A DNA stretch of 64,000 bases, taken from the NCBI GenBank assembly GCA_947504725.1, contig CANNHN010000002.1, positions 1 through 64,000 of the forward strand, in the 5' to 3' direction. The notes under the pieces were generated by a model. That model was not told the DNA's origin. It saw only the letters and a program-made list of their open reading frames with translations, and did not search any database. This document shows positions 1 to 64,000 of the stretch, one piece after another (position 1 is the stretch's first letter; every line of letters begins with the position of its first letter). The position numbers were made by a program, and so were the translations under genes. This stretch comes from Bacteroidota bacterium. GTDB lineage: Bacteria; Bacteroidota; Bacteroidia; 2-12-FULL-35-15.

Positions 1-3000
1 ACTCTGGTTGCAGTATTCGTACAACCGCTAGCTGTGCCAGTTACAGTATAAGTTGTTGTTCCTGCTGGAACAAAAGAAACGCCATTTGTTACTCCACCAC
101 TCCAAGTATAAGATGTTGCACCACCACCAGTTAATGTTACAGATTGTCCAGCACAAAGAGTTGTGCTTGTTGCATTAGCTGTTACTGTTGGTAAGGGATT
201 TACTGTAATTAATTGTGTTGAAGTATTAGTACAACTTCCTGAAGTTCCTGTTACAGTATACGTTGTTGTTGCAGCAGGAATAAACGCTATTCCATTTGTT
301 ACTCCACCGCTCCAAGTATAAGTGGATGCACCGCCTCCATTTAATGTAACAGCTTGCCCTGCACAAACTACTGTTGCAGTTGCGGATGCGGATACTGTGA
401 TACCGGATGTAATTGAAACTACAACTGTTGCAGAATTTGTACATCCCAAACTTGTTCCTATTACAGTGTAAGTTGAAGTAGAAATAGGAATGAATGGAAC
501 ACCATTACTAACGCCACTTGTCCATGTATAACTTGCTGCACCACCACCAGTAAGCGTCACCGAACCACCTGAACAAATAGTTGTTGAAGTAGCATTAGCT
601 GTTACTGAAGGGATTGAATTAACTATTATAGTTTGTGTTGATGTATTTGTTCCACAACCAGCAATTGTTCCTGTTACGGTATATGTACTCGTAGCAGTTG
701 GTACAAAAGCAACGCCATTTGTAATTCCACCTGTCCAAGAATATGTACTTGCACCAACTCCTGAAAGTGTAACGGATTGACCTTGACAAACGGTTGTTGA
801 TGATGCACTAACCGATACAGCGGGAACTGACGTAACATTTAAAACAAATGTATAAATTGTTGTTCCTCCGAAACCATCATTAGCAGTTATTGTAATGGTT
901 GTACTTCCTGTTTGTCCAACTACTGGTGTATATGTTGCTTGATAATTATTTCCACTTATATTGCTTACACTAATACTTGCATTCGCCAAGAGAGCTGTAT
1001 TGCTGCTACTAACTGTAAACGAAATCGCATCACCATCAGAATCTGTAATTGTAAATGGATTTGACGAAGTGCTATTCATACACATATTCATAACTGGAGC
1101 GGCAGAAGAAAAAACAGGAACAACATTGGAAAGCTGCTCAATTAAGCTTGTAGAATTAGGATAAGATCCCATTTTGGTTCCTGTCGTTCCGGAAAAATCA
1201 ACTTTCGTTACAAGAACATTTGTTGTAGATGTCCATTCGAACAAGGTACCATAATTCAAAATTCCTCCTTCTCTTGTTAGTCCATAATACTTTCCAGTAC
1301 TTCCTAAAAGCAATGTTCCTTTTGGAAATCCTCCAATCACCAAATCAAATTCTATTTTTGTAGTGAATACGTTTGAAACTGCATCCCAAGTAAATAAAAC
1401 ACCCGCACCATCAATGCCACCCATTTCTGTTAAACCATAAAATAATCCTGCATTATAAATTAAACTTCCTCTTGGAGAGCAACCACCTAATGTTGTTAGG
1501 TTGTATCTTTTTGTATAAACATTGGTTGCGGGGTTCCATTCAAAAATTACACCTACATTATTTGTTCCACCAGTGTATGTTAATCCATAAAATTTAGTTC
1601 CATTAAAAACTAAAGATCCATTTGGATTTCCACCATTAGTTGTACTGAAGTCAATTTTTTTCGTGTAAATATTTGATATGGGATCCCATTCAAAAATAAC
1701 TCCTAAACTATTTGCACCTCCCAAGTTTGTCAGACCATAAAACTTCGTTCCATTCAAAGTAAGTGAACCTAAAGGATTGGAGCCTGTTGATGAAGCAAGA
1801 TCAATTTTTTTAGTATAGGTATTTGTAGAAGCGTTCCATTCAAAAACAACTCCAACACCATTTGCTCCTCCAATACTGGTTAATCCATAAAATTTTCCGC
1901 TATAAAAAAGCAAATCTCCATTAGGTCTTCCTCCGCTGATACTATCAAAATCATATTTATTTGTATACGTGCCTGTTGATGGATTCCACTCAAAAATAAC
2001 TCCGTAATTATGAAGCCCGCCAGAACTTGTCATCCCATAATATTTTCCAGAATTAAAAACCAATGATCCATTTGGTTGATTTCCTGCAGTACTATTCAAT
2101 TCAACTTTTTTAGAGTAGGTATTTGAACTCGGATTCCATTTAAAAATCACACCATAATTATAAAGTCCACCTGAACTTGTTAAACCATAAAACATTCCGT
2201 TTGCATTCAACAAGGATCCATAAGGTGTTTTTCCAGTTGAAGAAGAGAGGTCAATTTTTTTAACATAAACATTTGTAGTTGGATTCCATTCAAAAACAAC
2301 GCCCAAGTCACTTGCCCCACCAGCTCTTGTTAGCCCATAAAAATTATTGTCTTTTAATACCAGCGAGCCTTGAGGGTAGGTGCCGTTTGTAACACTGAAG
2401 TCAATTTTTTTAGTATAAATATTAGTTGTAGGATTCCATTCAAAAATAACGCCCCTACTATTTACACCACCTGTATTGGTCATTCCATAAAATTTCCCAG
2501 AACTATACGCTAATTTTCCATAGGGATTTCTACCTGTAGAAGTAGCTAAATCTATTTTTTTGGTATACACATTTGTAACAGGATCCCATGTAAAAATCAC
2601 ACCACCATTACTTGCGCCACCTGTATATGCCAATCCATAAAACAAAGAACCATTTAATTCTAATGTTCCATATGGATTTGCACCATTTGCTGTTGTCAAA
2701 TCTACTTTTTGTATATAGATGTTTGTGATTGGATCCCACTCAAAAATCACTCCTTTATTATTTATACCCCCATTATATGTCATTCCATATAATTTACTTC
2801 CAAACAATGTTAGAGAACCTGCGGGAGAAGAACCAATTGTTGTACTTAAGTCGATTTTTTTTGTTAAAATATTTGTTACAGGATTCCACTCGAAAATTGT
2901 TCCTTTATTATTTACTCCACCCAAAGATGTCATTCCGTAGTATTTTCCAGAAAAATATGTTAACGAACCTTTTGGAAAACTTCCTGTTGATGAAGTTAAA

Positions 3001-3329
3001 TCAATCTTTTTGGTGTATACATTTGTTAATGTATCGTACTCAAAAATCACACCCGACAAATTTGATCCGCCCGAATACGTCATTCCATATAATTTACCAT
3101 TCCCTCCATCAACTAAGTCCGTCATATTAGGATTTGCACCTGGTGCAATGTTTTGAAAAGAATGATCCAAAACATGAGTGTTTGTAGAAGGAGTATAGTG
3201 AAAAACGGTTCCGAAATTAGATGAACTTCCTTCTGATGTTAATCCCCACAACTGAGGCGTATGTTGTGCGGGAAGCTTTAACGTAATTAAAGCGATAAAG
3301 ATAATAAATGCAAAAATCTTACTTTTCAT
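1..3329 (-). CDS. Large secreted GloVer-repeat / Ig-like protein, 3' end outside window
   Basis: An open frame runs without a stop from an ATG at 3329 to the window edge, giving 1109 residues with the C-terminus missing. It starts MKSKIFAFIIFIALITLK and a signal peptide ends near LPAQ. Residues about 60-715 are thirteen copies of a 50-residue unit with the pattern YGLT..GG.N..GVIFEW(D/N)P.TN.YTKKIDL, which matches the 'GloVer' (Gloeo_Verruco, TIGR03803) tandem repeat and probably forms beta-propeller blades. A cadherin-like segment follows (about 740-830). Then come at least four 70-residue Ig/PKD-like repeats containing VTANATSTT.C.GQSVTL.GGGA..YTW. Large Bacteroidota proteins of this kind usually end in a T9SS sorting domain, but here that would lie outside the window. 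The role is probably surface adhesion or binding, and the substrate is unknown. There is no close gene upstream, so it is probably transcribed alone. Confidence 0.85.
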   Translation of the reverse strand, partial: MKSKIFAFIIFIALITLKLPAQHTPQLWGLTSEGSSSNFGTVFHYTPSTNTHVLDHSFQNIAPGANPNMTDLVDGGNGKLYGMTYSGGSNLSGVIFEYDTLTNVYTKKIDLTSSTGSFPKGSLTYFSGKYYGMTSLGGVNNKGTIFEWNPVTNILTKKIDLSTTIGSSPAGSLTLFGSKLYGMTYNGGINNKGVIFEWDPITNIYIQKVDLTTANGANPYGTLELNGSLFYGLAYTGGASNGGVIFTWDPVTNVYTKKIDLATSTGRNPYGKLAYSSGKFYGMTNTGGVNSRGVIFEWNPTTNIYTKKIDFSVTNGTYPQGSLVLKDNNFYGLTRAGGASDLGVVFEWNPTTNVYVKKIDLSSSTGKTPYGSLLNANGMFYGLTSSGGLYNYGVIFKWNPSSNTYSKKVELNSTAGNQPNGSLVFNSGKYYGMTSSGGLHNYGVIFEWNPSTGTYTNKYDFDSISGGRPNGDLLFYSGKFYGLTSIGGANGVGVVFEWNASTNTYTKKIDLASSTGSNPLGSLTLNGTKFYGLTNLGGANSLGVIFEWDPISNIYTKKIDFSTTNGGNPNGSLVFNGTKFYGLTYTGGTNNVGVIFEWNPATNVYTKRYNLTTLGGCSPRGSLIYNAGLFYGLTEMGGIDGAGVLFTWDAVSNVFTTKIEFDLVIGGFPKGTLLLGSTGKYYGLTREGGILNYGTLFEWTSTTNVLVTKVDFSGTTGTKMGSYPNSTSLIEQLSNVVPVFSSAAPVMNMCMNSTSSNPFTITDSDGDAISFTVSSSNTALLANASISVSNISGNNYQATYTPVVGQTGSTTITITANDGFGGTTIYTFVLNVTSVPAVSVSASSTTVCQGQSVTLSGVGASTYSWTGGITNGVAFVPTATSTYTVTGTIAGCGTNTSTQTIIVNSIPSVTANATSTTICSGGSVTLTGGGAASYTWTSGVSNGVPFIPISTSTYTVIGTSLGCTNSATVVVSITSGITVSASATATVVCAGQAVTLNGGGASTYTWSGGVTNGIAFIPAATTTYTVTGTSGSCTNTSTQLITVNPLPTVTANATSTTLCAGQSVTLTGGGATSYTWSGGVTNGVSFVPAGTTTYTVTGTASGCTNTATR
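1195..3144 (-). repeat. Thirteen tandem 150-nt coding repeats (GloVer units)
   Basis: The anchor string tcaatttttttagtat and close variants recur near 1199, 1350, 1500, 1650, 1800, 1950, 2100, 2250, 2400, 2550, 2700, 2850 and 3000, a strict 150-nt period. Each unit encodes 50 residues. Copies differ at many synonymous sites but not in length. Boundaries are approximate. Confidence 0.85.
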
Positions 3330-3428
3330 TTTGGAGTAGTGAATGAATTTTTTTGCAAAAATAAGCTATTTATCTACTAAACTTCACGTTGATCAAGTGA
3401 TTTTTCAATAATATAATGTTAATATTAC

Positions 3429-3887
3429 CTAGACTGCAGGGGATAAAAGCATCTCAATATGGGGAATATTGTCTTCTAAGTACTCTTCTCCAGCAATTTC
3501 AAACCCAAAACCAGAATAAAATTTTAAAAGATAGCATTGTGCACCTATACGAATAGGGACTTTCCCGTATTCGTTTTTTATAAAATCAATCGACTTGTTC
3601 ATCAACTCTTTTCCTGCTCCTGTGCCTCTAACAATATTCGAACTTATGACTCTTCCAATTGAAACTTCCTTAAAAGAAATTCCGGGAGGAACAATCCGAG
3701 AATATACAACCAAATCTCCATTGGAATCAAAACCTGATAAGTGAACCGATTTTAAATCTTTTCCATCTGCATCTTGATAAGCACAATTTTGTTCAACACA
3801 AAAAACAGCCGACCGCAATTGCAATATCTTATACAATTCGGTTGTAGTTAACTCTTCAAACTTTTTTATTTGCCAATCTATTTTCAT
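3429..3887 (-). CDS. elaA: GNAT N-acetyltransferase, ElaA family
   Basis: The protein has 152 residues, the usual length for ElaA-type GNAT acetyltransferases. The N-terminus (MKIDWQIKKFEELTTTELYKILQLRSAVFCVEQNC) carries the ElaA signature 'LRSAVFVVEQ.C.Y.D.DG.D', and the acetyl-CoA-binding segment VISSNIVRGTGAGKELM lies near residues 79-95. It should transfer an acetyl group from acetyl-CoA to an amine, but the acceptor is unknown for this family. The ATG overlaps the stop of the upstream VanZ-like gene as ATGA (3884-3887), so translation is probably coupled. It is the last gene of the maeB-ruvA-sprA-gcvH run. Confidence 0.88.
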   Translation of the reverse strand: MKIDWQIKKFEELTTTELYKILQLRSAVFCVEQNCAYQDADGKDLKSVHLSGFDSNGDLVVYSRIVPPGISFKEVSIGRVISSNIVRGTGAGKELMNKSIDFIKNEYGKVPIRIGAQCYLLKFYSGFGFEIAGEEYLEDNIPHIEMLLSPAV

Positions 3888-4279
3888 TTCATGAATTTAA
3901 TCAAAATATTTTTCTCTGTCCAATGATACAAAAATAATCCCACCAAACATCCAAAACTGTTTGCAACAAAATCATAGATGTCGGCACTACGTTCTTCAAA
4001 AACCGCACTCTGCATCAATTCTAAAAACCCTCCATACGTGACACAAATCAATAAAGAAATTACTCTAGATGATTTTCTGATATTTTCAAACGTTGTTTGC
4101 AGTAAAAATCCTCTGATAGTTAAAACTATTAAAACAAAAAATATTCCGGCATGAACAAACTTATCAAAACTCAATAATTCTAAAAACGAAATATGCGGAA
4201 TGTCCCGTCCAGGAATTCCGCATAATACTAGAATGAGTAATGCCCAAAGCATTGCCCATTTCATATATTTCAAAAACAT
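3884..4279 (-). CDS. VanZ-like membrane protein
   Basis: A 131-residue protein with four predicted membrane helices (about residues 5-22, 38-58, 75-92 and 103-121). It has the VanZ-like pattern of an early P.....P..I.FLELLSFDKFVHAGIFFVL segment and a late ERSADIYDFVANSFGCLVG segment. VanZ-like proteins are small integral inner-membrane proteins. The founder gives low-level teicoplanin resistance, but most chromosomal homologues have no proven role. It lies 4 nt downstream of gcvH and overlaps elaA by 4 nt. As I recall, a vanZ-like gene next to gcvH and sprA is a recurring arrangement in Bacteroidota. Confidence 0.82.
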   Translation of the reverse strand: MFLKYMKWAMLWALLILVLCGIPGRDIPHISFLELLSFDKFVHAGIFFVLIVLTIRGFLLQTTFENIRKSSRVISLLICVTYGGFLELMQSAVFEERSADIYDFVANSFGCLVGLFLYHWTEKNILIKFMK

Positions 4280-4283
4280 GAGG

Positions 4284-4664
4284 TTATTGTCCGATCAAGG
4301 CTTTATAATCAGCAGCACTCATTAAAGCATTTGCTTCTGAAGCGTCTTTCATCTCTACTTTAATCATCCAACCCGCTCCGTAAGGATCTTTATTCACCGA
4401 TTCTGGATTTGTATCCAACCCTTTATTTACTTCTGCTACTTTTCCTGATATTGGCATAAACAAATCAGAAACAGTTTTAACTGCTTCTACAGTTCCAAAT
4501 ATTTCTTCATGTGCTAAATCTTCGCCTTCTGTAGTAATATCTACATAAACGATATCACCTAACTCGCCTTGAGCAAATTCTGTAATTCCGATAACGGCAA
4601 CATTCCCTTCTACACGAATCCACTCGTGATCTTTTGTGTATTTTAAATTTTCTGGAAAATTCAT
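4284..4664 (-). CDS. gcvH: Glycine cleavage system H protein
   Basis: GcvH is the lipoylated carrier that shuttles the aminomethyl group between the P, T and L proteins of the glycine cleavage system. The frame extends upstream to 4787, but the first 41 codons run into a dispersed hairpin repeat and are unlike the family. I therefore use the ATG at 4664, giving the canonical 126 residues starting [20 protein letters not shown]. The lipoyl-lysine motif [11 protein letters not shown] places the modified lysine at about residue 63. The usual GDIVYVD segment and the C-terminal GWMIKVEM segment are present. The other glycine cleavage genes are not nearby. The sprA link is positional rather than metabolic. 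Confidence 0.96.
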
Positions 4665-4761
4665 CTGTTTAGTGTTTTTATAATTGAAGCACAAATTTAT
4701 AGTTAATTCTATAAGTTTGATTGTTTTTTTTATAATTATTTCCGAAGAAAATGGCCCCTTT

Positions 4762-4858
4762 GAAACCGTCATCCCGTGCCACGACACGGGATCTCATAAA
4801 TGTGAGGACGGCTTCTAAATAAGCAGATACCGTGTCGGAGCACGGTATGACACTATCC
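4762..4858. repeat. Two tandem hairpins of a dispersed intergenic repeat
   Basis: Two perfect 8-bp stem-loops lie about 45 nt apart in the 196-nt gap between sprA and gcvH: atcccgtg-ccacga-cacgggat near 4771-4792 and ataccgtg-tcggag-cacggtat near 4828-4849. The second begins about 12 nt past the sprA stop codon. They could act as an mRNA processing or stabilising element, or as a weak terminator lacking a U-run. Confidence 0.7.
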
Positions 4859-4860
4859 GC

Positions 4861-7800
4861 TTAATTCGCCAAAGTCAATCGTAAACTCACCCCTGCATTT
4901 GTGTTCGCTGTTGGGAAAGAGTTTGACAATACCGGTCTGTTCATAATTCTATCATAAAACAAACGAATATTTATCTTTTCACTAATCACATAGTCAGCTG
5001 AAACTTTTATTGAAATAATGTTTGTTCCTGCTGTTGATTGACTTACCTCTTCAACAATTCGCCTAATAACAGTCTCATTTTTACGAAACGACAAATCCAC
5101 TTTTAAGTTCAAGTCACTTTTAATTGGTTTCCCTTTTATTTGTGCTTTACCAAGCGGCAAATTCGGGATACGATATCCTAATCCACCCACAATTTCTTGT
5201 CCAGCAACCTCTGTTATTGTTTTGCTAGTTAAACCCAAAGATAAATTTCGATCCTTTTTAAATTCAAAACTTACCAAAATACTATTCTTTAATGTCATAT
5301 CTAATTTGATAAGTGGACTCCATTGTTCAGATATAGAAACTGAACTGATTAAATCTCTCGATAAAAAATTAGCATTTCCAGGAATCGATGATACAATTTC
5401 TCTGATGCTTGTAAAATCATCGTCAGCAACATCATTGTCAATCCACAACAAGTTAGTTGTATAACCTCCAACATTGTATGACGAACGATATGCATGACTT
5501 AATGTAAACGATTTAAAATATTTTTTAATCTTTTCCATTTTTGATAATCCGTCATACGTTACTCTCCAATTTGGTTTTGGAATTTTCGGGAAATTATCCA
5601 ACGTAACATTGTTAGGATTAGTTCCGCCATAAGCCGCCAAGAACGCTGGGATCAGGACATCTTGAGAGGTAGCATTATATCCTTCAGCAAAACCATTAAT
5701 AGTACCGTTCGATGCAGGATTTTCTCCTCTGCGCGCAGAAACACTTGCTCTAGCATCCAGAAACTTCTGGAAGGTTACTTCTCCATCTTTCACAAAAGAA
5801 GTTTTGTATGACATAAATGACATACTGAAATTACCCGTTTCCATCGGAAGCTTTCCTACAAAATGATCCACATACTTCCCTGGTCCGATACTATCGTGAG
5901 GCGTCCATCTAAAAAACTCACTATTACTTTTTGCTTGTGTACGTGTTGCCGTTAATTCAATTTTTAAATCGGGTAAAGGCTCTAAGTTGGCTCGAATATT
6001 TAAATTTTGGCTTTGTGTTTTTGTATAAGGTGTGTTGAGCGACTGCGTTTTAACTAACCAATCTTTGTCGATTGCTTGATCACGAATATCTCTTTGACTA
6101 CCAAAAACAAAACCCGCTGTTGGACCCTGGAAATTCTTATCCATTCCAAGCATATTTGTTGCTTGTCCATAGCCGGACAAGATGGTTCCTTTTGTGGTGG
6201 AATATGTGATTGTAACCGTTTTTACTGACATGATAATTCTAGCTACATACTCTAAAATTTGGAGTTTTTCTTCTTTCGCTTTTTTAGTAGAATCTGAAAT
6301 TTGTTGAGGCGTTTTTGGAACGCCAGGTTTTGTAATTGCGCTTGCTTTTCCTTTGTTTGATTTATTATTTTTGGCGTTGATTTTTTTGAAGTATGGAATT
6401 TTATTGTACAACGTAATCATATTCAATTGCCCGTTCCAATTCATCGACTCAGAATTTCGAATTGTATTCCCTAAAGTATCGGCATTGAACGGAGCTCTTT
6501 CCCAACCATACGTACCACCATATCTAACGGATGCAGATGTAAAATCTAACAATGGAATTTTATTAATTGGAATCGTATAATTAACCCCAACTTGTTGCTG
6601 AAACTGTGTTGTTTTTCCACCTCTCCAAAAATTTTCTCTCAACGTATCTTTTTTCTCACCTGTATCAATTTCTCCTTGTGGCTCTAATATTCGAGCATCG
6701 TTACTTGCTGTATAATCAAGTTTTAAAGCTTTTGTGATATCGTATTTAAATTCATACGTACGACCCATCGTAAATCGTTTGTTGAATGTTGGAATAATAA
6801 TCAAGTCGCCACCCGTTGTATTTCTATTTTTTGAAGTTGCAAAATCTCTATCCACATCTGTACCAAAACCAATTTTGTTTGGCATCAAATAAAAATTTAT
6901 GTCTTTAATCAATTGTAAATACTTATGTTGAAATATTTTTGTTTTCGCAAATGGTTTGTAATTCTTAGGTGTTGGAGCAAAACTATAAACCAATCCACCG
7001 CGGTAATTCCGCTGTGTATTGTATTCAATATTCACATCACGTTTATACTGTTCGTTGTATGAATATGTAGCCGCCCAATTTTCCACATCATAAATACGAC
7101 TCTTCTTGGAATTTTTTCCTTTATCTTTTTTAACATTTGTAAAATTAATACTTCTTCGTTTTGTATAATCCTGCGTTACATGTTTAAGCGAGTCACGAAC
7201 ATTTTTGGGAACGGACGCATCATTTAATGCTGGTGCTAATAAGATATCTGGATCTAAAGGATTGTATTGAGGTGTAATAAATGTTTCGGAATAACCTACA
7301 TACATTGGAATGCGGATGTTATATTGCTCTGGTAAGAATTTCCCTAATTCCAAACTTGTTGAAAGATCGTATTGTTTTAAGGTCGCTCTTTTTCTTTCTT
7401 GAATTTTATTTTCGACACTACCAAAACCAGGGGTATAAATATTTCCAGACAAAGATATATTTCCAAAATCGGCCAGCTTAGCTGTTAATCGAGCTGTAGA
7501 AGCCCAACCACCTTTTTCATCAAAATCACTTAAACGCAATTCGTTTACCCAAATCTGTGCACATTTTGGCAACCCATCATCTGTATCAGAAGGACCATCA
7601 CGTTTTGGATTTCGTACACCAACCATCATTGTCTTCACAGCACTTAAATTCGGATTCCCTTTTATCGTAATTATTCTCGAACCATCTGGCACTTGATATT
7701 CGCTGGTAAGTGTTACGCTTCCACCATTAAACAGGTCGATGTTTCTTTTTTGCTTTGCCGCTTGCAGTTTTTCAAACTCCAAAACCATTTCATTAGCCTC

Positions 7801-10800
7801 AGGCCAAACTCTGAATTGGTCATCAGTATTAGACCCATTGTAATATCCAGGAGCAGTTACTTTTAATGGAATAGCATATTCATAATAGTTGTCAGTAAAA
7901 TCTGTTCCCAAACGAACAAAAACATATAAATCATCATTATACAAAGGATCTGCTGTATTTGCTGATGCTTCAGCATGAAGATACATTTTCAACTTTTTGT
8001 ACTGGCGCACATCTAACTCAGTTGTTTTGTATGCAGCACGTGCAGTACCATCTTCCAAATTACAAACCGATAACGACATTGCTTGCTCATTCAAAGCAAC
8101 CAAATTTGCCGAACCGGTATTTATCTCTCTATCAATATTGGGAGGTAAAACATAATTTACTGGTTGTTTGCTTCCATCTTCTTCAATATTAACAGCTCCA
8201 ATATCAAACTGAGTACTTGGATCATCATCTGGCTGATACAATCCAGGTAGCAATAAATCAAATCCATATTTTCTCCAATCGTTACGAACCAATTCTAATT
8301 TTGCAAAACGCAAAGTAATTGGATTGTCGCAACCTTTAATGAACATACGGATAAAACGAATGGACTGAAAGTTATCAATAGAGCCAACTCGAAGGGCATT
8401 CGGATCTTTAATAGGAATTTTAAATTGATACCACGTTATTGGCTTAGAAGTTCCGTCTTTAATATTTTGCCCCGTTGTTTGGTATACATTTGTAATATAA
8501 TTTGTTCCAACACCACCAGCAAAATCACTCGGCTTTAAACCAACTTTGTACTGGTAATAACTTTCAACTGTACTTAAGTTGTTGTCGCGATTAATATCTT
8601 CAATGTTGGGCAACGTTGTAGCTTGTGTAGGAAAAGCACCAGAACTAACAGCAGAGTTCCCCTCTAAACCATTAAATTTTTTATAGCGCTCAACGGTTTT
8701 AATATTTGCTGCATCATACCCACCATCTCTAAAATATTTATAATCATCTCCCGATGGATCTATGCTCACAACTGATTGTTGTAAAGGCGTAAGTGTACTC
8801 AAATATCCATTAAAATGAGTTTGTTCTTGTGCAACGTTCAATCCATCTAATCCAATATCCTGAAATGGTCTATCCCCTTCTTCACTGTTGAAAGCGTTTA
8901 CCAAGGGCTGAATCAATCCAACATACCCCCATGCTGTTGTATCTATTGGCACGTTGTTACCATTGTTTTGAGCAGCCGTACTTGGAGCAGGCAAAACATT
9001 TTCAGCGCTTTTAAATCCATCTCTCAAAACATCTTCCGAAATGTTTCCAATGTCGAAATAAAGTTCCCCTGTTGTACTTGGATTCACAACATCAGAGTTG
9101 AAAGGGTCCATGACCCAAAACTGAATGAACTCAATGTTTGCTGCCTCAAAATCATTGGTACTAATACTACGCATAATACCGCCCCAACGGCTCGTAGGAT
9201 TATTTAAATTTCCATTTACATCTAATCCGGAAGAATAAGGAGAAGGTACACCATCGTAATTGTATTGGCCACGCTCACTTGGATAAAATGATAAATCCAA
9301 TGTTGTTAAAATTATCGGTGTGCCTGATGAAGAAGGTTTATTCGGGAAAACTTCTGTTTCTGGAATTTCACGTGCAAAATTATTTGACATGTCTGTTGTA
9401 TTAATATTGCTAGGAGTAACACCAGATTGCACACGTTGAAACATCGGATCGATGTGATACCAATTTAATTTTGCTCTATTAAATCCATTTGCTGTGTCGT
9501 TTGACAGCCCCCCTTCGGGAAACATTCCCGCAGTTGTTTGTCCTTGTGGAGTACTTGCTAAACTCCATGCACTTTGCGCTTGCAAAGCAATTTCCGACTG
9601 ACTTCCTTCAAAATCATCGATGTATGAATTACCCGCCTTTCCGATTGCTTTGCTATGACCAGGAATTAAATAAGCAAATTCTCCAGCAGCTGTAATGGTA
9701 CTCACCTCTTTGGTTTCGATGAAAGGAATTTTATCAACTAAGCGTGTTAAAAAAGGAGCTTCTGTTCTGTAGTTTGCATCAAATCCAAGAATTGTATTTG
9801 AAATCGGTTCATCACCAATATTTACTTTTTTAGTAAGTGGTCGTTCTGTTAAATTTAAAACGGTCGCTCCAATTGTAAAATCTTTATTGATTCGGTAATC
9901 GAGGTGAGTCCCGAACAATGTTTTTTGCTGAATGGCAAAGAGTGCGTTACTTTCCAAAGAAATTTTGATGGGTGTTCCTGAATTTAAAATTCCTTCATCA
10001 ATAATTTTAACGCGACCCAAAGTATAATCAACGGTATATTGTACGTTCTCTTGCAAAACAATTCCACCTGCTGTAACAGTTACAGAACCTTGCGGAACGT
10101 TAGGCGCGCCTAAAGAAATTTCGGAGCCTCCTGAGCCTTTGTAAGAACCTTTTAATTTGAAACGATTTAAATTTGCAAATACATTTCGAGCAGAAGTAAT
10201 CGTTGAATCATACAATGGATCAAACACATAAGTATTTGCTTCCAAAGGATCACAACCGGCAGCTGTCCCTAAAAATTTTTGTCGCAAATGATCTCCTAAA
10301 GGTTCCACAACAGGAAATACAACACGACCATTGGTTGAATTAATTGTTACACCATCAATAAAATCGAATGCTCCATCTGCAATCTGATCGCTTTGTTGAT
10401 TTAATCGATCGACATTTAATACTTGAATTAATGGTTTTGCTTTGATGTTTGTTTGGCAATCATTCACAGGCAAATAATTAATATCTGTTCCGGTGATTGC
10501 ATTTGTATAAAAAACTTCCAGTTTGAAATCTTGTGCATTCACTTGATAAGCTCCTATGGAATAAATATTTTTCATCATCAAATCCCACATTGGATGTTTT
10601 GTATTTACAGCTGAGCTCTTCAACATTTTTGTGAATAAGGCATCCGGAGAGCTTATTCCATCTGTAGACAATTCACCTACTTTGTAAACAGCTCCATTGT
10701 AAGTATACTCATAGGCTACTGAAAGAATTTGATCAGGATTTAATTGTTGGTTTAAGGATACATATCCCAATCGTGCATTAACAGTATATTCCGATGCCTG

Positions 10801-12189
10801 TAATTTTCTCGCACTACTAACCAATTCGTAATTGACTTGTTGTTTTACAACACCTATTGAAAGCGTATTAATTGCGGCAACAGTCAAATTAATTTTTCTT
10901 ACATCATTTGCTGTACCTGCAGATGCAGCCATATTCGCATACAAATCATTTTGAGAGTTATACGGTAAAATGTCTGCGGGATTATCATTTATGTATGCTT
11001 GTTGATCAACAGGAACGTGAGGTTTTAGTAAATCCGCTCTTCTATCTTCTGCCAACTCTGCAAATGCTACCACACTTCTCACATCATTGGTTGCGCCATT
11101 GGTATTTGAAATCCAAACTTCAATTCGAGTGATACTTGCTTGAGAATTTACAAAAGGTAAATTTGCCAATGCTGAATTAAAGTTGTCGCGAAAAAAATGC
11201 CCTAAGAAAAAGTGTCTATTTGCTTCGTATTGGTCGCCAGGAATATCAAACTTAGTTACTTGTGCACCACCCGTTACTTCTACTTCCGATTTTTTTCCTT
11301 TTTGTTGCGACAAAACACTCGTTACGGTTAATCGTCCAAATTGTAATTGTGTTTTCACACCAAATAAAGTTTGACTACCAGTAATCAACGATCCATTTAA
11401 TGGCAAACTCACGTTACCAGCTTCTATCTTTTTTATGATTTCGTCTTCGTAACCAGTATACTCTAATTTCATTTGATTTTCGTAATCAAATGTAGCTTCA
11501 GTATTGTAACTCGTTGTTAATTTTAATTTGTCTCCAATTTTTCCGACAACGTTCAACTGAATTTTTTCATCAAAATCGAACGTATTTGTTTTACGATTTC
11601 TTACAGGAATAGCTGGGTTTTCTGTTTTAGTTCCGTTGTAGGCGAATATTAACTCAGCAGAACCATTCGGACGAATATCCACTGTGTTACCACCAAAAAT
11701 ACGGTCGAAAATTTCTCCGCCAACATGTAGTTTCGGAATTGCTGTTTTGTTTTGAGCATTTTCACTTTCAGCATGTGAACGGGCATTCCAATAATCTTTT
11801 ACTTGTTTATCGAACATCAATTTTTGATATTCTTCTGCATCTAAAAATGTAGGGGGGCGATAATCCATTCCACCCATTGTTTGATTAATGTTATATTCTC
11901 CAGTAGTTGGGTCATACTCCACATTTGTATTTACGTTGGATGGATTGTTTAACATCAAGCCGCCTCCATTTGGATAATTCAAAGGATCGCCTGTGGATTG
12001 ATCAGTAAAATCAAATGGAAGAATAACTTCTGGATCTTCAGGTGTATCGATTGCAACATATGGTTGATTTGCATCCACCATATCTGCATGATCAAAAGAA
12101 CTTATTTTAGCATCGGAACTAACGATGAGTGAAAGCATTCCGAGGGATGCTCCAGTAACAAGTATATATTTTGTAATCGACTTAGTCAA
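4861..12189 (-). CDS. sprA: T9SS outer-membrane translocon SprA
   Basis: SprA (Sov in Porphyromonas) is the giant 36-strand beta-barrel through which T9SS cargo crosses the outer membrane. It is also needed for gliding in Flavobacterium johnsoniae. This copy has 2442 residues, close to the roughly 2400 usual for the family, and is uninterrupted. A signal peptide (about 1-27, ending SSDA) is followed by the SprA-type segments YNINQTMGGMDYRPP (about 120), FGGNTVDIRPNGSAELIFAY (about 175) and GIVLQENVQYTVDYTLGRVKI (about 740). Alternating beta-strand sequence continues to the end, with the typical last strand 'AGVSLRLTLAN'. The reading frame starts with TTG at 12189. The first in-frame ATG is codon 18 and would cut into the signal sequence, so TTG is the better start. 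It follows ruvA by 16 nt and precedes gcvH. Confidence 0.97.
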   Translation of the reverse strand: MTKSITKYILVTGASLGMLSLIVSSDAKISSFDHADMVDANQPYVAIDTPEDPEVILPFDFTDQSTGDPLNYPNGGGLMLNNPSNVNTNVEYDPTTGEYNINQTMGGMDYRPPTFLDAEEYQKLMFDKQVKDYWNARSHAESENAQNKTAIPKLHVGGEIFDRIFGGNTVDIRPNGSAELIFAYNGTKTENPAIPVRNRKTNTFDFDEKIQLNVVGKIGDKLKLTTSYNTEATFDYENQMKLEYTGYEDEIIKKIEAGNVSLPLNGSLITGSQTLFGVKTQLQFGRLTVTSVLSQQKGKKSEVEVTGGAQVTKFDIPGDQYEANRHFFLGHFFRDNFNSALANLPFVNSQASITRIEVWISNTNGATNDVRSVVAFAELAEDRRADLLKPHVPVDQQAYINDNPADILPYNSQNDLYANMAASAGTANDVRKINLTVAAINTLSIGVVKQQVNYELVSSARKLQASEYTVNARLGYVSLNQQLNPDQILSVAYEYTYNGAVYKVGELSTDGISSPDALFTKMLKSSAVNTKHPMWDLMMKNIYSIGAYQVNAQDFKLEVFYTNAITGTDINYLPVNDCQTNIKAKPLIQVLNVDRLNQQSDQIADGAFDFIDGVTINSTNGRVVFPVVEPLGDHLRQKFLGTAAGCDPLEANTYVFDPLYDSTITSARNVFANLNRFKLKGSYKGSGGSEISLGAPNVPQGSVTVTAGGIVLQENVQYTVDYTLGRVKIIDEGILNSGTPIKISLESNALFAIQQKTLFGTHLDYRINKDFTIGATVLNLTERPLTKKVNIGDEPISNTILGFDANYRTEAPFLTRLVDKIPFIETKEVSTITAAGEFAYLIPGHSKAIGKAGNSYIDDFEGSQSEIALQAQSAWSLASTPQGQTTAGMFPEGGLSNDTANGFNRAKLNWYHIDPMFQRVQSGVTPSNINTTDMSNNFAREIPETEVFPNKPSSSGTPIILTTLDLSFYPSERGQYNYDGVPSPYSSGLDVNGNLNNPTSRWGGIMRSISTNDFEAANIEFIQFWVMDPFNSDVVNPSTTGELYFDIGNISEDVLRDGFKSAENVLPAPSTAAQNNGNNVPIDTTAWGYVGLIQPLVNAFNSEEGDRPFQDIGLDGLNVAQEQTHFNGYLSTLTPLQQSVVSIDPSGDDYKYFRDGGYDAANIKTVERYKKFNGLEGNSAVSSGAFPTQATTLPNIEDINRDNNLSTVESYYQYKVGLKPSDFAGGVGTNYITNVYQTTGQNIKDGTSKPITWYQFKIPIKDPNALRVGSIDNFQSIRFIRMFIKGCDNPITLRFAKLELVRNDWRKYGFDLLLPGLYQPDDDPSTQFDIGAVNIEEDGSKQPVNYVLPPNIDREINTGSANLVALNEQAMSLSVCNLEDGTARAAYKTTELDVRQYKKLKMYLHAEASANTADPLYNDDLYVFVRLGTDFTDNYYEYAIPLKVTAPGYYNGSNTDDQFRVWPEANEMVLEFEKLQAAKQKRNIDLFNGGSVTLTSEYQVPDGSRIITIKGNPNLSAVKTMMVGVRNPKRDGPSDTDDGLPKCAQIWVNELRLSDFDEKGGWASTARLTAKLADFGNISLSGNIYTPGFGSVENKIQERKRATLKQYDLSTSLELGKFLPEQYNIRIPMYVGYSETFITPQYNPLDPDILLAPALNDASVPKNVRDSLKHVTQDYTKRRSINFTNVKKDKGKNSKKSRIYDVENWAATYSYNEQYKRDVNIEYNTQRNYRGGLVYSFAPTPKNYKPFAKTKIFQHKYLQLIKDINFYLMPNKIGFGTDVDRDFATSKNRNTTGGDLIIIPTFNKRFTMGRTYEFKYDITKALKLDYTASNDARILEPQGEIDTGEKKDTLRENFWRGGKTTQFQQQVGVNYTIPINKIPLLDFTSASVRYGGTYGWERAPFNADTLGNTIRNSESMNWNGQLNMITLYNKIPYFKKINAKNNKSNKGKASAITKPGVPKTPQQISDSTKKAKEEKLQILEYVARIIMSVKTVTITYSTTKGTILSGYGQATNMLGMDKNFQGPTAGFVFGSQRDIRDQAIDKDWLVKTQSLNTPYTKTQSQNLNIRANLEPLPDLKIELTATRTQAKSNSEFFRWTPHDSIGPGKYVDHFVGKLPMETGNFSMSFMSYKTSFVKDGEVTFQKFLDARASVSARRGENPASNGTINGFAEGYNATSQDVLIPAFLAAYGGTNPNNVTLDNFPKIPKPNWRVTYDGLSKMEKIKKYFKSFTLSHAYRSSYNVGGYTTNLLWIDNDVADDDFTSIREIVSSIPGNANFLSRDLISSVSISEQWSPLIKLDMTLKNSILVSFEFKKDRNLSLGLTSKTITEVAGQEIVGGLGYRIPNLPLGKAQIKGKPIKSDLNLKVDLSFRKNETVIRRIVEEVSQSTAGTNIISIKVSADYVISEKINIRLFYDRIMNRPVLSNSFPTANTNAGVSLRLTLAN

Positions 12190-12205
12190 AACGAAAAATA
12201 AAAAT

Positions 12206-12793
12206 TTAAAGATTTTTAAGTGCGGATTTAATCAACTGTTCTACTGTTTGTCCTGTTCCTTCTGTTCTAATAATTTTATCTAACACTTTTTCAGCCCCTT
12301 GTTTGTTGAAACCCAACATCACAAGAGCAGATAACGCTTCTTCCTTCAAAGTATTGTTTGAACTTGAAAATATTTCTGCCGATAAATCACCTTTGCCCAT
12401 TTTGTCTTTTAAGTCTACAATCACCCTCTGAGCTGTCTTTTCCCCAATTCCTTTTACACTTTTTATGACTGCAACATTTGCTGTAGCGATAGCATTTTGA
12501 ATTTCTGCAGCTGATAATGAAGAGAGCATAAGCAATGCACTTGTACCACCAACTCCAGAAACAGAAACCAATAAACGAAATAAATTTCTTTCAGATGTTT
12601 CGAAAAAGCCATAAAAGCGAGGCATATCATCCCGTACATACATTTGTTCCGTATACAATTTACATTTTTCGGAATCTCCGATTTTAGTAAATGTATTCAA
12701 GGAAATTTGCATTACATACCCAACTCCACCTGCATCAATCACAACATATGTTGGTGTTTTCTCTACTAATTTTCCTTCTATGTGGTAAATCAT
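12206..12793 (-). CDS. ruvA: Holliday junction branch migration protein RuvA
   Basis: RuvA binds the Holliday junction as a tetramer and loads the RuvB motor. The protein is 195 residues, the usual length. Domain I starts MIYHIEGKLVEKTPTYVVIDAGGVGY. Domain II carries the helix-hairpin-helix segments LLVSVSGVGGTSALLML (about 75-91) and IKSVKGIGEKTAQRVIVDLKDK (about 109-130). The flexible linker leads to a domain III (about 147-195) that contacts RuvB. Its partner ruvB is about 14 kb away at 26.4 kb. It sits between maeB and sprA, a placement I recall as common in Bacteroidota. Confidence 0.97.
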   Translation of the reverse strand: MIYHIEGKLVEKTPTYVVIDAGGVGYVMQISLNTFTKIGDSEKCKLYTEQMYVRDDMPRFYGFFETSERNLFRLLVSVSGVGGTSALLMLSSLSAAEIQNAIATANVAVIKSVKGIGEKTAQRVIVDLKDKMGKGDLSAEIFSSSNNTLKEEALSALVMLGFNKQGAEKVLDKIIRTEGTGQTVEQLIKSALKNL

Positions 12794-12905
12794 TCGTTCA
12801 ATTTTAAAGACGTAATACTTTCAAAACAGTTGCCTATCGCAATCCTTCTCCTATTACTTGAGCATTCTGCGTTGAAGCAGACAAGATCAAATGTGTTAGA
12901 AGAGG

Positions 12906-15176
12906 CTATTTTTTTGCTTGTGCATCCACAACAGCAATCGTAACCATGTTTACAATTTCCCGAACCGAACTACCTAATTGTAAAATGTGTACGGGCTTTT
13001 TCATTCCAATCAATACGGGTCCAATTGCTTCTGCACCGCCCATTTCTTGAAGCAATTTATAAGCAATGTTTCCGGATGCTAAATTTGGAAAGATGAGTGT
13101 GTTTACTTTTTTATCAACTAAATCAGAGAAAGGGAATTGTTCTTTCATCAACTCATCGTTCAATGCAAAGTTTGCTTGCATCTCACCATCTACAATCATT
13201 CCGGGATAGTTCTTTTGTAAAATTTCTGTTGCTTCTCGCATTTTATTTGGCACTTCGCCTTCAGCAGAACCAAAATTGGAATAAGATAATAATGCAATAC
13301 GAGGTGTAATATTAAATTGTTTTACACTGTTTGCAGTTAAAACTGTTATATCCACTAAATCTTGAACGGTAGGATTAACGTTCATTGTAGTATCAGCAAA
13401 GAAAAATGGCCCTTGCTTCGTATTCATGATATACATACCTGCTACTCGTTTTACTCCTTCTTGCACTCCAATAATTTGTAAGGCTGGGCGAATTGGATCA
13501 GCATATTTTCTGGTTAACCCCGAAATCATTGCGTCTGCAGCACCTGTCTCCACCATCATTGCACCAAAGTGATTTCTTTCCTTCATCACTTTTTTAGCTT
13601 CGTACAATGTGAACCCTCTACGTTGACGCTTTTTAAAGAAAATATCTCCAAATGCACTTCTTCTATCATCTTCTGATTTGCTTCTTGGATCAATGATTGG
13701 AATATCTCCCAAATCAAGATTATTATCAGCAATTAATTTTCTAATTTTTTCAGCATCTCCTAAAAGGATTGGTTTTGCAATACCTTCATCGTTTACTTGC
13801 TGCGCAGCTTTTAAAATTTTATAATGATCCGCCTCCGCAAATACCACACGTTTTGGATTTTGCTTTGCTTTGTTTGTGACGTTACGAATAAGTTTATTAT
13901 CTAATCCCAAACGATTAATCAACTCCTGAACATACCCATCCCAATTGGTAATTTTATGCTGAGCTACTCCCGATTCCATTGCAGCTTTTGCTACTGCAGG
14001 AGCAACAGTATAAATCAAGCGAGGATCAATTGGCTTTGGAATAATGTATTCAGGACCAAACGTAATATTTTTTGAATCGTATGCTAAGTTTACCGTTTCA
14101 GGAACAACTTCTTTTGCAAGATTTGCAATGGCGTAAACTGCAGCAAGTTTCATTGCTTCGTTAATCTGAGTTGCACGCACATCTAGTGCTCCACGGAAAA
14201 TAAATGGGAAACCTAAAACGTTATTCACTTGATTAGGATGATCTGAACGGCCTGTTGCCATTATGATATCTGGGCGAGCGGCAATTGCATCAGCATACGG
14301 AATTTCAGGATCTGGATTCGCGAGTGCAAAAACGATTGGTCGTTTTGCCATCGATTGTACCATTTTCTGATTCACAACATTTCCTTTTGAAAGACCAACA
14401 AACACGTCAGCATCTTTCATTGCCTCTTCCAATGTTTTTATTTTTTTGTTATTGCTCGCGAAGAATTTTTTCTGCTCATCCAAATCATCTCTATCTGTGC
14501 GCAACAAACCTTTGCTATCCAACATCAAGATGTTTTCTTTTTTTGCACCTACCGCTATGTATAGTTTCGCACAAGAAATTGCAGAAGCACCTGCTCCATT
14601 CACTACAATTTTCACTTTGTCGATTTTCTTTTTTGCAACTTCACAAGCATTAAGTAGGGCTGCAGCAGAAATGATTGCTGTTCCATGTTGGTCGTCATGC
14701 ATCAAAGGGATCTTTAATTCCTCTTTTAATCTACGTTCTATTTCAAAACATTCTGGCGCTTTGATATCTTCTAAGTTAATTCCTCCAAAAGTGGGAGCAA
14801 TCGCTTTAACAGTATTTACAAAAAGGTCGATGTCGGTTGCATCCACTTCAATGTCGAACACATCGATGTCGGCAAATATTTTGAAAAGGAGTCCTTTCCC
14901 TTCCATCACTGGTTTTGAAGCTAAGGCTCCAATATTCCCAAGTCCCAATACCGCGGTTCCATTCGAAATAACGGCTACCAAGTTGCCTTTAGCTGTATAT
15001 TTATAGGCATCTTCAGGATTCTTTTCAATTTCTAAACATGGTTCTGCTACACCAGGAGAATATGCTAATGAAAGATCGCGCTGTGAACTATGCGGTTTTG
15101 TTGGGATTACCTCAATTTTTCCAGGTCTTCCTTGTGAGTGATAATCCAATGCATCTTGCTTTCTTAATTTTGCCAT
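12906..15176 (-). CDS. maeB: NADP-dependent malic enzyme with C-terminal phosphotransacetylase-like domain
   Basis: It converts malate to pyruvate with CO2 release and NADPH formation. The protein is 756 residues, typical of the MaeB hybrid type. The N-terminal malic enzyme domain (about 1-420) shows the LAYSPGVAEPCLEI active-site segment, the KGNLVAVISNGTAVLGLGNIG segment and a second nucleotide-binding stretch IVVNGAGASAISCAKL. The C-terminal part (about 430-756) resembles phosphate acetyltransferase (RVVFAEADHYKILKAA, DIPIIDPR, and a final GSSVREIVNM). In hybrid malic enzymes this domain is regulatory rather than catalytic. The ATG is preceded by TATATTCG (near 15216), a one-mismatch match to the Bacteroidota -7 box, so this gene may begin the transcript leading to sprA. 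Confidence 0.96.
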   Translation of the reverse strand: MAKLRKQDALDYHSQGRPGKIEVIPTKPHSSQRDLSLAYSPGVAEPCLEIEKNPEDAYKYTAKGNLVAVISNGTAVLGLGNIGALASKPVMEGKGLLFKIFADIDVFDIEVDATDIDLFVNTVKAIAPTFGGINLEDIKAPECFEIERRLKEELKIPLMHDDQHGTAIISAAALLNACEVAKKKIDKVKIVVNGAGASAISCAKLYIAVGAKKENILMLDSKGLLRTDRDDLDEQKKFFASNNKKIKTLEEAMKDADVFVGLSKGNVVNQKMVQSMAKRPIVFALANPDPEIPYADAIAARPDIIMATGRSDHPNQVNNVLGFPFIFRGALDVRATQINEAMKLAAVYAIANLAKEVVPETVNLAYDSKNITFGPEYIIPKPIDPRLIYTVAPAVAKAAMESGVAQHKITNWDGYVQELINRLGLDNKLIRNVTNKAKQNPKRVVFAEADHYKILKAAQQVNDEGIAKPILLGDAEKIRKLIADNNLDLGDIPIIDPRSKSEDDRRSAFGDIFFKKRQRRGFTLYEAKKVMKERNHFGAMMVETGAADAMISGLTRKYADPIRPALQIIGVQEGVKRVAGMYIMNTKQGPFFFADTTMNVNPTVQDLVDITVLTANSVKQFNITPRIALLSYSNFGSAEGEVPNKMREATEILQKNYPGMIVDGEMQANFALNDELMKEQFPFSDLVDKKVNTLIFPNLASGNIAYKLLQEMGGAEAIGPVLIGMKKPVHILQLGSSVREIVNMVTIAVVDAQAKK

Positions 15177-15294
15177 TTTTTAGGTCATTTTTTTGAATTG
15201 CGAATATAACAATTTCTCAATAAATACAAGTGGTTTCATTCATTTTAAGACCATAAAATTGTGTTTTCAAGAATAATATTTACATTAGCATTTC

Positions 15295-15981
15295 ATGAAG
15301 CAAAAACTAGTGGTATTTACAGGTGCTGGAATAAGTGCTGAGAGCGGAATCAAGACCTTTCGTGACAGTGGTGGATTATGGGAAGAATTCGACATAAATG
15401 AAGTTGCAACACCTCAAGCATGGGAGAAAAACCAAGCTTTGGTTCTGGATTTTTACAATAAGCGCAGAAAACAGGTTTTGGAAGCAAACCCGAACAAAGC
15501 ACATTTTGCTTTGGTTGAATTAGAGCAGAAATATGACGTTCAAATAATCACTCAAAACATTGATGATTTACATGAACGAGCAGGATCAAAAAATGTACTT
15601 CACCTCCACGGAGAAATCACCAAAAGCCGCAGTAGTATTGACGAAAAACTCATCTACAAAATAAAAGGAGAAGAAATAAAATTGGGAGATAAATGCGAAA
15701 AAGGCTCTCAACTTCGTCCACACATTGTGTGGTTTGGTGAAATGGTCCCTATGATGGATGTTGCAAATTTGATTGCAGAAAAAGCGGACATTTTTATGGT
15801 CGTTGGTACATCGATGGCCGTTTACCCTGCAGCTGGACTTATTGATTATTCACCACAAGACATTCCCAAATATCTGATTGACCCTAGCGATGTTAAAGTA
15901 ATTGGTATTTCTAATCTAAAAATCATCAAAGAAAAAGCCAGCATTGGTTTACCCAAGCTGGCTTCAGAACTTTTAAAATAG
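15295..15981 (+). CDS. cobB: Sirtuin-type NAD-dependent protein deacylase, zinc site missing
   Basis: A 228-residue sirtuin with the Rossmann motifs GAGISAESGIKTFR (about 10-23), TQNID (86-90) and the catalytic HLHGEI (His105). Tyr54 and Arg57 (YNKR) form the YxxR pair that binds the carboxylate of succyl or malonyl lysines in class III sirtuins, so it may act as a desuccinylase as well as a deacetylase. The zinc-ribbon region normally has two CxxC pairs. Here about residues 111-140 hold a single cysteine (DKCEKGSQ), so structural zinc binding looks lost. It is divergent from maeB across a 118-nt gap. Confidence 0.93.
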   Translation: MKQKLVVFTGAGISAESGIKTFRDSGGLWEEFDINEVATPQAWEKNQALVLDFYNKRRKQVLEANPNKAHFALVELEQKYDVQIITQNIDDLHERAGSKNVLHLHGEITKSRSSIDEKLIYKIKGEEIKLGDKCEKGSQLRPHIVWFGEMVPMMDVANLIAEKADIFMVVGTSMAVYPAAGLIDYSPQDIPKYLIDPSDVKVIGISNLKIIKEKASIGLPKLASELLK

Positions 15982-15986
15982 TTCGT

Positions 15987-16730
15987 TTATTTAGAACTAA
16001 TCACTAATTTCTTAGTTGAAATTGCTTTCCCATCTACCATAAATGAGTAGAAATAAATTCCAGAATTCAAATCATCTACATTTATTTTAGCTGTTCCTTT
16101 TTTATCGCTAAGAACAACTTCTTTTACTTCTTTTCCAAGCATATCAAAGAAAACAATTGTTCCTGTATTTGAAAATTCATTGATATCGTACTTCACCGAA
16201 ATGCTCATGTTTGCAGGATTAGGGAATGCATTTGAAATTGTTCCCCCAACTTTGTCCATTTCATTTATGCCAACAGTAGAATTGTATCGAATTGTAACAC
16301 CAGTTGAATCGTCTGCGTCCGCTATGTCATAAAATTGGTAATGAACATATCTTGTCATCGTTGACAATTTCGTATTAAAAATTGCATGAAATCCAAAAGC
16401 AGCAAAATTTACAGTAACCCCCGGGTTTATAGCTAAACTAACACTAGAAAGATTTGTTCCCCAATTGTAACACAAACCACCCCAGCAAAATTGCGTAGAG
16501 TCATCTGCAGCTACTGTATAAATTGTTCTTCTACATCTGTAAGTATGAGCCACAGTATCCGAGTTGCGAACCAAAAATTCAGTTGTTACACTAGCGTTTC
16601 CACCAACATACTCGTCATAAATAGTATTAGAAATATCAGCACTTAAATCGTCAAGTACGACTGCGCTAAATTGTCCAAAAGTGAACAAACTAATAGCGAT
16701 AAAAGCAATAGAAGTAATTATTTTTTTCAT
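15987..16730 (-). CDS. Secreted protein with T9SS type A sorting domain
   Basis: The 247-residue protein begins with a clear signal peptide (MKKIITSIAFIAISLFTFGQ). The middle part (about 22-165) is a beta-rich domain with four cysteines (RCRRT, FCWGGLCY). I do not recognise it as a named family, though its spacing suggests a fibronectin- or Ig-like fold. The last 80 residues form a T9SS C-terminal sorting domain: NAFPNPANMSISVKYDI, then FFDMLGKEVKEV, LNSGIYFYSFMVDG and a final basic STKKLVISSK. SprA would export it, and the sorting domain would be removed on anchoring or release. It converges on the sirtuin gene with only 5 nt between the stops. Confidence 0.85.
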   Translation of the reverse strand: MKKIITSIAFIAISLFTFGQFSAVVLDDLSADISNTIYDEYVGGNASVTTEFLVRNSDTVAHTYRCRRTIYTVAADDSTQFCWGGLCYNWGTNLSSVSLAINPGVTVNFAAFGFHAIFNTKLSTMTRYVHYQFYDIADADDSTGVTIRYNSTVGINEMDKVGGTISNAFPNPANMSISVKYDINEFSNTGTIVFFDMLGKEVKEVVLSDKKGTAKINVDDLNSGIYFYSFMVDGKAISTKKLVISSK

Positions 16731-16842
16731 TATACTGTTTTTTTAAATGATAAGGGATGATTTCTTTGTACTATACTAACAAATTTACGAATTGTTTCAA
16801 TCAAAAACAAGTATTTTAATTAGATTATTAGTATTCGAACGG

Positions 16843-18369
16843 CTAAACTCTCAACGGTTTTAATTTACTTTTTACAACATCTGCAAATTTTTTGTTCTCA
16901 ATTTTACTTTCTAGCCAAGACATAATATCAAAATAAACTAGAAATTTTTCTTCTAAAGGATCTTTTACAATTGGTTCCAATTCTTTATGCAATTGTTGAA
17001 AAAACAACAGAGATTCTTTTTTAGAATTTACATTAATCAGTTTACGAATAGATGTAAGAATGATTTTTTCCAAATTATAAAGTTTTTGTTTGCTACCAAG
17101 GAATCGGTATGTCGACTTGATTCTATATTCCATGATATCAAACTTGCCTAACTCATAGTGCAAAACAATTTCCATAATTCTACCAATACATTCTAAATCC
17201 TGTCGTATATTATAATTCTCTGCAATGTTTGCCTTTACTAACCATTTTAAAGCTTGTTTATACTCTTCTGCAATCATTAACAAAGCAGTGACTTGCCAAT
17301 AAATAATTTCTTTTAAAAGTTTATCCGAATCTTTGTTTTTTTCAAGCAACAACTCAATTTCTGGAATCAATTGAAGACATTTTTTCATGTTCCCCATCCT
17401 GAAATACACATTGAGCTTGGTGTTATATGCTTTTAAAAGAATGTTTAGCTTTTGAACGTCACTTTTGGGCTTTAAAATTTCCATTTTGCTAATGTATTCC
17501 AATGCTTCGTGGTATTTTCCAATGTTGTAACACTGAATACTGTGGCGATACAAAAACTGCGTTGGAAAGTTTACATTCGACTCTATTACATGTGGATTCA
17601 ACTCTAACAATGCTATAAGCTTAGAAGAATATTCGTAACATTTATTATGATCTTCTATGTAATTATAATAACTCGCATACAATTCAAAATACAATACTTT
17701 CGCGTTTATGGAAAGTGCTTGTTTGTCGTTTTTCAAAAGTGGATTTTTCAAAAACCAATCGTAGCTTTTTATCTCCTTTTCGTTGCGAAGCACACCCATT
17801 TCAATTCGCTGAACATACAATCTGTTTTTTAAACTTTCAAACTCGGCCATGTTTTTAATTTTCATAGCACATTGCTCAATTTCTTCTATTAAATTATCAG
17901 AGTTGTCTTTAATATCCCCCAAATCATAATGCATCCGATAAATACTTTGTTCCATCAAATTGATTTCAGGAATATACGTAAGCTTTTCATTGGTCAAAGC
18001 CATTTCCTTAGCTTTCTTCAATAATTTTTTGGCTTGAGAATGCAACCCCTTGTCTACTAATATTTCGATTCTATTTAAGATACTTCGAATTTCAGTAGTC
18101 GGATTTTTATGATAGGCTTCTAGACTTTCTAAGATCATATCATATAGGTAATTCTTTGCTACTGCAAATTGATTGATGAATCGTTCTGTCCTAAATTTTT
18201 GCAATATCTTCTTTTCATCATATTCCTTTTGATTATCTATCGCATCAAAAATCTTAGTATAATTATTCTGTTCGTTTCGAACATGAAAATTCGCATACTT
18301 CTTAAAATAGCCCTTTTCCGACTTATTTAAAGACTTTACTAACTTAAAAAGAGTATCTGATGTTTTCAC
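16843..18369 (-). CDS. Helical-repeat (TPR-like) cytoplasmic protein of unknown function
   Basis: A 508-residue protein without a signal peptide or membrane helix. Almost all of it is predicted alpha-helix, with several TPR-like pairs (for example KNYLYDMILESLEAYHKN near 92-109 and FLYRHSIQCYNIGKYHEALEYISKM near 273-297). The N-terminus DTLFKLVKSLNKSEKGYFKKYA is one I associate with a recurrent, multi-copy Bacteroidota family of unknown role. It probably serves as a protein-interaction scaffold. The start codon is GTG at 18369, and no in-frame ATG lies near the conserved N-terminus. A 447-nt non-coding region separates it from the divergent gene at 18817. Confidence 0.7.
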   Translation of the reverse strand: MKTSDTLFKLVKSLNKSEKGYFKKYANFHVRNEQNNYTKIFDAIDNQKEYDEKKILQKFRTERFINQFAVAKNYLYDMILESLEAYHKNPTTEIRSILNRIEILVDKGLHSQAKKLLKKAKEMALTNEKLTYIPEINLMEQSIYRMHYDLGDIKDNSDNLIEEIEQCAMKIKNMAEFESLKNRLYVQRIEMGVLRNEKEIKSYDWFLKNPLLKNDKQALSINAKVLYFELYASYYNYIEDHNKCYEYSSKLIALLELNPHVIESNVNFPTQFLYRHSIQCYNIGKYHEALEYISKMEILKPKSDVQKLNILLKAYNTKLNVYFRMGNMKKCLQLIPEIELLLEKNKDSDKLLKEIIYWQVTALLMIAEEYKQALKWLVKANIAENYNIRQDLECIGRIMEIVLHYELGKFDIMEYRIKSTYRFLGSKQKLYNLEKIILTSIRKLINVNSKKESLLFFQQLHKELEPIVKDPLEEKFLVYFDIMSWLESKIENKKFADVVKSKLKPLRV

Positions 18370-18486
18370 CTTATTATATATATCTAAGACAAATTAAAGC
18401 CTTTTTCGTTCAATTATCTAACAAAAATATGAAAAATTCTTACAAAAGCGGTCTGTCGAATGCTAAATTTTAACAGTTCATAAAAG

Positions 18487-18584
18487 CCTAGTTTTATTAG
18501 ACAGCACCTACATCAAACTCATTCAAATACTAAGAATAAATTTAATTGAAATTGAATTCGCTTACTTCATCAAATACTAAATTT
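18487..18584 (+). repeat. 98-nt direct repeat, copy 1
   Basis: This is the first of two near-identical direct repeats in the 447-nt intergenic region 18370-18816. It starts cctagttttattagacagca and ends catcaaatactaaattt. Copy 2 starts 114 nt downstream. No open frame of note crosses it. Confidence 0.85.
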
Positions 18585-18600
18585 AAGCACCTAACAATAT

Positions 18601-18695
18601 CCTAATTCTATTAGACAGCACCTACATCAAGTTCATTCAAATACTAAGAATTACTTTAACTGAACTTGAATTCGCTTACTTCATCAACTAAATTT
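18601..18695 (+). repeat. 95-nt direct repeat, copy 2
   Basis: It repeats copy 1 with a few substitutions and a 3-nt deletion near its end: cctaattctattagacagca through ttacttcatcaactaaattt. The rest of the intergenic region (18370-18486 and 18696-18816) is AT-rich. I see no gene or clear promoter box there. Confidence 0.85.
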
Positions 18696-18816
18696 GATTT
18701 ATCGAATAAAGAAAAGGAACTGAATTTATTTTTTTATTTAGTTTAAATTATTGTTAAATCAATTATTCGTGAAACTGAAATCTCAAGCTTTTTTATTAAC
18801 CTAAATCCCAACAAAA

Positions 18817-20481
18817 ATGAAAAAATTTTTACAAATCATTGCAGCTGTGTCATTGACATTCACTGCAGCAGATTGCAAGGCGCAATTGCCGAATGGCAGT
18901 ATCGCACCAGATTGGACCTTTACAGATCTAAATGGTACTTCTCAAAATTTGTACTCTTATTTAAATGCAGGTAAAACTGTATATCTTGATGTATCAGCAA
19001 CTTGGTGTGGCCCATGTTGGTCGTATCATACTTCTGGCGCTTTAGAGAACCTTTATGATACTTATGGTCCAGCTGGAACAAATGAAGTAATGGTTTTCTT
19101 TATTGAAGGAGATGCAGCAACAACTGTTGCTCAATTGAATGGAATTGGTTCAACGCAAGGGAACTGGGTAACTGGAACTGGATATCCAATTATGAATCCT
19201 ACAGGTACTGCAATGTCAACGTTCAACTCAAATTATGCAATTGGATTCTTTCCAACCATTTATATGATTTGCCCTGACCGTTCAATCACTTTAGTTGGTC
19301 AAGCTCCAACAGCTACTTTATATGCTGCAAAATCTGCTTGTTCAATTGCTACAGCACCTCTTGATGCGCAAGTAATGCTGTCAACATCACTAAACCCTTC
19401 TTTAGCATCTTGTGATAGCGTAACTCCAACTTTCCGTATTGGTAACGTTGGAACTACAACTTTAACTTCTGCTACTATTACTTTAAAAGTTGATGGAGTT
19501 ACTCAAAAAGTATTTCCTTGGACTGGATCAATTACAACTTACGGTAATACTACAGTTACTGGTCAAAAAGTTGGATCATCTATACCGGGATCTCACGTTA
19601 TTACTTGTGAAATTTCAAATCCTAATGGCGGAACTGATGCTGTTAGCACAAACAATTCTAAAACTGCAAACTTTATTATTTTCCCTACTGTGGGTGGTGC
19701 ACCTGTTGCTCAATCTTTTGAAGCATCTGGAATACCTACAGCATGGAGCATCAGCAATGCTGGAGATCCATTAACTTGGCAAAATGCTACAGTTGGTTAC
19801 AGCTCTTCAAAGAGTATGAAATTAATGTGGTTTAACATTCCTGCTGGAGATATCGATATGATTACATTAGATCCTATGTCTTTCACTGGAGGTGCTGGCC
19901 ATTCTTTAACATTTAACGTTGCTTATCGTCAGTATGCTGCTGAAAATGACAACTTAAGAGTAGAAGTATCTGCAAATTGCGGTACCACTTGGACTTCAGT
20001 TTACAACAAATCAGGTACTACTTTATCAACGATGGCTGCTTCAACTACATCTTTTGTTCCTTCTGCTGCATCTAACTGGAGACAAGAAACTGTAAGTTTA
20101 GCTTCTTATTCTGGTCAACCAAACGTGTTAGTTCGTTTCAAAGGAACTTCTGCTTATGGTAACAACCTTTATGTAGATAACGTTAACGTATCAGCAACTG
20201 TTGGTGTTGAAGAAAACAACTTGGTTACTGGTGTAAATGTTTATCCAAACCCAATGGCGAATCAAGCTTCTGTTGATTTCAACTTGACATCTGACAATGC
20301 CGTTTCTATGGTATTAATAAACACTGTTGGTCAATTAGTTATGACAGAAAACCTTGGTAACATGAGCGCTGGTATCCACACTTATCAAATGGATGCTTCT
20401 TCATTAAGCAACGGTTTATATTTCTTAAACATTACTGTTGGAAACAACGTAATCACTAAAAAAGTGGCTATCAACAAATAG
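18817..20481 (+). CDS. Secreted thioredoxin-fold protein with choice-of-anchor and T9SS sorting domains
   Basis: The 554-residue protein has a signal peptide (about 1-22, ending CKAQ). A redoxin/thioredoxin domain (about 25-175) has the active site ATWCGPCWSYH. A beta-rich CARDB-like segment (about 180-290) follows. A choice-of-anchor J-like domain (about 295-455) has the pattern QSFEASGIPTAWSISNAG ... LTFNVAYRQY. The last 85 residues are a T9SS sorting domain (VYPNPMANQASVDFNL, INTVGQLVMTENL, LSNGLYFLNITVG, KKVAINK). It is therefore a T9SS-exported or surface-anchored thiol-disulfide protein, possibly a folding or redox factor for surface proteins. A strong hairpin terminator follows, so it is separate from the next operon. 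Confidence 0.9.
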   Translation: MKKFLQIIAAVSLTFTAADCKAQLPNGSIAPDWTFTDLNGTSQNLYSYLNAGKTVYLDVSATWCGPCWSYHTSGALENLYDTYGPAGTNEVMVFFIEGDAATTVAQLNGIGSTQGNWVTGTGYPIMNPTGTAMSTFNSNYAIGFFPTIYMICPDRSITLVGQAPTATLYAAKSACSIATAPLDAQVMLSTSLNPSLASCDSVTPTFRIGNVGTTTLTSATITLKVDGVTQKVFPWTGSITTYGNTTVTGQKVGSSIPGSHVITCEISNPNGGTDAVSTNNSKTANFIIFPTVGGAPVAQSFEASGIPTAWSISNAGDPLTWQNATVGYSSSKSMKLMWFNIPAGDIDMITLDPMSFTGGAGHSLTFNVAYRQYAAENDNLRVEVSANCGTTWTSVYNKSGTTLSTMAASTTSFVPSAASNWRQETVSLASYSGQPNVLVRFKGTSAYGNNLYVDNVNVSATVGVEENNLVTGVNVYPNPMANQASVDFNLTSDNAVSMVLINTVGQLVMTENLGNMSAGIHTYQMDASSLSNGLYFLNITVGNNVITKKVAINK

Positions 20482-20493
20482 TCCTTAATTAAT

Positions 20494-20550
20494 AAAAAAT
20501 AAATCAGCTTTTGGTATGTTTCTTGACATATAAAGCTGATTTATTTTTTT
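20494..20550 (+). terminator. Intrinsic terminator after the redoxin T9SS gene
   Basis: A 17-bp inverted repeat (20494-20510 pairs with 20533-20549, core aatcagctt / aagctgatt) is followed by a run of T. It lies 13 nt past the stop codon at 20481. Confidence 0.9.
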
Positions 20551-20621
20551 ATTAATATCTTCGAAAAAACATTTTTATGAACTACAACGTATTCACCAAT
20601 TCCTTAAAAGGAAAATCTCAA

Positions 20622-21128
20622 ATGAGTAAAAAACTAATTATTGCCGCAATCGCTATTGCTTTTTCAATTACTGCAACAGCACAAAGCACTATCCCCGCTG
20701 CAGATGTGAAAGCATTAGATGGGAAATCAGTAAACACGTCTAAATTTAATAATGATGGAAAACCGATTATTATTAGTTTTTGGGCAACATGGTGCAAACC
20801 TTGTAAAAAAGAATTAGATGCTATTGCAGAGGTTTATCCTGAATGGCAAAAAGAAACAGGCGTAAAATTAATTGCTATCTCAACTGACGATTCTCGTAGT
20901 TCAGCAAAAGTGGCAACAGATGTAAAAAGTAAAGGATGGGAATATGAAGTGTATCAGGACGAGAACCAAGATTTTAAACGTGCTATGAATGTTGGAGATA
21001 TTCCTCATACATTTGTATTAAATGGTAAAGGCGAAATTGTATGGCAACACAATGGTTATGCCGATGGTGATGAAGATCACCTTATTGAAATTGTCAGAAA
21101 AGTTGCCAAAGGAGAAAAAGTAGAATAA
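20622..21128 (+). CDS. TlpA-like periplasmic thioredoxin
   Basis: A thiol-disulfide oxidoreductase of the TlpA/ResA type. From the ATG at 20622 it is 168 residues with a signal peptide MSKKLIIAAIAIAFSITATA. The active site FWATWCKPCKKEL lies near residues 50-62. A cis-Pro segment (GDIPHTFVLN) follows near residue 127. The frame is open from an ATG at 20577. I prefer 20622 because aaaaggaaaa lies just upstream of it and because it puts the basic n-region of the signal peptide at the very start. It is 18 nt from the DUF6029 gene and probably forms an operon with it and the Omp28 gene. It probably keeps envelope cysteines reduced. Confidence 0.9.
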   Translation: MSKKLIIAAIAIAFSITATAQSTIPAADVKALDGKSVNTSKFNNDGKPIIISFWATWCKPCKKELDAIAEVYPEWQKETGVKLIAISTDDSRSSAKVATDVKSKGWEYEVYQDENQDFKRAMNVGDIPHTFVLNGKGEIVWQHNGYADGDEDHLIEIVRKVAKGEKVE

Positions 21129-21146
21129 CCTTTTATTGATAAACTT

Positions 21147-22811
21147 GTGAGAAAAAATTATTTTGGATTGGTTAAATCAGCCGCTCTTATTTGCGGATTA
21201 GCATATAGCAGTTTTTCTACTGCACAAATTAACTTACCGAATTTGCCAGCAAACATGGGCGATGTGCATGGAAATTTCCAAGCAACAGCTCAATACTATA
21301 TTCCAGATTCAACCATTGGAGCACCAAACGTTCCTGAAAAAATGTTGATGAATGGTTTTGCAAACATCATTTACACAAAAGGTAAATTCACCGCTGGTAT
21401 CCGTTACGAATCTTATTTAGGAGTATTACAAGGTTTTGACCCTCGCTATCAAGGCAACGGAATTCCTTATAGATTTGCTTCTTACAAAGCGGATGCACTA
21501 GAAGTCACTGTTGGAAATTTTTACCAACAATTCGGGAACGGATTGATTTTGCGAACCTATGAAGAACGCGGACTAGGTTTCGATAATGCATTAGATGGTG
21601 TTCGTTTGAAATATGAAATTGTAAATGGACTTCATCTTACTGGTCTTGTTGGAAAACAACGATCATTTATGACACAAGGCCCAGGAATTGTTCGTGGTTT
21701 TGATGGAGAATTAGAAATCAATGAAGTATTTAAAAAATTAGCTGATAAAAAATTACGCTTTACATTGGGCGGAAGTTTTGTGAGTCGTTATCAAAAAGAT
21801 GAAGACCCCGCTCTTATCCTTCCAGAAAACGTAGGCTCATCAGCAGGAAGATTTGAATTAAACTATGAAGATTTTCGCTTGAGTGGAGAATACGCTTATA
21901 AAATTAACGACCCAAACTCTGCTAATCTCGTTGGTAAAATATACAAACCTGGTGATGCTCAAATCATCATGGCGAGCTATGCTAAAAAAGGAATTGCAAT
22001 TTCGGCCAGCGCAAGCCGGGCTGACAATATGAATTTTCGCTCCGATAGAGAAGCGACTGTAAATAATTTACTTTTAAATTATACACCTGCGTTAAATAAA
22101 AATCACACCTATAATATGTTAACGTTCTATCCATATGCATCGCAGCCAAACGGAGAATTTCAATATTCAGGTGAAGTAAGCGCAAAGCTTCTTAAAAAAC
22201 CGAAATGGAAAATGGATGTCTTGATCAATTATTCAGGATCAAACGACTTAGATACAACACTAATAAATCCATCAACTGACAGCACATTACAAGGTTATAC
22301 AGTAAACTCCTTTGGTCCAGGCAAACAAGTTTATTTTCGCGACTTTTATGTGGAATTAAATCAGAAAATTGGTAAAAAAATTAAAACATCTTTGATTTAT
22401 TCTCACCAGATTTATAACAAAAGTGTAATTCAAAAAGCAGGATTCCCAACGATTCATTCTGATATTGTTGTTGCAGATATTTCTTATCGTTTAAAAAAGG
22501 AAGGGACTATCAGGCTGGAGGCGCAAGTTTTGTCTACTAACGATGACCACCAAGATTGGGGAATGTTACTTCTTGAATACACAATCAACTCACACTGGTT
22601 TGTTGCTGTATTGGACCAATACAATTTTGGCAACGAACACGTAGATGAACGCTACCATTATCCTAGTGCAACAGCTGGATACAATAAAAATTCAAATCGA
22701 ATTACTTTAAGTTATGGAAAACAACGTGCTGGTATTTTTTGTGTAGGTGGTATTTGCCGACTAGTTCCTGCATCCAATGGTGTTACTTTAACTGTTACAA
22801 GTAGTTTTTAA
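21147..22811 (+). CDS. DUF6029 family outer-membrane beta-barrel protein
   Basis: A 554-residue protein starting from GTG at 21147, with a signal peptide ending near YSSFSTAQ (about residue 27). The body (INLPNLPANMGDVHGNFQATAQYY ... GFANIIYTKGKFTAGIRYESYLG) matches the DUF6029 family of Bacteroidota. It consists of alternating beta-strands ending in an aromatic strand (VTLTVTSSF), as expected of an outer-membrane barrel. Function is not known. Position between a TlpA-like thioredoxin and an Omp28 lipoprotein, which I recall as a recurring neighbourhood, suggests an envelope complex linked to disulfide chemistry. Confidence 0.85.
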   Translation: MRKNYFGLVKSAALICGLAYSSFSTAQINLPNLPANMGDVHGNFQATAQYYIPDSTIGAPNVPEKMLMNGFANIIYTKGKFTAGIRYESYLGVLQGFDPRYQGNGIPYRFASYKADALEVTVGNFYQQFGNGLILRTYEERGLGFDNALDGVRLKYEIVNGLHLTGLVGKQRSFMTQGPGIVRGFDGELEINEVFKKLADKKLRFTLGGSFVSRYQKDEDPALILPENVGSSAGRFELNYEDFRLSGEYAYKINDPNSANLVGKIYKPGDAQIIMASYAKKGIAISASASRADNMNFRSDREATVNNLLLNYTPALNKNHTYNMLTFYPYASQPNGEFQYSGEVSAKLLKKPKWKMDVLINYSGSNDLDTTLINPSTDSTLQGYTVNSFGPGKQVYFRDFYVELNQKIGKKIKTSLIYSHQIYNKSVIQKAGFPTIHSDIVVADISYRLKKEGTIRLEAQVLSTNDDHQDWGMLLLEYTINSHWFVAVLDQYNFGNEHVDERYHYPSATAGYNKNSNRITLSYGKQRAGIFCVGGICRLVPASNGVTLTVTSSF

Positions 22812-22823
22812 AATATATAAGTC

Positions 22824-23738
22824 ATGAAAAAAATATTTTTTTTATCCTTCATTTCGACAATCGTTTTCACATCGTGTGATTTTGTGAATAACCCATATCC
22901 AGAAATAAATGCGAATTTGGGTGATACAGCAAGCTGTCCAACTCCTTCATTTCCTATTGTTACTTCACATGTTAAAAAAATATTGTTAGAAGATTATACC
23001 GGACATACCTGCGGAAATTGCCCAAGAGCCGCAAAAAAATTACACGAAATTGACTCCACTTATCCGGGGAAAATTGTAGGATTGGCTGTACATGCCGGTT
23101 CTACCTTTGCTGCTCCAGCTGTTGGATATGGTGGCACCACATCTCCTGCATTTATAGAAGATTTTAGAACACCTGCTGGTGATTTATACGATGCCTTTTT
23201 TGGAGTATCGGACTTTGGATTGCCTCATGGAATGTTCAGCAGAAAAGAATACAATGCCGTGACTCAAACACACTTAATATATGACCTTAATTGGAGCACG
23301 TATATTACAGGAATTATTAGTGAGCCCTCGGTAGTAGATTTGCAAATAGCTGTTGATTATGACAATGCTTCACGAAAAATTTGTGTTGCCGTGAAGGACT
23401 CTTTTTTAACTACTTGGAGCGACACGTTAAAACTTGTGGTATTATTAGTTCAAGACAGTGTAGTTGCATATCAGGATGTATTAGGAGTAATAAAACCCGA
23501 CTATGTTAACCGTCACATGTTACGCGATGCAATTACTCCATCTGGTGCATGGGGTGAGAGTTTAATAAGTGGTGCAATTACACCAAGCTTAACACACATT
23601 AAGAAATTTGCTTATACCATTCCTCCAACTTATAAAGGTGTTGCTTGCGACCCACTTCATTGTCATCTGGTAGCATTTATTTATAAAGTTCGAACGTATG
23701 AAGTTATTCAGGTGGAAGATGTAAAGCTTTTTCCTTAA
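22824..23738 (+). CDS. Omp28-family lipoprotein with thioredoxin-like fold
   Basis: A 304-residue lipoprotein whose signal peptide MKKIFFLSFISTIVFTSC ends in a lipobox cysteine at about residue 18. The Omp28-type domain starts KKILLEDYTGHTCGNCPRAAK (about 51-71), where CGNC stands where a thioredoxin CxxC would be. The ALAVHAGS-type segment follows. C-terminal beta domain about 170-304. Omp28 proteins are outer-membrane lipoproteins of Porphyromonas and relatives, with no settled biochemical role. It follows the DUF6029 gene by 12 nt and is the last gene of that operon, since a strong terminator follows. Confidence 0.87.
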   Translation: MKKIFFLSFISTIVFTSCDFVNNPYPEINANLGDTASCPTPSFPIVTSHVKKILLEDYTGHTCGNCPRAAKKLHEIDSTYPGKIVGLAVHAGSTFAAPAVGYGGTTSPAFIEDFRTPAGDLYDAFFGVSDFGLPHGMFSRKEYNAVTQTHLIYDLNWSTYITGIISEPSVVDLQIAVDYDNASRKICVAVKDSFLTTWSDTLKLVVLLVQDSVVAYQDVLGVIKPDYVNRHMLRDAITPSGAWGESLISGAITPSLTHIKKFAYTIPPTYKGVACDPLHCHLVAFIYKVRTYEVIQVEDVKLFP

Positions 23739-23756
23739 TTCATTCCCATATGATTG

Positions 23757-23794
23757 AAACGCCCATGCATCCAATGCGTGGGCGTTTGTATTTT
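23757..23794 (+). terminator. Intrinsic terminator after the thioredoxin-DUF6029-Omp28 operon
   Basis: A 13-bp stem (aaacgcccatgca / tgcgtgggcgttt with one G-T pair, 5-nt loop) is followed by gtatttta, 18 nt after the Omp28 stop codon. Confidence 0.87.
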
Positions 23795-23797
23795 AGT

Positions 23798-23805
23798 TAA
23801 CTTTG
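23798..23805 (+). promoter_or_regulatory. Putative Bacteroidota -7 box before the small beta-barrel gene
   Basis: TAACTTTG matches TAnnTTTG and lies right after the terminator of the previous operon. It ends 6 nt before the ATG at 23811, so the mRNA would be leaderless or nearly so. Confidence 0.5.
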
Positions 23806-23810
23806 TATAA

Positions 23811-24431
23811 ATGAAAAAATCAATTTTCATAACTTTATTCTTTATCCTGACAACATATGCAATTCAGGCACAAAGTCGCTTCAAAGCTGGCTTAAAAGCT
23901 GGCATTTCCACTAGTCAAGTACATGGAGATACGTATGAAGGATTTCACAAGTTCGGGTTTGATGGTGGCGCTACACTCAATGCTAAAATCAGTGAAAAGT
24001 GGAAGGCACAATTTGAAATTTTGTTTATTCAAAAAGGAAGTAAATTTATTGGAGATGCAAACAAAGGCGATATGCGTTTTTATTTAATGCAACTAAACTA
24101 CATTGAGGTTCCTATTTTATTTCAATACCAACATAAAAAATTTGTGTTTGAAATTGGCCCAGGCATTGGTTATTTAATCAGTTCAAAAGAATACGATCAA
24201 TACGGAGAAGTTATAAACGGCATTCCATTTTATTCGACCGAAATAAGTGGAAGTGTGGGAATTAGTTTCCTAATTTATAAAAATATTGGAATCAATTGGC
24301 GCTTTACAAACTCCTTAACACCTATTCGTAACTTTGCCTCAGGCGCAAGTACAGTAGGAAATCCAGGACAAAGAAACAATGTCCTTGCTTTTACTTTAAT
24401 ATATACTTTTGGAAATGCAACAACAGAATAA
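23811..24431 (+). CDS. PorT-like outer-membrane beta-barrel protein
   Basis: The 206-residue protein has a signal peptide (MKKSIFITLFFILTTYAIQA). The mature part reads as an eight-strand barrel of the OMP_b-brl_2/PorT-like type: RFKAGLKAGISTSQVHGD, GFDGGATLNAKISEKW, LNYIEVPILFQY, FVFEIGPGIGYLIS, ending FTLIYTFGN. PorT itself belongs to the T9SS, but most members of this superfamily are generic small barrels, so no specific role is claimed. The 3' end overlaps the start of ubiX by 17 nt. Confidence 0.82.
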   Translation: MKKSIFITLFFILTTYAIQAQSRFKAGLKAGISTSQVHGDTYEGFHKFGFDGGATLNAKISEKWKAQFEILFIQKGSKFIGDANKGDMRFYLMQLNYIEVPILFQYQHKKFVFEIGPGIGYLISSKEYDQYGEVINGIPFYSTEISGSVGISFLIYKNIGINWRFTNSLTPIRNFASGASTVGNPGQRNNVLAFTLIYTFGNATTE

Positions 24432-24993
24432 ACATAAAATTGTAATTGCGATAACAGGAGCCAGTGGTTCCATTTATGCAAAAGTATTGTTGCAAAAACT
24501 ACAAGAGTTGAAAGATCAAATTGAAACTGTTGGAATTGTGATGAGCGATAATGCAAAAGATGTATGGAAATTTGAACTAGAAAATTCTGATTACGAAAAA
24601 TTACCATTTACCATCTATTCTAAATCAGATTTTTTTGCCCCTTTTGCATCCGGCTCCGCAAAATACACTACCATGATTATTTGTCCATGCTCCATGGGAA
24701 CTCTAGCAAGAATAGCCAGTGGAATTTCTAATGATTTAACATCCAGAGCTGCCGATGTCATTTTAAAGGAACGCAGAAAATTAATTTTAGTAACGCGTGA
24801 TACCCCGCTTAGTTTGATTCATATTAACAATATGAAAACTGTAACCGAAGCTGGTGGAATCATTTGTCCAGCCAGCCCCTCCTTCTACAGCAAACCTCAA
24901 AGTTTCGAAGAACTGGCAGCTACTGTTATCGACAGAGTGATTGATTTAGCAGGGTTGGAACAAAAATCTTATCGCTGGAGCGAGAAAGGATAA
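24415..24993 (+). CDS. ubiX: Flavin prenyltransferase UbiX
   Basis: UbiX joins a dimethylallyl group to FMN to make prenylated FMN, the cofactor of UbiD-type decarboxylases. The 192-residue protein has the N-terminal FMN motif IAITGASGSIYAKVLL, the central FFAPFASGSAKYTTMIICPCSMGTLARIASG segment and the LILVTRDTPLSLIHINNMKTVTEAGG signature. The frame can be opened at a TTG (24409), but the ATG at 24415 is the better start. Either way it overlaps the end of the beta-barrel gene, which suggests coupled translation. No ubiD is in the window. Confidence 0.95.
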   Translation: MQQQNKHKIVIAITGASGSIYAKVLLQKLQELKDQIETVGIVMSDNAKDVWKFELENSDYEKLPFTIYSKSDFFAPFASGSAKYTTMIICPCSMGTLARIASGISNDLTSRAADVILKERRKLILVTRDTPLSLIHINNMKTVTEAGGIICPASPSFYSKPQSFEELAATVIDRVIDLAGLEQKSYRWSEKG

Positions 24994-25014
24994 TTGCTTT
25001 TGTTGAATTGTTCC

Positions 25015-25076
25015 CTAACACTTCGACTCCGCTCAGTGTGACGGCAGGACTGTCACTTCGAGCGAAGCCGAGGGCT
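25015..25076. repeat. Dispersed 'cttcgactccgctcag' repeat
   Basis: The string cacttcgactccgctcagtg is followed by a diverged inverted copy (tcacttcgagcgaagccgag). It belongs to the family also seen at 25403, 27433, 32533, 61180, 61228 and 61964. Confidence 0.75.
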
Positions 25077-25123
25077 TTACCATTTTTTAACAAAACCTTC
25101 ATCAAAAAAACTTTTAAAAAAAG

Positions 25124-25131
25124 TAATTTTG
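25124..25131 (+). promoter_or_regulatory. Putative -7 box for the 64-residue gene
   Basis: TAATTTTG fits TAnnTTTG and ends 76 nt before the ATG at 25208, leaving a leader of about 70 nt. Confidence 0.45.
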
Positions 25132-25207
25132 TACTTGACATTCCGTTTTCAATGTCGTAATTTAGTTCTAGTCAAAAAATTAGAGTATTAATCTTAATAC
25201 AAAGGGT

Positions 25208-25402
25208 ATGTTTGAATTAAGTAAAAATATATTGCAAAAGGTGAGCTTTGATAAAGTCCTTTTTCGCAAAGAGCTTACAAAAGCCTTTAAATGGCTGAAA
25301 CCTGAAGAGAAAGCATTATTAATGATTTGGTGCTTAACAACATTCGGACATCAATACAAAGATGTTATTCAGGATGTTTATAGTACGGTTGTTCAGTCTT
25401 AA
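25208..25402 (+). CDS. Small helical protein of unknown function (64 residues)
   Basis: It encodes 64 residues (MFELSKNILQKVSFDKVLFRKELTKAFKWL...), mainly amphipathic helices with a conserved-looking KPEEKALLMIWCLTTFGHQYKDVI segment. There is no signal peptide or membrane segment. I believe similar short proteins occur elsewhere in Bacteroidota, but I cannot name a family. A promoter-like box upstream and normal codon use support it as a real gene. It is isolated between two copies of the cttcgactccgctcag repeat. Confidence 0.6.
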   Translation: MFELSKNILQKVSFDKVLFRKELTKAFKWLKPEEKALLMIWCLTTFGHQYKDVIQDVYSTVVQS

Positions 25403-25431
25403 CCCTTCGACTGCGCTCAGGGTGACAATTT
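25403..25431. repeat. Dispersed 'cttcgactgcgctcag' repeat
   Basis: The string cccttcgactgcgctcaggg lies between the stop codons of the 64-residue gene and queG. It is the same family as 25015. Confidence 0.75.
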
Positions 25432-25435
25432 GATT

Positions 25436-26356
25436 CTATTTCAGAAATTCCAGATTCCTTTTTAAACCTGCAAACTTGGTTCGCTTAACTGCCGAATCTT
25501 TAAACACGCGTCTAAAGGTTTCTTCCGTGAGTTCTTCCCAATCCTGCTTTTTCATTCCTAGTAGTTCTGCATTAGCTTGAAAATGGGGTTCTGCATGTGG
25601 TTTAGAAAAACTGTTCCATGGACAAACATCTTGGCAGATGTCGCAACCAAACATCCAATTATTAAATTTTCCTTTTACATCGTTTGGAATATTTTCTTTT
25701 AATTCGATGGTGAAGTACGAAATACATTTACTTCCATCCACTACATAAGGCGCAACAATAGCATCTGTAGGACATTCATCAATGCATTTTGTGCAGGTTC
25801 CGCAATAATCTTTTACTGCTCCATCGTATTCCAAATCCAAATCAACAATTAATTCAGCAATAAAATTAAACGAGCCACTTGATTTATTTATAAGATTACT
25901 ATTTTTTCCAATCCAACCCAAGCCACCTTTTTTTGCCCAAGCTTTATCTAGAACAGGCGCTGAATCAACGAATGCACGACCATCTACTTCTCCGATATTT
26001 TCTTTGATGAATTCTAAAAGCAGATTTAATTTTTCTTTGATGACCAAATGATAATCTTTTCCGTAAGCATATTTACTTATTTTCGGAACAGTATTGTCTA
26101 CTTGTTTTTCGGAAGGATAATAATTCAACAAAAGTGAGATCACTGATTTTGCACCAGGAACAAGCAATCGAGGATCTAAGCGTTTGTCAAAATAGTTTTG
26201 CATGTAACTCATTTGTCCATGCATATTATTGTTCAACCAGTTTTCTAACCTTGGTGCTTCTTCTTCTAAAAAATCTGCTTTGGAAATACCAATATAATCG
26301 AAACCGAGACGCTTGGCTTCTGCTTTAATGAGAGTAGTATGTTTGGAGGAGTTCAT
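25436..26356 (-). CDS. queG: Epoxyqueuosine reductase QueG
   Basis: QueG carries out the last step of queuosine synthesis on tRNA, reducing epoxyqueuosine to queuosine with cobalamin and two 4Fe-4S clusters. The 306-residue protein has the N-terminal [18 protein letters not shown] segment and the [24 protein letters not shown] core. Two cluster motifs are present: [16 protein letters not shown] (about 186-201) and [11 protein letters not shown] (about 238-248). The shorter C-terminus without HEAT repeats is normal for Bacteroidota. It is 11 nt downstream of ruvB and probably in the same operon. Confidence 0.96.
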
Positions 26357-26367
26357 TTATTAATGAA

Positions 26368-27399
26368 CTATTTCGTGTCGAAAAGACTTCCTTTAAATCC
26401 GCGTGGGATTTTTCCAAGGTGTTTGTAAGCTTGATCAGTGGCTTCTCTTCCGCGAGGTGTGCGCACTAAATAACCTTCTTGAATTAAAAAAGGTTCGTAA
26501 ACTTCCTCAATTGTTCCTGCTTCTTCTCCAACTGCAGTAGAGATAGTTGTTAAACCAACTGGTCCGCCTTTAAATTTTTCAATCAATGTTGAAAGAATAC
26601 GAATATCCATTTCATCCAATCCATTTTTATCAACGTTGAGTGCGGATAATCCGATGTGAGCAATTTCTATATCGATTGAACCATTACCTTTTATTTGTGC
26701 GAAATCTCTAATGCGTCTTAACAAGGCATTCGCAATACGAGGTGTGCCACGACTTCTACGCGAAATTTCATTTGCTGCATCTTCGGTAATTGGAACATTT
26801 AAAATTCCGGCAGCACGAATGATAATTTTTTTCAGCAATTTGGAATCATAATAATTCAACCGAGAATTGATTCCGAATCGAGCGCGTAACGGAGCTGTTA
26901 GCAAACCACTACGAGTAGTTGCACCCACCAATGTAAACGGATTTAATTTGATTTGAACGCTTCTTGCATTTGGACCGCTATCAATCATGATATCGATTTT
27001 ATAATCTTCCATTGCAGAGTATAAATACTCTTCCACGATTGGACTCAAACGATGAATTTCGTCAATAAATAAAACATCGTTCTCTTCCAAGTTGGTTAAC
27101 AAACCTGCTAAATCGCCTGGTTTATCAAGCACAGGGCCAGAAGTGATTTTTATATTCACTCCCAATTCAGATGCGACAATGTTTGCTAATGTAGTTTTTC
27201 CTAATCCTGGAGGGCCGTGTAGAAGGATGTGATCCAATGCTTCGCTACGTTGTTTTGCAGCCTGCACAAATATTTTTAGATTTTCAACAACTTCAAACTG
27301 ACCCGTAAAATCATCAAACTCAGCAGGGCGCAATACTTTCTCGAACTCCTTTTCAGAAGAACTTAAGTTTTCACCGTCTGGGTTGATGTTTGGATTCAT
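26368..27399 (-). CDS. ruvB: Holliday junction branch migration helicase RuvB
   Basis: RuvB is the AAA+ hexameric motor that drives branch migration with RuvA. The protein is 343 residues, the usual length. Walker A is [10 protein letters not shown] (about 65-74), Walker B is [10 protein letters not shown] (about 114-123), the sensor segment is [19 protein letters not shown] and the arginine-rich [17 protein letters not shown] is near 215-231. The winged-helix C-terminus ends [15 protein letters not shown]. Separate placement from ruvA is common in this phylum. Confidence 0.97.
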
Positions 27400-27430
27400 A
27401 AACTAAGTTTGCTATAATTAAAGATTTCTC

Positions 27431-27467
27431 GCCCTTCGACTCCGCTCAGAGTGACAGCTCGAAATGA
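27431..27467. repeat. Dispersed 'cttcgactccgctcag' repeat
   Basis: The string cccttcgactccgctcagag lies upstream of ruvB, in the 118-nt gap to the coiled-coil gene. It is followed by gctcgaaatgac. Confidence 0.7.
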
Positions 27468-27517
27468 CAGTTCTAATGGTCATCTCGACCAACGTGGAGA
27501 GATCTTTTATATTTAAA

Positions 27518-28435
27518 TTATTTCAACATGATGCTAGTTTGTCCTACGATCACATCATCACAAATGATATCAATCAAATATTTACCTGGAATAAAACCAC
27601 TTGGGCTGGCGCACATTACGTCAACTGCAACATCTTCATTCGTATAGTTGATGTCTTGCTTTGCAGCGAAATACCCTTTAGAACCATTAAATTTTACCAT
27701 ATTCCCATCATCTGCCGACTTACAAATCTCTTTTCCATCTGGCGACATGAGGCGAACATAAACTGGCTTAACACCTTTCTTCGCTATTTTATTTTCTCCG
27801 ATTACAAACGAAACTTTGATGCGTTCAACACGAGAAGCTTTAGTTGTTTCAACTTGTTTTTTTCCGCCTGACTTGAACTTAACGCCTTTAACTGTAGGGT
27901 TTTCCGCTTTTAAGATAGAGCCTAAATTAACTGTTCCCTGCAAAACTTCTTTATCTTTTGTAAGCTGAGTAGTAACACTTTTTTCAGCAGTAAGATCTGC
28001 ACTTACTTTATCTTTTTCAGCTATAACTGTTTTGCTAAACGTATTTAACGAATCGATTTGTACCACAAAATGTTTCATAATTGTGCGCAATGTTTCTGTT
28101 TCCTTTCTAAGTTTAGAAATGATATATGCATCACCTTTATGTTTTTCTGCTTGTATAATTAATTCAGCAATTTCTGCTCTCTTAGCTTCCAGCTCAGCTT
28201 GTACAAGTTTATCTGAAGATTCTAGTTTTGAATATTCTTCTTGCAATCGCAAAAGATCACTTTTCACATTATCGCGCTCAACGATAACTTCTTGTCGTTC
28301 AATAACGACCTTGTCTGCTCTGTTTTTTTCTTTCCACCAAAGGAATCCAAACGTACCATTACCACCAATTAATAGCAACAATAGAATCCACAAAATTTTA
28401 TTATTCGACTTTTTTTCTTCTTTATTGGTTTCCAT
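27518..28435 (-). CDS. Single-pass membrane protein with coiled coil and C-terminal beta domain
   Basis: From the ATG at 28435 it is 305 residues. A short basic N-terminus is followed by one membrane helix (ILWILLLLLIGGNGTFGFLWW, about 15-35), a long coiled coil (about 38-165) and a C-terminal beta-rich domain (about 180-305). The C-terminal domain contains VYVRLMSPDGKEICKSADDG and IPGKYLIDIICDDVIVGQTSIMLK. I do not recognise the family. Its shape suggests a protein anchored in the inner membrane with a periplasmic rod and head. The frame can be extended to a TTG at 28465, but that TTG is part of a TAACTTTG promoter box, so the ATG is the real start. Confidence 0.72.
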   Translation of the reverse strand: METNKEEKKSNNKILWILLLLLIGGNGTFGFLWWKEKNRADKVVIERQEVIVERDNVKSDLLRLQEEYSKLESSDKLVQAELEAKRAEIAELIIQAEKHKGDAYIISKLRKETETLRTIMKHFVVQIDSLNTFSKTVIAEKDKVSADLTAEKSVTTQLTKDKEVLQGTVNLGSILKAENPTVKGVKFKSGGKKQVETTKASRVERIKVSFVIGENKIAKKGVKPVYVRLMSPDGKEICKSADDGNMVKFNGSKGYFAAKQDINYTNEDVAVDVMCASPSGFIPGKYLIDIICDDVIVGQTSIMLK

Positions 28436-28462
28436 ATTTAAGGATTGATTATTTTCGACACG

Positions 28463-28470
28463 CAAAGTTA
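28463..28470 (-). promoter_or_regulatory. -7 promoter box for the coiled-coil membrane gene
   Basis: On the minus strand TAACTTTG matches TAnnTTTG, 27 nt before the ATG at 28435. It shows that the upstream TTG is not used as a start. Confidence 0.6.
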
Positions 28471-28500
28471 ATACTTTTTAGTCTTATTGCCCAAAATCTT

Positions 28501-29184
28501 ATGCTGAACGACTTTATTTCACTGATATTTCCACAAGTTTGTGCATCCTGCGGAAACAGTTTGTTTAAGAACGAACAAACCCTATGTACTTATTGTGTTT
28601 ATCACTTACCAAAAACCAATTTTCACCTTGATAAAGAGAATCCAATAGCCAAAATTTTTTGGGGAAGAATAAACATTCATTCTGCGGGAGCATTTTATGG
28701 ATTTAACAAAGGTGGTCGCGTGCAACGTATTATTCACCAACTCAAATACAAGGGCAGAAAAGAAGTGGGTTTTGCAGTGGGCAAACTTTATGGATTTGAA
28801 TTAAAAAAATCTGACGACTTTAATACCATCGATACGATTATTCCTGTTCCACTTCACCCCAAAAAGGAGAAAAAACGAGGATACAATCAAAGTGCGTCTT
28901 TTGCAGAAGGATTAGCCTCAAGTATGGAAGTGACTGCTGATTTTAAAACCCTATTTCGTGCACATGAATCAGAAACACAAACAAAAAAATCACGTTTTAA
29001 CCGATGGCAAAATGTAGAATCAATTTTTCAGCTAAAAGACCTGAAATCACTTGAAGGGAAACATGTATTATTGGTTGATGATGTGGTAACAACAGGTGCA
29101 ACGCTAGAAGCTTGTGCACAGACTTTACAACAGATTCCAGGGATTAAGATTAGTGTGGCGACTATTGCTTATGCTAGTAACTAG
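28501..29184 (+). CDS. ComF family phosphoribosyltransferase-like protein
   Basis: The 227-residue protein has the ComF layout. An N-terminal double zinc-ribbon (CASCGNSLFKNEQTLCTYC, about 15-33) is followed by a central IHSAGAFYGFNKGGRVQRIIHQLKYKG segment. Next come a PRTase core IIPVPLHPKKEKKRGYNQS (about 117-135) and the PRPP-binding loop VLLVDDVVTTGATLEAC (about 190-206). ComF proteins support DNA uptake in transformable species, and in others are of unknown use. It is divergent from the coiled-coil gene, with 65 nt between the two start codons. Confidence 0.93.
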   Translation: MLNDFISLIFPQVCASCGNSLFKNEQTLCTYCVYHLPKTNFHLDKENPIAKIFWGRINIHSAGAFYGFNKGGRVQRIIHQLKYKGRKEVGFAVGKLYGFELKKSDDFNTIDTIIPVPLHPKKEKKRGYNQSASFAEGLASSMEVTADFKTLFRAHESETQTKKSRFNRWQNVESIFQLKDLKSLEGKHVLLVDDVVTTGATLEACAQTLQQIPGIKISVATIAYASN

Positions 29185-29222
29185 ACCTCACCCTAACCAT
29201 TCTCTAAAGGAGAGGGGAATAG
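29185..29222. repeat. Dispersed 'ctctccaaaggagaggg' repeat
   Basis: The string cattctctaaaggagagggg is a short hairpin preceded by gacctcaccctaac. The same family occurs at 29758, 60025 and 60138. Confidence 0.72.
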
Positions 29223-29257
29223 CTCCGTAACAGAAATTTTACTCAAAATCATTTTCT

Positions 29258-29265
29258 TATCTTTG
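29258..29265 (+). promoter_or_regulatory. -7 promoter box for the Met-sulfoxide reductase gene
   Basis: TATCTTTG fits TAnnTTTG and ends 22 nt before the ATG at 29287. A TTG inside it opens the reading frame but is not a likely start. Confidence 0.6.
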
Positions 29266-29286
29266 CAACCACAATTAGAACCAACA

Positions 29287-29802
29287 ATGGCTGAATCACT
29301 TTCTGTTTCGGGAACAACTAAAAAAGAGAAGTATGAATCACTACTTCCGCAAATCAAAGCATTGATTGAAGGAGAAACGGATTTTATTGCCAACCTTTCC
29401 AATATTATGTCCGCATTAAAATTTGGAATGGACTTTTTTTGGGTAGGAATTTACTTTGTAAAAGAACAACAATTAGTACTAGGCCCATTTCAAGGTCCTG
29501 TAGCTTGCACTCGAATTCAATTAGGCAAAGGTGTTTGCGGAACTGCTTGGAAAGAAAAGAAAACTATTATTGTTGAAGATGTGGATCAGTTTCCAGGGCA
29601 TATTGCTTGCAGTAGCTTGTCAAAATCAGAAATTGTTTTGCCTGCATTTGATAAAAACAGTGAAGTAATTTTGATTCTGGATGTCGATAGCGAACACCTA
29701 GCAGCATTTGACGAAACCGATAAAGTATATTTGGAACAATTAATGAGATTGATAGAGGACCTCACCCCAACCCTCTCCAAAGGAGAGGGAGTTAAGTTCT
29801 AA
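29287..29802 (+). CDS. msrC: Free methionine-(R)-sulfoxide reductase (GAF domain)
   Basis: It reduces free methionine R-sulfoxide to methionine. The 171-residue protein is a single GAF domain. The three family cysteines are at about 74 (PVACTRI), 84 (GKGVCGTAW) and 108 (HIACSS), and the ligand-binding WVGIY segment is near 52-56. The ATG at 29287 is chosen over a TTG at 29263 that lies inside a promoter box. The last 15 residues (EDLTPTLSKGEGVKF) are unlike the family. They are encoded by a copy of the dispersed gacctcacccc...ggagaggg repeat, so a repeat insertion replaced the native C-terminus. The active site should be unaffected. Confidence 0.93.
   Translation: MAESLSVSGTTKKEKYESLLPQIKALIEGETDFIANLSNIMSALKFGMDFFWVGIYFVKEQQLVLGPFQGPVACTRIQLGKGVCGTAWKEKKTIIVEDVDQFPGHIACSSLSKSEIVLPAFDKNSEVILILDVDSEHLAAFDETDKVYLEQLMRLIEDLTPTLSKGEGVKF
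29758..29793. repeat. Dispersed 'ctctccaaaggagaggg' repeat inside a coding region
   Basis: The sequence gacctcaccccaaccctctc followed by caaaggagagggag forms a hairpin. It is read in frame as the C-terminal tail of the Met-sulfoxide reductase. Its sister copy at 29185 lies just upstream of the same gene, in direct orientation. Confidence 0.8.
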
Positions 29803-29806
29803 TTAT

Positions 29807-31579
29807 ATGTCTAGAAAAAACAAAAATATTTTTTCCTTTCTATCTGTGTTTTCTGCGGTTAAATTGTTTTTTTTAACTCTCTTACTTTCATCCTGTGCTC
29901 AAGTAGTTGCTCCAGGCGGTGGAGCGAAAGACAAAATTGCTCCGAAAGTTTTAAAATTTGTTCCAGATAGTGCACAATTGAGTTTTAATTCAAGAAATAT
30001 TTTAATTGAATTTGATGAATATGTTACGTTAAAGGATTTGAACAACCAATTACTTATTTCACCTCCGCTTTCAAAAACACCTGATGTAACAGTAAAAAAT
30101 AAAACCCTAACCATTGAATTTGATAAAAACGAAACTCTAAAACCAAATACCACTTATTGTATAAGTTTTGGAAATTCAGTTCAAGATTTGAATGAAAATA
30201 ATCCCATCGAAAATTTTCAATACATTTTTTCTACTGGGACATATATTGATTCTCTTGAATTAAAAGGAAAAGTGCAAAATGCTTTTAATCAATCTACCGA
30301 AAAAGGAATATTAGCAATGCTTTACAGCGATTTGAGCGATAGTGTTGTTTATAAAAGTCAACCTGATTATTTTGCAAAAACGGACAAAGATGGGAATTTT
30401 AAAATCAGCAATATTAAAGCAGGAAAATATAAATTGGTTGCAGTAAAAGATGTAAACAACAATTATAAATACGATGGAGAAACAGAATGGATTGGTTTTG
30501 TGAATGCGCCTATTGATGTAAGTGAAAAACAAAACATTTTAATTGATCTATTTCAAGAGACAGCTAAAAAAATATTTCTAAAAAAATACATTCATGATTC
30601 TCATGGAAAAGTGAGTTTCTTTTTTAATCAAGGTTCAGACAGTTTAAGAGTACAACCTATAAACAACGACCAGAAAGGCGTTCAAGAGTATCTTCAATTT
30701 TCCGAAAACAACGATACACTTACCTATTGGATAAAAAACTTCCAAAAAGATTCATTGATTCTTCAAGTTAGTAATGGAAATAAAGTATTGGATACTGTTT
30801 CATTGAAATTCATAACGATGGAAGAAGCATTGAAATCAAAAAGAAATCCTTTGAAGTTAAGAGTTCTAAGTAGTCCGAATGGTAATCAAAGCTTTGATTT
30901 AGGAGGAGAATTAAAACTGTCCTTTTCCAACAAACTAGATGAAAAAAGTGAATATAGTCAGTATGTGTATACGACTATTTCTGGCGCTACACTTAAGGGA
31001 GACACCATTACAAAACAAATTCCACTCATTGTTTCCAATTCATATGTTTCTATTGCAAAACTAGGCGACTCTCTTTATATGGAATTATATGACGAAACTA
31101 AATCATATGGCATTGGCGATAAAATGATTGCCAACTATGTCCCAATGAAAGAATGGAAAGAGAATACGAATTATCATCTTTTTATTCCTCCTGGCACTAT
31201 TACAGATTATTTTGGATTGACAAACGATTCTATTAACATCAAGTTTAAAACACGCGAAGAAAAATATTATGGAAGTGTAAAGTTAAAACTCTCGCTACCC
31301 GAAGGCCGTGATTATAATTATATCCTTCAATTGCAAGATGAATCAGGAGATATGATTAGAGAAGTTCATGTCCGTGAAGCATTTCAAGAAATTGATTGCT
31401 TATTTCTAGCTCCTAAAAAATATAAATTGAAATTGATTAAGGATTTAGACCTTAATTACAAATGGACAAGTGGGAGTTACCTGCAAAAAATACAGCCAGA
31501 AAAAGTAATTTATAATTCGGAGTTGATAAATATTCGTTCGAATTGGGATGCTGAGTTGGAATGGAAGATTAGCGAATAA
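29807..31579 (+). CDS. Lipoprotein with N-terminal Big_5 (SbsA Ig-like) domain
   Basis: The 590-residue protein has a lipoprotein signal peptide with lipobox LLLSSC (Cys at about residue 30). The APGGGAKDKIAPKVLKFVPDSAQLSFNSRNILIEFDEYV segment (about 35-75) starts a Big_5/SbsA-type Ig-like domain that extends to IFSTGTYIDS. A carboxypeptidase-like regulatory (FKISNIKAGKYKLVAVKDVNNNYKYDGETEW) segment lies near residues 190-225, and beta-rich sequence continues to the end. This matches a family of Bacteroidota lipoproteins of unknown function, probably on the outer membrane. It starts 4 nt after the Met-sulfoxide reductase stop and is probably cotranscribed with it. Confidence 0.85.
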   Translation: MSRKNKNIFSFLSVFSAVKLFFLTLLLSSCAQVVAPGGGAKDKIAPKVLKFVPDSAQLSFNSRNILIEFDEYVTLKDLNNQLLISPPLSKTPDVTVKNKTLTIEFDKNETLKPNTTYCISFGNSVQDLNENNPIENFQYIFSTGTYIDSLELKGKVQNAFNQSTEKGILAMLYSDLSDSVVYKSQPDYFAKTDKDGNFKISNIKAGKYKLVAVKDVNNNYKYDGETEWIGFVNAPIDVSEKQNILIDLFQETAKKIFLKKYIHDSHGKVSFFFNQGSDSLRVQPINNDQKGVQEYLQFSENNDTLTYWIKNFQKDSLILQVSNGNKVLDTVSLKFITMEEALKSKRNPLKLRVLSSPNGNQSFDLGGELKLSFSNKLDEKSEYSQYVYTTISGATLKGDTITKQIPLIVSNSYVSIAKLGDSLYMELYDETKSYGIGDKMIANYVPMKEWKENTNYHLFIPPGTITDYFGLTNDSINIKFKTREEKYYGSVKLKLSLPEGRDYNYILQLQDESGDMIREVHVREAFQEIDCLFLAPKKYKLKLIKDLDLNYKWTSGSYLQKIQPEKVIYNSELINIRSNWDAELEWKISE

Positions 31580-31634
31580 CGAATTATTACGAAAAATACG
31601 AAATACTAATTATACGAATCTCAATATATCGGAG

Positions 31635-31717
31635 AGTCATTGCGAGCAAAGCGAAGCAATCTCATTCCTGCCTCAGTGAGATTGCTTCAGTCGTACCTCC
31701 TTCGCAATGACGCCAAA
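31635..31717. repeat. Dispersed 'cattgcgag...gaagcaatct' hairpin repeat
   Basis: The strings gtcattgcgagcaaagcgaag and gcaatctcattcctgcc are followed by the inverse tgagattgcttcag and ttcgcaatgac, making a long imperfect hairpin between two convergent genes. A degenerate copy is at 34895. Confidence 0.75.
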
Positions 31718-31721
31718 ATTA

Positions 31722-32504
31722 TCATCGAATTTCAAAATCATCCGCATCCAACATCACAGGAAACATCTTTCTAAACTCTACTAAATCTTTATAGTTTAAA
31801 GTAACGGTTTCAATAACTTCTTTACCCGATTCAACGCTACTGATTGCTTCTCCTTTAAAATTTAATACACTTGAATCTCCTGAATGGTAAATATCACCCC
31901 CATCATTCCCAACTCTGTTTACCCCTATCGTATAACTTTGATTTTCGATAGCGCGTGCTACCAGCAATGATTTCCAAGGAAACGAACGTCTTTCTGGCCA
32001 GTTCGCGATATAAATCAAAACATCGTATAAATTCTTTTTGGTGTTTCGCGACCAAACCGGAAATCGTAAATCATAACAAATAAGCGGACAAATTTTCCAA
32101 CCTTTTAATTCAACAATTGTTTTTTTATCTCCGTGACCATAATGTTTATCTTCATCACCCATTCTGAAAAGATGGCGTTTATCGTATGTGCTGTATGTCC
32201 CGTCAGCATTCATCCACACCAATCTATTAAAGTATTTCCCATTGTCTTCACAAACAAAACTTCCAGTAACAACACAATTTTTTTCTTTTGCTTTTGTTTT
32301 CATCCAAGCAATTGTATTTCCACTCATTGTTTCTGCAAACACTTCAGGACGCATACTAAAACCGGTTGTAAACATCTCTGGAAGCACAATTAAATCAGTT
32401 GCTTCAGAGATGGATGCAATTTTTTGCGAAAACTGCTCGAGATTTTTCTCTTTATTTTCCCAATGCAAATCTGATTGAATGATGGTGATTTTTAGGTCGT
32501 TCAT
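31722..32504 (-). CDS. Nitrilase-superfamily omega-amidase
   Basis: A 260-residue carbon-nitrogen hydrolase with the Glu-Lys-Cys triad: Glu43 (VLPEMFTTGF), Lys109 (TYDKRHLF) and Cys143 (PLICYDLRFPVW). The sequence is close to the YafV/Nit2 omega-amidase branch, which hydrolyses alpha-ketoglutaramate or alpha-ketosuccinamate to the keto diacid and ammonia. The neighbour on the same strand is a methionine/glutamine-type aminotransferase, whose keto-glutaramate product it would remove, pulling transamination forward. The 102-nt gap between them holds a dispersed repeat, so operon membership is likely but not certain. Confidence 0.9.
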   Translation of the reverse strand: MNDLKITIIQSDLHWENKEKNLEQFSQKIASISEATDLIVLPEMFTTGFSMRPEVFAETMSGNTIAWMKTKAKEKNCVVTGSFVCEDNGKYFNRLVWMNADGTYSTYDKRHLFRMGDEDKHYGHGDKKTIVELKGWKICPLICYDLRFPVWSRNTKKNLYDVLIYIANWPERRSFPWKSLLVARAIENQSYTIGVNRVGNDGGDIYHSGDSSVLNFKGEAISSVESGKEVIETVTLNYKDLVEFRKMFPVMLDADDFEIR

Positions 32505-32529
32505 GTTAATTGGTTTTGCGAGGTTGCAG

Positions 32530-32565
32530 ATTTCTCGCCCTTAGGCTCCGCTCAGGGTGACAGCT
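32530..32565. repeat. Dispersed 'cttaggctccgctcagg' repeat
   Basis: The string cgcccttaggctccgctcag followed by ggtgacagctc belongs to the cttcgactccgctcag family, with one central change. It lies between the aminotransferase and amidase genes. Confidence 0.7.
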
Positions 32566-32606
32566 CTATGCAACAGTTCTAACAAACATTTTTTTGCACT
32601 TTCAAG

Positions 32607-33761
32607 CTATATCTTATTCAAAATTTCAGCAGCTTTCGCCAATGTCTCTTCTTTCTTTGCAAAGCAGAAGCGCAATACATGATTGTCTTCTTGTTCATGA
32701 TAAAAAACAGAAATAGGAATGGAAGCAATTCCAAATTCTTTTGTTAGGCGAATAGCGTAATCCGTATCCTTTTCTTTACTAATATTTTTATAACTCAACA
32801 ATTGAAAATACGTTCCAGCAGCTGGAATCAAATTTAACTTAGATCCTTTAATAGCATTAATAAAATAATCTCGTTTTTGTTGGTAGAAATTTCCGAGCGA
32901 TAAATAATTCTCGCTTTCTTTTAAATATTCTGTTAAAGCATACTGAATTGGTGTGTTACAAGAGAACACCAAAAACTGATGCACTTTTCTGAATTCTGCC
33001 ATTAAGTTTTTGGGTGCTACACAATAACCTAATTTCCAGCCCGTAGTATGAAATGTTTTTCCAAAAGAAGAAATAATAAAACTACGTTCTGCTAAAAACG
33101 GAAAACGCGCTACGCTTTGATGTTGTTGGTTGTCGAAGATAATATGCTCATACACCTCATCACTTAAAATAATAATATCTGTTCCTTTTGTAATTTTTTC
33201 CAGCATAATCATATCCGCAACACTCATGACACTTCCTGTAGGATTATGAGGTGTATTAATAATGATCATTTTTGTATGATGGTTTATCATCTTCTTTACT
33301 TTTTCCCAATCTATAGTATAGTCAGGAGATTGAAGTTGCATATAAACCGTTTTTCCGCCATTTAATTCAATAGCTGGTTGGTAACAATCGTAAGCAGGTT
33401 CAAAAATAATGACTTCATCGCCTTCACGAACAACCGCTGAAATAGCAGTATAAATAGCTTGTGTGGCACCTGCGGTAATTGTAATCTCAGAATCAGGATC
33501 ATATTTCGCTCCGTAAAGTTCTTCTGTTTTTTGAGCTAATATCTCACGTAATCCAATTAAACCAGGCATTGGCGCATATTGATTATTTCCAGCCTTCATG
33601 TGTTTATTGACTAAAGAAATCATTTCTTCACTACATTCAAAATCGGGAAACCCCTGAGAAAGGTTGATGGCATTGTTGTCTGTAGCCAACTTACTCATTA
33701 TAGTAAAGATGGTTGTGCCTACATTGGGAAGTTTACTATTTATTAAATTCGGGTAGTTCAT
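32607..33761 (-). CDS. Methionine/glutamine-type aminotransferase (PLP, class I/II)
   Basis: The 384-residue protein is a fold-type I PLP enzyme of the YbdL / kynurenine aminotransferase type. Landmarks are NLSQGFPDF (33-41), NPTG-type NTPHNPTG (169-176), Asp201 and Tyr204 (LSDEVYEHI), and the Schiff-base lysine Lys235 (SSFGKTFHTTGWKLGY). The C-terminus has LRFCFAKKEETL. It probably transfers amino groups from methionine or glutamine to 2-oxo acids. With the omega-amidase downstream it would form a glutamine-dependent methionine salvage pair. The ATG (33761) lies at the edge of a 10-bp inverted repeat. Confidence 0.92.
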   Translation of the reverse strand: MNYPNLINSKLPNVGTTIFTIMSKLATDNNAINLSQGFPDFECSEEMISLVNKHMKAGNNQYAPMPGLIGLREILAQKTEELYGAKYDPDSEITITAGATQAIYTAISAVVREGDEVIIFEPAYDCYQPAIELNGGKTVYMQLQSPDYTIDWEKVKKMINHHTKMIIINTPHNPTGSVMSVADMIMLEKITKGTDIIILSDEVYEHIIFDNQQHQSVARFPFLAERSFIISSFGKTFHTTGWKLGYCVAPKNLMAEFRKVHQFLVFSCNTPIQYALTEYLKESENYLSLGNFYQQKRDYFINAIKGSKLNLIPAAGTYFQLLSYKNISKEKDTDYAIRLTKEFGIASIPISVFYHEQEDNHVLRFCFAKKEETLAKAAEILNKI

Positions 33762-33810
33762 ATAGCTAGTTTAAAGTTTAAAGTTAGAAAGTTTAAAGTT
33801 CTAGCTATAT
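33760..33810 (-). promoter_or_regulatory. Inverted repeat covering the aminotransferase start codon
   Basis: A perfect 10-bp stem (atatagctag at 33760-33769 with ctagctatat at 33801-33810) encloses a loop with three copies of agtttaaagtt or a near variant. On the mRNA the start codon falls at the foot of the stem, so folding could limit translation. Confidence 0.5.
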
Positions 33811-33845
33811 AGATAAGCGAAAATATACTATTTCTATAAAAAGTT

Positions 33846-33853
33846 TATCTTTG
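33846..33853 (+). promoter_or_regulatory. -7 promoter box for the FKBP gene
   Basis: TATCTTTG matches TAnnTTTG and ends 26 nt before the ATG at 33880. Confidence 0.6.
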
Positions 33854-33879
33854 CGGACTTAATTTTAAAAAATCACAAA

Positions 33880-34386
33880 ATGACGATTGAAAACGACTCT
33901 GTAGTTTCGGTAAACTACACACTCCGTGTTAAAGAAACAGGTGAACAAGTAGAACAAACAAGCAAAGAACATCCTTTCGTATTTATATTCGGAACAGGTG
34001 GATTATTAGAAGATTTTGAAACCAATTTACGTGGCAAAAAAGCGGGTGATGTATTCGACTTTTTTATTGAACACGCTCGTGGATATGGCCTTCGTGACGA
34101 ACAGCATGTTGTCATGATTCCTATCGAAGCTTTTTTAGGGGAAGATGGAAAATTTGATGAAGAGAACGTAAAAGTAGGAGGAACACTTCCTATGGTTGAT
34201 AACGAAGGAAACCGTTTGTATGGTAAAGTAATGGAAATTACTGCTGAACATGTGAAAATGGATTTCAATCATCCTTTGGCAGGAACTGATTTGCATTTCA
34301 AAGGTGAAGTTTTAGAAATACGTTCTGCAACCGAAGATGAATTGGCACATGGACATGTTCATGGTGAACACGGTCATCAACATTAG
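33880..34386 (+). CDS. slyD: SlyD-like FKBP-type peptidyl-prolyl isomerase
   Basis: The 168-residue protein has the SlyD layout. A first FKBP half (VVSVNYTLRVKETGEQVEQTSKEHPFVFIFGTGGLLEDFETNL, about 8-50) is followed by a chaperone insert-in-flap domain (about 70-130). The last FKBP strand is HPLAGTDLHFKGEVLEI. The C-terminal His-rich tail HGHVHGEHGHQH could bind nickel or other metals, as in SlyD. There is no signal peptide, so it acts in the cytoplasm on proline isomerisation and folding. Confidence 0.92.
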   Translation: MTIENDSVVSVNYTLRVKETGEQVEQTSKEHPFVFIFGTGGLLEDFETNLRGKKAGDVFDFFIEHARGYGLRDEQHVVMIPIEAFLGEDGKFDEENVKVGGTLPMVDNEGNRLYGKVMEITAEHVKMDFNHPLAGTDLHFKGEVLEIRSATEDELAHGHVHGEHGHQH

Positions 34387-34395
34387 AAACAATTG

Positions 34396-34433
34396 ACAGT
34401 AGGCAATTGGCAACTTTGTCAATTGTCTACTGT
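34396..34433 (+). terminator. Hairpin between the FKBP and GNAT genes
   Basis: A 14-bp stem (acagtaggcaattg / caattgtctactgt with one G-T pair, 10-nt loop) begins 10 nt after the FKBP stop. The following tttcaaaatattt is only a weak U-run, so it may be an attenuator or partial terminator. Confidence 0.6.
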
Positions 34434-34446
34434 TTCAAAATATTTC

Positions 34447-34857
34447 ATGACATTTAGAACTCCCACCGAACAAGAGTTTTTACAAATTCGAAACTACATT
34501 CAACTGTTCGAGCTGGACGACCGCAATCTAAAACAAGAAGAATTTACTGCTGCTTTTCGCGAAAATGAATTGGTTGGCTTTGGCCGATTAAGAATACATT
34601 CAGACTGTGTTGAGCTTTGTTCTTTAGGAGTTGTGACAAATCACCGTAGAAAAGGAATCGGGAAGGCAATTGTAGGTGACCTTATCAAACGTAGTTTATC
34701 TTCTATCCATTTAGTTTGCATCATTCCCGATTTTTTTACTCCTTTTGGTTTTCAAATCATAGAAACATTTCCATTAGCCATTCAAGAAAAACTTGACTAC
34801 TGCACTCATGAATTAGTTGTTCCTGAAACTTATGTTGCTATGCTTTTACAAAAGTGA
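34447..34857 (+). CDS. GNAT N-acetyltransferase
   Basis: From the ATG at 34447 it is 136 residues. The acetyl-CoA site is CSLGVVTNHRRKGIGKAIVGDLIKR (about 56-80), with the classic R/Q-x-x-G-x-G/A as RRKGIG. The N-terminal half holds LVGFGRLRI. The C-terminal FTPFGF pattern resembles the TDTFFTRFGF segment of ArgA-like and YhbS-like GNATs, but the substrate cannot be set. The frame is open from 34393, but the first 18 codons lie inside the hairpin, so the later ATG is preferred. Confidence 0.82.
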   Translation: MTFRTPTEQEFLQIRNYIQLFELDDRNLKQEEFTAAFRENELVGFGRLRIHSDCVELCSLGVVTNHRRKGIGKAIVGDLIKRSLSSIHLVCIIPDFFTPFGFQIIETFPLAIQEKLDYCTHELVVPETYVAMLLQK

Positions 34858-34894
34858 CGAGGTGATAAAGTAATTGGTAATACCGATTATTTCG

Positions 34895-34945
34895 AAGCGT
34901 CATTGCGAGTCCCGCATTTTCGCGAGATGCGGCAATCTCTGCCAA
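34895..34945. repeat. Degenerate 'cattgcgag' dispersed repeat
   Basis: The strings gcgtcattgcgagtcccgca and gagatgcggcaatctctgcc are a variant of the element at 31635. The remainder of the 319-nt gap 34858-35176 is AT-rich and holds only a promoter-like box near its end. Confidence 0.6.
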
Positions 34946-35139
34946 TCGGAAACTTAACTCCATCAAGCCATTGCTATACTTTTCAACTCTCACTCCTTTT
35001 TCATGGTTCAATGCCGTTTAATCGATTTAATCAACGTTAATTACAATCAATACAATAGTTAAACAATACTTTAAGGTTTTATAAATCCTATAAAAGTAAT
35101 TTTAATGCGATTTAGTTGCATTTTATTAACATTTTTCCA

Positions 35140-35147
35140 TAGTTTTG
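35140..35147 (+). promoter_or_regulatory. -7 promoter box for the 182-residue gene
   Basis: TAGTTTTG fits TAnnTTTG, 29 nt before the ATG at 35177. Two ttaaca hexamers lie 30 bp apart around it (35126 and 35156). Confidence 0.5.
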
Positions 35148-35176
35148 TGTACTTATTAACATAAAACTCTCCTTTT

Positions 35177-35725
35177 ATGAAAAAACTTACTCAAGACGAA
35201 TACAACCAACTACCAATTCGCGGTAAAGGCCGAAGCTCACACGTTTTTAACTCCATTGTAAATCTTCAAATTGGAGAAGCACTATTAATAGAGAAAAACG
35301 ACTGGAAAAGGAAAGCTAGTCCGAGTACCTTGGTTCGTTATATCGAAAAAAATCATGATATGCGATTTACTTGTGGTTCACTGGCTGGAGGAAATGGCTG
35401 GGCAGTTAGAAGGATTGGTGAAATAAAAAATGAAACAATAAAAGTTGAAGCGCCAGTTCAAGTTCAGTCAATGAACAAGACTACTGATGCTGATGCTGAT
35501 CGATTACAATTAAAATCTGATCTAGTTGTTTTTTACTTGGGACGAATGGCTTTTCATAAAATTGAACGTATTGAAGATTCTATAAAAGCATCTGTCGGTC
35601 ACTTTTGGAAAAGCGATAGCAACATAGTTAAAGAACTATTTGGTGAGATTATTAAAAGTCTTGAAGAACAAGGTCATATTGTGATTGAAAATGGCAAGAC
35701 ATATATTCCGTTGCGCAGAAATTAG
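35177..35725 (+). CDS. Two-part protein of unknown function (182 residues)
   Basis: The N-terminal part (about 1-75) contains PIRGKGRSSHVFNSIVNLQIGEALLIEKNDW and STLVRYIEKNHDMRF....GGNGWAVRRI. This pattern looks like a conserved small domain that I recall from uncharacterised Bacteroidota proteins. After a linker (about 76-105), a C-terminal helical part (about 108-182) has FYLGRMAFHKIERIEDSIKASVGHFW and ends basic (YIPLRRN), and may be a winged helix. There is no signal peptide. DNA or nucleic-acid binding is possible but unproven. Its stop overlaps the convergent CHAT gene by 4 nt. Confidence 0.6.
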   Translation: MKKLTQDEYNQLPIRGKGRSSHVFNSIVNLQIGEALLIEKNDWKRKASPSTLVRYIEKNHDMRFTCGSLAGGNGWAVRRIGEIKNETIKVEAPVQVQSMNKTTDADADRLQLKSDLVVFYLGRMAFHKIERIEDSIKASVGHFWKSDSNIVKELFGEIIKSLEEQGHIVIENGKTYIPLRRN

Positions 35726-38556
35726 TTACCAATCAATACAAAAGCACCCCAATAGAATGGTTCTTTGTATTTTAATTTGATTTGCTTTTGTGCTTTTATG
35801 AATGCGTCTTGTTTGTTTCCTGAAATAACATAATTTTTATAAAAATTTGTCATTAATTCCATTGTTGCATCATCGCTTACTTGCCACAAACTCATAATAA
35901 TAGCTTTTGCACCAGCAACTTGAAAAGCTCGTTGTAAACCATACACCCCTTCTCCTGCTTTTATGTCTCCTAAACCTGTTTCACAAGCACTTAATACAAC
36001 CAATTGTGTATTATCAAGCGACATATTCATTGTTTCATAAGCCGTTAATATTCCATTGTCTTTATTAGACAAATCACTTGTTCCATCAAACACTTGTTCG
36101 CAATTCGCCAAAAGTAAACCAGATCGATGCAATGGATTGTTTTTTGCTTTTGAAGTTTCTATACCTAAAACTTTTTCATCTTCTATTGCATTTGTATTTG
36201 CCAAAAAGAAACCATGAGTTGCAATATGCAAAACACCTGTTTTCGACAACTTCACGTTCGTTTCTGTTGCTTCCAGGCCTTGAAAGACTGTAGTCTTGTA
36301 GTTGTTTGTTTTTAAAATTGGGTTAATGTTATCGATTTCCTTTTTCGTTCCAGGTAAGGCAGGAATAATTCCTTCTGAACCATAATTAGGAAAACCAAAT
36401 AATGTTGCTGTCTTGATTGCGCCATTTAGTGGCGCTTTTTTCAAAAGAATAACATCCTTTGAATTGGTAACTAAAACAAGGTTTTTTGTATCAATCAAAT
36501 ATTTTCCTGTTGCATCCTTTAGTGTATTTAAACTAATTTGATTGTATGCCCCATCCAATGAAATATAAATAGTCTTTTTTCCCGCTATTGCTTTGTCAAT
36601 CTCAGCCCAAAACTTTCCGTACGAATCAGTATCTTGTTTTAAGTTTTTTACATTCCCTCTGTAATACTTAATATCAAAGGACTCCAACTCAACGCCATTC
36701 TTGTTAACTAACAAAACTGGTTGTGTAGCATTTTGTGTTAACACCAACGTTGTATAATATATTTCTTTTGTAAAAACACCATTGTATTTATTAAATTCAA
36801 TAATATCTACAATTGCTTCATCAGGCGCCAACAATTTTTCTAAATCCGAAAATGTTGTTGACCCTCCAGAATATCTTTCTTTAAAGGCATTCGACTGCGA
36901 TGATAATGTTTTCTCCAACGAGTTGGTTTCTCTTTCTAAAGAATCTAGATTAATTTTTTCGTCCACCAATTCTTCTTTTGATAAAGTATACAAACGAGCC
37001 AATAATTCTTTTTGATCAAGCCATTGCGTATACAGGCCTTTTAATTCCTCGTTTCCACCAGACAAAATTGCGTTCTTTACTTTATTTGTTGAACTCAATA
37101 ACAATGCTTTCGTTTTTAATTGATAATTGAACATTTGCCCTACAAGCTCAGGATTAGAAGCACTTCCATCTACAACAAAAGAGTTAAATCGCTGTAATCG
37201 CGGGAAAATTTTATCCCAGAATTTTCCTTTTTCACTTTCACTCATCGGAGCAAAATAAGTATCAATGTATTTCATTGTAGCATCCATTACAATTGTATAA
37301 TTGACTGCTGCATCTTTAATGTTATTTTTCTGCCATTGTAGAATTGCTAAATCTTCTAATGAGCGAATGTAATCAGGATGTGTTTTTCCTAGTAATTCAC
37401 CTCTCATTTTCTCAGCACTCACTAAAAGCGGCTCTGCTTCAGTAAGCTTATTATTCATTCGGTAATAGTTTCCTAAATCAACTGTAGTTGCAATCGTTGC
37501 AGGATGTTTTTCTCCTAATTTTTTCTTGTAAATATCTTGCGCTTCTTTCAATAATGTTTCTACTTCTGTTGTTTTACCCATTTGTAAATACAAAGAAGCC
37601 AATCCTCTTTTCAGATAAGCGTAGTCTGGATGATTTTTCCCTAATTTTTTCTCTTTTAGTTTAATTGCATTTAAATAAATCGTTTCAGATTCGGGCAATT
37701 TACCCATATCTTGATATAGCAGTGCAAGATTAATAGTCAAACGGATGTAATTGCTAGACGATTCTTTTAATTGATCTTTCGTAATAGCTAAAACTTCATT
37801 CATCAATTTTTCAGCATCTGAATTCCTACCTAATAATTGTAACAACATCGCTTTATTATTTAAAGCAATTGCATACGGAACGGACGTTTTCCCAAGTGCC
37901 GAACCATTATCTTCAATTGCTTTATTAATAAGCTCTTCCGCTTCGTTGTATTTCCCTTCATCTTTTAATAAAACGGCTTTATTGTTTTCAGAAGCAGCGT
38001 ATGCAGCTGATTTTTCATCCAAACTTTTACGCAAAGCCAATGCTAAATCTGAATGTTTTTCGGCTTTTGTATATCTCCCAGTTGTTTGATACAAAAGAGC
38101 TAAATTGCTTTCTGCTAGAGCGTAATCAGCCGTACGAGTTGCTCCATTTTTTTCATAAATAAACATTGCTTGTTTAAAATTAAACTCCGCAGTGCGAAAT
38201 TTATTTGTCGCAAAAGCAAGTTCTCCGGAATTATTAAAATTTTTACCTCTATCAACTGTCAAATCCTTATCATCTTTATTTGTGCCTACTTTATAACCTT
38301 CTATCATAGTATTCTTAAGCCTATCTGATTTTTCCTTTGTTTCAAACAGGCCTGCATTGTCACTAAATGAGATAGCATAATTAAAATTAGATTCGTCATA
38401 TTCTTTTCGAGAATCATCCATTTTTTTCTCTCCTGCATCCTTTGTTTTTTGAATGGCATCTTGTTTTACTCTGTTGAGAGAGCCTTTCAAGTCAATTTGA
38501 GAAAAGGAAACTATGGAAATGGAAATAGCAATTAATAAAAAAAGTACTTTTTTCAT
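35722..38556 (-). CDS. Exported TPR-CHAT protein (caspase-like peptidase fold)
   Basis: The 944-residue protein has a signal peptide (MKKVLFLLIAISISIVSFSQ), then about eight TPR units of the kinesin-light-chain type (about 100-440, for example YAIALNNKAMLLQLLGRNSDAEKLMNE). A helical linker leads to a C-terminal CHAT domain (about 610-944). The CHAT catalytic pair is intact: His781 in LHIATHGFFL and Cys858 in LVVLSACETGLG. SLWQVSDDATMELM and FYWGAFVLIGN close the domain. CHAT proteins are clan CD peptidases related to caspases and separase. The known bacterial ones act in the cytoplasm, whereas this one is predicted to be exported. An upstream TAACTTCG (near 38588) is a one-mismatch -7 box. 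Confidence 0.9.
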   Translation of the reverse strand: MKKVLFLLIAISISIVSFSQIDLKGSLNRVKQDAIQKTKDAGEKKMDDSRKEYDESNFNYAISFSDNAGLFETKEKSDRLKNTMIEGYKVGTNKDDKDLTVDRGKNFNNSGELAFATNKFRTAEFNFKQAMFIYEKNGATRTADYALAESNLALLYQTTGRYTKAEKHSDLALALRKSLDEKSAAYAASENNKAVLLKDEGKYNEAEELINKAIEDNGSALGKTSVPYAIALNNKAMLLQLLGRNSDAEKLMNEVLAITKDQLKESSSNYIRLTINLALLYQDMGKLPESETIYLNAIKLKEKKLGKNHPDYAYLKRGLASLYLQMGKTTEVETLLKEAQDIYKKKLGEKHPATIATTVDLGNYYRMNNKLTEAEPLLVSAEKMRGELLGKTHPDYIRSLEDLAILQWQKNNIKDAAVNYTIVMDATMKYIDTYFAPMSESEKGKFWDKIFPRLQRFNSFVVDGSASNPELVGQMFNYQLKTKALLLSSTNKVKNAILSGGNEELKGLYTQWLDQKELLARLYTLSKEELVDEKINLDSLERETNSLEKTLSSQSNAFKERYSGGSTTFSDLEKLLAPDEAIVDIIEFNKYNGVFTKEIYYTTLVLTQNATQPVLLVNKNGVELESFDIKYYRGNVKNLKQDTDSYGKFWAEIDKAIAGKKTIYISLDGAYNQISLNTLKDATGKYLIDTKNLVLVTNSKDVILLKKAPLNGAIKTATLFGFPNYGSEGIIPALPGTKKEIDNINPILKTNNYKTTVFQGLEATETNVKLSKTGVLHIATHGFFLANTNAIEDEKVLGIETSKAKNNPLHRSGLLLANCEQVFDGTSDLSNKDNGILTAYETMNMSLDNTQLVVLSACETGLGDIKAGEGVYGLQRAFQVAGAKAIIMSLWQVSDDATMELMTNFYKNYVISGNKQDAFIKAQKQIKLKYKEPFYWGAFVLIGN

Positions 38557-38622
38557 AATATTTGGGGATAATTAATTTCGTATCGAAGTTAGGGAAAAGT
38601 GCATTTGTTTACACAAAAACAA

Positions 38623-39231
38623 TCACAAAGTCTCAAACACATAACCTTTCTCTTTCGCGAATTGAATAAATTTCGGCAAAGCATATTCCATGTTTTTTTG
38701 AGCTTTGTGGCTGTCGTGAAACACAATGATAGAGCCATTTCTAATGTTATCTACCACATTTTTCAAACATTGCTCTGGACTTGTCTTTTTATCATAATCG
38801 CCACTTAACACATCCCACATAATCACTGAATACTGTTTATTGATGAGTGTTAGTTGTGAATTTTTTATTCTTCCGTAAGGCGGACGAAATAATTTAGAAT
38901 TTACCACCTCCGCACATTTGATTACATTCTTAACATATTGAATTCCGTGAGTATTCCATCCTTTTAAATGGTTATAGGTGTGATTCCCTACCGCATGTTT
39001 TTCATCTAAAACTCTTTGATAAATCTCTGGGTTTTTAGCAACATTTTCTCCTACACAAAAAAAAGTAGCTTTAATGTTTTCGTTTTTTAATACATCTAAA
39101 ACCCAAGGAGTAATAACAGGGACAGGCCCATCATCAAAAGTTAAGAATATTTTTTTTTCAACTGTGGGAACTCTCCAAATTGCTTTTGGATAAATTTTTC
39201 GAAGTAGATATGTCGGACGAACTATATACAC
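38623..39231 (-). CDS. Polysaccharide deacetylase (NodB domain)
   Basis: A 202-residue carbohydrate esterase family 4 protein. The motifs are FLTFDDGPVP (motif 1, about 29-38), HAVGNHTYNH (motif 2, metal-binding HxxxH, about 76-85), FRPPYGR (about 115-121) and IIVFHDSHKA (about 168-177). It would remove N-acetyl groups from peptidoglycan or another glycan. There is no clear signal peptide, so it may be cytoplasmic or exported otherwise. The start codon is GTG at 39231, and the stretch YIVRPTYLLRKIYPKAIWRVP is usual for Bacteroidota homologues. Confidence 0.9.
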   Translation of the reverse strand: MYIVRPTYLLRKIYPKAIWRVPTVEKKIFLTFDDGPVPVITPWVLDVLKNENIKATFFCVGENVAKNPEIYQRVLDEKHAVGNHTYNHLKGWNTHGIQYVKNVIKCAEVVNSKLFRPPYGRIKNSQLTLINKQYSVIMWDVLSGDYDKKTSPEQCLKNVVDNIRNGSIIVFHDSHKAQKNMEYALPKFIQFAKEKGYVFETL

Positions 39232-39254
39232 GATTAAAAATTTGATGTAAATAA

Positions 39255-39287
39255 AAAAATGCTCTTGAGCAATTCAAGAGCATTTTT
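39255..39287 (-). terminator. Intrinsic terminator of the DUF2723 gene
   Basis: A 14-bp stem (aaaaatgctcttga with tcaagagcattttt, 5-nt loop) is followed on the minus strand by seven T. It lies 11 nt past the stop codon at 39298. Confidence 0.9.
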
Positions 39288-39297
39288 AGAATAAATT

Positions 39298-42200
39298 TTA
39301 TTGCTGTCTGCCTCTGTTCGGCATTGGCAAACCGTAATCTTGCACCACTTTCATGTAGCGCTCTTGGAAATTTTTCGTTAACGCTTCTTGTTTAAAGTAA
39401 CCAGAAAACGATACCAATTGTTCCATAATACCTTGTGCTTGTTTCAATTCACTTCCATACGCGCCAATTTCTTTTCTATCTAAAGAATAAATGTAATTAA
39501 TGTTGTTTTCATAATTATCAAACAACGTTTTCGCTAACGCATTTGCTTTATCATTTGCTCCTGCTTGATAATAGGCAAAAACAACTGAGTACAACGTTCC
39601 ATCAATCGGACAGTTTTCAAAAGGAGTAACCTCAATACATTTATCTAGCACTTTTATTGCTTTATCCTTTTTGCCTTCTTCAACCAAAGCAGAAGCAAGT
39701 GTTCCAGCTCTTTGACGAATATTTAACACACAAGAACTTAAGAAAACGTTATCAAGGAATGTTTCTTTATTTTCCATTCCTCCCCATTTAAATTTGTTCA
39801 TGAAATTATCATACATAATTTCAGTAGCAACACGTGTTTCTTGCTGTCCTTCTTCATCATTTTGTTTCACAGGAACTAAACGATAAGCTAATCCTTCCAA
39901 TTGTAAGTATGGAGCTAAGTTCAAATAAGAACTTGCTGGAGCTGTAGCAGCAAAGTAAATTGGACGCTTCCAATTATTTTGAGCCAACAAATCCAAAATC
40001 ATCAAATCATTTTTCTGTAAATAACTTGCAGAAGAAGTTCCTGGAACAGATGGTGACCAGTCGATACTTTTAACAATACGGCTTGCTAATGCTTTTGGAA
40101 CAGTTCCATTATTCACAACAGTTGCGCTATCCACAGGAATGCTCATGTTTTTTGTTGGGAAGAAATTGTACCAAGTATCTTTTGAAACTTGAAGGGTGTG
40201 ATCTAAATCATCTTGTTTTACAAAGTCAATTAAATCTTTTACGTTAATATAACCTTCAATTTGTTTTCCTTGATAATTACTAAACAAAACTGCTTCACGT
40301 GTTCCTTGACGATATTGCCATTTTGTAAATGAAAAAGGCACAGGATCTGAATCATACGCTTTGTGAACCATTTGATCGATGTACCAATCAGTATTCAAGA
40401 GTTCCAAACACACAACACGCACATCGGTACGAATACCTTCAACTTCTTGAGCATACCAAAGTGGGAACGTATCGTTATCACCATTGGTAAATAAAATAGC
40501 ATTGGGAGCACAAGAATTCAAATAGTTTGCAGCAAAGTCTCTTGCAATATATCTACCAGAACGATCATGGTCATCCCACTCTTCTTTTGCCATGATTGTT
40601 GGAACAGCCAACATACAAAGAACAGTTGCACCAATTGCACTCGTGGTTCTGTTCATGAATTTTGCAAGAAAATCAAAAATCGCTAACACACCAATTCCTA
40701 TCCAAAAGGCGAATGCATAAAACGAAGCGGCATACGCATAATCACGTTCACGCGGCTCCATTGGTTTTTGATTTAAATAAACAACAATAGCGATCCCGGT
40801 AAAGAAAAATAATAATCCTATAACAGCAGCGTTGCGTTTATCTTTTTTGATGTGATAATACAATCCAATCAATCCAAGAATGAATGGCAAACCAAACAAA
40901 ACATTTTTAGCTTTGTTATTATCTGCACCATCTGGTAATCCTTTTTGAACACCAATTTGAGGATTTTCCAAAATCGGTAATCCACTCATCCAATTTCCGT
41001 CAGTTGCATTTCCGTGACCTTGAATATCGTTTTGACGACCAACAAAGTTCCACAAGAAATAACGCGAATACATTTGTCCGATTTGATATTTGAAAAAGAA
41101 TTTTAAATTTTCTCCAAATGTTGGAATTTCTTTAGAAACATGTTCACCCGTTTGAGGATCACGAATTGTTTTGTGTTTATAATTTTTAGGATCAGTCCAC
41201 CTGCGATAACCCGCTACGTGCTGTGATTGGTCGCTCCACATACGAGGAAAAATAGTGCAAAAATCTTTATCGTAAACACGAATCGCACCTTTACGAGCAT
41301 CGCTCACAATGTATTCTCCTTTTTTAAAATCTTGAACATAAACAGGATTTCCATCTTCGTCATCCACTGCTGGAGCTGAATAATATTGACCATACAAAAT
41401 TGGCCAAGTACCATATTGCTCACGATTTAAGTAGGATAATAAGTTAACTGCGTTTTCAGGATTGTTTTCATCCATTGGTGGGTTTGCCTGTGAACGAATA
41501 ACTAATATTAAGAAAGAAGAATATCCGATTAAGATTACAGTAAAACAAAGAATAACTGTATTCATAACTGGCTTAACTTTTTTAGCTGTGTAGCTTAACC
41601 CCCAAACAATTCCAGCAATCAATAAAACACCGTACATAATTGTACCGCTGTTGAAAGGCATGCCTAAGCTATTTACTGCAAACAACTCCATTTTAGCGGC
41701 CATTTTCACAATCAAAGGAATAACACCAGCCTGGATTCCACCAAGGATAACTATGGAAATAATTCCCGTAAGAATTAACCCATTGCGAGTAACTTTATCT
41801 TGTCGTTTGAAATAATAAATAAATACGATTGCAGGAATAGCCACCAAGTTTAATAAATGGACCCCGATAGATAAACCAATTAAATATGCGATAAGGATAA
41901 TCCAACGATCAGCGTGTGGGTTTTCATCCACTTCACGTTCCCATTTTAAGATACACCAAAAAACAATAGCAGTAAAGAAACTTGACATCGCATAAACCTC
42001 TCCCTCAACAGCCGAAAACCAAAATGAATCACTAAAAGTATAAGCCAAAGCGCCAACTGCACCTGCTCCGAAAACAGCATACATATTTGCAGTAGTGAAT
42101 TCGCCTCCTTTAGCAACAATTTTACGAGCTAAAGCCGTTATTGACCAGAATAAGAAAAGAATAGTGAATGCACTACATAATGCTGACATTGCATTGATCA

Positions 42201-42441
42201 TCATCCCCACCTTAGAAACATCACCAAAAGCAAATAAACTAAAGAAACGACCAATCAAAACAAACAATGGCGCACCAGGAGGGTGCCCTACTTCCAATTT
42301 ATAAGCACAAGCAATATATTCACCACAATCCCAAAAGGAAGCGGTAGATTCCATTGTACTTAAATAAGTGAAGGCTGCAATAAGGAATACAAACCAACCG
42401 ATAATATTATTAAGACGCTGATAACTAGAGGTATTATTCAT
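39298..42441 (-). CDS. DUF2723 multi-pass membrane protein (PMT-like glycosyltransferase)
   Basis: The 1047-residue protein has about a dozen membrane helices in residues 10-620 and a soluble C-terminal part (about 640-1047). The N-terminus (FLIAAFTYLSTMESTASFWDCGEYIACAYKLEVGHPPGAPLFVLIGRFFSL) is the DUF2723 signature. Its Trp-Asp-Cys-Gly-Glu motif replaces the Asp-Glu pair of protein O-mannosyltransferases. The family is thought to be a GT-C lipid-linked glycosyltransferase, in line with O-glycosylation of exported Bacteroidota proteins. The soluble part includes NGDNDTFPLWYAQEVEGIRTDVRVV and ends in TPR-like helices. It has its own terminator and a TATCTTCG box upstream (one mismatch). Confidence 0.92.
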   Translation of the reverse strand: MNNTSSYQRLNNIIGWFVFLIAAFTYLSTMESTASFWDCGEYIACAYKLEVGHPPGAPLFVLIGRFFSLFAFGDVSKVGMMINAMSALCSAFTILFLFWSITALARKIVAKGGEFTTANMYAVFGAGAVGALAYTFSDSFWFSAVEGEVYAMSSFFTAIVFWCILKWEREVDENPHADRWIILIAYLIGLSIGVHLLNLVAIPAIVFIYYFKRQDKVTRNGLILTGIISIVILGGIQAGVIPLIVKMAAKMELFAVNSLGMPFNSGTIMYGVLLIAGIVWGLSYTAKKVKPVMNTVILCFTVILIGYSSFLILVIRSQANPPMDENNPENAVNLLSYLNREQYGTWPILYGQYYSAPAVDDEDGNPVYVQDFKKGEYIVSDARKGAIRVYDKDFCTIFPRMWSDQSQHVAGYRRWTDPKNYKHKTIRDPQTGEHVSKEIPTFGENLKFFFKYQIGQMYSRYFLWNFVGRQNDIQGHGNATDGNWMSGLPILENPQIGVQKGLPDGADNNKAKNVLFGLPFILGLIGLYYHIKKDKRNAAVIGLLFFFTGIAIVVYLNQKPMEPRERDYAYAASFYAFAFWIGIGVLAIFDFLAKFMNRTTSAIGATVLCMLAVPTIMAKEEWDDHDRSGRYIARDFAANYLNSCAPNAILFTNGDNDTFPLWYAQEVEGIRTDVRVVCLELLNTDWYIDQMVHKAYDSDPVPFSFTKWQYRQGTREAVLFSNYQGKQIEGYINVKDLIDFVKQDDLDHTLQVSKDTWYNFFPTKNMSIPVDSATVVNNGTVPKALASRIVKSIDWSPSVPGTSSASYLQKNDLMILDLLAQNNWKRPIYFAATAPASSYLNLAPYLQLEGLAYRLVPVKQNDEEGQQETRVATEIMYDNFMNKFKWGGMENKETFLDNVFLSSCVLNIRQRAGTLASALVEEGKKDKAIKVLDKCIEVTPFENCPIDGTLYSVVFAYYQAGANDKANALAKTLFDNYENNINYIYSLDRKEIGAYGSELKQAQGIMEQLVSFSGYFKQEALTKNFQERYMKVVQDYGLPMPNRGRQQ

Positions 42442-42580
42442 ATTTTTTGCTTTATATAACGCTTGCGAAGATAATTAATAAAATGAACTGGGTTGACATT
42501 TAAGCACTAAAAAATGTTAAACAAAGCTAAGGCTGGAAAAGGTTCGGAGCAGAAAAAACTCCTCCAAATTCAAATAAATT

Positions 42581-42610
42581 TTTGAGGGTTGAATAAATTT
42601 ATTATTTTTG
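42581..42610 (+). promoter_or_regulatory. Consensus promoter of tRNA-Gln
   Basis: TTTG at 42581-42584 and TATTTTTG at 42603-42610 are 18 nt apart, matching the Bacteroidota -33/-7 consensus. The tRNA starts 31 nt downstream. Confidence 0.75.
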
Positions 42611-42640
42611 CAACCCTAATTGCCGAGAGGTAATTAAAAT

Positions 42641-42713
42641 TGTCCGATGGTGTAACTGGCAACACGTCTGTTTTTGGTACAGAAGAGTCTAGGTTCGAGC
42701 CCTAGTCGGACAA
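42641..42713 (+). tRNA. trnQ: tRNA-Gln (TTG anticodon)
   Basis: The acceptor stem tgtccga pairs with tcggaca (42706-42712), with discriminator A at 42713. The anticodon stem tctgt/acaga encloses the 7-nt loop ttttggt, giving anticodon TTG (codon CAA). The T-arm ctagg-ttcgagc-cctag is intact. The CCA end is not encoded. Its 3' part is the left attachment site of the integrated element that follows. Confidence 0.97.
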
Positions 42714-42714
42714 C
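42691..42714 (+). repeat. attL: 3' end of tRNA-Gln
   Basis: These 24 nt (aggttcgagc...ctagtcggacaac) match attR at 48366-48389 in 21 positions. The last 13 nt (ctagtcggacaac) are identical. Confidence 0.88.
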
Positions 42715-42726
42715 ACTCAAAATGCG

Positions 42727-42766
42727 AAACCCCTTGTAATACAACATGTTACAAGGGGTTTTTGTT
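42727..42766 (+). terminator. Element-borne terminator after tRNA-Gln
   Basis: A perfect 13-bp stem (aaaccccttgtaa / ttacaaggggttt, 9-nt loop) followed by ttttgttt lies 14 nt past the tRNA. It is inside the element, so it replaces the chromosomal terminator that is now 5.7 kb away. Confidence 0.88.
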
Positions 42767-42770
42767 TGCC

Positions 42771-42792
42771 GTTGTCGGTTCGGTTGTCGGTT
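42771..42792 (+). repeat. Left arm-type repeats (2 x gttgtcggtt)
   Basis: Two direct copies of gttgtcggtt lie at 42771-42780 and 42783-42792, with a 12-nt period. The same 12-nt spacing is seen at the right end (48239 and 48251). Confidence 0.8.
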
Positions 42793-42816
42793 TCTTAATG
42801 TTAATTTAATTTGAAT

Positions 42817-42824
42817 TACATTTG
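42817..42824 (+). promoter_or_regulatory. -7 promoter box for the element cargo gene
   Basis: TACATTTG fits TAnnTTTG and is followed by ctaaa, 16 nt before the ATG at 42841. The -33 position falls at the edge of the arm-type repeats. Confidence 0.55.
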
Positions 42825-42840
42825 CTAAAACTCAGATAAT

Positions 42841-43356
42841 ATGAAAAAAATACTTTTAATTCTAATAGTTCTAATTGCTCCTTTTAGATTATTGACAGCT
42901 CAAAATCTAAAGGCTCTAGATGAAAAAAATGGTTTTAGGGATTATAAATTTGGAGACAGTCTATCTAAGTTTGCAAACTTAAATCTCATAGAGGCAACTA
43001 AGGATAGTTTAACAGGGTACTATATCAAAACAGATGACAAATTAACAATTGGAGAGAATGCTGTCGAAATTATATACGCGTTTTATAGAGGTCAACTTTA
43101 CTCAGTAATTATAAAGACAAAAGGTTATATTAATAGCAGAGGGTTGTTAAAAACCATAGAAGAATTATACGGAAAAGGCTATCAAAGTAATCAGTATATG
43201 GAAAAGTATTATTGGTTTGGAAAAGAATGCACAGCATCCTACGATGAAAATTCAGCAACCCACGATGCGAGAGTTTACTTCAACTCTAAAAAAATTAGCG
43301 AAGTGATTAAAACAGAATCTGAACAAAAGACCAAAAATGCTACAAAAGATATGTAG
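42841..43356 (+). CDS. Secreted protein of unknown function, element cargo
   Basis: The 171-residue protein has a signal peptide (MKKILLILIVLIAPFRLLTAQ). The mature part contains NGFRDYKFGDSLSKFANL and GYYIKTDDKLTIGENAVEIIYAFYRGQLYSVIIKTKG. These make an alpha/beta pattern in which the first segment reads like 'G..G.KFGDSL..F' of small periplasmic proteins. I recognise no family. It is the only plus-strand gene of the element and lies beside attL, the usual place for accessory cargo. It converges on the HTH gene with only 2 nt between the stops. Confidence 0.75.
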   Translation: MKKILLILIVLIAPFRLLTAQNLKALDEKNGFRDYKFGDSLSKFANLNLIEATKDSLTGYYIKTDDKLTIGENAVEIIYAFYRGQLYSVIIKTKGYINSRGLLKTIEELYGKGYQSNQYMEKYYWFGKECTASYDENSATHDARVYFNSKKISEVIKTESEQKTKNATKDM

Positions 43357-43358
43357 TT

Positions 43359-44006
43359 TTAAGGATTATTCAATAACCTTTCAACCTGAATTAATTTTTT
43401 AGGCTCTAATTTCATTATCTGCTCTTGACTTATTGTAAGTCCGTTTATCTGAATAAAATTGTTTTGAGTGTTTATGGTAGTATTACCAGTCAATCCATTC
43501 ATATTACCCATAAATTCTAAGTAGAGTTTACAGGCTCTAATATCCCCACTAACAGCGAATGTAAAAACTCTTGCTAAAACTTTTGCAGTCATAAATTTAA
43601 ACTGTTCAACTTCTAGTAAATATATAGGGTTGCTAGTATATTCTTTTAAATGTTTATCAATTGTCGGTCTACTCAACCCTGTATGTTTTGCAAGTTCTAC
43701 TTTTGAAGGCATACGTCCGTACTCTTGCATTAATGTAGAAATGGCATTCGTTATATGGCTGTGGTTATATTCCCAAAAATGACAACTTAACTCATTACTC
43801 ATTATTAATTCAAATTGTTTTATTAAGGCATCTCTTTCCAATCCTTTTAAATTAATTAATTTAACATTTACTTCCTTCATAAATGCCTTTCTTTCTATCT
43901 CTGTTAGAACATCAAGGTCTTCGTGAGTAATTTGTTTTAAAATCCAAAGATTGTTTTTCTTTAATTCGAATTTTGTAAACTTTTGTAAACCCTTTTTCTT
44001 TTCCAT
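43359..44006 (-). CDS. HTH protein, possibly terminase-small-subunit-like
   Basis: From the ATG at 44006 it is 215 residues. A helix-turn-helix lies near 104-128 (RMPSKVELAKHTGLSRPTIDKHLKEY). It is followed by VEQFKFMTAKVLARVFTFAVSGDIRACKLYLEFMGNMNG, whose 'SGD.RA.KLYLE..G' wording resembles HTH proteins of the phage small-terminase (phBC6A51-like) group. The C-terminus is NTQNNFIQINGLTISQEQIMKL, also like the tails of those proteins. It could be a DNA-packaging recognition protein or only a regulator. The frame extends to a TTG at 44033. The Rep-like gene precedes it by 61 nt. Confidence 0.65.
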   Translation of the reverse strand: MEKKKGLQKFTKFELKKNNLWILKQITHEDLDVLTEIERKAFMKEVNVKLINLKGLERDALIKQFELIMSNELSCHFWEYNHSHITNAISTLMQEYGRMPSKVELAKHTGLSRPTIDKHLKEYTSNPIYLLEVEQFKFMTAKVLARVFTFAVSGDIRACKLYLEFMGNMNGLTGNTTINTQNNFIQINGLTISQEQIMKLEPKKLIQVERLLNNP

Positions 44007-44067
44007 TTTATTGCTATTTGTTTTTATTATCAATTAATACACGCGTGAACAGATTGTGCAATATCAA

Positions 44068-45291
44068 TTAAAATGCAATCTGTTTTCTATACTCCCCTAT
44101 ATCAAATAAGAGTATTCCGTTATATAACTTTTCCTCTTTCTTTAGATAGTTGTTTTTAGGGTTGCTCTTATTGTTTCTGCATTTCTTTGCCTCCTTTCCG
44201 TACATCTTCTCACTACAAAAAACACTTCCCTTTTTCTGAGGGGTAATATCTCTTCCACACGTTATACAATTACGGATAATAGCACCCTGAATTAACCCTT
44301 TATTTGAACTGTTACTTTGGGGACTTTTCAATATTGTTTCAGCTCTTTCAAAAGTGGTTACTTTGGGGACACTTTTATTTTTGAATTGGTTGAGATAATC
44401 ATTAATTTTTTGCTCCGTTGAGGTGTCAATTTTTGTGATTTCGATACTATTTCGTTCTATTATTGAATGAATTGTTTGATGAATGTTTTGTTTGCCATAC
44501 TTCAAAACAAGATTTTTAAAACGTGTTCTTTTCTTTTTTATCTCTTTCCCTTGTCCTTTTAATTCTATCCAGTATTTAGGGTTTCTCCCATTCATTAGAA
44601 CAACTTTCTCTCTTTGAGGTAGCCCTTTAATTTTGATCAAATTATCATACATTAAAACTTCGCTAAATGCCTTTAAAAGACAGGCTCTCAATTTGCTGTA
44701 ATTCTCTGTATTTAACAGGTCGGATAAACATTTTATATCAATATTCCTTTTTCGGAAATACTCCATTTTTTTAACCTTAATCTCGAAACGGAGAATGTTT
44801 TTATCCTGTTGATATTGGAAACCTTTGTTATAAATCTTTAGGTCGTAGTGGTCAAAAGAGAATCTAATTAAATAACCTTTTCCATTGTATTTCTCAACTT
44901 CATACTCTTTGCCCTTATATGACAAAATAGAATTTAAAACACCGTTAACATCAAAGGGGAGTATAACATTAACCCCGAACTCTACATTATGCAAATGGGT
45001 TGTATATGGGTTTAAATCAAACTTTTTAGATAGGTCAATGCACACCTCCACAAAATCTGAAATTGTAAAACGGTTGTAATTGTGAGCGCCTCCGTTGAAA
45101 TACTTATGTACGCTACCGTTGATATTAATATATTTTTCATCAATAATTTTAAACTTTAGGTTCTTATATTCTGCTACTCTGTTTTTAATTTCCCCTTCAC
45201 TATCAACCGTAATATTAAACTCTAGGAGCGGGTTTCTTATCAACTCATTCGGAGTTATGTTTTTGATATTTGTTTTTATAAAATCGAACAT
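44068..45291 (-). CDS. Rep-like protein with C-terminal zinc-ribbon
   Basis: The 407-residue protein has a core resembling plasmid/phage replication initiators (Rep_trans or phage II/X type): HLHNVEFGVNVILPFD (about 101-116) and FDHYDLKIYNKGFQYQQDKNILRFEIKVKKMEYF (about 151-184). The 'IYNKG...(L)RFE.K..' wording is typical of those families. The C-terminal part adds a Cys-rich ribbon (CITCGRDITPQKKGSVFCSE ... KKCRNN, about 344-377). I see no clear HUH motif, so rolling-circle activity is an inference. It follows a hairpin (45356-45384) downstream of the 139-residue gene, a possible origin or processing site. Confidence 0.6.
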   Translation of the reverse strand: MFDFIKTNIKNITPNELIRNPLLEFNITVDSEGEIKNRVAEYKNLKFKIIDEKYININGSVHKYFNGGAHNYNRFTISDFVEVCIDLSKKFDLNPYTTHLHNVEFGVNVILPFDVNGVLNSILSYKGKEYEVEKYNGKGYLIRFSFDHYDLKIYNKGFQYQQDKNILRFEIKVKKMEYFRKRNIDIKCLSDLLNTENYSKLRACLLKAFSEVLMYDNLIKIKGLPQREKVVLMNGRNPKYWIELKGQGKEIKKKRTRFKNLVLKYGKQNIHQTIHSIIERNSIEITKIDTSTEQKINDYLNQFKNKSVPKVTTFERAETILKSPQSNSSNKGLIQGAIIRNCITCGRDITPQKKGSVFCSEKMYGKEAKKCRNNKSNPKNNYLKKEEKLYNGILLFDIGEYRKQIAF

Positions 45292-45355
45292 TATTAGTAT
45301 CTTTGAAATCTGTTAACACTGGTTTAGTTGCCTTTGAAAACGGAAATTGAACATT

Positions 45356-45384
45356 AAAGGGAGCGCCTACGAAACGCTCCCTTT
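45356..45384. other. Hairpin between the element's 139-residue and Rep-like genes
   Basis: A perfect 10-bp stem (aaagggagcg / cgctcccttt, 9-nt loop cctacgaaa) lies 65 nt upstream of the Rep-like start. It may be a terminator, mRNA processing site or replication origin, and the sequence does not decide between them. Confidence 0.6.
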
Positions 45385-45392
45385 TCCTTTTG

Positions 45393-45812
45393 TTACTCCG
45401 TTAAACTTTGAATGAATGAGAGAATGAATTTCACTCTCGCCTCTCGATTTTGGATATAGTAGTTATTGAAATAATAAACTACCAATGTTTTAAAGTCGGT
45501 TGACAGCTCAAACACGCAAAGACTTTTTTTCATTTCTCCTTTCGACCTTTTGTAATCGTCTCCATAATAGAAACCTTCAGCCATTGGAATTAATCCAGTA
45601 AAGAATTGACGTTGTCCGTTTTTGACACGTCCTGTTATCATTTCCTTCGCTCCCTGTTGAACGAACCTTTGTTCTCTCGTCTCTTCTATCTTCAAATCAA
45701 AAGGAAGTCGTGAGAAGTTGATTTTCGAGGGTTCTTTTTCAAAATAACCGCTCTCTCTGTTTAGTTGATACCTCACTACTTTGTAGTGTACGAAATTGAA
45801 CATCTCTTCCAT
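45393..45812 (-). CDS. Element protein of unknown function (139 residues)
   Basis: It encodes 139 residues starting MEEMFNFVHYKVVRYQLNRESGYFEKEPSKINFSRLPFDL. A mid segment GRVKNGQRQFFTGLIPMAEGFYYGDDYKRSKGEMKKSLCVFEL and a C-terminal YYFNNYYIQNREARVKFILSFIQSL complete a mixed alpha/beta protein. No signal peptide or known domain is evident. Its start overlaps the HTH gene stop as TAATG, so the two are translationally coupled and probably act together. Confidence 0.65.
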   Translation of the reverse strand: MEEMFNFVHYKVVRYQLNRESGYFEKEPSKINFSRLPFDLKIEETREQRFVQQGAKEMITGRVKNGQRQFFTGLIPMAEGFYYGDDYKRSKGEMKKSLCVFELSTDFKTLVVYYFNNYYIQNREARVKFILSFIQSLTE

Positions 45813-46108
45813 TACGCTACCCTCCCTAATCCTTTAGTGAATTGACGTTGATTAAGAGAACTGAACACTTCCTCCTTTTTGTAGCGTATGCGAGAACCAA
45901 TACGATAACTAGGGACTAATCCCTTTTTCGTGTAATCGTTCAATGTGGGTAACGAAATGCCTAGAATTTGGGCTGTTGTTTTCCGACTTATGTACTCATT
46001 ATCGGGTTGAGGTGTTTGGTTGTGTTTTTCGAACTCGATTTTTACGGTTTCCGAAATAACCGTTCTCAACTCATTAAGAGGAATTGAACTCATAAGGAAG
46101 TTTTCCAT
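45812..46108 (-). CDS. AlpA/excisionase-like helix-turn-helix protein
   Basis: A 98-residue protein with a MerR-type HTH in its second half: EYISRKTTAQILGISLPTLNDYTKKGLVPSYRIGSRIRYKKEEVFSSL (about 39-86). This is the helix_turn_helix_17/AlpA pattern seen in Bacteroidota excisionases and element regulators. In an element with a tyrosine integrase it probably acts as recombination directionality factor or transcription regulator. Its start lies 71 nt downstream of the 240-residue gene. Confidence 0.85.
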   Translation of the reverse strand: MENFLMSSIPLNELRTVISETVKIEFEKHNQTPQPDNEYISRKTTAQILGISLPTLNDYTKKGLVPSYRIGSRIRYKKEEVFSSLNQRQFTKGLGRVA

Positions 46109-46178
46109 TTTTTGCTGTTTTTAATTGTTTCAGCAAACATAATGGGGGCGTGAAGGGAGGGTGAAATAATTTCGCCCC

Positions 46179-46901
46179 TTAATTTAAATCTCTCAGAAGT
46201 TGGTCTACTTTGTCCTGTATTCGTTCGTTTTGTTTAATTTCGTTATTGAAATACTTTTTTGCATTTCTCTCGTGAATATTTAGTAGATACGATAATAATT
46301 TGAACTTCTTATTTTGTGGTATAGCATTGTCTTTAAATACTTTTAAATCAAAAACACCAATTGACTTCATTAATTGATAACGCGCGTTTGCGGTTTTAAA
46401 ACCTGAAAATTCTGAACTATAATTTTCATCCTTTACCTCTCCTTCATTATCTTCATTTTTATCTAACAAACCATAGTAGTAATGGAGATAATCTCCAACC
46501 TTTATAATTGTATCTCTAAGTTGACTTTTCATTCTTTCGAAAACAAAAGGTCTTTCCATTAAGAAGTTATCCGTAAACTCAAAAAAGGTATATTCAATCC
46601 AGTTATCAGCATTTGCCTCTGGTTTAAATACAGTTCCTAATTCATTATAATATTCGATAATAAATGTCTTTAATTCTTTCTTATAGTTTTCAGCCTTTTG
46701 ACCTTCTAAATTAAATATGTTTTCTAAAATTTCAGCCTCCAATTTTATTGACTTAAGTTCGTTTTCAAGTTCAAAAAATTTTTTGTCCAATTCTTCTCTC
46801 AACTCTTCGTGAGCCTGAAACAGCATATATTCTGGCAATGTCTCTAGTAAAAACCCATTTACTAAGTACTTAAATTCTACCCAATTTTGAAATCTTATCA
46901 T
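46179..46901 (-). CDS. Element protein of unknown function (240 residues)
   Basis: A helix-rich 240-residue protein: MIRFQNWVEFKYLVNGFLLETLPEYMLFQAHEELREELDKKFFELENELKS has a coiled-coil section (about 30-60), and the C-terminus is charged (ERNAKKYFNNEIKQNERIQDKVDQLL). There is no signal peptide or known family. Its ATG overlaps the integrase stop by 4 nt (ATGA), so it is made together with the integrase. A DNA-bending or recombination accessory role is possible but not shown. Confidence 0.65.
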   Translation of the reverse strand: MIRFQNWVEFKYLVNGFLLETLPEYMLFQAHEELREELDKKFFELENELKSIKLEAEILENIFNLEGQKAENYKKELKTFIIEYYNELGTVFKPEANADNWIEYTFFEFTDNFLMERPFVFERMKSQLRDTIIKVGDYLHYYYGLLDKNEDNEGEVKDENYSSEFSGFKTANARYQLMKSIGVFDLKVFKDNAIPQNKKFKLLSYLLNIHERNAKKYFNNEIKQNERIQDKVDQLLRDLN

Positions 46902-48190
46902 ACTGCCTTTAAATTAGTTTGACTATTCATATACATTTCTAAAATCTTTGCCTTTTCATTACTTGTTATTTTGATGTATTTAAAAAACGCCTCTTCTGTT
47001 TTGTGTCCTGTTACCCCCATTATTACTATTGGTGGGACACCCGCTAAATAAAGATTTGAGGCGAAACTTCTACGAGCTGTATGACTTGAAATCAATTCGT
47101 ACTTCTTTGAATTGGTATGTTTCGTTACACCTCCTCGAGTTGTTTTTACTGATGTGCTAACTTGTAGGCTCTTTATCTTCTCCTTATTATTTGCTAGTTC
47201 TTTCAAGTATTGATTCATTTTTTGGTTCGAAATACTAGGAGGCAATTGATTGTTATACTTTTTGAATATTGCCTCAACTTTAGGGTGCAAAGGTATTTTA
47301 ACTGTTTCCCCTGTTTTTTGGGTTTCGATTTCAATAATCTTTCCTTTGAAATTTTTAGGGCGCAATTGAGTAAAGTCAGAAAACCTTAATCCAGTATAAC
47401 AACCAATCAAAAACAAATCTCTCACTCTTTCTAATCGTTCGCTATTTGAAAGGTCTAAATGATAAAGGTCGTTTAACTCCTCCTCTGTTAAATATACGTT
47501 GTTAATCTTCTCAGATATAACACGAAATCGTTTGCTCCGAAATGCGAGGTTTGAATTAACCCCTCTTTCAGTTGCCTCGTTTAAAACCGTTTTAATGACC
47601 TTAATAACCTTTCCAATAGTATTTGTAGCGAACTTCTTTGTATTGATTAAATACTCACTAAAATCGTGGTAAAAATCGAGGTCAATAGTATCGAAATCAA
47701 TTCTCTTTTTCTTAATTCGGGAATATTCTTTTATGTGAGTAAAGGAGTTATTATACTTTTTGATTGTGCTACCCGCAATTATTCGCCCTGTATGAATGTT
47801 TGTTCGGGTTTTCGACTCTTCAATGTACTTTTTGAAAAACCCGAAAAAGTCAAAAGGAGTTTCTTTAATATCGCTAAGTTCGTTATTGAGTAAATCTCTT
47901 AACACCTCAACTGTCGGTTGTCTTTTGTTGTCATTTATATACCTCCGAAACAAATCCTTTGCGGTTTCCTGTAAATCGTCTAATCTCGAATTGAGTTCTG
48001 AATGACTTTTAATCTTTCGTGTTTGGGTTGCCCTCTGAAAGTCTGACTTTGATTTGTCGGTTTGCCAATATTTTGGGTTCACCGTTTCGCCTGTTGGATA
48101 AACGAGCCTTTTATTATCCCAACGGATAACAAAATTAATAGGAGTTGAGGAGGTGTTGACCTCTCTGAGATTGAAGTTATACTTTGCCAT
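46898..48190 (-). CDS. Tyrosine recombinase / phage-type integrase
   Basis: From the ATG at 48190 it is 430 residues. It has an arm-binding N-terminus (NFVIRWDNKRLVYPTGETVNPKYWQ), a SAM-like core-binding domain (about 115-205) and a catalytic domain with the full set R269 (GCYTGLRFSDF), H370 and R373 (SSHTARRSF), H396 (GVTGHKT) and the nucleophile Y405 (AFFKYIKI). It inserts and excises the element at the tRNA-Gln 3' end. The frame opens at a TTG (48217), but that codon is inside a TATATTTG promoter box, so MAKYNFNLREV is the better start. It is the first gene of the element's minus-strand run. Confidence 0.96.
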   Translation of the reverse strand: MAKYNFNLREVNTSSTPINFVIRWDNKRLVYPTGETVNPKYWQTDKSKSDFQRATQTRKIKSHSELNSRLDDLQETAKDLFRRYINDNKRQPTVEVLRDLLNNELSDIKETPFDFFGFFKKYIEESKTRTNIHTGRIIAGSTIKKYNNSFTHIKEYSRIKKKRIDFDTIDLDFYHDFSEYLINTKKFATNTIGKVIKVIKTVLNEATERGVNSNLAFRSKRFRVISEKINNVYLTEEELNDLYHLDLSNSERLERVRDLFLIGCYTGLRFSDFTQLRPKNFKGKIIEIETQKTGETVKIPLHPKVEAIFKKYNNQLPPSISNQKMNQYLKELANNKEKIKSLQVSTSVKTTRGGVTKHTNSKKYELISSHTARRSFASNLYLAGVPPIVIMGVTGHKTEEAFFKYIKITSNEKAKILEMYMNSQTNLKAV

Positions 48191-48214
48191 TGTTTCTACG
48201 AAAATTGAACATTG

Positions 48215-48222
48215 CAAATATA
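48215..48222 (-). promoter_or_regulatory. -7 promoter box for the integrase operon
   Basis: On the minus strand TATATTTG fits TAnnTTTG, 24 nt before the ATG at 48190. The -33 region runs into the right arm-type repeats, so integrase binding there would repress its own promoter. Confidence 0.6.
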
Positions 48223-48238
48223 TACTAAAAATCGCTCC

Positions 48239-48279
48239 GTTGTCGGTTTGGTTGTCGGTTTTTCTTTTCGTTGTCGGTT
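48239..48279 (+). repeat. Right arm-type repeats (3 x gttgtcggtt)
   Basis: Direct copies of gttgtcggtt lie at 48239-48248, 48251-48260 and 48270-48279. The first two have the same 12-nt spacing as the left pair. They are in the same orientation as the left copies. Confidence 0.85.
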
Positions 48280-48302
48280 TTAGTTTAATCTATCTTAATT
48301 CC

Positions 48303-48310
48303 TATATTTG
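48303..48310 (+). promoter_or_regulatory. Outward-facing -7 box near attR
   Basis: TATATTTG followed by ctaaa matches the box near attL (42817). It reads toward attR and a 14-codon ORF (48321-48365). In the excised circle it would read across attP toward the left end. Confidence 0.5.
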
Positions 48311-48365
48311 CTAAATATTAATGTTTACAAAGGTTTCAATAAGATTAAAGAAAATGGAGGAATAA

Positions 48366-48389
48366 AGGTTCGTGTTCTAGTCGGACAAC
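48366..48389 (+). repeat. attR: copy of tRNA-Gln 3' end
   Basis: It matches attL in 21 of 24 positions, with the last 13 (ctagtcggacaac) identical. The copy has no anticodon arm, so it is not a tRNA gene. Confidence 0.88.
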
Positions 48390-48391
48390 GG

Positions 48392-48419
48392 AAAAGCCCT
48401 ACGAAAGTGGGGCTTTTTT
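48392..48419 (+). terminator. Original tRNA-Gln terminator, displaced by the element
   Basis: The stem aaaagccc / gggctttt (10-nt loop) with a T-run lies 2 nt after attR, where the chromosomal tRNA terminator would have stood before integration. Confidence 0.8.
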
Positions 48420-48449
48420 ATTTTCCATCTATTTCCCTATATTTACTTC

Positions 48450-49568
48450 ATGAAAAAACATATACTTCTTTTCACCTTAATATTAACCGCTGCATTCGGT
48501 TATTCTCAATCACTAATGTTCACAGGGAAACCAATGTATGAAATCCTTACCAAACGGTTGGGAGATACATTGGGGATTACCAATGTAGAACTTTTCCCTG
48601 CTATTGCTCCATTTCACGTAAATAACTTTGACAGCTTGGTGAGTTTCCAATATTATGACAGCACTGCTTTTCACCGCGTTATTCCTGGGTTTATGATTCA
48701 AGGTGGTGATCCGAATTCAAGAAGCGGACCAATTGCTACTTGGGGATTGGGTGATCCGAGTCAACCAACTGTGAATGCCGAATTTTCTGTTGCAAAACAT
48801 TTAAGGGGTATTCTTTCGGCTGCACGCGATACAGATCCTAACAGCGCCAACTCACAATTTTTTATTTGTGTTGCAGCAGCAGCATGGTTAAATGGCAATT
48901 ACTCCGTATATGGAAGAGTCACTTCAGGAATGAACTATGTAGATACAATAGTAAGTGCTCCTAGAGATGCTGCTGACAATCCATTTGATAAAATTGAAAT
49001 GTTTGTAAGCTACATTGGATCAAACGATACACTTCCGAATGTTCCAGTGCACAATTCACCAGCAATCGCTTCGGTGAGTGCTTCCACTGCTCGAATCCTA
49101 AAATGGAACGCTCAATATGACGGCATCATTTATCATATTCAAGTTTCTACAGATTCAACATTTGCAACTACACACCGCAATGTGGATGTTGGAACCAACC
49201 AGTACACTGTAAGTGCTTTAACTCCGGGAAAATATTTTTGGAGAGTATATACCAATAATGGAGGTAGCATCAGCGCTTATTCTAGTCCGTGGTATTTTTA
49301 TGTTACAGGAACAGGAATTGAAGACCAAGTTGCAACAACTCCAATCTCTGTTTATCCGAATCCAAGTGCAGGGAAATTTTTATTTTCAAATTTAGAAGAT
49401 GAAAGCACGATAGAAGTTGTAGATATAACAGGAAAAAGTATTTTTAAAACTGTTTCTAAAAACACAACAACAACAGTTGATTTAACTAACAAAGCAAAAG
49501 GAATTTATTTTTATAGTGTTAGTACTAAAAACAAAAGAGTTCAACAAGGGAAAATCATCGTACAATAA
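48450..49568 (+). CDS. Secreted cyclophilin with T9SS sorting domain
   Basis: A 372-residue protein with signal peptide MKKHILLFTLILTAAFGYSQS. The cyclophilin-type peptidyl-prolyl isomerase domain (about 28-195) has the key segments DSTAFHRVIPGFMIQGGDP, GILSAARDTDPNSANSQFFI and YSVYGRVTSGMNYVD. A fibronectin-III-like domain (about 200-285) follows. The C-terminal 85 residues are a T9SS sorting domain (ISVYPNPSAGKFLFSN, DITGKSIFKTVSK, KGIYFYSVST, KRVQQGKIIVQ). It is probably an exported folding catalyst for surface or secreted proteins. It is the first gene downstream of the integrated element. Confidence 0.93.
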   Translation: MKKHILLFTLILTAAFGYSQSLMFTGKPMYEILTKRLGDTLGITNVELFPAIAPFHVNNFDSLVSFQYYDSTAFHRVIPGFMIQGGDPNSRSGPIATWGLGDPSQPTVNAEFSVAKHLRGILSAARDTDPNSANSQFFICVAAAAWLNGNYSVYGRVTSGMNYVDTIVSAPRDAADNPFDKIEMFVSYIGSNDTLPNVPVHNSPAIASVSASTARILKWNAQYDGIIYHIQVSTDSTFATTHRNVDVGTNQYTVSALTPGKYFWRVYTNNGGSISAYSSPWYFYVTGTGIEDQVATTPISVYPNPSAGKFLFSNLEDESTIEVVDITGKSIFKTVSKNTTTTVDLTNKAKGIYFYSVSTKNKRVQQGKIIVQ

Positions 49569-49569
49569 T

Positions 49570-49635
49570 TCACCACAGATTACACAGATAAACACAGATT
49601 ATATTCTTCTGTGAAAATCTGAGAAATCTGTGGTT
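49570..49635. repeat. Dispersed 'ccacagattacacagat' repeat
   Basis: Runs such as cacagattacacagataaac and tctgtgaaaatctgagaaat form an imperfect inverted repeat between the cyclophilin and the next gene. It is related to the cggatt repeats flanking the GxxExxY gene. Confidence 0.7.
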
Positions 49636-49651
49636 AAACCGAAAATCATTT

Positions 49652-50158
49652 ATGAAAAAAGTAATCATCATTCTACTAGCTATTATTTCTTATAGCAATG
49701 CCTCCGCACAATTAATGTCCTTAGGTTTTATCAAAAACTGCATGAGTTATAATCGCACAGCATATGAGAACGAGTTGTTCAAAAAACATTTTTTTAAAGT
49801 AGAGCATGCTGTAGAAAATCCGCAAAATGGATTTTTGAAAGGTGCGACATCTTATTCAAATGTGAAGAATACAGCCGATGGAGAAATTAAAGTGCTGTCG
49901 CTAATCACCGACAAACAAAATATTACAGAAATTTATTTTGTGAACGGTCCGAAGAATGATTATTCAAAAAACTTTACAGAAGTATACAATCAGATGGTAT
50001 CGTTTTTCAACAATCAATCAGCTTTTAAAAGTGCAAAGTACAATGTGGATGTAACGAAGTTCACAAAAGACAAAACGTCTTACTACGCTTACAAACTGAA
50101 AGAAATAATGGTGATTGTTGTTTCTAATATAAAATTGGAGGATACGTATTTTAAATAA
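49652..50158 (+). CDS. Secreted protein of unknown function (168 residues)
   Basis: It has a signal peptide (MKKVIIILLAIISYSNASAQ) and a mature part of about 148 residues: LGFIKNCMSYNRTAYENELFKKHFFKVEH, NGFLKGATSYSNVKN and a C-terminal YKLKEIMVIVVSNIKLED. No family is recognised. It may be a small periplasmic alpha/beta protein. A dispersed repeat separates it from the cyclophilin gene, so cotranscription is uncertain. Confidence 0.7.
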   Translation: MKKVIIILLAIISYSNASAQLMSLGFIKNCMSYNRTAYENELFKKHFFKVEHAVENPQNGFLKGATSYSNVKNTADGEIKVLSLITDKQNITEIYFVNGPKNDYSKNFTEVYNQMVSFFNNQSAFKSAKYNVDVTKFTKDKTSYYAYKLKEIMVIVVSNIKLEDTYFK

Positions 50159-50217
50159 GAAAAGTGCTTAACCAAAATACTTGGTCTAAGCTGTTTGCCA
50201 CTTTTCAACAATTGAAA

Positions 50218-50514
50218 TTAACACCCTTCTACTCGCTTGCCGTCCTTATAAAAAACGGTTTGCATCCCCTTACCGAATTCAATAACTACCCACTTTCCTT
50301 GCCTCTTGTTGTTTTTATCGGTAATATTTATCCTTTCAGTTTTATCTCGGTAATTCTCTTGAATATTTCTTGTCCACAAATCCATGGAATCAACAAAACT
50401 ATTTTTAGGAGTTGCAACAGCACCAGGTTGAGACATATTGTTTGTTTCAACAGCGGATTTTTCACAAGCAAAAAGAAACAAAACCAACGGAGTTAAAATA
50501 ATTAATTTTTTCAT
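50218..50514 (-). CDS. Small lipoprotein with MORN-like motif
   Basis: The 98-residue protein has a lipoprotein signal peptide with lipobox LFLFAC (Cys at about 17). The C-terminal half contains DKNNKRQGKWVVIEFGKGM and TVFYKDGKRVEGC, a pattern like a MORN/YwqK repeat (N.G.W..Y..G). Function unknown. It is followed upstream by the response-regulator gene on the same strand, 19 nt away, and may be cotranscribed with the two-component system. Confidence 0.7.
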   Translation of the reverse strand: MKKLIILTPLVLFLFACEKSAVETNNMSQPGAVATPKNSFVDSMDLWTRNIQENYRDKTERINITDKNNKRQGKWVVIEFGKGMQTVFYKDGKRVEGC

Positions 50515-50532
50515 GAGTTAATTTTTTAGCTA

Positions 50533-51231
50533 TTATTTTCCAGTCAATAATTTAAATCCTTTGCCATGTACATTTATTAGCTCAACGGCAGCATCTTCTT
50601 TTAGATACTTTCTAAGTTTTGCAATGTATACATCCATGCTTCTTCCGTTGAAATAATTATCATCATTCCAAATGGATTTTAATGCAAAGTTTCTATCCAA
50701 TACATCGTTAGCATGCAGACAAAGTAATTTTAAAAGCTCTGCCTCCTTGGTTGTCAACTTATGCTGAACTCCTTTCAAATCTAATATTTGATGTTTATAA
50801 TCAAACTTATATTTGCCAACTACAAATTCTTCTTGGTCTGAATTTTTAATCGTTTTATTGTCCGTTCTTCTCAAAATAGCTTTAATACGCAACAACAATT
50901 CCTCCATACTAAATGGCTTTGTGATATAATCATCTGCTCCAACAGAAAAACCTTCTATGGCATCTTCCTTCATGGATTTAGCTGTTAAAAACACAATTGG
51001 AATGTTTGCATCAATGGCTCTAATTTCTTTTGCTAAGGTGATACCGTCTTTAATGGGCATCATCACATCCAAAATACAAATCCCGAATTTGTCTTTCGAA
51101 AAAACATCATAGCCTTGTTTTCCGTTTGTTGCCAAAACAGTTGAATATCCTTTTGCTTCAAGATATTCTTTTAAAAGACTACCTAAGTTTGGATCATCTT
51201 CTACCAATAATACTTTTGTTTTTTCCATCAT
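50533..51231 (-). CDS. OmpR-family response regulator
   Basis: The 232-residue protein has a receiver domain (about 5-118) with acidic pocket VEDDP, phosphorylated Asp55 (ICILDVMMP) and the conserved Lys near 106 (FLTAKSM). The C-terminal winged helix (about 135-230) includes KLTTKEAELLKLLCLHAN and the recognition segment NGRSMDVYIAKLRKYL. It receives phosphate from the histidine kinase encoded 63 nt upstream and should bind direct-repeat DNA. Confidence 0.95.
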   Translation of the reverse strand: MMEKTKVLLVEDDPNLGSLLKEYLEAKGYSTVLATNGKQGYDVFSKDKFGICILDVMMPIKDGITLAKEIRAIDANIPIVFLTAKSMKEDAIEGFSVGADDYITKPFSMEELLLRIKAILRRTDNKTIKNSDQEEFVVGKYKFDYKHQILDLKGVQHKLTTKEAELLKLLCLHANDVLDRNFALKSIWNDDNYFNGRSMDVYIAKLRKYLKEDAAVELINVHGKGFKLLTGK

Positions 51232-51233
51232 CC

Positions 51234-51275
51234 TACGAATTACGAATATAACGAATTACGAATCTGCGTATATTT
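51234..51275. repeat. Short 'acgaattacgaat' repeats
   Basis: Runs of tacgaattacgaatataacg lie between the two-component genes. The same words occur at 31578-31622 (cgaataacgaattattacga). Confidence 0.6.
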
Positions 51276-51294
51276 TATATTCTGGTTTTATTAA

Positions 51295-52905
51295 TTAATT
51301 TTTTATTTCATAAGGCAAATACAACGTAAACATACTTCCTTTGCCTAGTTCACTTTCTACTTTTACAGAACCGCCATGTTTTTCAACAACAGCTTTAACA
51401 TAACTTAACCCCAAACCAAATCCTTTTACATTGTGTATGTTTCCTGTAGGAACTCGATACATCGTGTCGAAAATTCGTTTTTGATTGTCTTTACTTATTC
51501 CAATTCCGTTGTCCGCTACCGAAATAAAAACCCCTTCATTATCATTTCGAGTGCTCACTTTTATTTCTGGATTTTCTTTTGAATATTTTAATGCATTGTC
51601 GATAAGATTAAAAAGTATGTTCGTAATATGAACTCTATCGGCATTGATAATAGGCTTAGTTGCATTTAATTGCGATGTTATTTGGCCTTCTTTGTTTTCA
51701 ACTTGTAATTTAATATTAGTAAACGTTTGTTCAATCAAATTATGAATATCAATGTTTTGAATTTTTAATTTGAATTCTCCTTTATCTAAAATAGCTGTCT
51801 GCAAAATATTTTCTACCAACAAACTCAATCGTTTGTTTTCATCACCTATCATCTTCACATAATTATTTACACGGTCAGCCGATTTTTCTACCGACTTATC
51901 ATTTAACACTTCTACAGCTAAAGAAATTGTAGAAATAGGCGTTTTGAACTCATGCGTCATATTGCTAATGAAATCGTTTTTAATTTCAGATAATTTTTTT
52001 TGTTTAAAAATTGTAGAAATTGTATAGTAAAACGAAAAAATTAATGTTAACATGAATGCCAATGAAACAAGCAACAATCCCCACATGGAGCTAACTAAAT
52101 AGCGATGTTGGTGGGGAAAAAAAACAGAAAGAAATTTTGGTTTAATAAAAATATTGTCAGGAGAAAGATTCACTTTGTATGGTGAGTCATAAATTTTTCT
52201 TTCAGTTTCATTTGCAATGACTGAATCAACAGGAATATTTTTAAAAGCGGTTACACCAAAATCATAATCTGCGGAAATTCCTTTTTGTAATAGTTCGAAT
52301 TTTAAAATAGAATCCAAAAGAACCGTATCAACTTTTTGACTAAACCCGTTGTAAATATTTACGCTTACCAATTCATCAAAAATATCATTCACCATTTCGT
52401 TCTTATGGGAAATCCAATTAGGGTTAGTTTCAGAAGCAAATTGTTGAAAGAAAGTTGGTCCGTCAGCTTTCACACGATTATGAAAATTGCCTGATGAAGT
52501 ATCGCTAGAATATTCCTTTTGACGCATTTTTTTAACAACTACTCCGTTTGAGTCTGTAGAATATTCCTCAATTACCTTTATGTTAACGTTGTTATCTCTC
52601 AACACACAATTCGTAATATCGTTCAACGTATCGCAAATCAATTCTTTGTTTTTGTGCGACCCACTTAAACTTGCTGTGATGATTCCTTGTTTTCTAAACT
52701 TAAATTTTTGAGTGATTTTAGCCGCAGCAGAATGTTTTTCTAAACGCAAAACAACATTGTTCAATGCTTCATTTACACTTTGTTCGAAACGTTGTTCACC
52801 TAATGTAATAGCATTATTCACCCAATAGATTTGGATAGCAATTAAGCCTAGCAAAGCCAAGCTTGCCATGATGGTAATAATGCGTATGTTTCCTTTGTTC
52901 ATCAT
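51295..52905 (-). CDS. Membrane sensor histidine kinase
   Basis: The 536-residue protein has two membrane helices (about 9-29 and 272-297), which enclose a periplasmic sensor of about 240 residues that I do not recognise. A short linker leads to the HisKA domain, with phosphoacceptor His318 in FISNMTHEFKTPIS. The HATPase_c domain follows with the N box (LFNLIDNALKYS), G1 box (VADNGIGIS) and G2 (GFGLGLSYVKAVVEKHGG). It pairs with the OmpR-family regulator downstream. Four phased TTTAACA boxes lie upstream of its start. Confidence 0.94.
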   Translation of the reverse strand: MMNKGNIRIITIMASLALLGLIAIQIYWVNNAITLGEQRFEQSVNEALNNVVLRLEKHSAAAKITQKFKFRKQGIITASLSGSHKNKELICDTLNDITNCVLRDNNVNIKVIEEYSTDSNGVVVKKMRQKEYSSDTSSGNFHNRVKADGPTFFQQFASETNPNWISHKNEMVNDIFDELVSVNIYNGFSQKVDTVLLDSILKFELLQKGISADYDFGVTAFKNIPVDSVIANETERKIYDSPYKVNLSPDNIFIKPKFLSVFFPHQHRYLVSSMWGLLLVSLAFMLTLIFSFYYTISTIFKQKKLSEIKNDFISNMTHEFKTPISTISLAVEVLNDKSVEKSADRVNNYVKMIGDENKRLSLLVENILQTAILDKGEFKLKIQNIDIHNLIEQTFTNIKLQVENKEGQITSQLNATKPIINADRVHITNILFNLIDNALKYSKENPEIKVSTRNDNEGVFISVADNGIGISKDNQKRIFDTMYRVPTGNIHNVKGFGLGLSYVKAVVEKHGGSVKVESELGKGSMFTLYLPYEIKN

Positions 52906-52947
52906 TGATTACTCAAAAATAAGGCTTTCACAGGTGTTGGCGCCCTA

Positions 52948-52985
52948 CTTAACATAATTTAACAGGGTTTAACAGGTGTTTAACA
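52948..52985 (-). promoter_or_regulatory. Four phased (T)TTAACA boxes upstream of the histidine kinase gene
   Basis: The boxes are at 52948-52954 (cttaaca), 52958-52964, 52968-52974 and 52979-52985 (each tttaaca). Spacings are 10, 10 and 11 bp, one turn of DNA. They begin 43 nt before the ATG. This pattern fits an OmpR-type regulator bound as tandem dimers, perhaps for self-regulation. A TATTTTTG -7 box on the minus strand (52914-52921) would put the boxes at about -34 to -71. Confidence 0.65.
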
Positions 52986-53112
52986 AGGCTTGATTGGATT
53001 GCTGCACCTACTTTTTAAACTTTATCCAAAATAAAACGTCCAAAATGGAAACAATCATTGTTGAGTAAATCTATTTACCATCCAGACTATGATTTCGTGC
53101 AAATCGACAATG

Positions 53113-53141
53113 AAGAAAGGGGCTCCGTAAGGGGCCTTTTT
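53113..53141 (+). terminator. Orphan intrinsic terminator
   Basis: Stem ggctcc / ggggcc with GTAA tetraloop, extended by a-t pairs and seven T. No gene lies upstream on this strand (52906-53112 has no convincing ORF), so it may end a small RNA or short transcript. Confidence 0.75.
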
Positions 53142-53143
53142 TT

Positions 53144-53187
53144 ATGGAACGCGGATAACGCAGAAAAAAGGGATTTTCACGGATTTT
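53144..53187 (+). repeat. Left 44-bp inverted repeat of the GxxExxY cassette
   Basis: It starts atggaacgcggataacgcag and ends gattttcacggatttt. It matches the reverse complement of 53714-53757 with a few differences near position 14-20. The rest of the 52906-53311 gap is AT-rich. Confidence 0.88.
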
Positions 53188-53311
53188 TTCCTTTTTTAAT
53201 TCTGTCCCTAAACTAATTTTTGCATCTGTTAGAACTTAAGCGTTTAATCTGATTACTTCAGATTTTTATGTTTCTACATTCGCGACTGCAACATATAAAA
53301 AAGATTTATTT

Positions 53312-53707
53312 ATGGAAGTATTACATAAAGATGTAACTGAAAAAATATTAAAAGGATTTTATGCTGTTTATAATAACTTAGGGTACGGTTTTTTAGAAAA
53401 AGTATATGAAAGAGCACTCTATCTTGAATTAATAGAACTAGGGTTAAAGTGTGAGCGACAAAAAGCAATTGATGTTTATTATAAAGAAAACTTCGTGGGA
53501 AACTACTTTGCAGATTTGATTGTAGAAGACATTATCATATTGGAATTAAAAGCGGCAGAAGGAATTGCTGAAGAACATGAATTTCAGCTGATAAATTATT
53601 TAAAGGCAACTGATATTGAAGTCGGACTTTTACTTAACTTTGGGAAAATACCACAATTTAAAAGGAAAGTATTTACAAATAATAGTTACAGAATAGCGCG
53701 CAAATAA
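53312..53707 (+). CDS. GxxExxY protein (PDDEXK-type nuclease fold)
   Basis: The 131-residue protein matches the GxxExxY family (PF13366, PDDEXK_3-like). The name motif GYGFLEKVYERAL lies near 24-36. The nuclease-like core is NYFADLIVEDIIILELKAAEGI (about 68-89), with the Asp and the ExK (ELK) of a PD-(D/E)xK site. Biochemical function is unknown. The gene lies alone between 44-bp inverted repeats at 53144 and 53714, so it may be a mobile cassette or the partner of those repeats. Confidence 0.93.
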   Translation: MEVLHKDVTEKILKGFYAVYNNLGYGFLEKVYERALYLELIELGLKCERQKAIDVYYKENFVGNYFADLIVEDIIILELKAAEGIAEEHEFQLINYLKATDIEVGLLLNFGKIPQFKRKVFTNNSYRIARK

Positions 53708-53713
53708 AAACAG

Positions 53714-53757
53714 AAAATCCGTGAAAATCCCTTTTTTCCGTTTCATCCGCGTTCCAT
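53714..53757 (-). repeat. Right 44-bp inverted repeat of the GxxExxY cassette
   Basis: It starts aaaatccgtgaaaatccctt and ends catccgcgttccat. It is the inverted partner of 53144-53187, and begins 7 nt after the GxxExxY stop. Confidence 0.88.
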
Positions 53758-53767
53758 CATCCATAAT

Positions 53768-55213
53768 ATGAAGAAGATCCTAAACTACATCAACGGTGAA
53801 CTAATCGAGCCAACTGGCAAACAGTACATCGACAATTATAATCCTGCAACGGGAAAAGTATATTCACTTATTCCTGATTCAGACGAAAAAGACGTGGAAT
53901 TGGCGGTAGAAGCTGCACAAAAAGCATTCCCGGGCTGGAGCAACACTCCTAAAGATGAGCGCTCACGCATCATGCTTGCTGTTTCTGCTTTGATTGAAAA
54001 AAACTTAGATCGATTGGCTGTAGCCGAATCGGTTGATAATGGGAAACCTGTTTCTTTAGCTAAGATGGTTGATATTCCACGTGCGGCAGCAAATTTTCAT
54101 TTTTATGCTACCGGCATTTTACATTATGCTTCTGAAAGTCATTCAATGGAAGATACTGCAATCAACTACACCGTTCGTAATGCAGTTGGTGTTGCTGGCT
54201 GTATTTCTCCTTGGAATTTACCTTTGTATTTATTTACTTGGAAAATTGCTCCCGCAATTGCTGCAGGAAATTGTGTGGTGGCAAAACCTTCGGAGGTAAC
54301 TCCAATGACTGCTTATTTACTTTCTGAATTATGCATCGAAGCAGGTTTACCAAAAGGTGTTTTAAATATCGTTCACGGATATGGACATAAAGTTGGATCA
54401 GCCATAACTGCTCATCCTAAAATTCCACTTATTTCTTTTACTGGTGGAACAAAAACAGGTGCAGAAATTGCAAAAGTAGCTGCACCGATGTTCAAAAAAT
54501 TATCTCTAGAACTTGGAGGAAAAAATCCAAATATCATTTTTGCGGATTGTGATTTCGAAAAAATGATAAAAACAACTTTGCAATCGTCTTTCGCAAATCA
54601 AGGACAGATTTGTCTTTGTGGTTCACGAATCATGATTGAACGTCCGCTTTACGAAAAATTCAAAACAGAATTTGTAGCACGTGTACAAAAAATGAAAGTT
54701 GGAAATCCTGCAGCAGACGATACAAGAATTGGAGCTGTGGTTTCAAAACCTCACATGGAAAAAGTTTTGTCGTATGTTGAATTAGCAAAACAAGAAGGCG
54801 GAAAAGTATTGTGCGGAGGAACACAAGTGAAACTTGACGGAGAATTTGCTGAAGGCTATTACATTGCTCCAACAGTAATTGAAGGATTGACTTACAATTG
54901 CAGAACAAACCTGGAGGAGATCTTCGGACCAGTTGTTACCATCATGCCTTTTGATACAGAAGAAGAAGCTTTGCTTTTTGCAAATGCAACTCAATATGGA
55001 TTAGCATCAACAGTATGGACAGAAAATTTAACGCGTGCACATCGTGTAGCGAATAATATTCATGCTGGAATTGTTTGGATCAACTGTTGGTTGTTGCGCG
55101 ACTTAAGAACTCCATTTGGAGGTGTGAAAAGCTCAGGTGTTGGTCGCGAAGGCGGTTTTGAAGCACTTCACTTTTTTACGGAGCCAAAGAATATTTGCAT
55201 TAAGCTGAAGTAG
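53768..55213 (+). CDS. Aldehyde dehydrogenase, aminomuconate-semialdehyde type
   Basis: The 481-residue NAD-dependent dehydrogenase has the conserved segments ISPWNLPLYLFTWKIAPAIAAGNCVVAKPSEVTP (about 142-175), FTGGTKTGAEIAK, the catalytic Glu in SLELGGKNPN and the nucleophile Cys in FANQGQICLCGSR (about 273-285). Among relatives it is closest in wording to ALDH8 and 2-aminomuconic / 2-hydroxymuconic semialdehyde dehydrogenases, which suggests a role in kynurenine (tryptophan) breakdown. No other pathway gene is near, so the substrate is not certain. The start is 10 nt after the GxxExxY right repeat. Confidence 0.9.
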   Translation: MKKILNYINGELIEPTGKQYIDNYNPATGKVYSLIPDSDEKDVELAVEAAQKAFPGWSNTPKDERSRIMLAVSALIEKNLDRLAVAESVDNGKPVSLAKMVDIPRAAANFHFYATGILHYASESHSMEDTAINYTVRNAVGVAGCISPWNLPLYLFTWKIAPAIAAGNCVVAKPSEVTPMTAYLLSELCIEAGLPKGVLNIVHGYGHKVGSAITAHPKIPLISFTGGTKTGAEIAKVAAPMFKKLSLELGGKNPNIIFADCDFEKMIKTTLQSSFANQGQICLCGSRIMIERPLYEKFKTEFVARVQKMKVGNPAADDTRIGAVVSKPHMEKVLSYVELAKQEGGKVLCGGTQVKLDGEFAEGYYIAPTVIEGLTYNCRTNLEEIFGPVVTIMPFDTEEEALLFANATQYGLASTVWTENLTRAHRVANNIHAGIVWINCWLLRDLRTPFGGVKSSGVGREGGFEALHFFTEPKNICIKLK

Positions 55214-55216
55214 AAA

Positions 55217-56359
55217 CTATCTACTCGTTCTTTCTGTCATATTTAAATCATCGTCAAACGGACTTTTGGCAAATGGATGAATCATTTGTTTAATGTAGCC
55301 TTTCGGATAATTTCCTTCATGAACACCTGTTCCTTCTGGCCAAGTATCTCCAGGTAAATAATACGTTCCAAATAGCTTGTCGATAAAGGGAAATATAGTG
55401 GCAAAATTTTTACCATAATATTTTGGATCTTCACAATGATGCCAATGATGATATTGTGGTGTTGCAAAAATATATTTCAAAAACCCGAAATTTATTCTTG
55501 TGTTTGAATGAATTAATACCGCGTGAATAGCCATAAAAATAATGTAGGTATTAAATGTGAGTGAAGAAAATCCAAATACATATAAAGGTATAAACGTAAA
55601 AGAACGCACTACAAATATGTCGACAAAATGAGTTCGACTACCAGCTAACCAATCCATATTTTTTGTTGAATGATGAATAGAATGAAATCGCCACAAGTAA
55701 GCTTTTGAATGAAAAAAACGATGTGCCCAATATTGAAATAAATCGGTGATAAAAAATGCCAAAAACAATTCTAATATAAATGGCAAACTATTCACCCATG
55801 CATGAATTCCTGAAAGTCCGATCCAACCAAAAAACAAAGCAGCAGGCTTTTGAGTAAACACTCCGAAAAACTGAATAAACAAATGACTAATAATAAAATA
55901 TACTAAATCAGTACGCCATTCTTCGTGAAAACGTGATTGGTCTTTATTTTTTGGCCAAACCATTTCAATAGGAATAAAGATTAAGGACATTAATAATAAA
56001 TCCAACAGCATCCAATCTAATCCCAAATGCCATCTGGTTTCTCCAACCGCTCTTCCTTCGACTGAAAATCCGCCAATTAATACTGTAAGGACAGAAATCA
56101 AAATTCCAATTAAGGCCCATGACTTCTTTTTACTCAACATAAAACTAACGACTGCAAAAAAGAAAGAAGCAATTATAACTATTGTTAGCAATAGCTTCAT
56201 TGATTCGCCAGTATAGACTTCTCTAAATTGTGGGGAAGTAAAAATTTCAGGAAATTTAAAACAAAAAACGGCTAGAAAAGAAAGTGTCGCTAAAAATATG
56301 GATGCATATCCGCTGATTTTCCCTTCACCAATTGCAAAAGAACTAGTTGTTTGATTCAT
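55217..56359 (-). CDS. Sterol desaturase / fatty acid hydroxylase family membrane protein
   Basis: A 380-residue protein with at least six membrane helices. It carries the di-iron histidine boxes HRFFH (about 220-224), HSIHHS (about 232-237) and HYHHWHH (about 310-316) in the FA_hydroxylase domain. Such enzymes add oxygen to or desaturate lipids with O2. The substrate is unknown and could be a hydroxy-fatty acid, sterol-like lipid or carotenoid. It converges with the aldehyde dehydrogenase, 4 nt between the stops. Confidence 0.9.
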   Translation of the reverse strand: MNQTTSSFAIGEGKISGYASIFLATLSFLAVFCFKFPEIFTSPQFREVYTGESMKLLLTIVIIASFFFAVVSFMLSKKKSWALIGILISVLTVLIGGFSVEGRAVGETRWHLGLDWMLLDLLLMSLIFIPIEMVWPKNKDQSRFHEEWRTDLVYFIISHLFIQFFGVFTQKPAALFFGWIGLSGIHAWVNSLPFILELFLAFFITDLFQYWAHRFFHSKAYLWRFHSIHHSTKNMDWLAGSRTHFVDIFVVRSFTFIPLYVFGFSSLTFNTYIIFMAIHAVLIHSNTRINFGFLKYIFATPQYHHWHHCEDPKYYGKNFATIFPFIDKLFGTYYLPGDTWPEGTGVHEGNYPKGYIKQMIHPFAKSPFDDDLNMTERTSR

Positions 56360-56374
56360 ATAAATTGATTTATA

Positions 56375-59300
56375 TTACAACTTCCCTGCAAGTACGCACG
56401 TCTTTTTGTAATGTTTTACAGTGCCTGACAAATCAAACACTTCGAAGTAAAAAATATAGATTCCGATCCTTGCTTTTTCGCGATCGTTATTTATTCCATC
56501 CCAAGAGAACGTTCCTTTTACACCAAGTAATTCGTTTTGAATTAGGTGTTTTACAATTCTTCCTTTGCTATCGTAAACGGTTACGTTAGCCGTGAAACCT
56601 GGCGAATCAAAATGATAATTGATATTTACTACATCATTCACTCCATCTTCATCTGGAGAAAATATTTCTGGAGTTATTTCTATGGCGCTTTCTGTTTCTC
56701 CTGCATCTGAATATTGAGAATTTTTGTATCCTGGAGTTCCGTAACCAACAGCTTCTGCAGCTGAATGCCAGTTTGTTCTATCTTGCGTTGTTCTATCAAA
56801 ATCAATTCGCTCTAAAGAAATACCATCTGTAATAGTTAGCAATCCAAAATGCATATTATCATAATATTTAAAATTATCAATGATATCCGTTACCGTTGAC
56901 AAACAAATAGTTCCTCCATCATCATTCATAGTTGGAAGATTGATCATGTCTAAAAATCCCTCTGGGTTTGTTGTTGCTAATTGTGTTTGAACAAAAGCTC
57001 CATTTTCACTAAGCAAAATATATTCTTGAGGAAAAATTAAATAGCCGTCAGCTGAAATTGTTTGCGGACCAACAATCATATTCGTAACTGTATCGTATTC
57101 AGAAATAGAGATTGTTTTTAAATCAATAACTTTGTTTGAGCGATTATAGATTTCTACATAATCAACGCCTGGTGTTTTAGGGTTAAATAAAATTTCGTTA
57201 ATGACGATATCATTAGCTACAGCGGGTTCAGGGATGGCGAATCGAGCTGAGTTATCTGCACCCAAAGGATTTCCAATGCAATCTGTAATCGAATTGTTTA
57301 CGGTGATGGTGTAAATTGTTCCAATAGCCAATGTTGTTCCCAATGTTAATCGTACACTTTTAAAATCAGGACCAATCACTTGAACGAGAGTTGGATTTCC
57401 AACACTATTATCAATCGAATAAATTGTTGGATTTATCATAGAAGCACTATCCAACGCTTCGTTAAAATACAATTGAATAGTATCTGTTGCGATTACACTT
57501 GCACGAACAACTTGTGGTGGAGTATTGTCTGGATTACTTGCATAAATCGAATTCTGTGTTCCTGGTGTCCCGCCATTCGTATTATTGGATGCGCGCCAGT
57601 TGTCCATTCCTTCGCAAGGATTTGTTGGATCAATTTGTTCCAAACTATAACCGCCATCTTTTTTAATGGCATCTTGATACCAATAGTCGGTATAGGCAAC
57701 CGTTGAGATAACGGTTCCTTGAGGAGATCTTAAGGTAAGTATTTGTCCCGTATTAGTTAACGATGGAAAACTGACTAATGCTTCTGCATTTATACCTGCA
57801 GGCATTCCAGCTAATCCCAATGCAGAAGTAAGAACAATAAAACTATCGGCAGGAACAATAATGCTTGGTAAAATTTTCACATTTGTTCCAGCAGCAAATG
57901 TCCAGTTATTTAAATTGATTGGATAAGCCGTTTTGTTATACAATTCAACATATTCGTTGTTTGGTAAAATAGTAACAATAGGATCTGGGTCTGCCATAAT
58001 CTCATTGATTACCACATCAAATGGTTTTACAATGTAATAAGAGAAGTTGGCAACTGAGGGAGTAAGAATATTTCCTGAGCAATCACTCAAATTAGTAAGC
58101 GTAAGTGTGTAAGATGAATCCGACACCAAAGAAGTCCCTAAAACTAAATCTACACAAGTGAGTGTAGTGTTTGCAGTATCTGTTAAAGGATTTCCAATTC
58201 CATTGCTGATGGAATAATTAGCAGGCAAACTTATTTGTGATGCATCCAATGCTTCTGAAAAACAAACGGTGATATGTGTTGAATCAACAACCGTTACACT
58301 TGCAATGGTAGGAGAAGTAACATCTGGTACAACTGAGAAAACACTATTCAAAGTTCCTGGTGTTCCTCCCGCAGCATTTGTTGATGCAATCCAATTGCTT
58401 GCAACCGGGCAACCAGCAAGTGCACTCGGGTTTATCAATTCCAATGTCCAACCTCCATCATCTTTAATTGCATCTTGATACCAAGAATCTAAATAATTTA
58501 CAGAATCAATTGCTACAAGTGTATTGTCTAATAATTTTAAATTATCTCCTGTATTGTTTAACGAAGGGAAACTAATCAAACCAAACGTATTTCCGAAAGG
58601 CGAAAACAATGCTGTATCAGCAACTGGGCAAAGAATTAAATATTGACCAGGATTTAAAACAAAGGTTCCTAGCGTTGCTGTAGTGCTTCCATCAGTAAAC
58701 TTCCAGCCATTTAAATTAAATGTATTCGTGCTTTTATTATAGAGTTCAATAAATTCGAAAGCAGGAAGTCCAATTACTGGAGACGGATCTGCAAAAATCT
58801 CATTGATAATAATATCCTTATAAACAGCGACCACAGGAGCGAAATACGTGAATGTGGTATTTGCAGAAACAATTGCATTTGCACTTAAGTCCTGAACATT
58901 AATTACAGTAAGTGTATTTAAAAGAGCGTTAGTAAAAGCAGTAGCAAATGTTAAATGCACCAAACTTAAATTTGTAGCATCACGAGTTGCTACTGAAGGA
59001 TTTCCTAATCCATTATCAGCAGAATAATTTGTAAGTGTTTGAGAAGTTGATAAATCTACATTTTCGTCAAACAAAACATCAACTTGTGTGCTTGAGATTA
59101 CAGTTGATGAAACAATGGTTGGAGCGGTTACATCAAGAATAATTGGGCCAACATAAATATCATCGTAAAAATGTTTTAGGTGGAATGTTGCGGTAGATTG
59201 TTGAATAAATATTCCAAAAAAGGAAGACGTAGCAATGGCCGCATCGGTTACACTTCCTTCTGTAAAATAACTTGATCCAGTTCCAGTTAAGTCGCGTTGT

Positions 59301-59791
59301 AACGTCCATAAATTAGCGGCATCCCGAGTAACTTTAATTTTGATAAGGTTGTTTGAAAGATTTGTTTGGCCATCGAGTCCGTCAATAATCTCAAGATTAG
59401 TACCGGATGTTCTTTTGTAAAGACTGATTTCATCCGTTGTATTTCCAATTCTCACAAAATAACCACTATGGGTTGTACTTTCTAAGTTGGCAGAATCTGA
59501 CATTAAATAGATGTCGGTATAATTTGCGGAGGAAGTCGGAAACTGCAGATTGATATACATTTCCCATTGGGCATTGGTAGCCGAAGTTGAAGGCGTACTC
59601 AAATGAAAGCCATAAGTTGCTGTTGAGGAATTGGAACGTAATTGTCCGGCTACCACCGTAAAATCAGCAGCATCTCCGCTCCAAACAGGAGCAGCTGTGA
59701 AATCACCATCCGTGAAATTGTCTGAAACCTGAGCAGTAACAAAGGATGTAACGAACAAAAAGAGTAAAACAATCGAGCGCATTCCAATCAT
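56375..59791 (-). CDS. Large secreted lamin-tail protein with gliding-motility-type (T9SS type B) C-terminus
   Basis: From the ATG at 59791 it is 1138 residues. A signal peptide (MIGMRSIVLLFLFVTSFVTAQ) is followed by a laminin-G-like domain (about 22-220). Three lamin-tail domains follow (DIIINEIFADPSPVI near 330, DVVINEIMADPDPIV near 605 and NDIVINEILFNPKTPG near 870), each preceded by an Ig-like Big_5-type domain (TAPTIVSSTVISSTQVDVLFDENVD and similar). The end is the T9SS type B / CHU_C domain: EIFSPDEDGVNDVV, ANVTVYDSKGRIVKHL, FSWDGINNDREKARIGIYIFYFEVFD. It is exported by T9SS and probably is surface-attached. Codons 1-11 of the longer frame (from 59824) precede the signal peptide, so I dropped them. 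Confidence 0.9.
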   Translation of the reverse strand: MIGMRSIVLLFLFVTSFVTAQVSDNFTDGDFTAAPVWSGDAADFTVVAGQLRSNSSTATYGFHLSTPSTSATNAQWEMYINLQFPTSSANYTDIYLMSDSANLESTTHSGYFVRIGNTTDEISLYKRTSGTNLEIIDGLDGQTNLSNNLIKIKVTRDAANLWTLQRDLTGTGSSYFTEGSVTDAAIATSSFFGIFIQQSTATFHLKHFYDDIYVGPIILDVTAPTIVSSTVISSTQVDVLFDENVDLSTSQTLTNYSADNGLGNPSVATRDATNLSLVHLTFATAFTNALLNTLTVINVQDLSANAIVSANTTFTYFAPVVAVYKDIIINEIFADPSPVIGLPAFEFIELYNKSTNTFNLNGWKFTDGSTTATLGTFVLNPGQYLILCPVADTALFSPFGNTFGLISFPSLNNTGDNLKLLDNTLVAIDSVNYLDSWYQDAIKDDGGWTLELINPSALAGCPVASNWIASTNAAGGTPGTLNSVFSVVPDVTSPTIASVTVVDSTHITVCFSEALDASQISLPANYSISNGIGNPLTDTANTTLTCVDLVLGTSLVSDSSYTLTLTNLSDCSGNILTPSVANFSYYIVKPFDVVINEIMADPDPIVTILPNNEYVELYNKTAYPINLNNWTFAAGTNVKILPSIIVPADSFIVLTSALGLAGMPAGINAEALVSFPSLTNTGQILTLRSPQGTVISTVAYTDYWYQDAIKKDGGYSLEQIDPTNPCEGMDNWRASNNTNGGTPGTQNSIYASNPDNTPPQVVRASVIATDTIQLYFNEALDSASMINPTIYSIDNSVGNPTLVQVIGPDFKSVRLTLGTTLAIGTIYTITVNNSITDCIGNPLGADNSARFAIPEPAVANDIVINEILFNPKTPGVDYVEIYNRSNKVIDLKTISISEYDTVTNMIVGPQTISADGYLIFPQEYILLSENGAFVQTQLATTNPEGFLDMINLPTMNDDGGTICLSTVTDIIDNFKYYDNMHFGLLTITDGISLERIDFDRTTQDRTNWHSAAEAVGYGTPGYKNSQYSDAGETESAIEITPEIFSPDEDGVNDVVNINYHFDSPGFTANVTVYDSKGRIVKHLIQNELLGVKGTFSWDGINNDREKARIGIYIFYFEVFDLSGTVKHYKKTCVLAGKL

Positions 59792-59863
59792 AATTATGTA
59801 GTAAATATAGGAAAAAGAGGGCATTACAGAATTAAGAAATGATTAAATAATTAATCATAATTT

Positions 59864-59894
59864 TTTGTCAATTAAAAAAAAGAAATTAGCTTTG
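59864..59894 (+). promoter_or_regulatory. Full consensus promoter upstream of a 21-codon ORF and asd
   Basis: TTTG (59864-59867), exactly 19 nt, then TAGCTTTG (59887-59894). It is the best match to the Bacteroidota promoter in the window. It lies about 300 nt upstream of asd. Confidence 0.75.
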
Positions 59895-59903
59895 TCTCAT
59901 TAA

Positions 59904-59969
59904 ATGAAAATGATATTAAAAAATAAAAAACACGGCAAGAAACGTTTCCATAGCGGGAAGGTAAACTAG
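59904..59969 (+). CDS. Putative lysine-rich leader peptide (21 residues)
   Basis: This is a short ORF, MKMILKNKKHGKKRFHSGKV plus N, with 7 lysines out of 21. It starts 9 nt after the -7 box of a consensus promoter and is followed 29 nt later by an intrinsic terminator, then by asd, whose product feeds lysine synthesis. The layout is that of an attenuator leader. It could equally be a small RNA unit with a chance ORF. Confidence 0.4.
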   Translation: MKMILKNKKHGKKRFHSGKVN

Positions 59970-59997
59970 TGTTTTGTATATAAACGTATAATCACAG

Positions 59998-60027
59998 AAG
60001 CCTTTCCAAGTTGGAGAGGCTTTTTTG
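59998..60027 (+). terminator. Intrinsic terminator in the asd upstream region
   Basis: The stem agcctttcca / tggagaggct (one T-G pair, 3-nt loop) is followed by six T. It lies 161 nt upstream of the asd start. The space up to 60188 holds two dispersed hairpin repeats. Confidence 0.82.
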
Positions 60028-60062
60028 CCTCTCCCCGGCCCTCTCCTAAAGGAGAGGGAGTC
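60025..60062. repeat. Dispersed 'ctctcctaaaggagaggg' repeat
   Basis: The string ccctctcctaaaggagaggg is a hairpin of the same family as 29185 and 29758. It directly follows the terminator. Confidence 0.75.
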
Positions 60063-60137
60063 GATTGTGAAAAAAGACAAAAATTAAAACCAAAAAAACA
60101 ATTTTTAAAATCCATTTAAACACAGCTTTGAGTATTA

Positions 60138-60176
60138 CCCCTCTCCTTCAGGAGAGGGATGAAGGGAGAGGCAAAA
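60138..60176. repeat. Dispersed 'ctctccttcaggagaggg' repeat
   Basis: The string cccctctccttcaggagagg is followed by gatgaagggagaggc. It ends 13 nt before the asd ATG. Confidence 0.72.
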
Positions 60177-60188
60177 TAGAATAAAAAT

Positions 60189-61175
60189 ATGAAAGTAGCA
60201 GTAGTAGGCGCAACCGGCTTAGTCGGCACCAAAATGATCCAAGTATTGGAAGAACGTAATTTTCCTGTAACAGAGCTAATCCCTGTAGCATCCGAGCGTT
60301 CGGTGGGTAAAGAAATTTCTTATAAAGGGAAAAAGTTTAAAGTGGTAAGTATGCAAACGGCTATCGATATGAAACCAAATGTGGCTTTATTTTCTGCTGG
60401 CGGCAGCACTTCATTGGAATGGGCTCCGAAATTTGCAGCTGCAGGAATAACAGTAATTGATAATTCATCGGCATGGAGAATGGATGCAACTAAAAAATTG
60501 GTTGTTCCTGAAATTAATGCTGAAGAATTAACTGCTACCGATAAAATTATTGCGAATCCGAATTGCTCTACCATTCAAATGGTGGTTGCATTAAATCCAT
60601 TGCATAAAAAATACAACATTCAGCGAATTGTGGTTTCTACATATCAATCGGTGACAGGAACTGGTGTGAAAGCGGTTGATCAGATGATGAACGAACGCAA
60701 AGGAATCAAAGGTGAAATGGCATATCCATATCCAATTGATTTAAATGTGATTCCACAAATTGATGTTTTCACCGACAATGGTTACACAAAGGAAGAAATG
60801 AAAATGGTGAATGAGACTAAAAAAATTATGGACAACAACATTCGTGTAACGGCTACAACTGTTCGTATTCCTGTGATGGGCGGACATAGTGAAAGTGTGA
60901 ACATTGAATTTGAAAATGAGTTTGAGATGAATGAAGTTCGTTCCATTTTACAAAATGCACCAGGAGTAATTTTGGTTGATGATGTGAAAAATTTAAAATA
61001 TCCAATGCCGATGGATGCACATGATAAAGACGAAGTATTTGTCGGCCGCCTGCGCAGAGACGAAACACAACCGAAAACATTAAACATGTGGATTGTTTCG
61101 GACAATCTTCGTAAAGGTGCTGCTACCAATGCTATTCAGATTGCGGAGTATTTGGTAAGCAAAAAATTAGTTTAG
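60189..61175 (+). CDS. asd: Aspartate-semialdehyde dehydrogenase
   Basis: It reduces aspartyl phosphate to aspartate semialdehyde, the branch point to lysine/DAP, threonine and methionine. The 328-residue protein has the NADP-binding GATGLVGTKMIQVL (8-21), the catalytic Cys126 in NPNCSTIQMV, the SVTGTG segment and His233 in MGGHSESVNIEF, in the usual order. There is no sign of damage. Its upstream region holds a consensus promoter, a lysine-rich short ORF and a terminator, and so may be attenuated. Confidence 0.97.
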   Translation: MKVAVVGATGLVGTKMIQVLEERNFPVTELIPVASERSVGKEISYKGKKFKVVSMQTAIDMKPNVALFSAGGSTSLEWAPKFAAAGITVIDNSSAWRMDATKKLVVPEINAEELTATDKIIANPNCSTIQMVVALNPLHKKYNIQRIVVSTYQSVTGTGVKAVDQMMNERKGIKGEMAYPYPIDLNVIPQIDVFTDNGYTKEEMKMVNETKKIMDNNIRVTATTVRIPVMGGHSESVNIEFENEFEMNEVRSILQNAPGVILVDDVKNLKYPMPMDAHDKDEVFVGRLRRDETQPKTLNMWIVSDNLRKGAATNAIQIAEYLVSKKLV

Positions 61176-61179
61176 GACG

Positions 61180-61260
61180 TCACCCTGAGCGGAGTCGAAG
61201 GGTAGATGCTACAGCGCTGTATTATTATATGCTTCGACTCCGCTCAGCATGACGGCATAA
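61180..61260. repeat. Two inverted 'cttcgactccgctcag' repeats
   Basis: The strings cctgagcggagtcgaagg (minus sense) and cttcgactccgctcagcatg lie about 30 nt apart and form a long hairpin between the convergent asd and ydcF-like genes. Confidence 0.8.
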
Positions 61261-61272
61261 ATGACATTCTGC

Positions 61273-61938
61273 TTACTCATTCCCAACAGGAATCCTTCCA
61301 CCCTTCGAATAAAATTCTCTTTCTTCTGGAGTTTGACTTTCTTCAATGGAAATAATATTTAACCGATATGCTTTTGAACTCTCGATTTCAAAATCCTTCA
61401 TTTCTATTTTGTAAAGAATTGGAATAGCAATAGGGATAAGACTAACATCCAAATTAAATTTTTTAACATAAGGTGCAATCATATTTGTTTGAAATGGGTC
61501 CGTTGCAAACGCGATTGAAGAAAATCCATTTTCTTTTGCTAGCTGATAACTATAATATAAATTTTCGGTGGTGTGTTCAGCTTTAGTTTCCAAAAAGATA
61601 TGTTCTTTTGGAACTCCCATTTTTTCAGCATAAAGCGACATGATAGTTGCTTCTGTATAAGGCGAATAAACTGCGCTTCCTGAATAAATAATATTTTTTG
61701 CCAATCCTTTTTTGTAAAGATAAACCGACCAATAAACTCTCCATTTCATCACCGTATTCCATTTTAGTCCGTTATATTGAACACCAGGAACTATAATCGC
61801 ATCAACAGGTTTAGCGACAATCTCTTTTAATAAAAAACTTGGCAATAAAAAAGTATTGAAATAAAAATGAAGAGATGAAAAAATAAAACCAGCTAAAGTG
61901 ATAATAATGAAGTAGCGTTTTATTTTTGAGAAATTCAT
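61273..61938 (-). CDS. YdcF/SanA-like (DUF218) membrane-anchored protein
   Basis: The 221-residue protein has one N-terminal membrane helix (YFIIITLAGFIFSSLHFYF, about 9-27) and a DUF218 domain: DAIIVPGVQYNGLKWN (about 44-59), KKGLAKNIIYSGSAVYSPYTEATIMSLYAEKMGVPKEHIFLETKAEHTTENLYYS (about 77-131) and FATDPFQTNMIAPYVKK. YdcF/SanA proteins face the periplasm and are linked to envelope integrity, with no settled enzyme activity. It is followed by lspA 104 nt upstream. Confidence 0.88.
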   Translation of the reverse strand: MNFSKIKRYFIIITLAGFIFSSLHFYFNTFLLPSFLLKEIVAKPVDAIIVPGVQYNGLKWNTVMKWRVYWSVYLYKKGLAKNIIYSGSAVYSPYTEATIMSLYAEKMGVPKEHIFLETKAEHTTENLYYSYQLAKENGFSSIAFATDPFQTNMIAPYVKKFNLDVSLIPIAIPILYKIEMKDFEIESSKAYRLNIISIEESQTPEEREFYSKGGRIPVGNE

Positions 61939-61959
61939 TTCGAATAAAATTTGAGTCAG

Positions 61960-62028
61960 GAAAGTCTTCGACTACGCTCAGCCTGACGTTACCACTCCGT
62001 CACACTGAGCGTAGTCGAAGTGTGTTTA
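61960..62028. repeat. Inverted pair of the 'cttcgactacgctcag' repeat
   Basis: The string cttcgactacgctcagcctg is followed by the inverse cactgagcgtagtcgaagtg. It fills the gap between the ydcF-like gene and lspA. Confidence 0.8.
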
Positions 62029-62042
62029 CGAAGAATAAACTA

Positions 62043-62735
62043 TTATTGACTTACTTCTTCAATTGTTGGATCTGCAGACGCAGGAACATCCACTTGGTCT
62101 GCCGCACTATCTGGAGCTGCAGGTGATGCTTCTTCTTTTTTCCCAAAGAAACGTTTTTGATACAATATAATCATTGCTACTCCTGCGCTAATTGAGAAAT
62201 CGGCAAAGTTAAAAACGGGGCTAAAAAACTCAAATGACTCATCTCCCCAAATAGGAAACCAAGAAGGAAAATACCCTCTAAAAATTGGGAAATAAAACAT
62301 ATCGACAACATTTCCATACAACAAAGGAGCGTAACCGCCCTCTTCGGGCATAAATCGCGCTAATTCCATAGTGCTATCACTGAATAAAACACCATAAAAA
62401 ACGCTATCAATAATATTTCCAAGTGCTCCAGCAAAAATCAAAGCGATACAAACTATGTACAATTTGTCTTCTTGTTTTTTTACCAAAGACCACAAATAAT
62501 AAGCGATACCACAAACAGCAATAATTCTAAAAATGGTTAGAAACAACTTCCCATACTCTCCGCCCAACTCAAGTCCCCAAGCCATTCCTGGATTTTCAAT
62601 AAAATGAATCATTGCCCAATCACCAGCCAATTGATAATCATTTCCGATACCTAATGTGAAATGAGTTTTCACATAGATTTTAATGATTTGATCAATCAAC
62701 AAAATAATGAATACAATTATCAAAGGTTTTCTCAC
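62043..62735 (-). CDS. lspA: Lipoprotein signal peptidase (signal peptidase II)
   Basis: LspA cleaves prolipoproteins at the lipobox after lipid attachment. The 230-residue membrane protein has helices at about 5-22, 62-82, 93-112 and 174-195. The conserved segments are ENPGMAWG (47-54), GNIIDSVFYG (106-115) and the catalytic aspartates Asp145 (GNVVDMFYF) and Asp179 (FNFADFSISAG). The C-terminal tail (about 200-230) is Ala/Pro/Asp-rich and is longer than in Escherichia coli. The start codon is GTG at 62735. The ileS-dksA-lspA order is typical of Bacteroidota as I recall. It should process the lipoproteins in this window (Omp28, Big_5, small MORN-like). Confidence 0.95.
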   Translation of the reverse strand: MRKPLIIVFIILLIDQIIKIYVKTHFTLGIGNDYQLAGDWAMIHFIENPGMAWGLELGGEYGKLFLTIFRIIAVCGIAYYLWSLVKKQEDKLYIVCIALIFAGALGNIIDSVFYGVLFSDSTMELARFMPEEGGYAPLLYGNVVDMFYFPIFRGYFPSWFPIWGDESFEFFSPVFNFADFSISAGVAMIILYQKRFFGKKEEASPAAPDSAADQVDVPASADPTIEEVSQ

Positions 62736-62792
62736 AAAAATGATATTAAATTGGATTACAAAAGTAAAAAATACTTGGCATAAAATAGTAAT

Positions 62793-62824
62793 AAAAAAAC
62801 CAAGAGGTAAGCTCTTGGTTTTTT
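62793..62824 (-). terminator. Terminator between the dksA-like gene and lspA
   Basis: Stem aaaaaccaagag / ctcttggttttt with a 5-nt loop and T-runs on both strands, 20 nt past the stop of the dksA-like gene. Confidence 0.87.
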
Positions 62825-62844
62825 ATGAAAACAAAGTAATTGTA

Positions 62845-63804
62845 TTAACGATTTTGCTCCAATTTAGCTTCAATCGCTAATGTAGCGTGAGGAACACTTC
62901 TCAAACGTTCTTTAGAAATCAATTTTCCTGTCGCTCTGCAAATTCCGTACATTTTATTTTCGATACGAATTAATGCATTTTGAAGGTTTTGAATGAATTT
63001 TTCTTGACGACTCGCTAAATGAGCTGTTTCTTCTTTCGACAAAACATCTGAACCATCTTCCAACAATTTGAATGTAGGAGAAGTATCATCCGTTCCATGA
63101 TCATCTTTATGAGAAAGTGTACTCTTTAATAATTCGTAATCTTTTTGTGCTTCTCCAAGTTTTTTAAGAATCAATTCTTTGAATTCTTTCAATTCATTAT
63201 CAGAGTATCGCGTACGAGTATCTGTATTGATATGTGGCTTAGGAGCAGGACCCATTGGTCTGCGTATAGAAGGTGTTTTGTATTCAACAATCATTGGTGC
63301 TTCATCAGAACTATAATCATCGTCCGTTACAAACTCGCGTGACTTTTTCTTAGATACTGGTTCAGCTTTTTTAACAACAGGAACAGGTTTTGTTACTACT
63401 GCTTTAGCAACAGGCTTCGCAACTACTTTAGCAACAGGTTTTACAGGCGCTTTTTTCGCAACTGGCTTAGCAACTTTTTTCGCTACTACTTTTTTAGGAG
63501 CTACTTTCTTTACTACCTTTTTTGCAACAACTTTCTTAGCAACCTTTTTAACAACTTTTTTAGGCGCAACTTTCTTAGCTACTTTTTTAGCAACAACCTT
63601 TTTAGCTGGTTTAGCTGCTTTTTTAGGAGCTGCTTTCTTTACTACCTTTTTTGCTACTGCTTTTTTAGCTGGTTTGCTTGCTTTCTTTGCAGGTTTAGCA
63701 GCTTTTTTAGGAGCAGCTTTCTTTGCAGGCTTTTTTGCTGCCGCTTTTTTTGCAGGTTTAGCACCCTTCTTAGCTGGTTTACCTTTTTGCGCTTTTTTAG
63801 CCAT
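62845..63804 (-). CDS. DksA/TraR-like protein with long histone-H1-like N-terminus
   Basis: A 319-residue protein in two parts. Residues 1 to about 160 are almost only Lys, Ala, Pro and Val (KKAAKPAKKA..., KKVVKKVAPKK...), as in histone H1-like DNA-binding tails. Residues about 195-319 are a DksA-like coiled coil (ELKEFKELILKKLGEAQKDYELLKST ... RQEKFIQNLQNALIRIENKMYG) followed by the C4-type finger region GICRATGKLISKERLRSVPHATLAIEA. Only one of the four zinc cysteines remains. DksA acts on RNA polymerase. The basic tail would add nonspecific DNA binding. It is followed by a terminator and then lspA. Confidence 0.9.
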   Translation of the reverse strand: MAKKAQKGKPAKKGAKPAKKAAAKKPAKKAAPKKAAKPAKKASKPAKKAVAKKVVKKAAPKKAAKPAKKVVAKKVAKKVAPKKVVKKVAKKVVAKKVVKKVAPKKVVAKKVAKPVAKKAPVKPVAKVVAKPVAKAVVTKPVPVVKKAEPVSKKKSREFVTDDDYSSDEAPMIVEYKTPSIRRPMGPAPKPHINTDTRTRYSDNELKEFKELILKKLGEAQKDYELLKSTLSHKDDHGTDDTSPTFKLLEDGSDVLSKEETAHLASRQEKFIQNLQNALIRIENKMYGICRATGKLISKERLRSVPHATLAIEAKLEQNR

Positions 63805-63817
63805 TTGTATTTTGTAT

Positions 63818-64000
63818 TTAGTTAAGTAGTTTTGTTATTGCTATCATCGTTTTAATCTCTTCATCCAGTTCTATCTCAGAGCCTTTTGTAGCCTCCACAG
63901 AATCAACTAGTTCGAGCGATGATGCCAAAATTTCCGCGCAAATATAGTCCAAATTATTATTGATGGCTGAATTTATAGCAGAATTTCTCTGAATTTTCAC
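63818..64000 (-). CDS. ileS: Isoleucyl-tRNA synthetase, C-terminal end only
   Basis: Sixty residues (first residue not a start) ending at the stop at 63818: RNSAINSAINNNLDYICAEI, then LASSLELVDSVEATKGSEIELDEEIKTMIAITKLL. This matches the last segment of IleS in Bacteroidota, and the ileS-dksA-lspA order agrees. The rest lies beyond the window, on the right. Confidence 0.72.
   Translation of the reverse strand: MKIQRNSAINSAINNNLDYICAEILASSLELVDSVEATKGSEIELDEEIKTMIAITKLLN

Follow-up and report, generated by a model that had tools for sequence, protein, structure and literature searches.

A tRNA-Gln-integrated 5.7-kb element with a predicted rolling-circle initiator, a candidate minimal phage satellite of Bacteroidota

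Phage satellites that carry an integrase, an AlpA-type protein and a replicon of their own repeatedly capture phage packaging or tail genes, and the families described to date come mainly from Proteobacteria and Firmicutes. PICI/SaPI elements combine an integrase, an AlpA-like regulator, a replication gene and a TerS-like gene, and do not encode structural proteins. Our literature searches turned up none reported from Bacteroidota, whether of this or another satellite type. The closest described analogue of the element reported here is PICMI of Vibrionaceae, which is about 6 kb long, has six genes, including int and alpA, and is free of capsid genes (PMC10803314). A single unknown gene often separates alpA from the replication gene in PICMI, for which rolling-circle multimers and concatemer- or headful-like packaging have been reported (PMC10803314).

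The element occupies positions 42702–48389 of the window, that is, the whole 64-kb stretch of Bacteroidota DNA that was analysed. It resembles PICMI in its tiny size and in the succession of int, alpA, one gene and then the replication gene, and it resembles PICIs in having an integrase with att repeats, an AlpA-type regulator (HTH_17) and no structural genes (none of its seven proteins matched a virion structural gene). Nonetheless, PICMI has a primase gene, uses the fis site in Vibrio and is without a terS homologue (PMC10803314), whereas the window element has a Rep_trans initiator, a tRNA-Gln site, a Bacteroidia host and a TerS-like gene, and no primase. Compared with PICIs, a Rep_trans fold replaces the pri-rep module, with no primase or helicase match, and neither a recognised divergent stl/str pair nor a ppi gene is present. 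Since the replication protein and the integration site differ, the element is neither a PICMI nor a classical PICI; the best reading, by analogy, is that it would work like these satellites while being a member of neither group.

Boundaries, mobility and gene content

The last 13 nt of tRNA-Gln (CTAGTCGGACAAC; Table 1) are found without mismatch at both ends of the element, and an earlier note on this DNA had read them as core repeats. Only these two copies exist in the whole window, and they sit in a 33-nt repeat with 79% identity; within 6 kb, a given 13-mer would recur by chance with a probability of the order of 1e-4. The 64 kb contain five copies of a 10-mer, GTTGTCGGTT, in a single orientation and always just inside one of the two element ends, as expected, judged by anatomy, for integrase arm sites. 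Arm repeats of like form were absent from most relatives in a simple k-mer test.

An empty attB, which the earlier note had suggested looking for, was found in congener G031 (locus L100), where a DUF2723 gene, the tRNA-Gln and a PPIase gene directly adjoin one another; the flanks from the window, once joined, align through this site. Together with the arm repeats, this empty site supports the proposed ends. Two other congeners encode a related Rep (E ≤1e-3), in one case as a C-terminal remnant with stops, and a single-sequence search returned no related Rep from the remaining congeners. Other integrases lie near the same tRNA-Gln in several congeners. Presence of the element thus varies among congeners; uniform presence was what the earlier note had named as speaking against its reading. 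The empty site, the patchy occurrence of Rep and the other integrases near the tRNA indicate that the element is mobile and sits at a hot spot of integration, and we are highly confident that 42702–48389 is a mobile rolling-circle element.

All seven genes of the element have open reading frames (Table 1). The tyrosine integrase, described earlier as intact, has an open frame with two Pfam domains above cut-off (Phage_int_SAM_5 and Phage_integrase), and the AlpA-like HTH protein was likewise confirmed by an HTH_17 match above the Pfam cut-off and by similarity to the excisionase/regulator family phrog_66 (E 2e-8). Of the two proteins of 139 and 240 residues listed previously as unknowns, the former belongs to a family that could be placed between alpA and rep in relatives. 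Proteins of the variable slot share no common Pfam domain among 26 members, and an RteC-like identity, considered for the variable-slot protein, was not supported. PADLOC returned no match that would suggest a defence role for the cargo genes.

Table 1. Features of the tRNA-Gln element and its attachment sites (window coordinates).
Feature	Position	Strand	Remarks
tRNA-Gln(ttg)	42641..42714	+	Integration target, its 3' end serving as left attachment site (ARAGORN)
attL core, CTAGTCGGACAAC	42702..42714	+	
Two arm-type repeats, GTTGTCGGTT	42771..42792 (42771-42780, 42783-42792)	+	
Cargo gene, 171 aa	42841..43356	+	N-terminus looks secreted; no family match
HTH protein, 215 aa, TerS-like	43359..44006	-	224 aa if started from the TTG at 44033
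Rep, 407 aa, Rep_trans/pT181-type rolling-circle initiator (predicted)	44068..45291	-	Structure and catalytic residues
Hairpin just upstream of rep, candidate double-strand origin or terminator	45356..45384	.	Comparison with L016
139-aa protein	45393..45812	-	Family sits between alpA and rep in relatives
AlpA-like HTH_17 protein, 98 aa	45812..46108	-	Candidate excisionase/activator
240-aa protein	46179..46901	-	Lies in the variable int–alpA slot; no Pfam family matched
Tyrosine integrase, 439 aa	46898..48217	-	HxxR, GH and Y motifs readable in sequence
Three arm-type repeats, GTTGTCGGTT	48239..48279 (48239-48248, 48251-48260, 48270-48279)	+	
attR core, CTAGTCGGACAAC	48377..48389	+	Within 33-nt imperfect repeat from 48357

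The replication protein and a candidate origin

As a single sequence, Rep had no Pfam match, and neither the single sequence nor a profile matched the PDB; PF02486 was matched by one of 36 Rep family members (E 0.0017) and not by the window Rep. We therefore rely on an AlphaFold model based on an alignment of 36 relatives (mean pLDDT 87.6). Its best PDB matches (Z 10.9–11.4 over 213–234 residues) were pT181-family initiators from plasmids of Staphylococcus and Geobacillus, namely 4cij (Z 11.4, 213 aligned residues, 4.2 A), 4cwe (Z 11.0) and 4cwc (Z 10.9). The next fold, TBP, followed at Z about 6, and the best viral structure matches were inovirus gene II proteins. The catalytic domain begins at residue 1, the C-terminus forms a Cys-rich extension, and no HTH family was matched.

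The published pT181-type active site consists of R-x-Y-x-K-xx-E/Q and three carboxylates (PMC4797284). A corresponding set in Rep (D3, E104, K152-I-Y154-N-K156-GF-Q159 and E170) has similar spacing to the published one, the residues having been matched by motif and spacing and not by residue-level superposition, and it is invariant or at least 90% conserved in the 36 sequences. Rep has the nicking-domain fold and catalytic residues in common with RepDE and RepSTK1 of the pT181 family (PMC4797284), but sequence identity to that family is only about 10%, and the Cys-rich C-terminus and the setting in an integrative element set it apart. Given the fold match and the catalytic residues conserved with similar spacing, Rep is very probably an active nicking initiator, and the "Rep-like" protein of the earlier note can be specified, by structure prediction and its conserved catalytic set, as a Rep_trans/pT181-type initiator.

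A hairpin is located just upstream of rep. In L016, which encodes a Rep 58% identical to that of the window, the gap contains a hairpin at the same distance with an identical 9-nt loop (TTTCGTAGG), and its stem differs from the window stem yet still pairs. Conservation of the loop while the stem has changed suits a Rep nick site; hence, based on these two sequences, the hairpin is a possible nick site or origin. Alternatively, it may be a terminator.

Relatives and the gene slot behind rep

A scan with the Rep alignment identified 38 loci, nearly all in Bacteroidota assemblies. A larger Rep profile, run on a sample of 395 Bacteroidia genomes from 196 genera, detected relatives in 41 of these genomes, which represent 34 genera. 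The same gene order, proposed earlier as a point to check, recurs in other genomes: 60 Rep loci carried, upstream of rep and on the same strand, an alpA-type gene in 51 cases, an integrase gene in 44 and both in 42, as counted with HMMs that were built partly from those same 60 loci. At 14 loci, the element, about 5–9 kb long, is delimited by att repeats of 13–19 nt that correspond to the 3' end of a tRNA or tmRNA. The family order is int, a variable gene, alpA, often a small gene, rep, a cassette and the tRNA or tmRNA. A description of this family did not come to light in the literature, and the relatives apparently form an undescribed family of 5–9 kb elements. Among phage records, one unannotated gut record matched Rep. 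Queries of IMG/VR with Rep recovered only three contigs (24–48 kb) and no free small element, an absence that says little because this library selects for viral hallmarks. Two published candidates for relatives were set aside, namely a 10-kb island of Riemerella, the text on which mentions no AlpA (PMC6764341), and the Charybdis elements, which are different and have archaeal hosts (PMC12324425).

Phage-related genes recur in the slot behind rep. TerS-like DUF5681 proteins fill it in six loci (L016, L017, L018, L020, L023 and L184). In two further genomes, DUF5681-type genes immediately precede genes that, on inspection of the sequence, resemble TerL. In L027, L028 and L031, the slot, which lies inside the att boundaries, is occupied by an orphan phage baseplate-hub homologue (phrog_5233, E 1e-13 to 1e-19) that has a related gene in Winogradskyella phage Peternella_1. 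These baseplate genes in att-bounded relatives indicate that small elements repeatedly carry single phage morphogenesis genes. DUF6046 regions from other genomes fell within Peternella-like sheath/tape-measure/hub clusters in 14 of 15 cases. Elsewhere, baseplate genes of the L027/L028/L031 type are found in Mu-like prophage tail clusters.

In the window element, the gene behind rep encodes the HTH protein, relatives of which occupy like elements in L034, L076 and L080 and also exist as solitary chromosomal genes. Cultured carriers of related elements include Maribacter ulvicola DSM 15366 (L027) and Segetibacter aerophilus (L034). In the family of the HTH protein, 11 of 19 members can be matched (best E 3e-12) to PHROG family 24579, a terminase small subunit family, in an alignment of about 80 residues that extends past the HTH, and two other members of family 24579 adjoin TerL-like genes. 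TetR-type proteins also match family 24579 weakly (down to about 1e-4). A profile of the HTH proteins matched TerL-adjacent TerS proteins with 74% probability, compared with 39% for TetR, over the HTH part only. The best viral structure match was a DNA-packaging small subunit (E 0.017, from a weak model with a poor C-terminal half), and the solved structures listed as matches were confined to HTH domains, such as those of sigma and TetR type. The HTH proteins tried by tblastn yielded no TerS relative in phage records. Accordingly, the TerS likeness proposed earlier is partly supported: it shows at family level (11 of 19 members) but is weak for the window protein taken alone (E 0.016 against family 24579), and we lean only slightly towards this protein acting as a TerS.

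A satellite and its rivals

The combination of int, AlpA, an own replicon and recurrently captured phage genes, as found in satellites, makes a minimal Bacteroidota phage satellite the best reading, and we consider it reasonably likely that the element is one, predicted to travel in helper-phage particles. Judging from its anatomy, the tyrosine integrase and the AlpA-like excisionase/activator would excise the element from tRNA-Gln. Rep would then nick the origin, possibly the hairpin upstream of rep, via Y154, and the circle would be copied by rolling-circle replication into multimers, as its fold and conserved catalytic residues suggest. The HTH protein may stand in for the small terminase subunit and direct the terminase of the helper phage to element DNA, and the packaged element would be injected into a new cell and reintegrate at tRNA-Gln. 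No convincing TerL and no helper prophage were found in the host genome. The minimal satellite proposed in the earlier note thus holds as far as an integrative element with int/alpA/rep anatomy is concerned; helper packaging is predicted, and Rep is unlike the PICI type. Independent support for the satellite reading came from relatives, in which DUF5681 genes adjoin TerL-like genes and orphan baseplate genes lie in att-bounded elements.

The main rival, which we regard as unlikely, is an integrative mobilisable element, in which Rep would be a MOBT-like relaxase nicking oriT and a resident ICE or plasmid would supply the conjugation pore. MOBT relaxases join an HTH domain to a Rep_trans domain, the fold and chemistry of which Rep shares, and Bacteroides is known to harbour small mobilisable elements with an integrase, for example NBUs (PMC11389934). 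The MOBT mobilisable elements of Firmicutes likewise pair an integrase with a Rep_trans-domain protein. However, this explanation is weakened by Rep, which starts directly with its catalytic domain, ends in the Cys-rich extension and has no MOBT HTH domain, and by the phage packaging and tail genes in the cassettes of relatives. NBU-type elements carry a Mob relaxase gene, whereas none of the seven proteins of the window element matched a relaxase or coupling-protein family, and no gene points to conjugation only, which the earlier note had named as evidence against a satellite.

Still less likely is an integrative plasmid, made up of an integrase and a rolling-circle replicon, whose spread would be passive or rely on natural transformation and for which the HTH protein would be a copy-number or host regulator. 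The plasmid-type Rep, the resemblance of the HTH domain to generic sigma/TetR-type folds and the solitary chromosomal relatives of the HTH protein would suit such a plasmid, but no Rep relative was present in the 72,556 plasmid records of PLSDB, and a plasmid would not explain why phage genes of TerS-like and baseplate type recur behind rep in relatives. A decayed, small ssDNA inovirus-like prophage that has lost its structural genes is very improbable: although the element size fits and inovirus gene II proteins come closest to Rep among viral folds, Inoviridae carry a Zot-like morphogenesis ATPase and coat genes, neither of which was matched among the seven proteins, and the same gene order across many genera is unlike decay.

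Returning to the satellite reading, the balance tips slightly towards a family of satellites that is native to Bacteroidota, occurs in some 10% of the sampled Bacteroidia genomes, replicates by means of a Rep_trans initiator of the plasmid/filamentous-phage type and has an exchangeable slot behind rep for captured TerS-like or baseplate genes. If true, a large class of parasites would be added to the phages of marine and gut Bacteroidota, and it would be clear that a satellite can be powered by a rolling-circle initiator; the family would also provide small, testable satellite systems. Since three relatives carry an orphan baseplate gene, one may also ask whether such satellites interfere with, or retarget, the tails of their helpers.

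The tRNA-Gln site and relatives of the element

Near the same tRNA-Gln, six loci from congeners (L104, L105, L106, L111, L115 and L116) carry other, distantly related integrases, making it an integration hot spot. In a Tenacibaculum MAG (L026), two elements of the window element's family lie apparently in tandem. A degenerate remnant of a Rep C-terminus, interrupted by stops, was found at a further locus (L005), with no element around it.

Coordinates of features at loci from other genomes
Feature	Locus	Position
Apparent tandem elements	L026	3206-7178 and 8886-13072
Rep C-terminus remnant	L005	G027:C26:63606-63950
Rep relative in tailed-phage locus	L039	6818-8305
Solitary HTH gene	L085-L090	near 8 kb (6.1 kb in L089)
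Orphan baseplate-hub (DUF6046) gene	L027	8744-9373
Orphan baseplate-hub (DUF6046) gene	L028	8434-9012
Orphan baseplate-hub (DUF6046) gene	L031	8424-8984

Relatives of Rep and of the TerS-like HTH protein

One tailed-phage locus (L039, also L055) encodes a large terminase (TerL; phrog_9, E 6e-126) and a portal protein, and a Rep relative lies immediately upstream of the terminase. An HNH domain was detected in one Rep of the set, assigned by position to this L039 relative. In chromosomes of a single genus (g45), the TerS-like HTH protein has short relatives whose genes are solitary, adjoined in two cases by ParA/ParB-like genes; these solitary genes possibly reflect domestication.

Genes carried by related elements

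In the variable int-alpA slot, 1 of 26 members (alignment A11) encodes a leucine-rich-repeat protein. Three satellite-like elements (L027, L028 and L031) contain orphan phage baseplate-hub genes, which may serve in tail interference or retargeting.

Follow-up and report, generated by a model that had tools for sequence, protein, structure and literature searches.

A GxxExxY gene between inverted arms

The region examined here, referred to as the window, is a 64,000-nucleotide stretch (positions 1-64000 of contig C2, CANNHN010000002.1, of the 3.4-Mb genome of a Bacteroidota bacterium, GCA_947504725.1). It contains a 614-bp cassette (53144..53757, +) made up of a left arm, a single small gene and a right arm. 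The gene (53312..53707, +) encodes 131 aa and scores above the curated cut-offs of the family models TIGR04256 GxxExxY (E 3.5e-38) and PF13366 PDDEXK_3 (E 2.8e-39), with 130.6 bits against 35 and 134.5 against 22. No transposase is encoded within the 614 bp, and no Y1 family was reported among the Pfam or NCBIfam hits of the protein. The arms match at 40 of 44 positions (53144-53187 and 53714-53757), and at 45 of 52 when the left arm (53144..53195, +) and the right arm (53706..53757, -) are extended. Their alignment score of 34.5 compares with a maximum of 15.0 in 2000 dinucleotide shuffles. The left arm is built from words that we call type A (GGAACGCGGAT / CACGGATTTT).

The cassette is flanked by a sensor histidine kinase gene (51295..52905, -) and by an aldehyde dehydrogenase (ALDH) gene (53768..55213, +) whose start codon lies 10 bp past the cassette; both serve as syntenic anchors and are not part of the element. 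A terminator-like hairpin plus T run just outside the left arm (53119..53143, +) belongs to the ancestral intergenic region, as it is present in relatives without the cassette. Relatives have a gene of unknown function between kinase and ALDH, and the window keeps a trace of its 3' end and its terminator (53020-53143), a relic of a lost gene. No Rfam match was found in window positions 48000-56000.

The original prediction described this gene as bracketed by almost perfect 44-bp inverted repeats in a unit of about 614 bp without a transposase, and that observation is confirmed. Its further claim that the repeats belong to a wider intergenic family is right for the genome, where we found 20 BLAST matches to the cassette or its arms, but not for the window with this word: GATTTTCACGGATTTT has only the two arms plus one chance-level match (3 found, 2.4 expected). 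A different arm type does occur in the window, as a gene-less palindrome at 49569..49637 composed of CACAGATT words, the type that brackets the GxxExxY gene at C2:323 kb of this genome.

The protein is predicted to be a minimal Cas4/RecB-like PD-(D/E)XK nuclease. In 101 sequences D68 and K80 are invariant and E78, Q92 and Y96 nearly so, giving E78-x-K80 and the Q92xxxY96 motif of the RecB branch, and E29 is also among the invariant or nearly invariant residues. A confident structural model (pLDDT 94.4, pTM 0.87) has Cas4 SSO0001 as its best match (Foldseek E 2.8e-4; Z 10.1 over 107 residues, rmsd 5.2). A Holliday-junction-resolvase reading was considered (Hjc Z 5.9-7.0), but Cas4 stands higher. 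A search for sequence relatives in the PDB gave only one weak hit (E 0.14). Unlike Cas4, which has a four-cysteine Fe-S cluster, the window protein has a single cysteine and thus no room for that site, and at the loci read here the gene is found in repeat cassettes rather than in a cas operon. Of eleven protein pairs, ten gave dN/dS values of 0.016-0.11 and one had saturated synonymous sites, indicating strong purifying selection; the gene is thus maintained as a protein.

Distribution, grammar and ancestry of the arms

There are five GxxExxY genes in this genome. All five are bracketed by 27-52-bp inverted repeats, but the words differ from copy to copy: GGAACGCGGAT/CACGGATTTT in the window, and CACAGATTACACAGATT, CCGCAGAGAA, GGAACGCAGAT..TTATGATT and AAACACATAGAAACATAG at the others. 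A scan for inverted-repeat pairs 250-3000 bp apart over 800 kb of contigs C2, C7, C5 and C4, chosen to include the known copies, gave 20 pairs and recovered all five cassettes; one further pair of periodic arms, at C2:304534-307033, brackets a penicillin-binding-protein-like gene.

To ask whether this arrangement is general, we fetched 80 loci from GTDB species genomes (the best of 541 confirmed relatives), to which 29 loci from class relatives and the five of this genome were added; eight of the 80 were dropped for short flanks. Of the 106 genes tested, from at least ten phyla, 77 have inverted repeats with z>5 and 81 exceed all 100 shuffles, whereas neighbouring ORFs in the same loci give 2 of 118 with z>5, and ParE toxin genes from the same group of genomes give 0 of 30. 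Chance is rejected by the shuffles, the neighbouring ORFs and this control family. Twenty-nine genes show no significant arms. By source, arms were found for 5 of 5 genes of this genome, 19 of 29 from class relatives and 53 of 72 from the GTDB species genomes. Among the last, with labels taken from record titles, these include Bacteroidota (22 of 30), Chloroflexota (7 of 7), Planctomycetota (5 of 7), Verrucomicrobiota (5 of 5), Deltaproteobacteria-labelled records (4 of 6) and further groups with one or two loci each, while the single Ignavibacteria locus and two unlabelled loci had none. One Deltaproteobacteria-labelled locus (L092; L numbers denote individual loci) has repeated arrays on both sides of the gene. 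There was no match in 50,697 phage records and only 7 in 72,556 plasmid records, which does not favour phage or plasmid carriage. Two further copies on records typed as plasmids also have arms, and the 'plasmid' record of Bacteroides finegoldii carries radA and asparaginase genes and may be chromosomal.

The arms are tandem words with a period of about 9-11 bp (identity at lag 9 of 0.394 against 0.264 shuffled, at lag 10 of 0.374 against 0.268, and again at 18-22), and cassettes are 417-788 bp long. Arm orientation relative to the gene is conserved (similarity of 10.4 in the same against 6.1 in the opposite orientation). The two arms of one cassette have a mean identity of 0.876, and their mismatches in the coding orientation show no excess of G-U-compatible changes (85 against 82, p 0.88), which points to DNA rather than an RNA stem.

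Arm type follows the protein rather than the host. Protein identity and arm similarity correlate (Mantel rho 0.37, 0 of 1000 permutations), also for different-phylum pairs permuted within phylum. On a maximum-likelihood tree of the 77 proteins with arms, arm type needs 17 changes against a shuffled mean of 40.3 (0 of 200 as low); the 31 type-A rows lie in a clade of 37 rows (support 98/83) that mixes Bacteroidota, Acidobacteriota, Chloroflexota, Planctomycetota, Pseudomonadota, Cloacimonadota and Thermodesulfobacteriota. Many inner forks of this tree are unresolved, and these tests include only genes with detected arms.

A second, unrelated family shares the plan. Of 29 four-helix-bundle (TIGR02436, S23/IVS-type) genes tested from 30 loci in genus and class relatives (L140-L169), 26 have arms (24 of 29 passed z>5 in a rerun). 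Their words have a sharp 7-bp period (0.69-0.71 at lags 7, 14 and 21) and are about as unlike GxxExxY arms as the reversed control (5.88 against 5.42), while each family is self-similar (10.4 for GxxExxY and 9.1 for four-helix-bundle arms). None of 20 GxxExxY loci and 20 four-helix-bundle loci scanned lies in rRNA. The heptamer repeats (STRR) of cyanobacteria may be related. At the intergenic site where L106 has a full GxxExxY cassette, L138 has (640-860) a gene-less palindrome of 7-bp words (ACAGGTTTCAGGTGTCAG), the four-helix-bundle type.

Gene-less, reduced and empty sites

In the 800 kb scanned, 8 of 198 hairpins resemble GxxExxY arms, against 1 of 198 shuffled. One of them is the palindrome in the window at 49569-49637. 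They cover four of the five arm types; the fifth (CCGCAGAG) was seen by eye at L192 7464-7556 and as a 41-bp hairpin below the threshold. The L192 palindrome and a solo arm of the same words at 8697 lie on either side of a FAD-dependent oxidoreductase-like gene. Another family of hairpins in this genome (GTCATTTCGACCGAAGTGGAG-like; L027 2196-3077, L028 3605-3691, C2:78371-78450 and C7:3521-3605) is unrelated in sequence to GxxExxY arms. Arm units can also build up in tandem. In one relative (G025; G numbers denote genomes) the gene is followed at once by six tandem units of about 145 bp with its own arms, and arrays at two other places share units at 71-94% identity. The arrays of G025 (L272 7526-8450, L273 8615-9099, L275 8600-9450) have periods of 60, 145, 151 and 211 bp and are partly shared between contigs.

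Empty and reduced alleles were found at several syntenic sites. Between kinase and ALDH the gene is present in 4 of 29 loci read (G000, G035, G003, G010), while 14 loci show both neighbours without it, among them a 303-bp intergenic region with terminator in G006 and G031; G028 has a small palindrome of other words there, and G032 a solo arm. At the CACAGATT site, G010 carries a full cassette, G027 a palindrome with a relic of the gene's N-terminus, and G012 a bare palindrome of about 90 bp. At a site whose downstream gene begins MLQRPRRLRKNP (hemB-like), G028 and G009 are full and the genome studied here has a bare palindrome with the same arms. Between radA and a FAD gene, B. finegoldii carries a 472-bp element and G170 a GxxExxY gene with other arm words, while G066, G363 and G400 have only 36, 13 and 27 bp. 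Gain or loss is thus shown, but no transposition event with exact junctions. Target-site duplications, looked for in the 75 of 77 cassettes with enough sequence outside the arms, are not enriched (4 with a match of 5 bp or more, permuted mean 2.8). No excision product was seen, and in an alignment of the close pair G007/G025 the indels were not clean arm-bounded units and the array in G007 runs off a contig end. The cassettes found in this genome are diverged single copies, unlike a proliferating transposon.

Word counts also vary with the presence of the gene. In 36 genus genomes, CACAGATTACACAGATT words are more numerous where the cognate protein clade is present (6 genomes, median 13.5) than elsewhere (30 genomes, median 1.5; p 4.6e-4), and the reversed pattern occurs in none. 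For type-A words the medians are 3 against 0 (p 0.007 counting broken genes, 0.042 for full genes). Broken or partial type-A genes occur in G013 (contig C243), where they lie among arm words, and in G032 (C16), G031 (C354), G006 (C12) and G007 (C11). These counts ignore phylogeny and are not strictly tied to the gene: G002 has 20 and G008 12 of the CACAGATT words without a close homologue, and the weaker cross tests include a marginally positive one of CACAGATT words against the type-A clade (p 0.04; the other p 0.29).

A proposed miniature element and its rivals

We suggest that the cassette is a miniature genetic element consisting of one small predicted nuclease gene between two inverted arms of short tandem words, and we hold this reading with moderate confidence. 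The data themselves establish that the arms belong to the gene's lineage rather than to the host, that the element is present or absent at otherwise syntenic sites, that gene-bearing, gene-relic and gene-less forms occupy the same syntenic sites in relatives, and that palindromes of matching type exist elsewhere in the same genome and can build up in tandem arrays, one of them directly behind a gene. What we infer beyond this is that bare palindromes arise by loss of the gene in place, that the GxxExxY protein, a stripped-down Cas4/RecB-type protein without the Fe-S cysteines, recognises arms of its own type as DNA (duplex, cruciform or single-stranded fold-back) and cuts there, and that host repair or replication then copies or moves arm-bounded DNA, including gene-less units, in trans.

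The original prediction had proposed that GxxExxY may be the enzyme for these repeats, much as TnpA-REP serves REP elements, or else a passenger of repeat-driven movement, and this interpretation is partly supported. Of the checks it had named, those for flanking repeats around homologues, matching gene-less copies and empty sites gave positive findings, and together with the tracking of protein lineage by arm type they support the REP/RAYT-like analogy in outline; that the protein is the enzyme for the repeats remains an inference. It had not recognised that arms differ between copies in one genome, that they are periodic, or that the system spans phyla.

In behaviour the proposed element resembles RAYT/REPIN, in which a conserved low-copy enzyme gene is flanked by the repeat type that is dispersed in the genome as gene-less inverted doublets and clusters, and enzyme and repeats seem to co-diversify (PMC3116915). 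Gene-less inverted copies of the flanking repeat occur here too, but the enzyme is a Cas4/RecB-like PD-(D/E)XK protein rather than a Y1 (HUH) transposase, the arms are tandem 9-11-bp words inverted around the gene rather than short REP palindromes, and the system crosses phyla with its arms. Intervening sequences (IVS) of 23S rRNA with an S23/four-helix-bundle ORF likewise place a small ORF between terminal inverted repeats in a unit of about 0.4-0.6 kb of unproven mobility (PMC4990558), but the GxxExxY protein is unrelated, the loci scanned are not in rRNA, and there is no sign of RNA-stem selection; the four-helix-bundle relatives found here outside rRNA do share the cassette plan. IS elements and their MITEs share terminal inverted repeats and internally deleted gene-less derivatives, but here there is no DDE or HUH transposase and no target-site duplication, the cassettes are diverged single copies and the arms are periodic. 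Foldback (FB) elements of Drosophila have long inverted arms made of short tandem repeats, but are eukaryotic, much longer, and not known to carry such a nuclease.

A serious rival, although we consider it unlikely, is that the gene is a passenger: periodic inverted arms would spread by some other process (host replication slippage, fold-back template switching or another trans-acting enzyme), with small selfish or useful genes such as GxxExxY and four-helix-bundle genes riding inside them. The shared architecture of the four-helix-bundle genes is the strongest reason for caution about the enzyme's role, and the diverged single-copy cassettes and the gene-less arms in genomes without a close homologue also fit this view. 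However, arm words are specific to the protein family and clade, the periods differ (9-11 against 7 bp), and arm type follows the GxxExxY tree across phyla; a passenger has no reason to match its arms. Less likely still, the protein may do a job for the host or for itself (defence, repair or a toxin-like nuclease), with the arms as operator or autoregulatory sites and the gene-less palindromes as decayed copies. Purifying selection, the conserved catalytic residues, the position of the arms next to the gene and the location of the cassettes read in detail close before or after a neighbouring gene's start or stop codon are consistent with this, but the arms are on both sides and inverted, they persist and amplify as arrays without the gene, and presence is patchy at syntenic sites. 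That the arms act as an RNA stem, as in 23S rRNA IVS, is very unlikely, since although the cassette RNA folds better than shuffles (z -5.1) and the inverted-repeat-plus-small-ORF plan is shared, the arm mismatches lack G-U asymmetry and none of the loci scanned lies in rRNA.

The association is real and widespread, and we found no description of it in the open-access literature searched, which left out subscription papers, preprints and the family's own database comments. A more far-reaching hypothesis, possible but less likely than not, is that GxxExxY cassettes are the founding class of transposase-free miniature mobile elements of bacteria, in which a minimal Cas4-like nuclease reads and cuts its own lineage's periodic arms, copying gene-less hairpins in trans. 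Four-helix-bundle/S23 genes, including 23S IVS elements, would be a parallel class with 7-bp arms, so that one general process of periodic-arm elements would underlie both and explain many unexplained intergenic repeats across phyla.

The finding that four-helix-bundle genes of the 23S-IVS type use the same plan with a different word length is the most promising extension of this work and gives a lead on how IVS elements spread, which has been called unclear for the Coxiella IVS (PMC4990558). For the GxxExxY proteins, a widespread family with no accepted function gains a testable substrate hypothesis, namely its own flanking arms. If correct, this would explain a large body of intergenic repeats in Bacteroidota, Chloroflexota, Planctomycetota, Verrucomicrobiota and others, and would add an enzyme superfamily to those thought to drive repeat spread.
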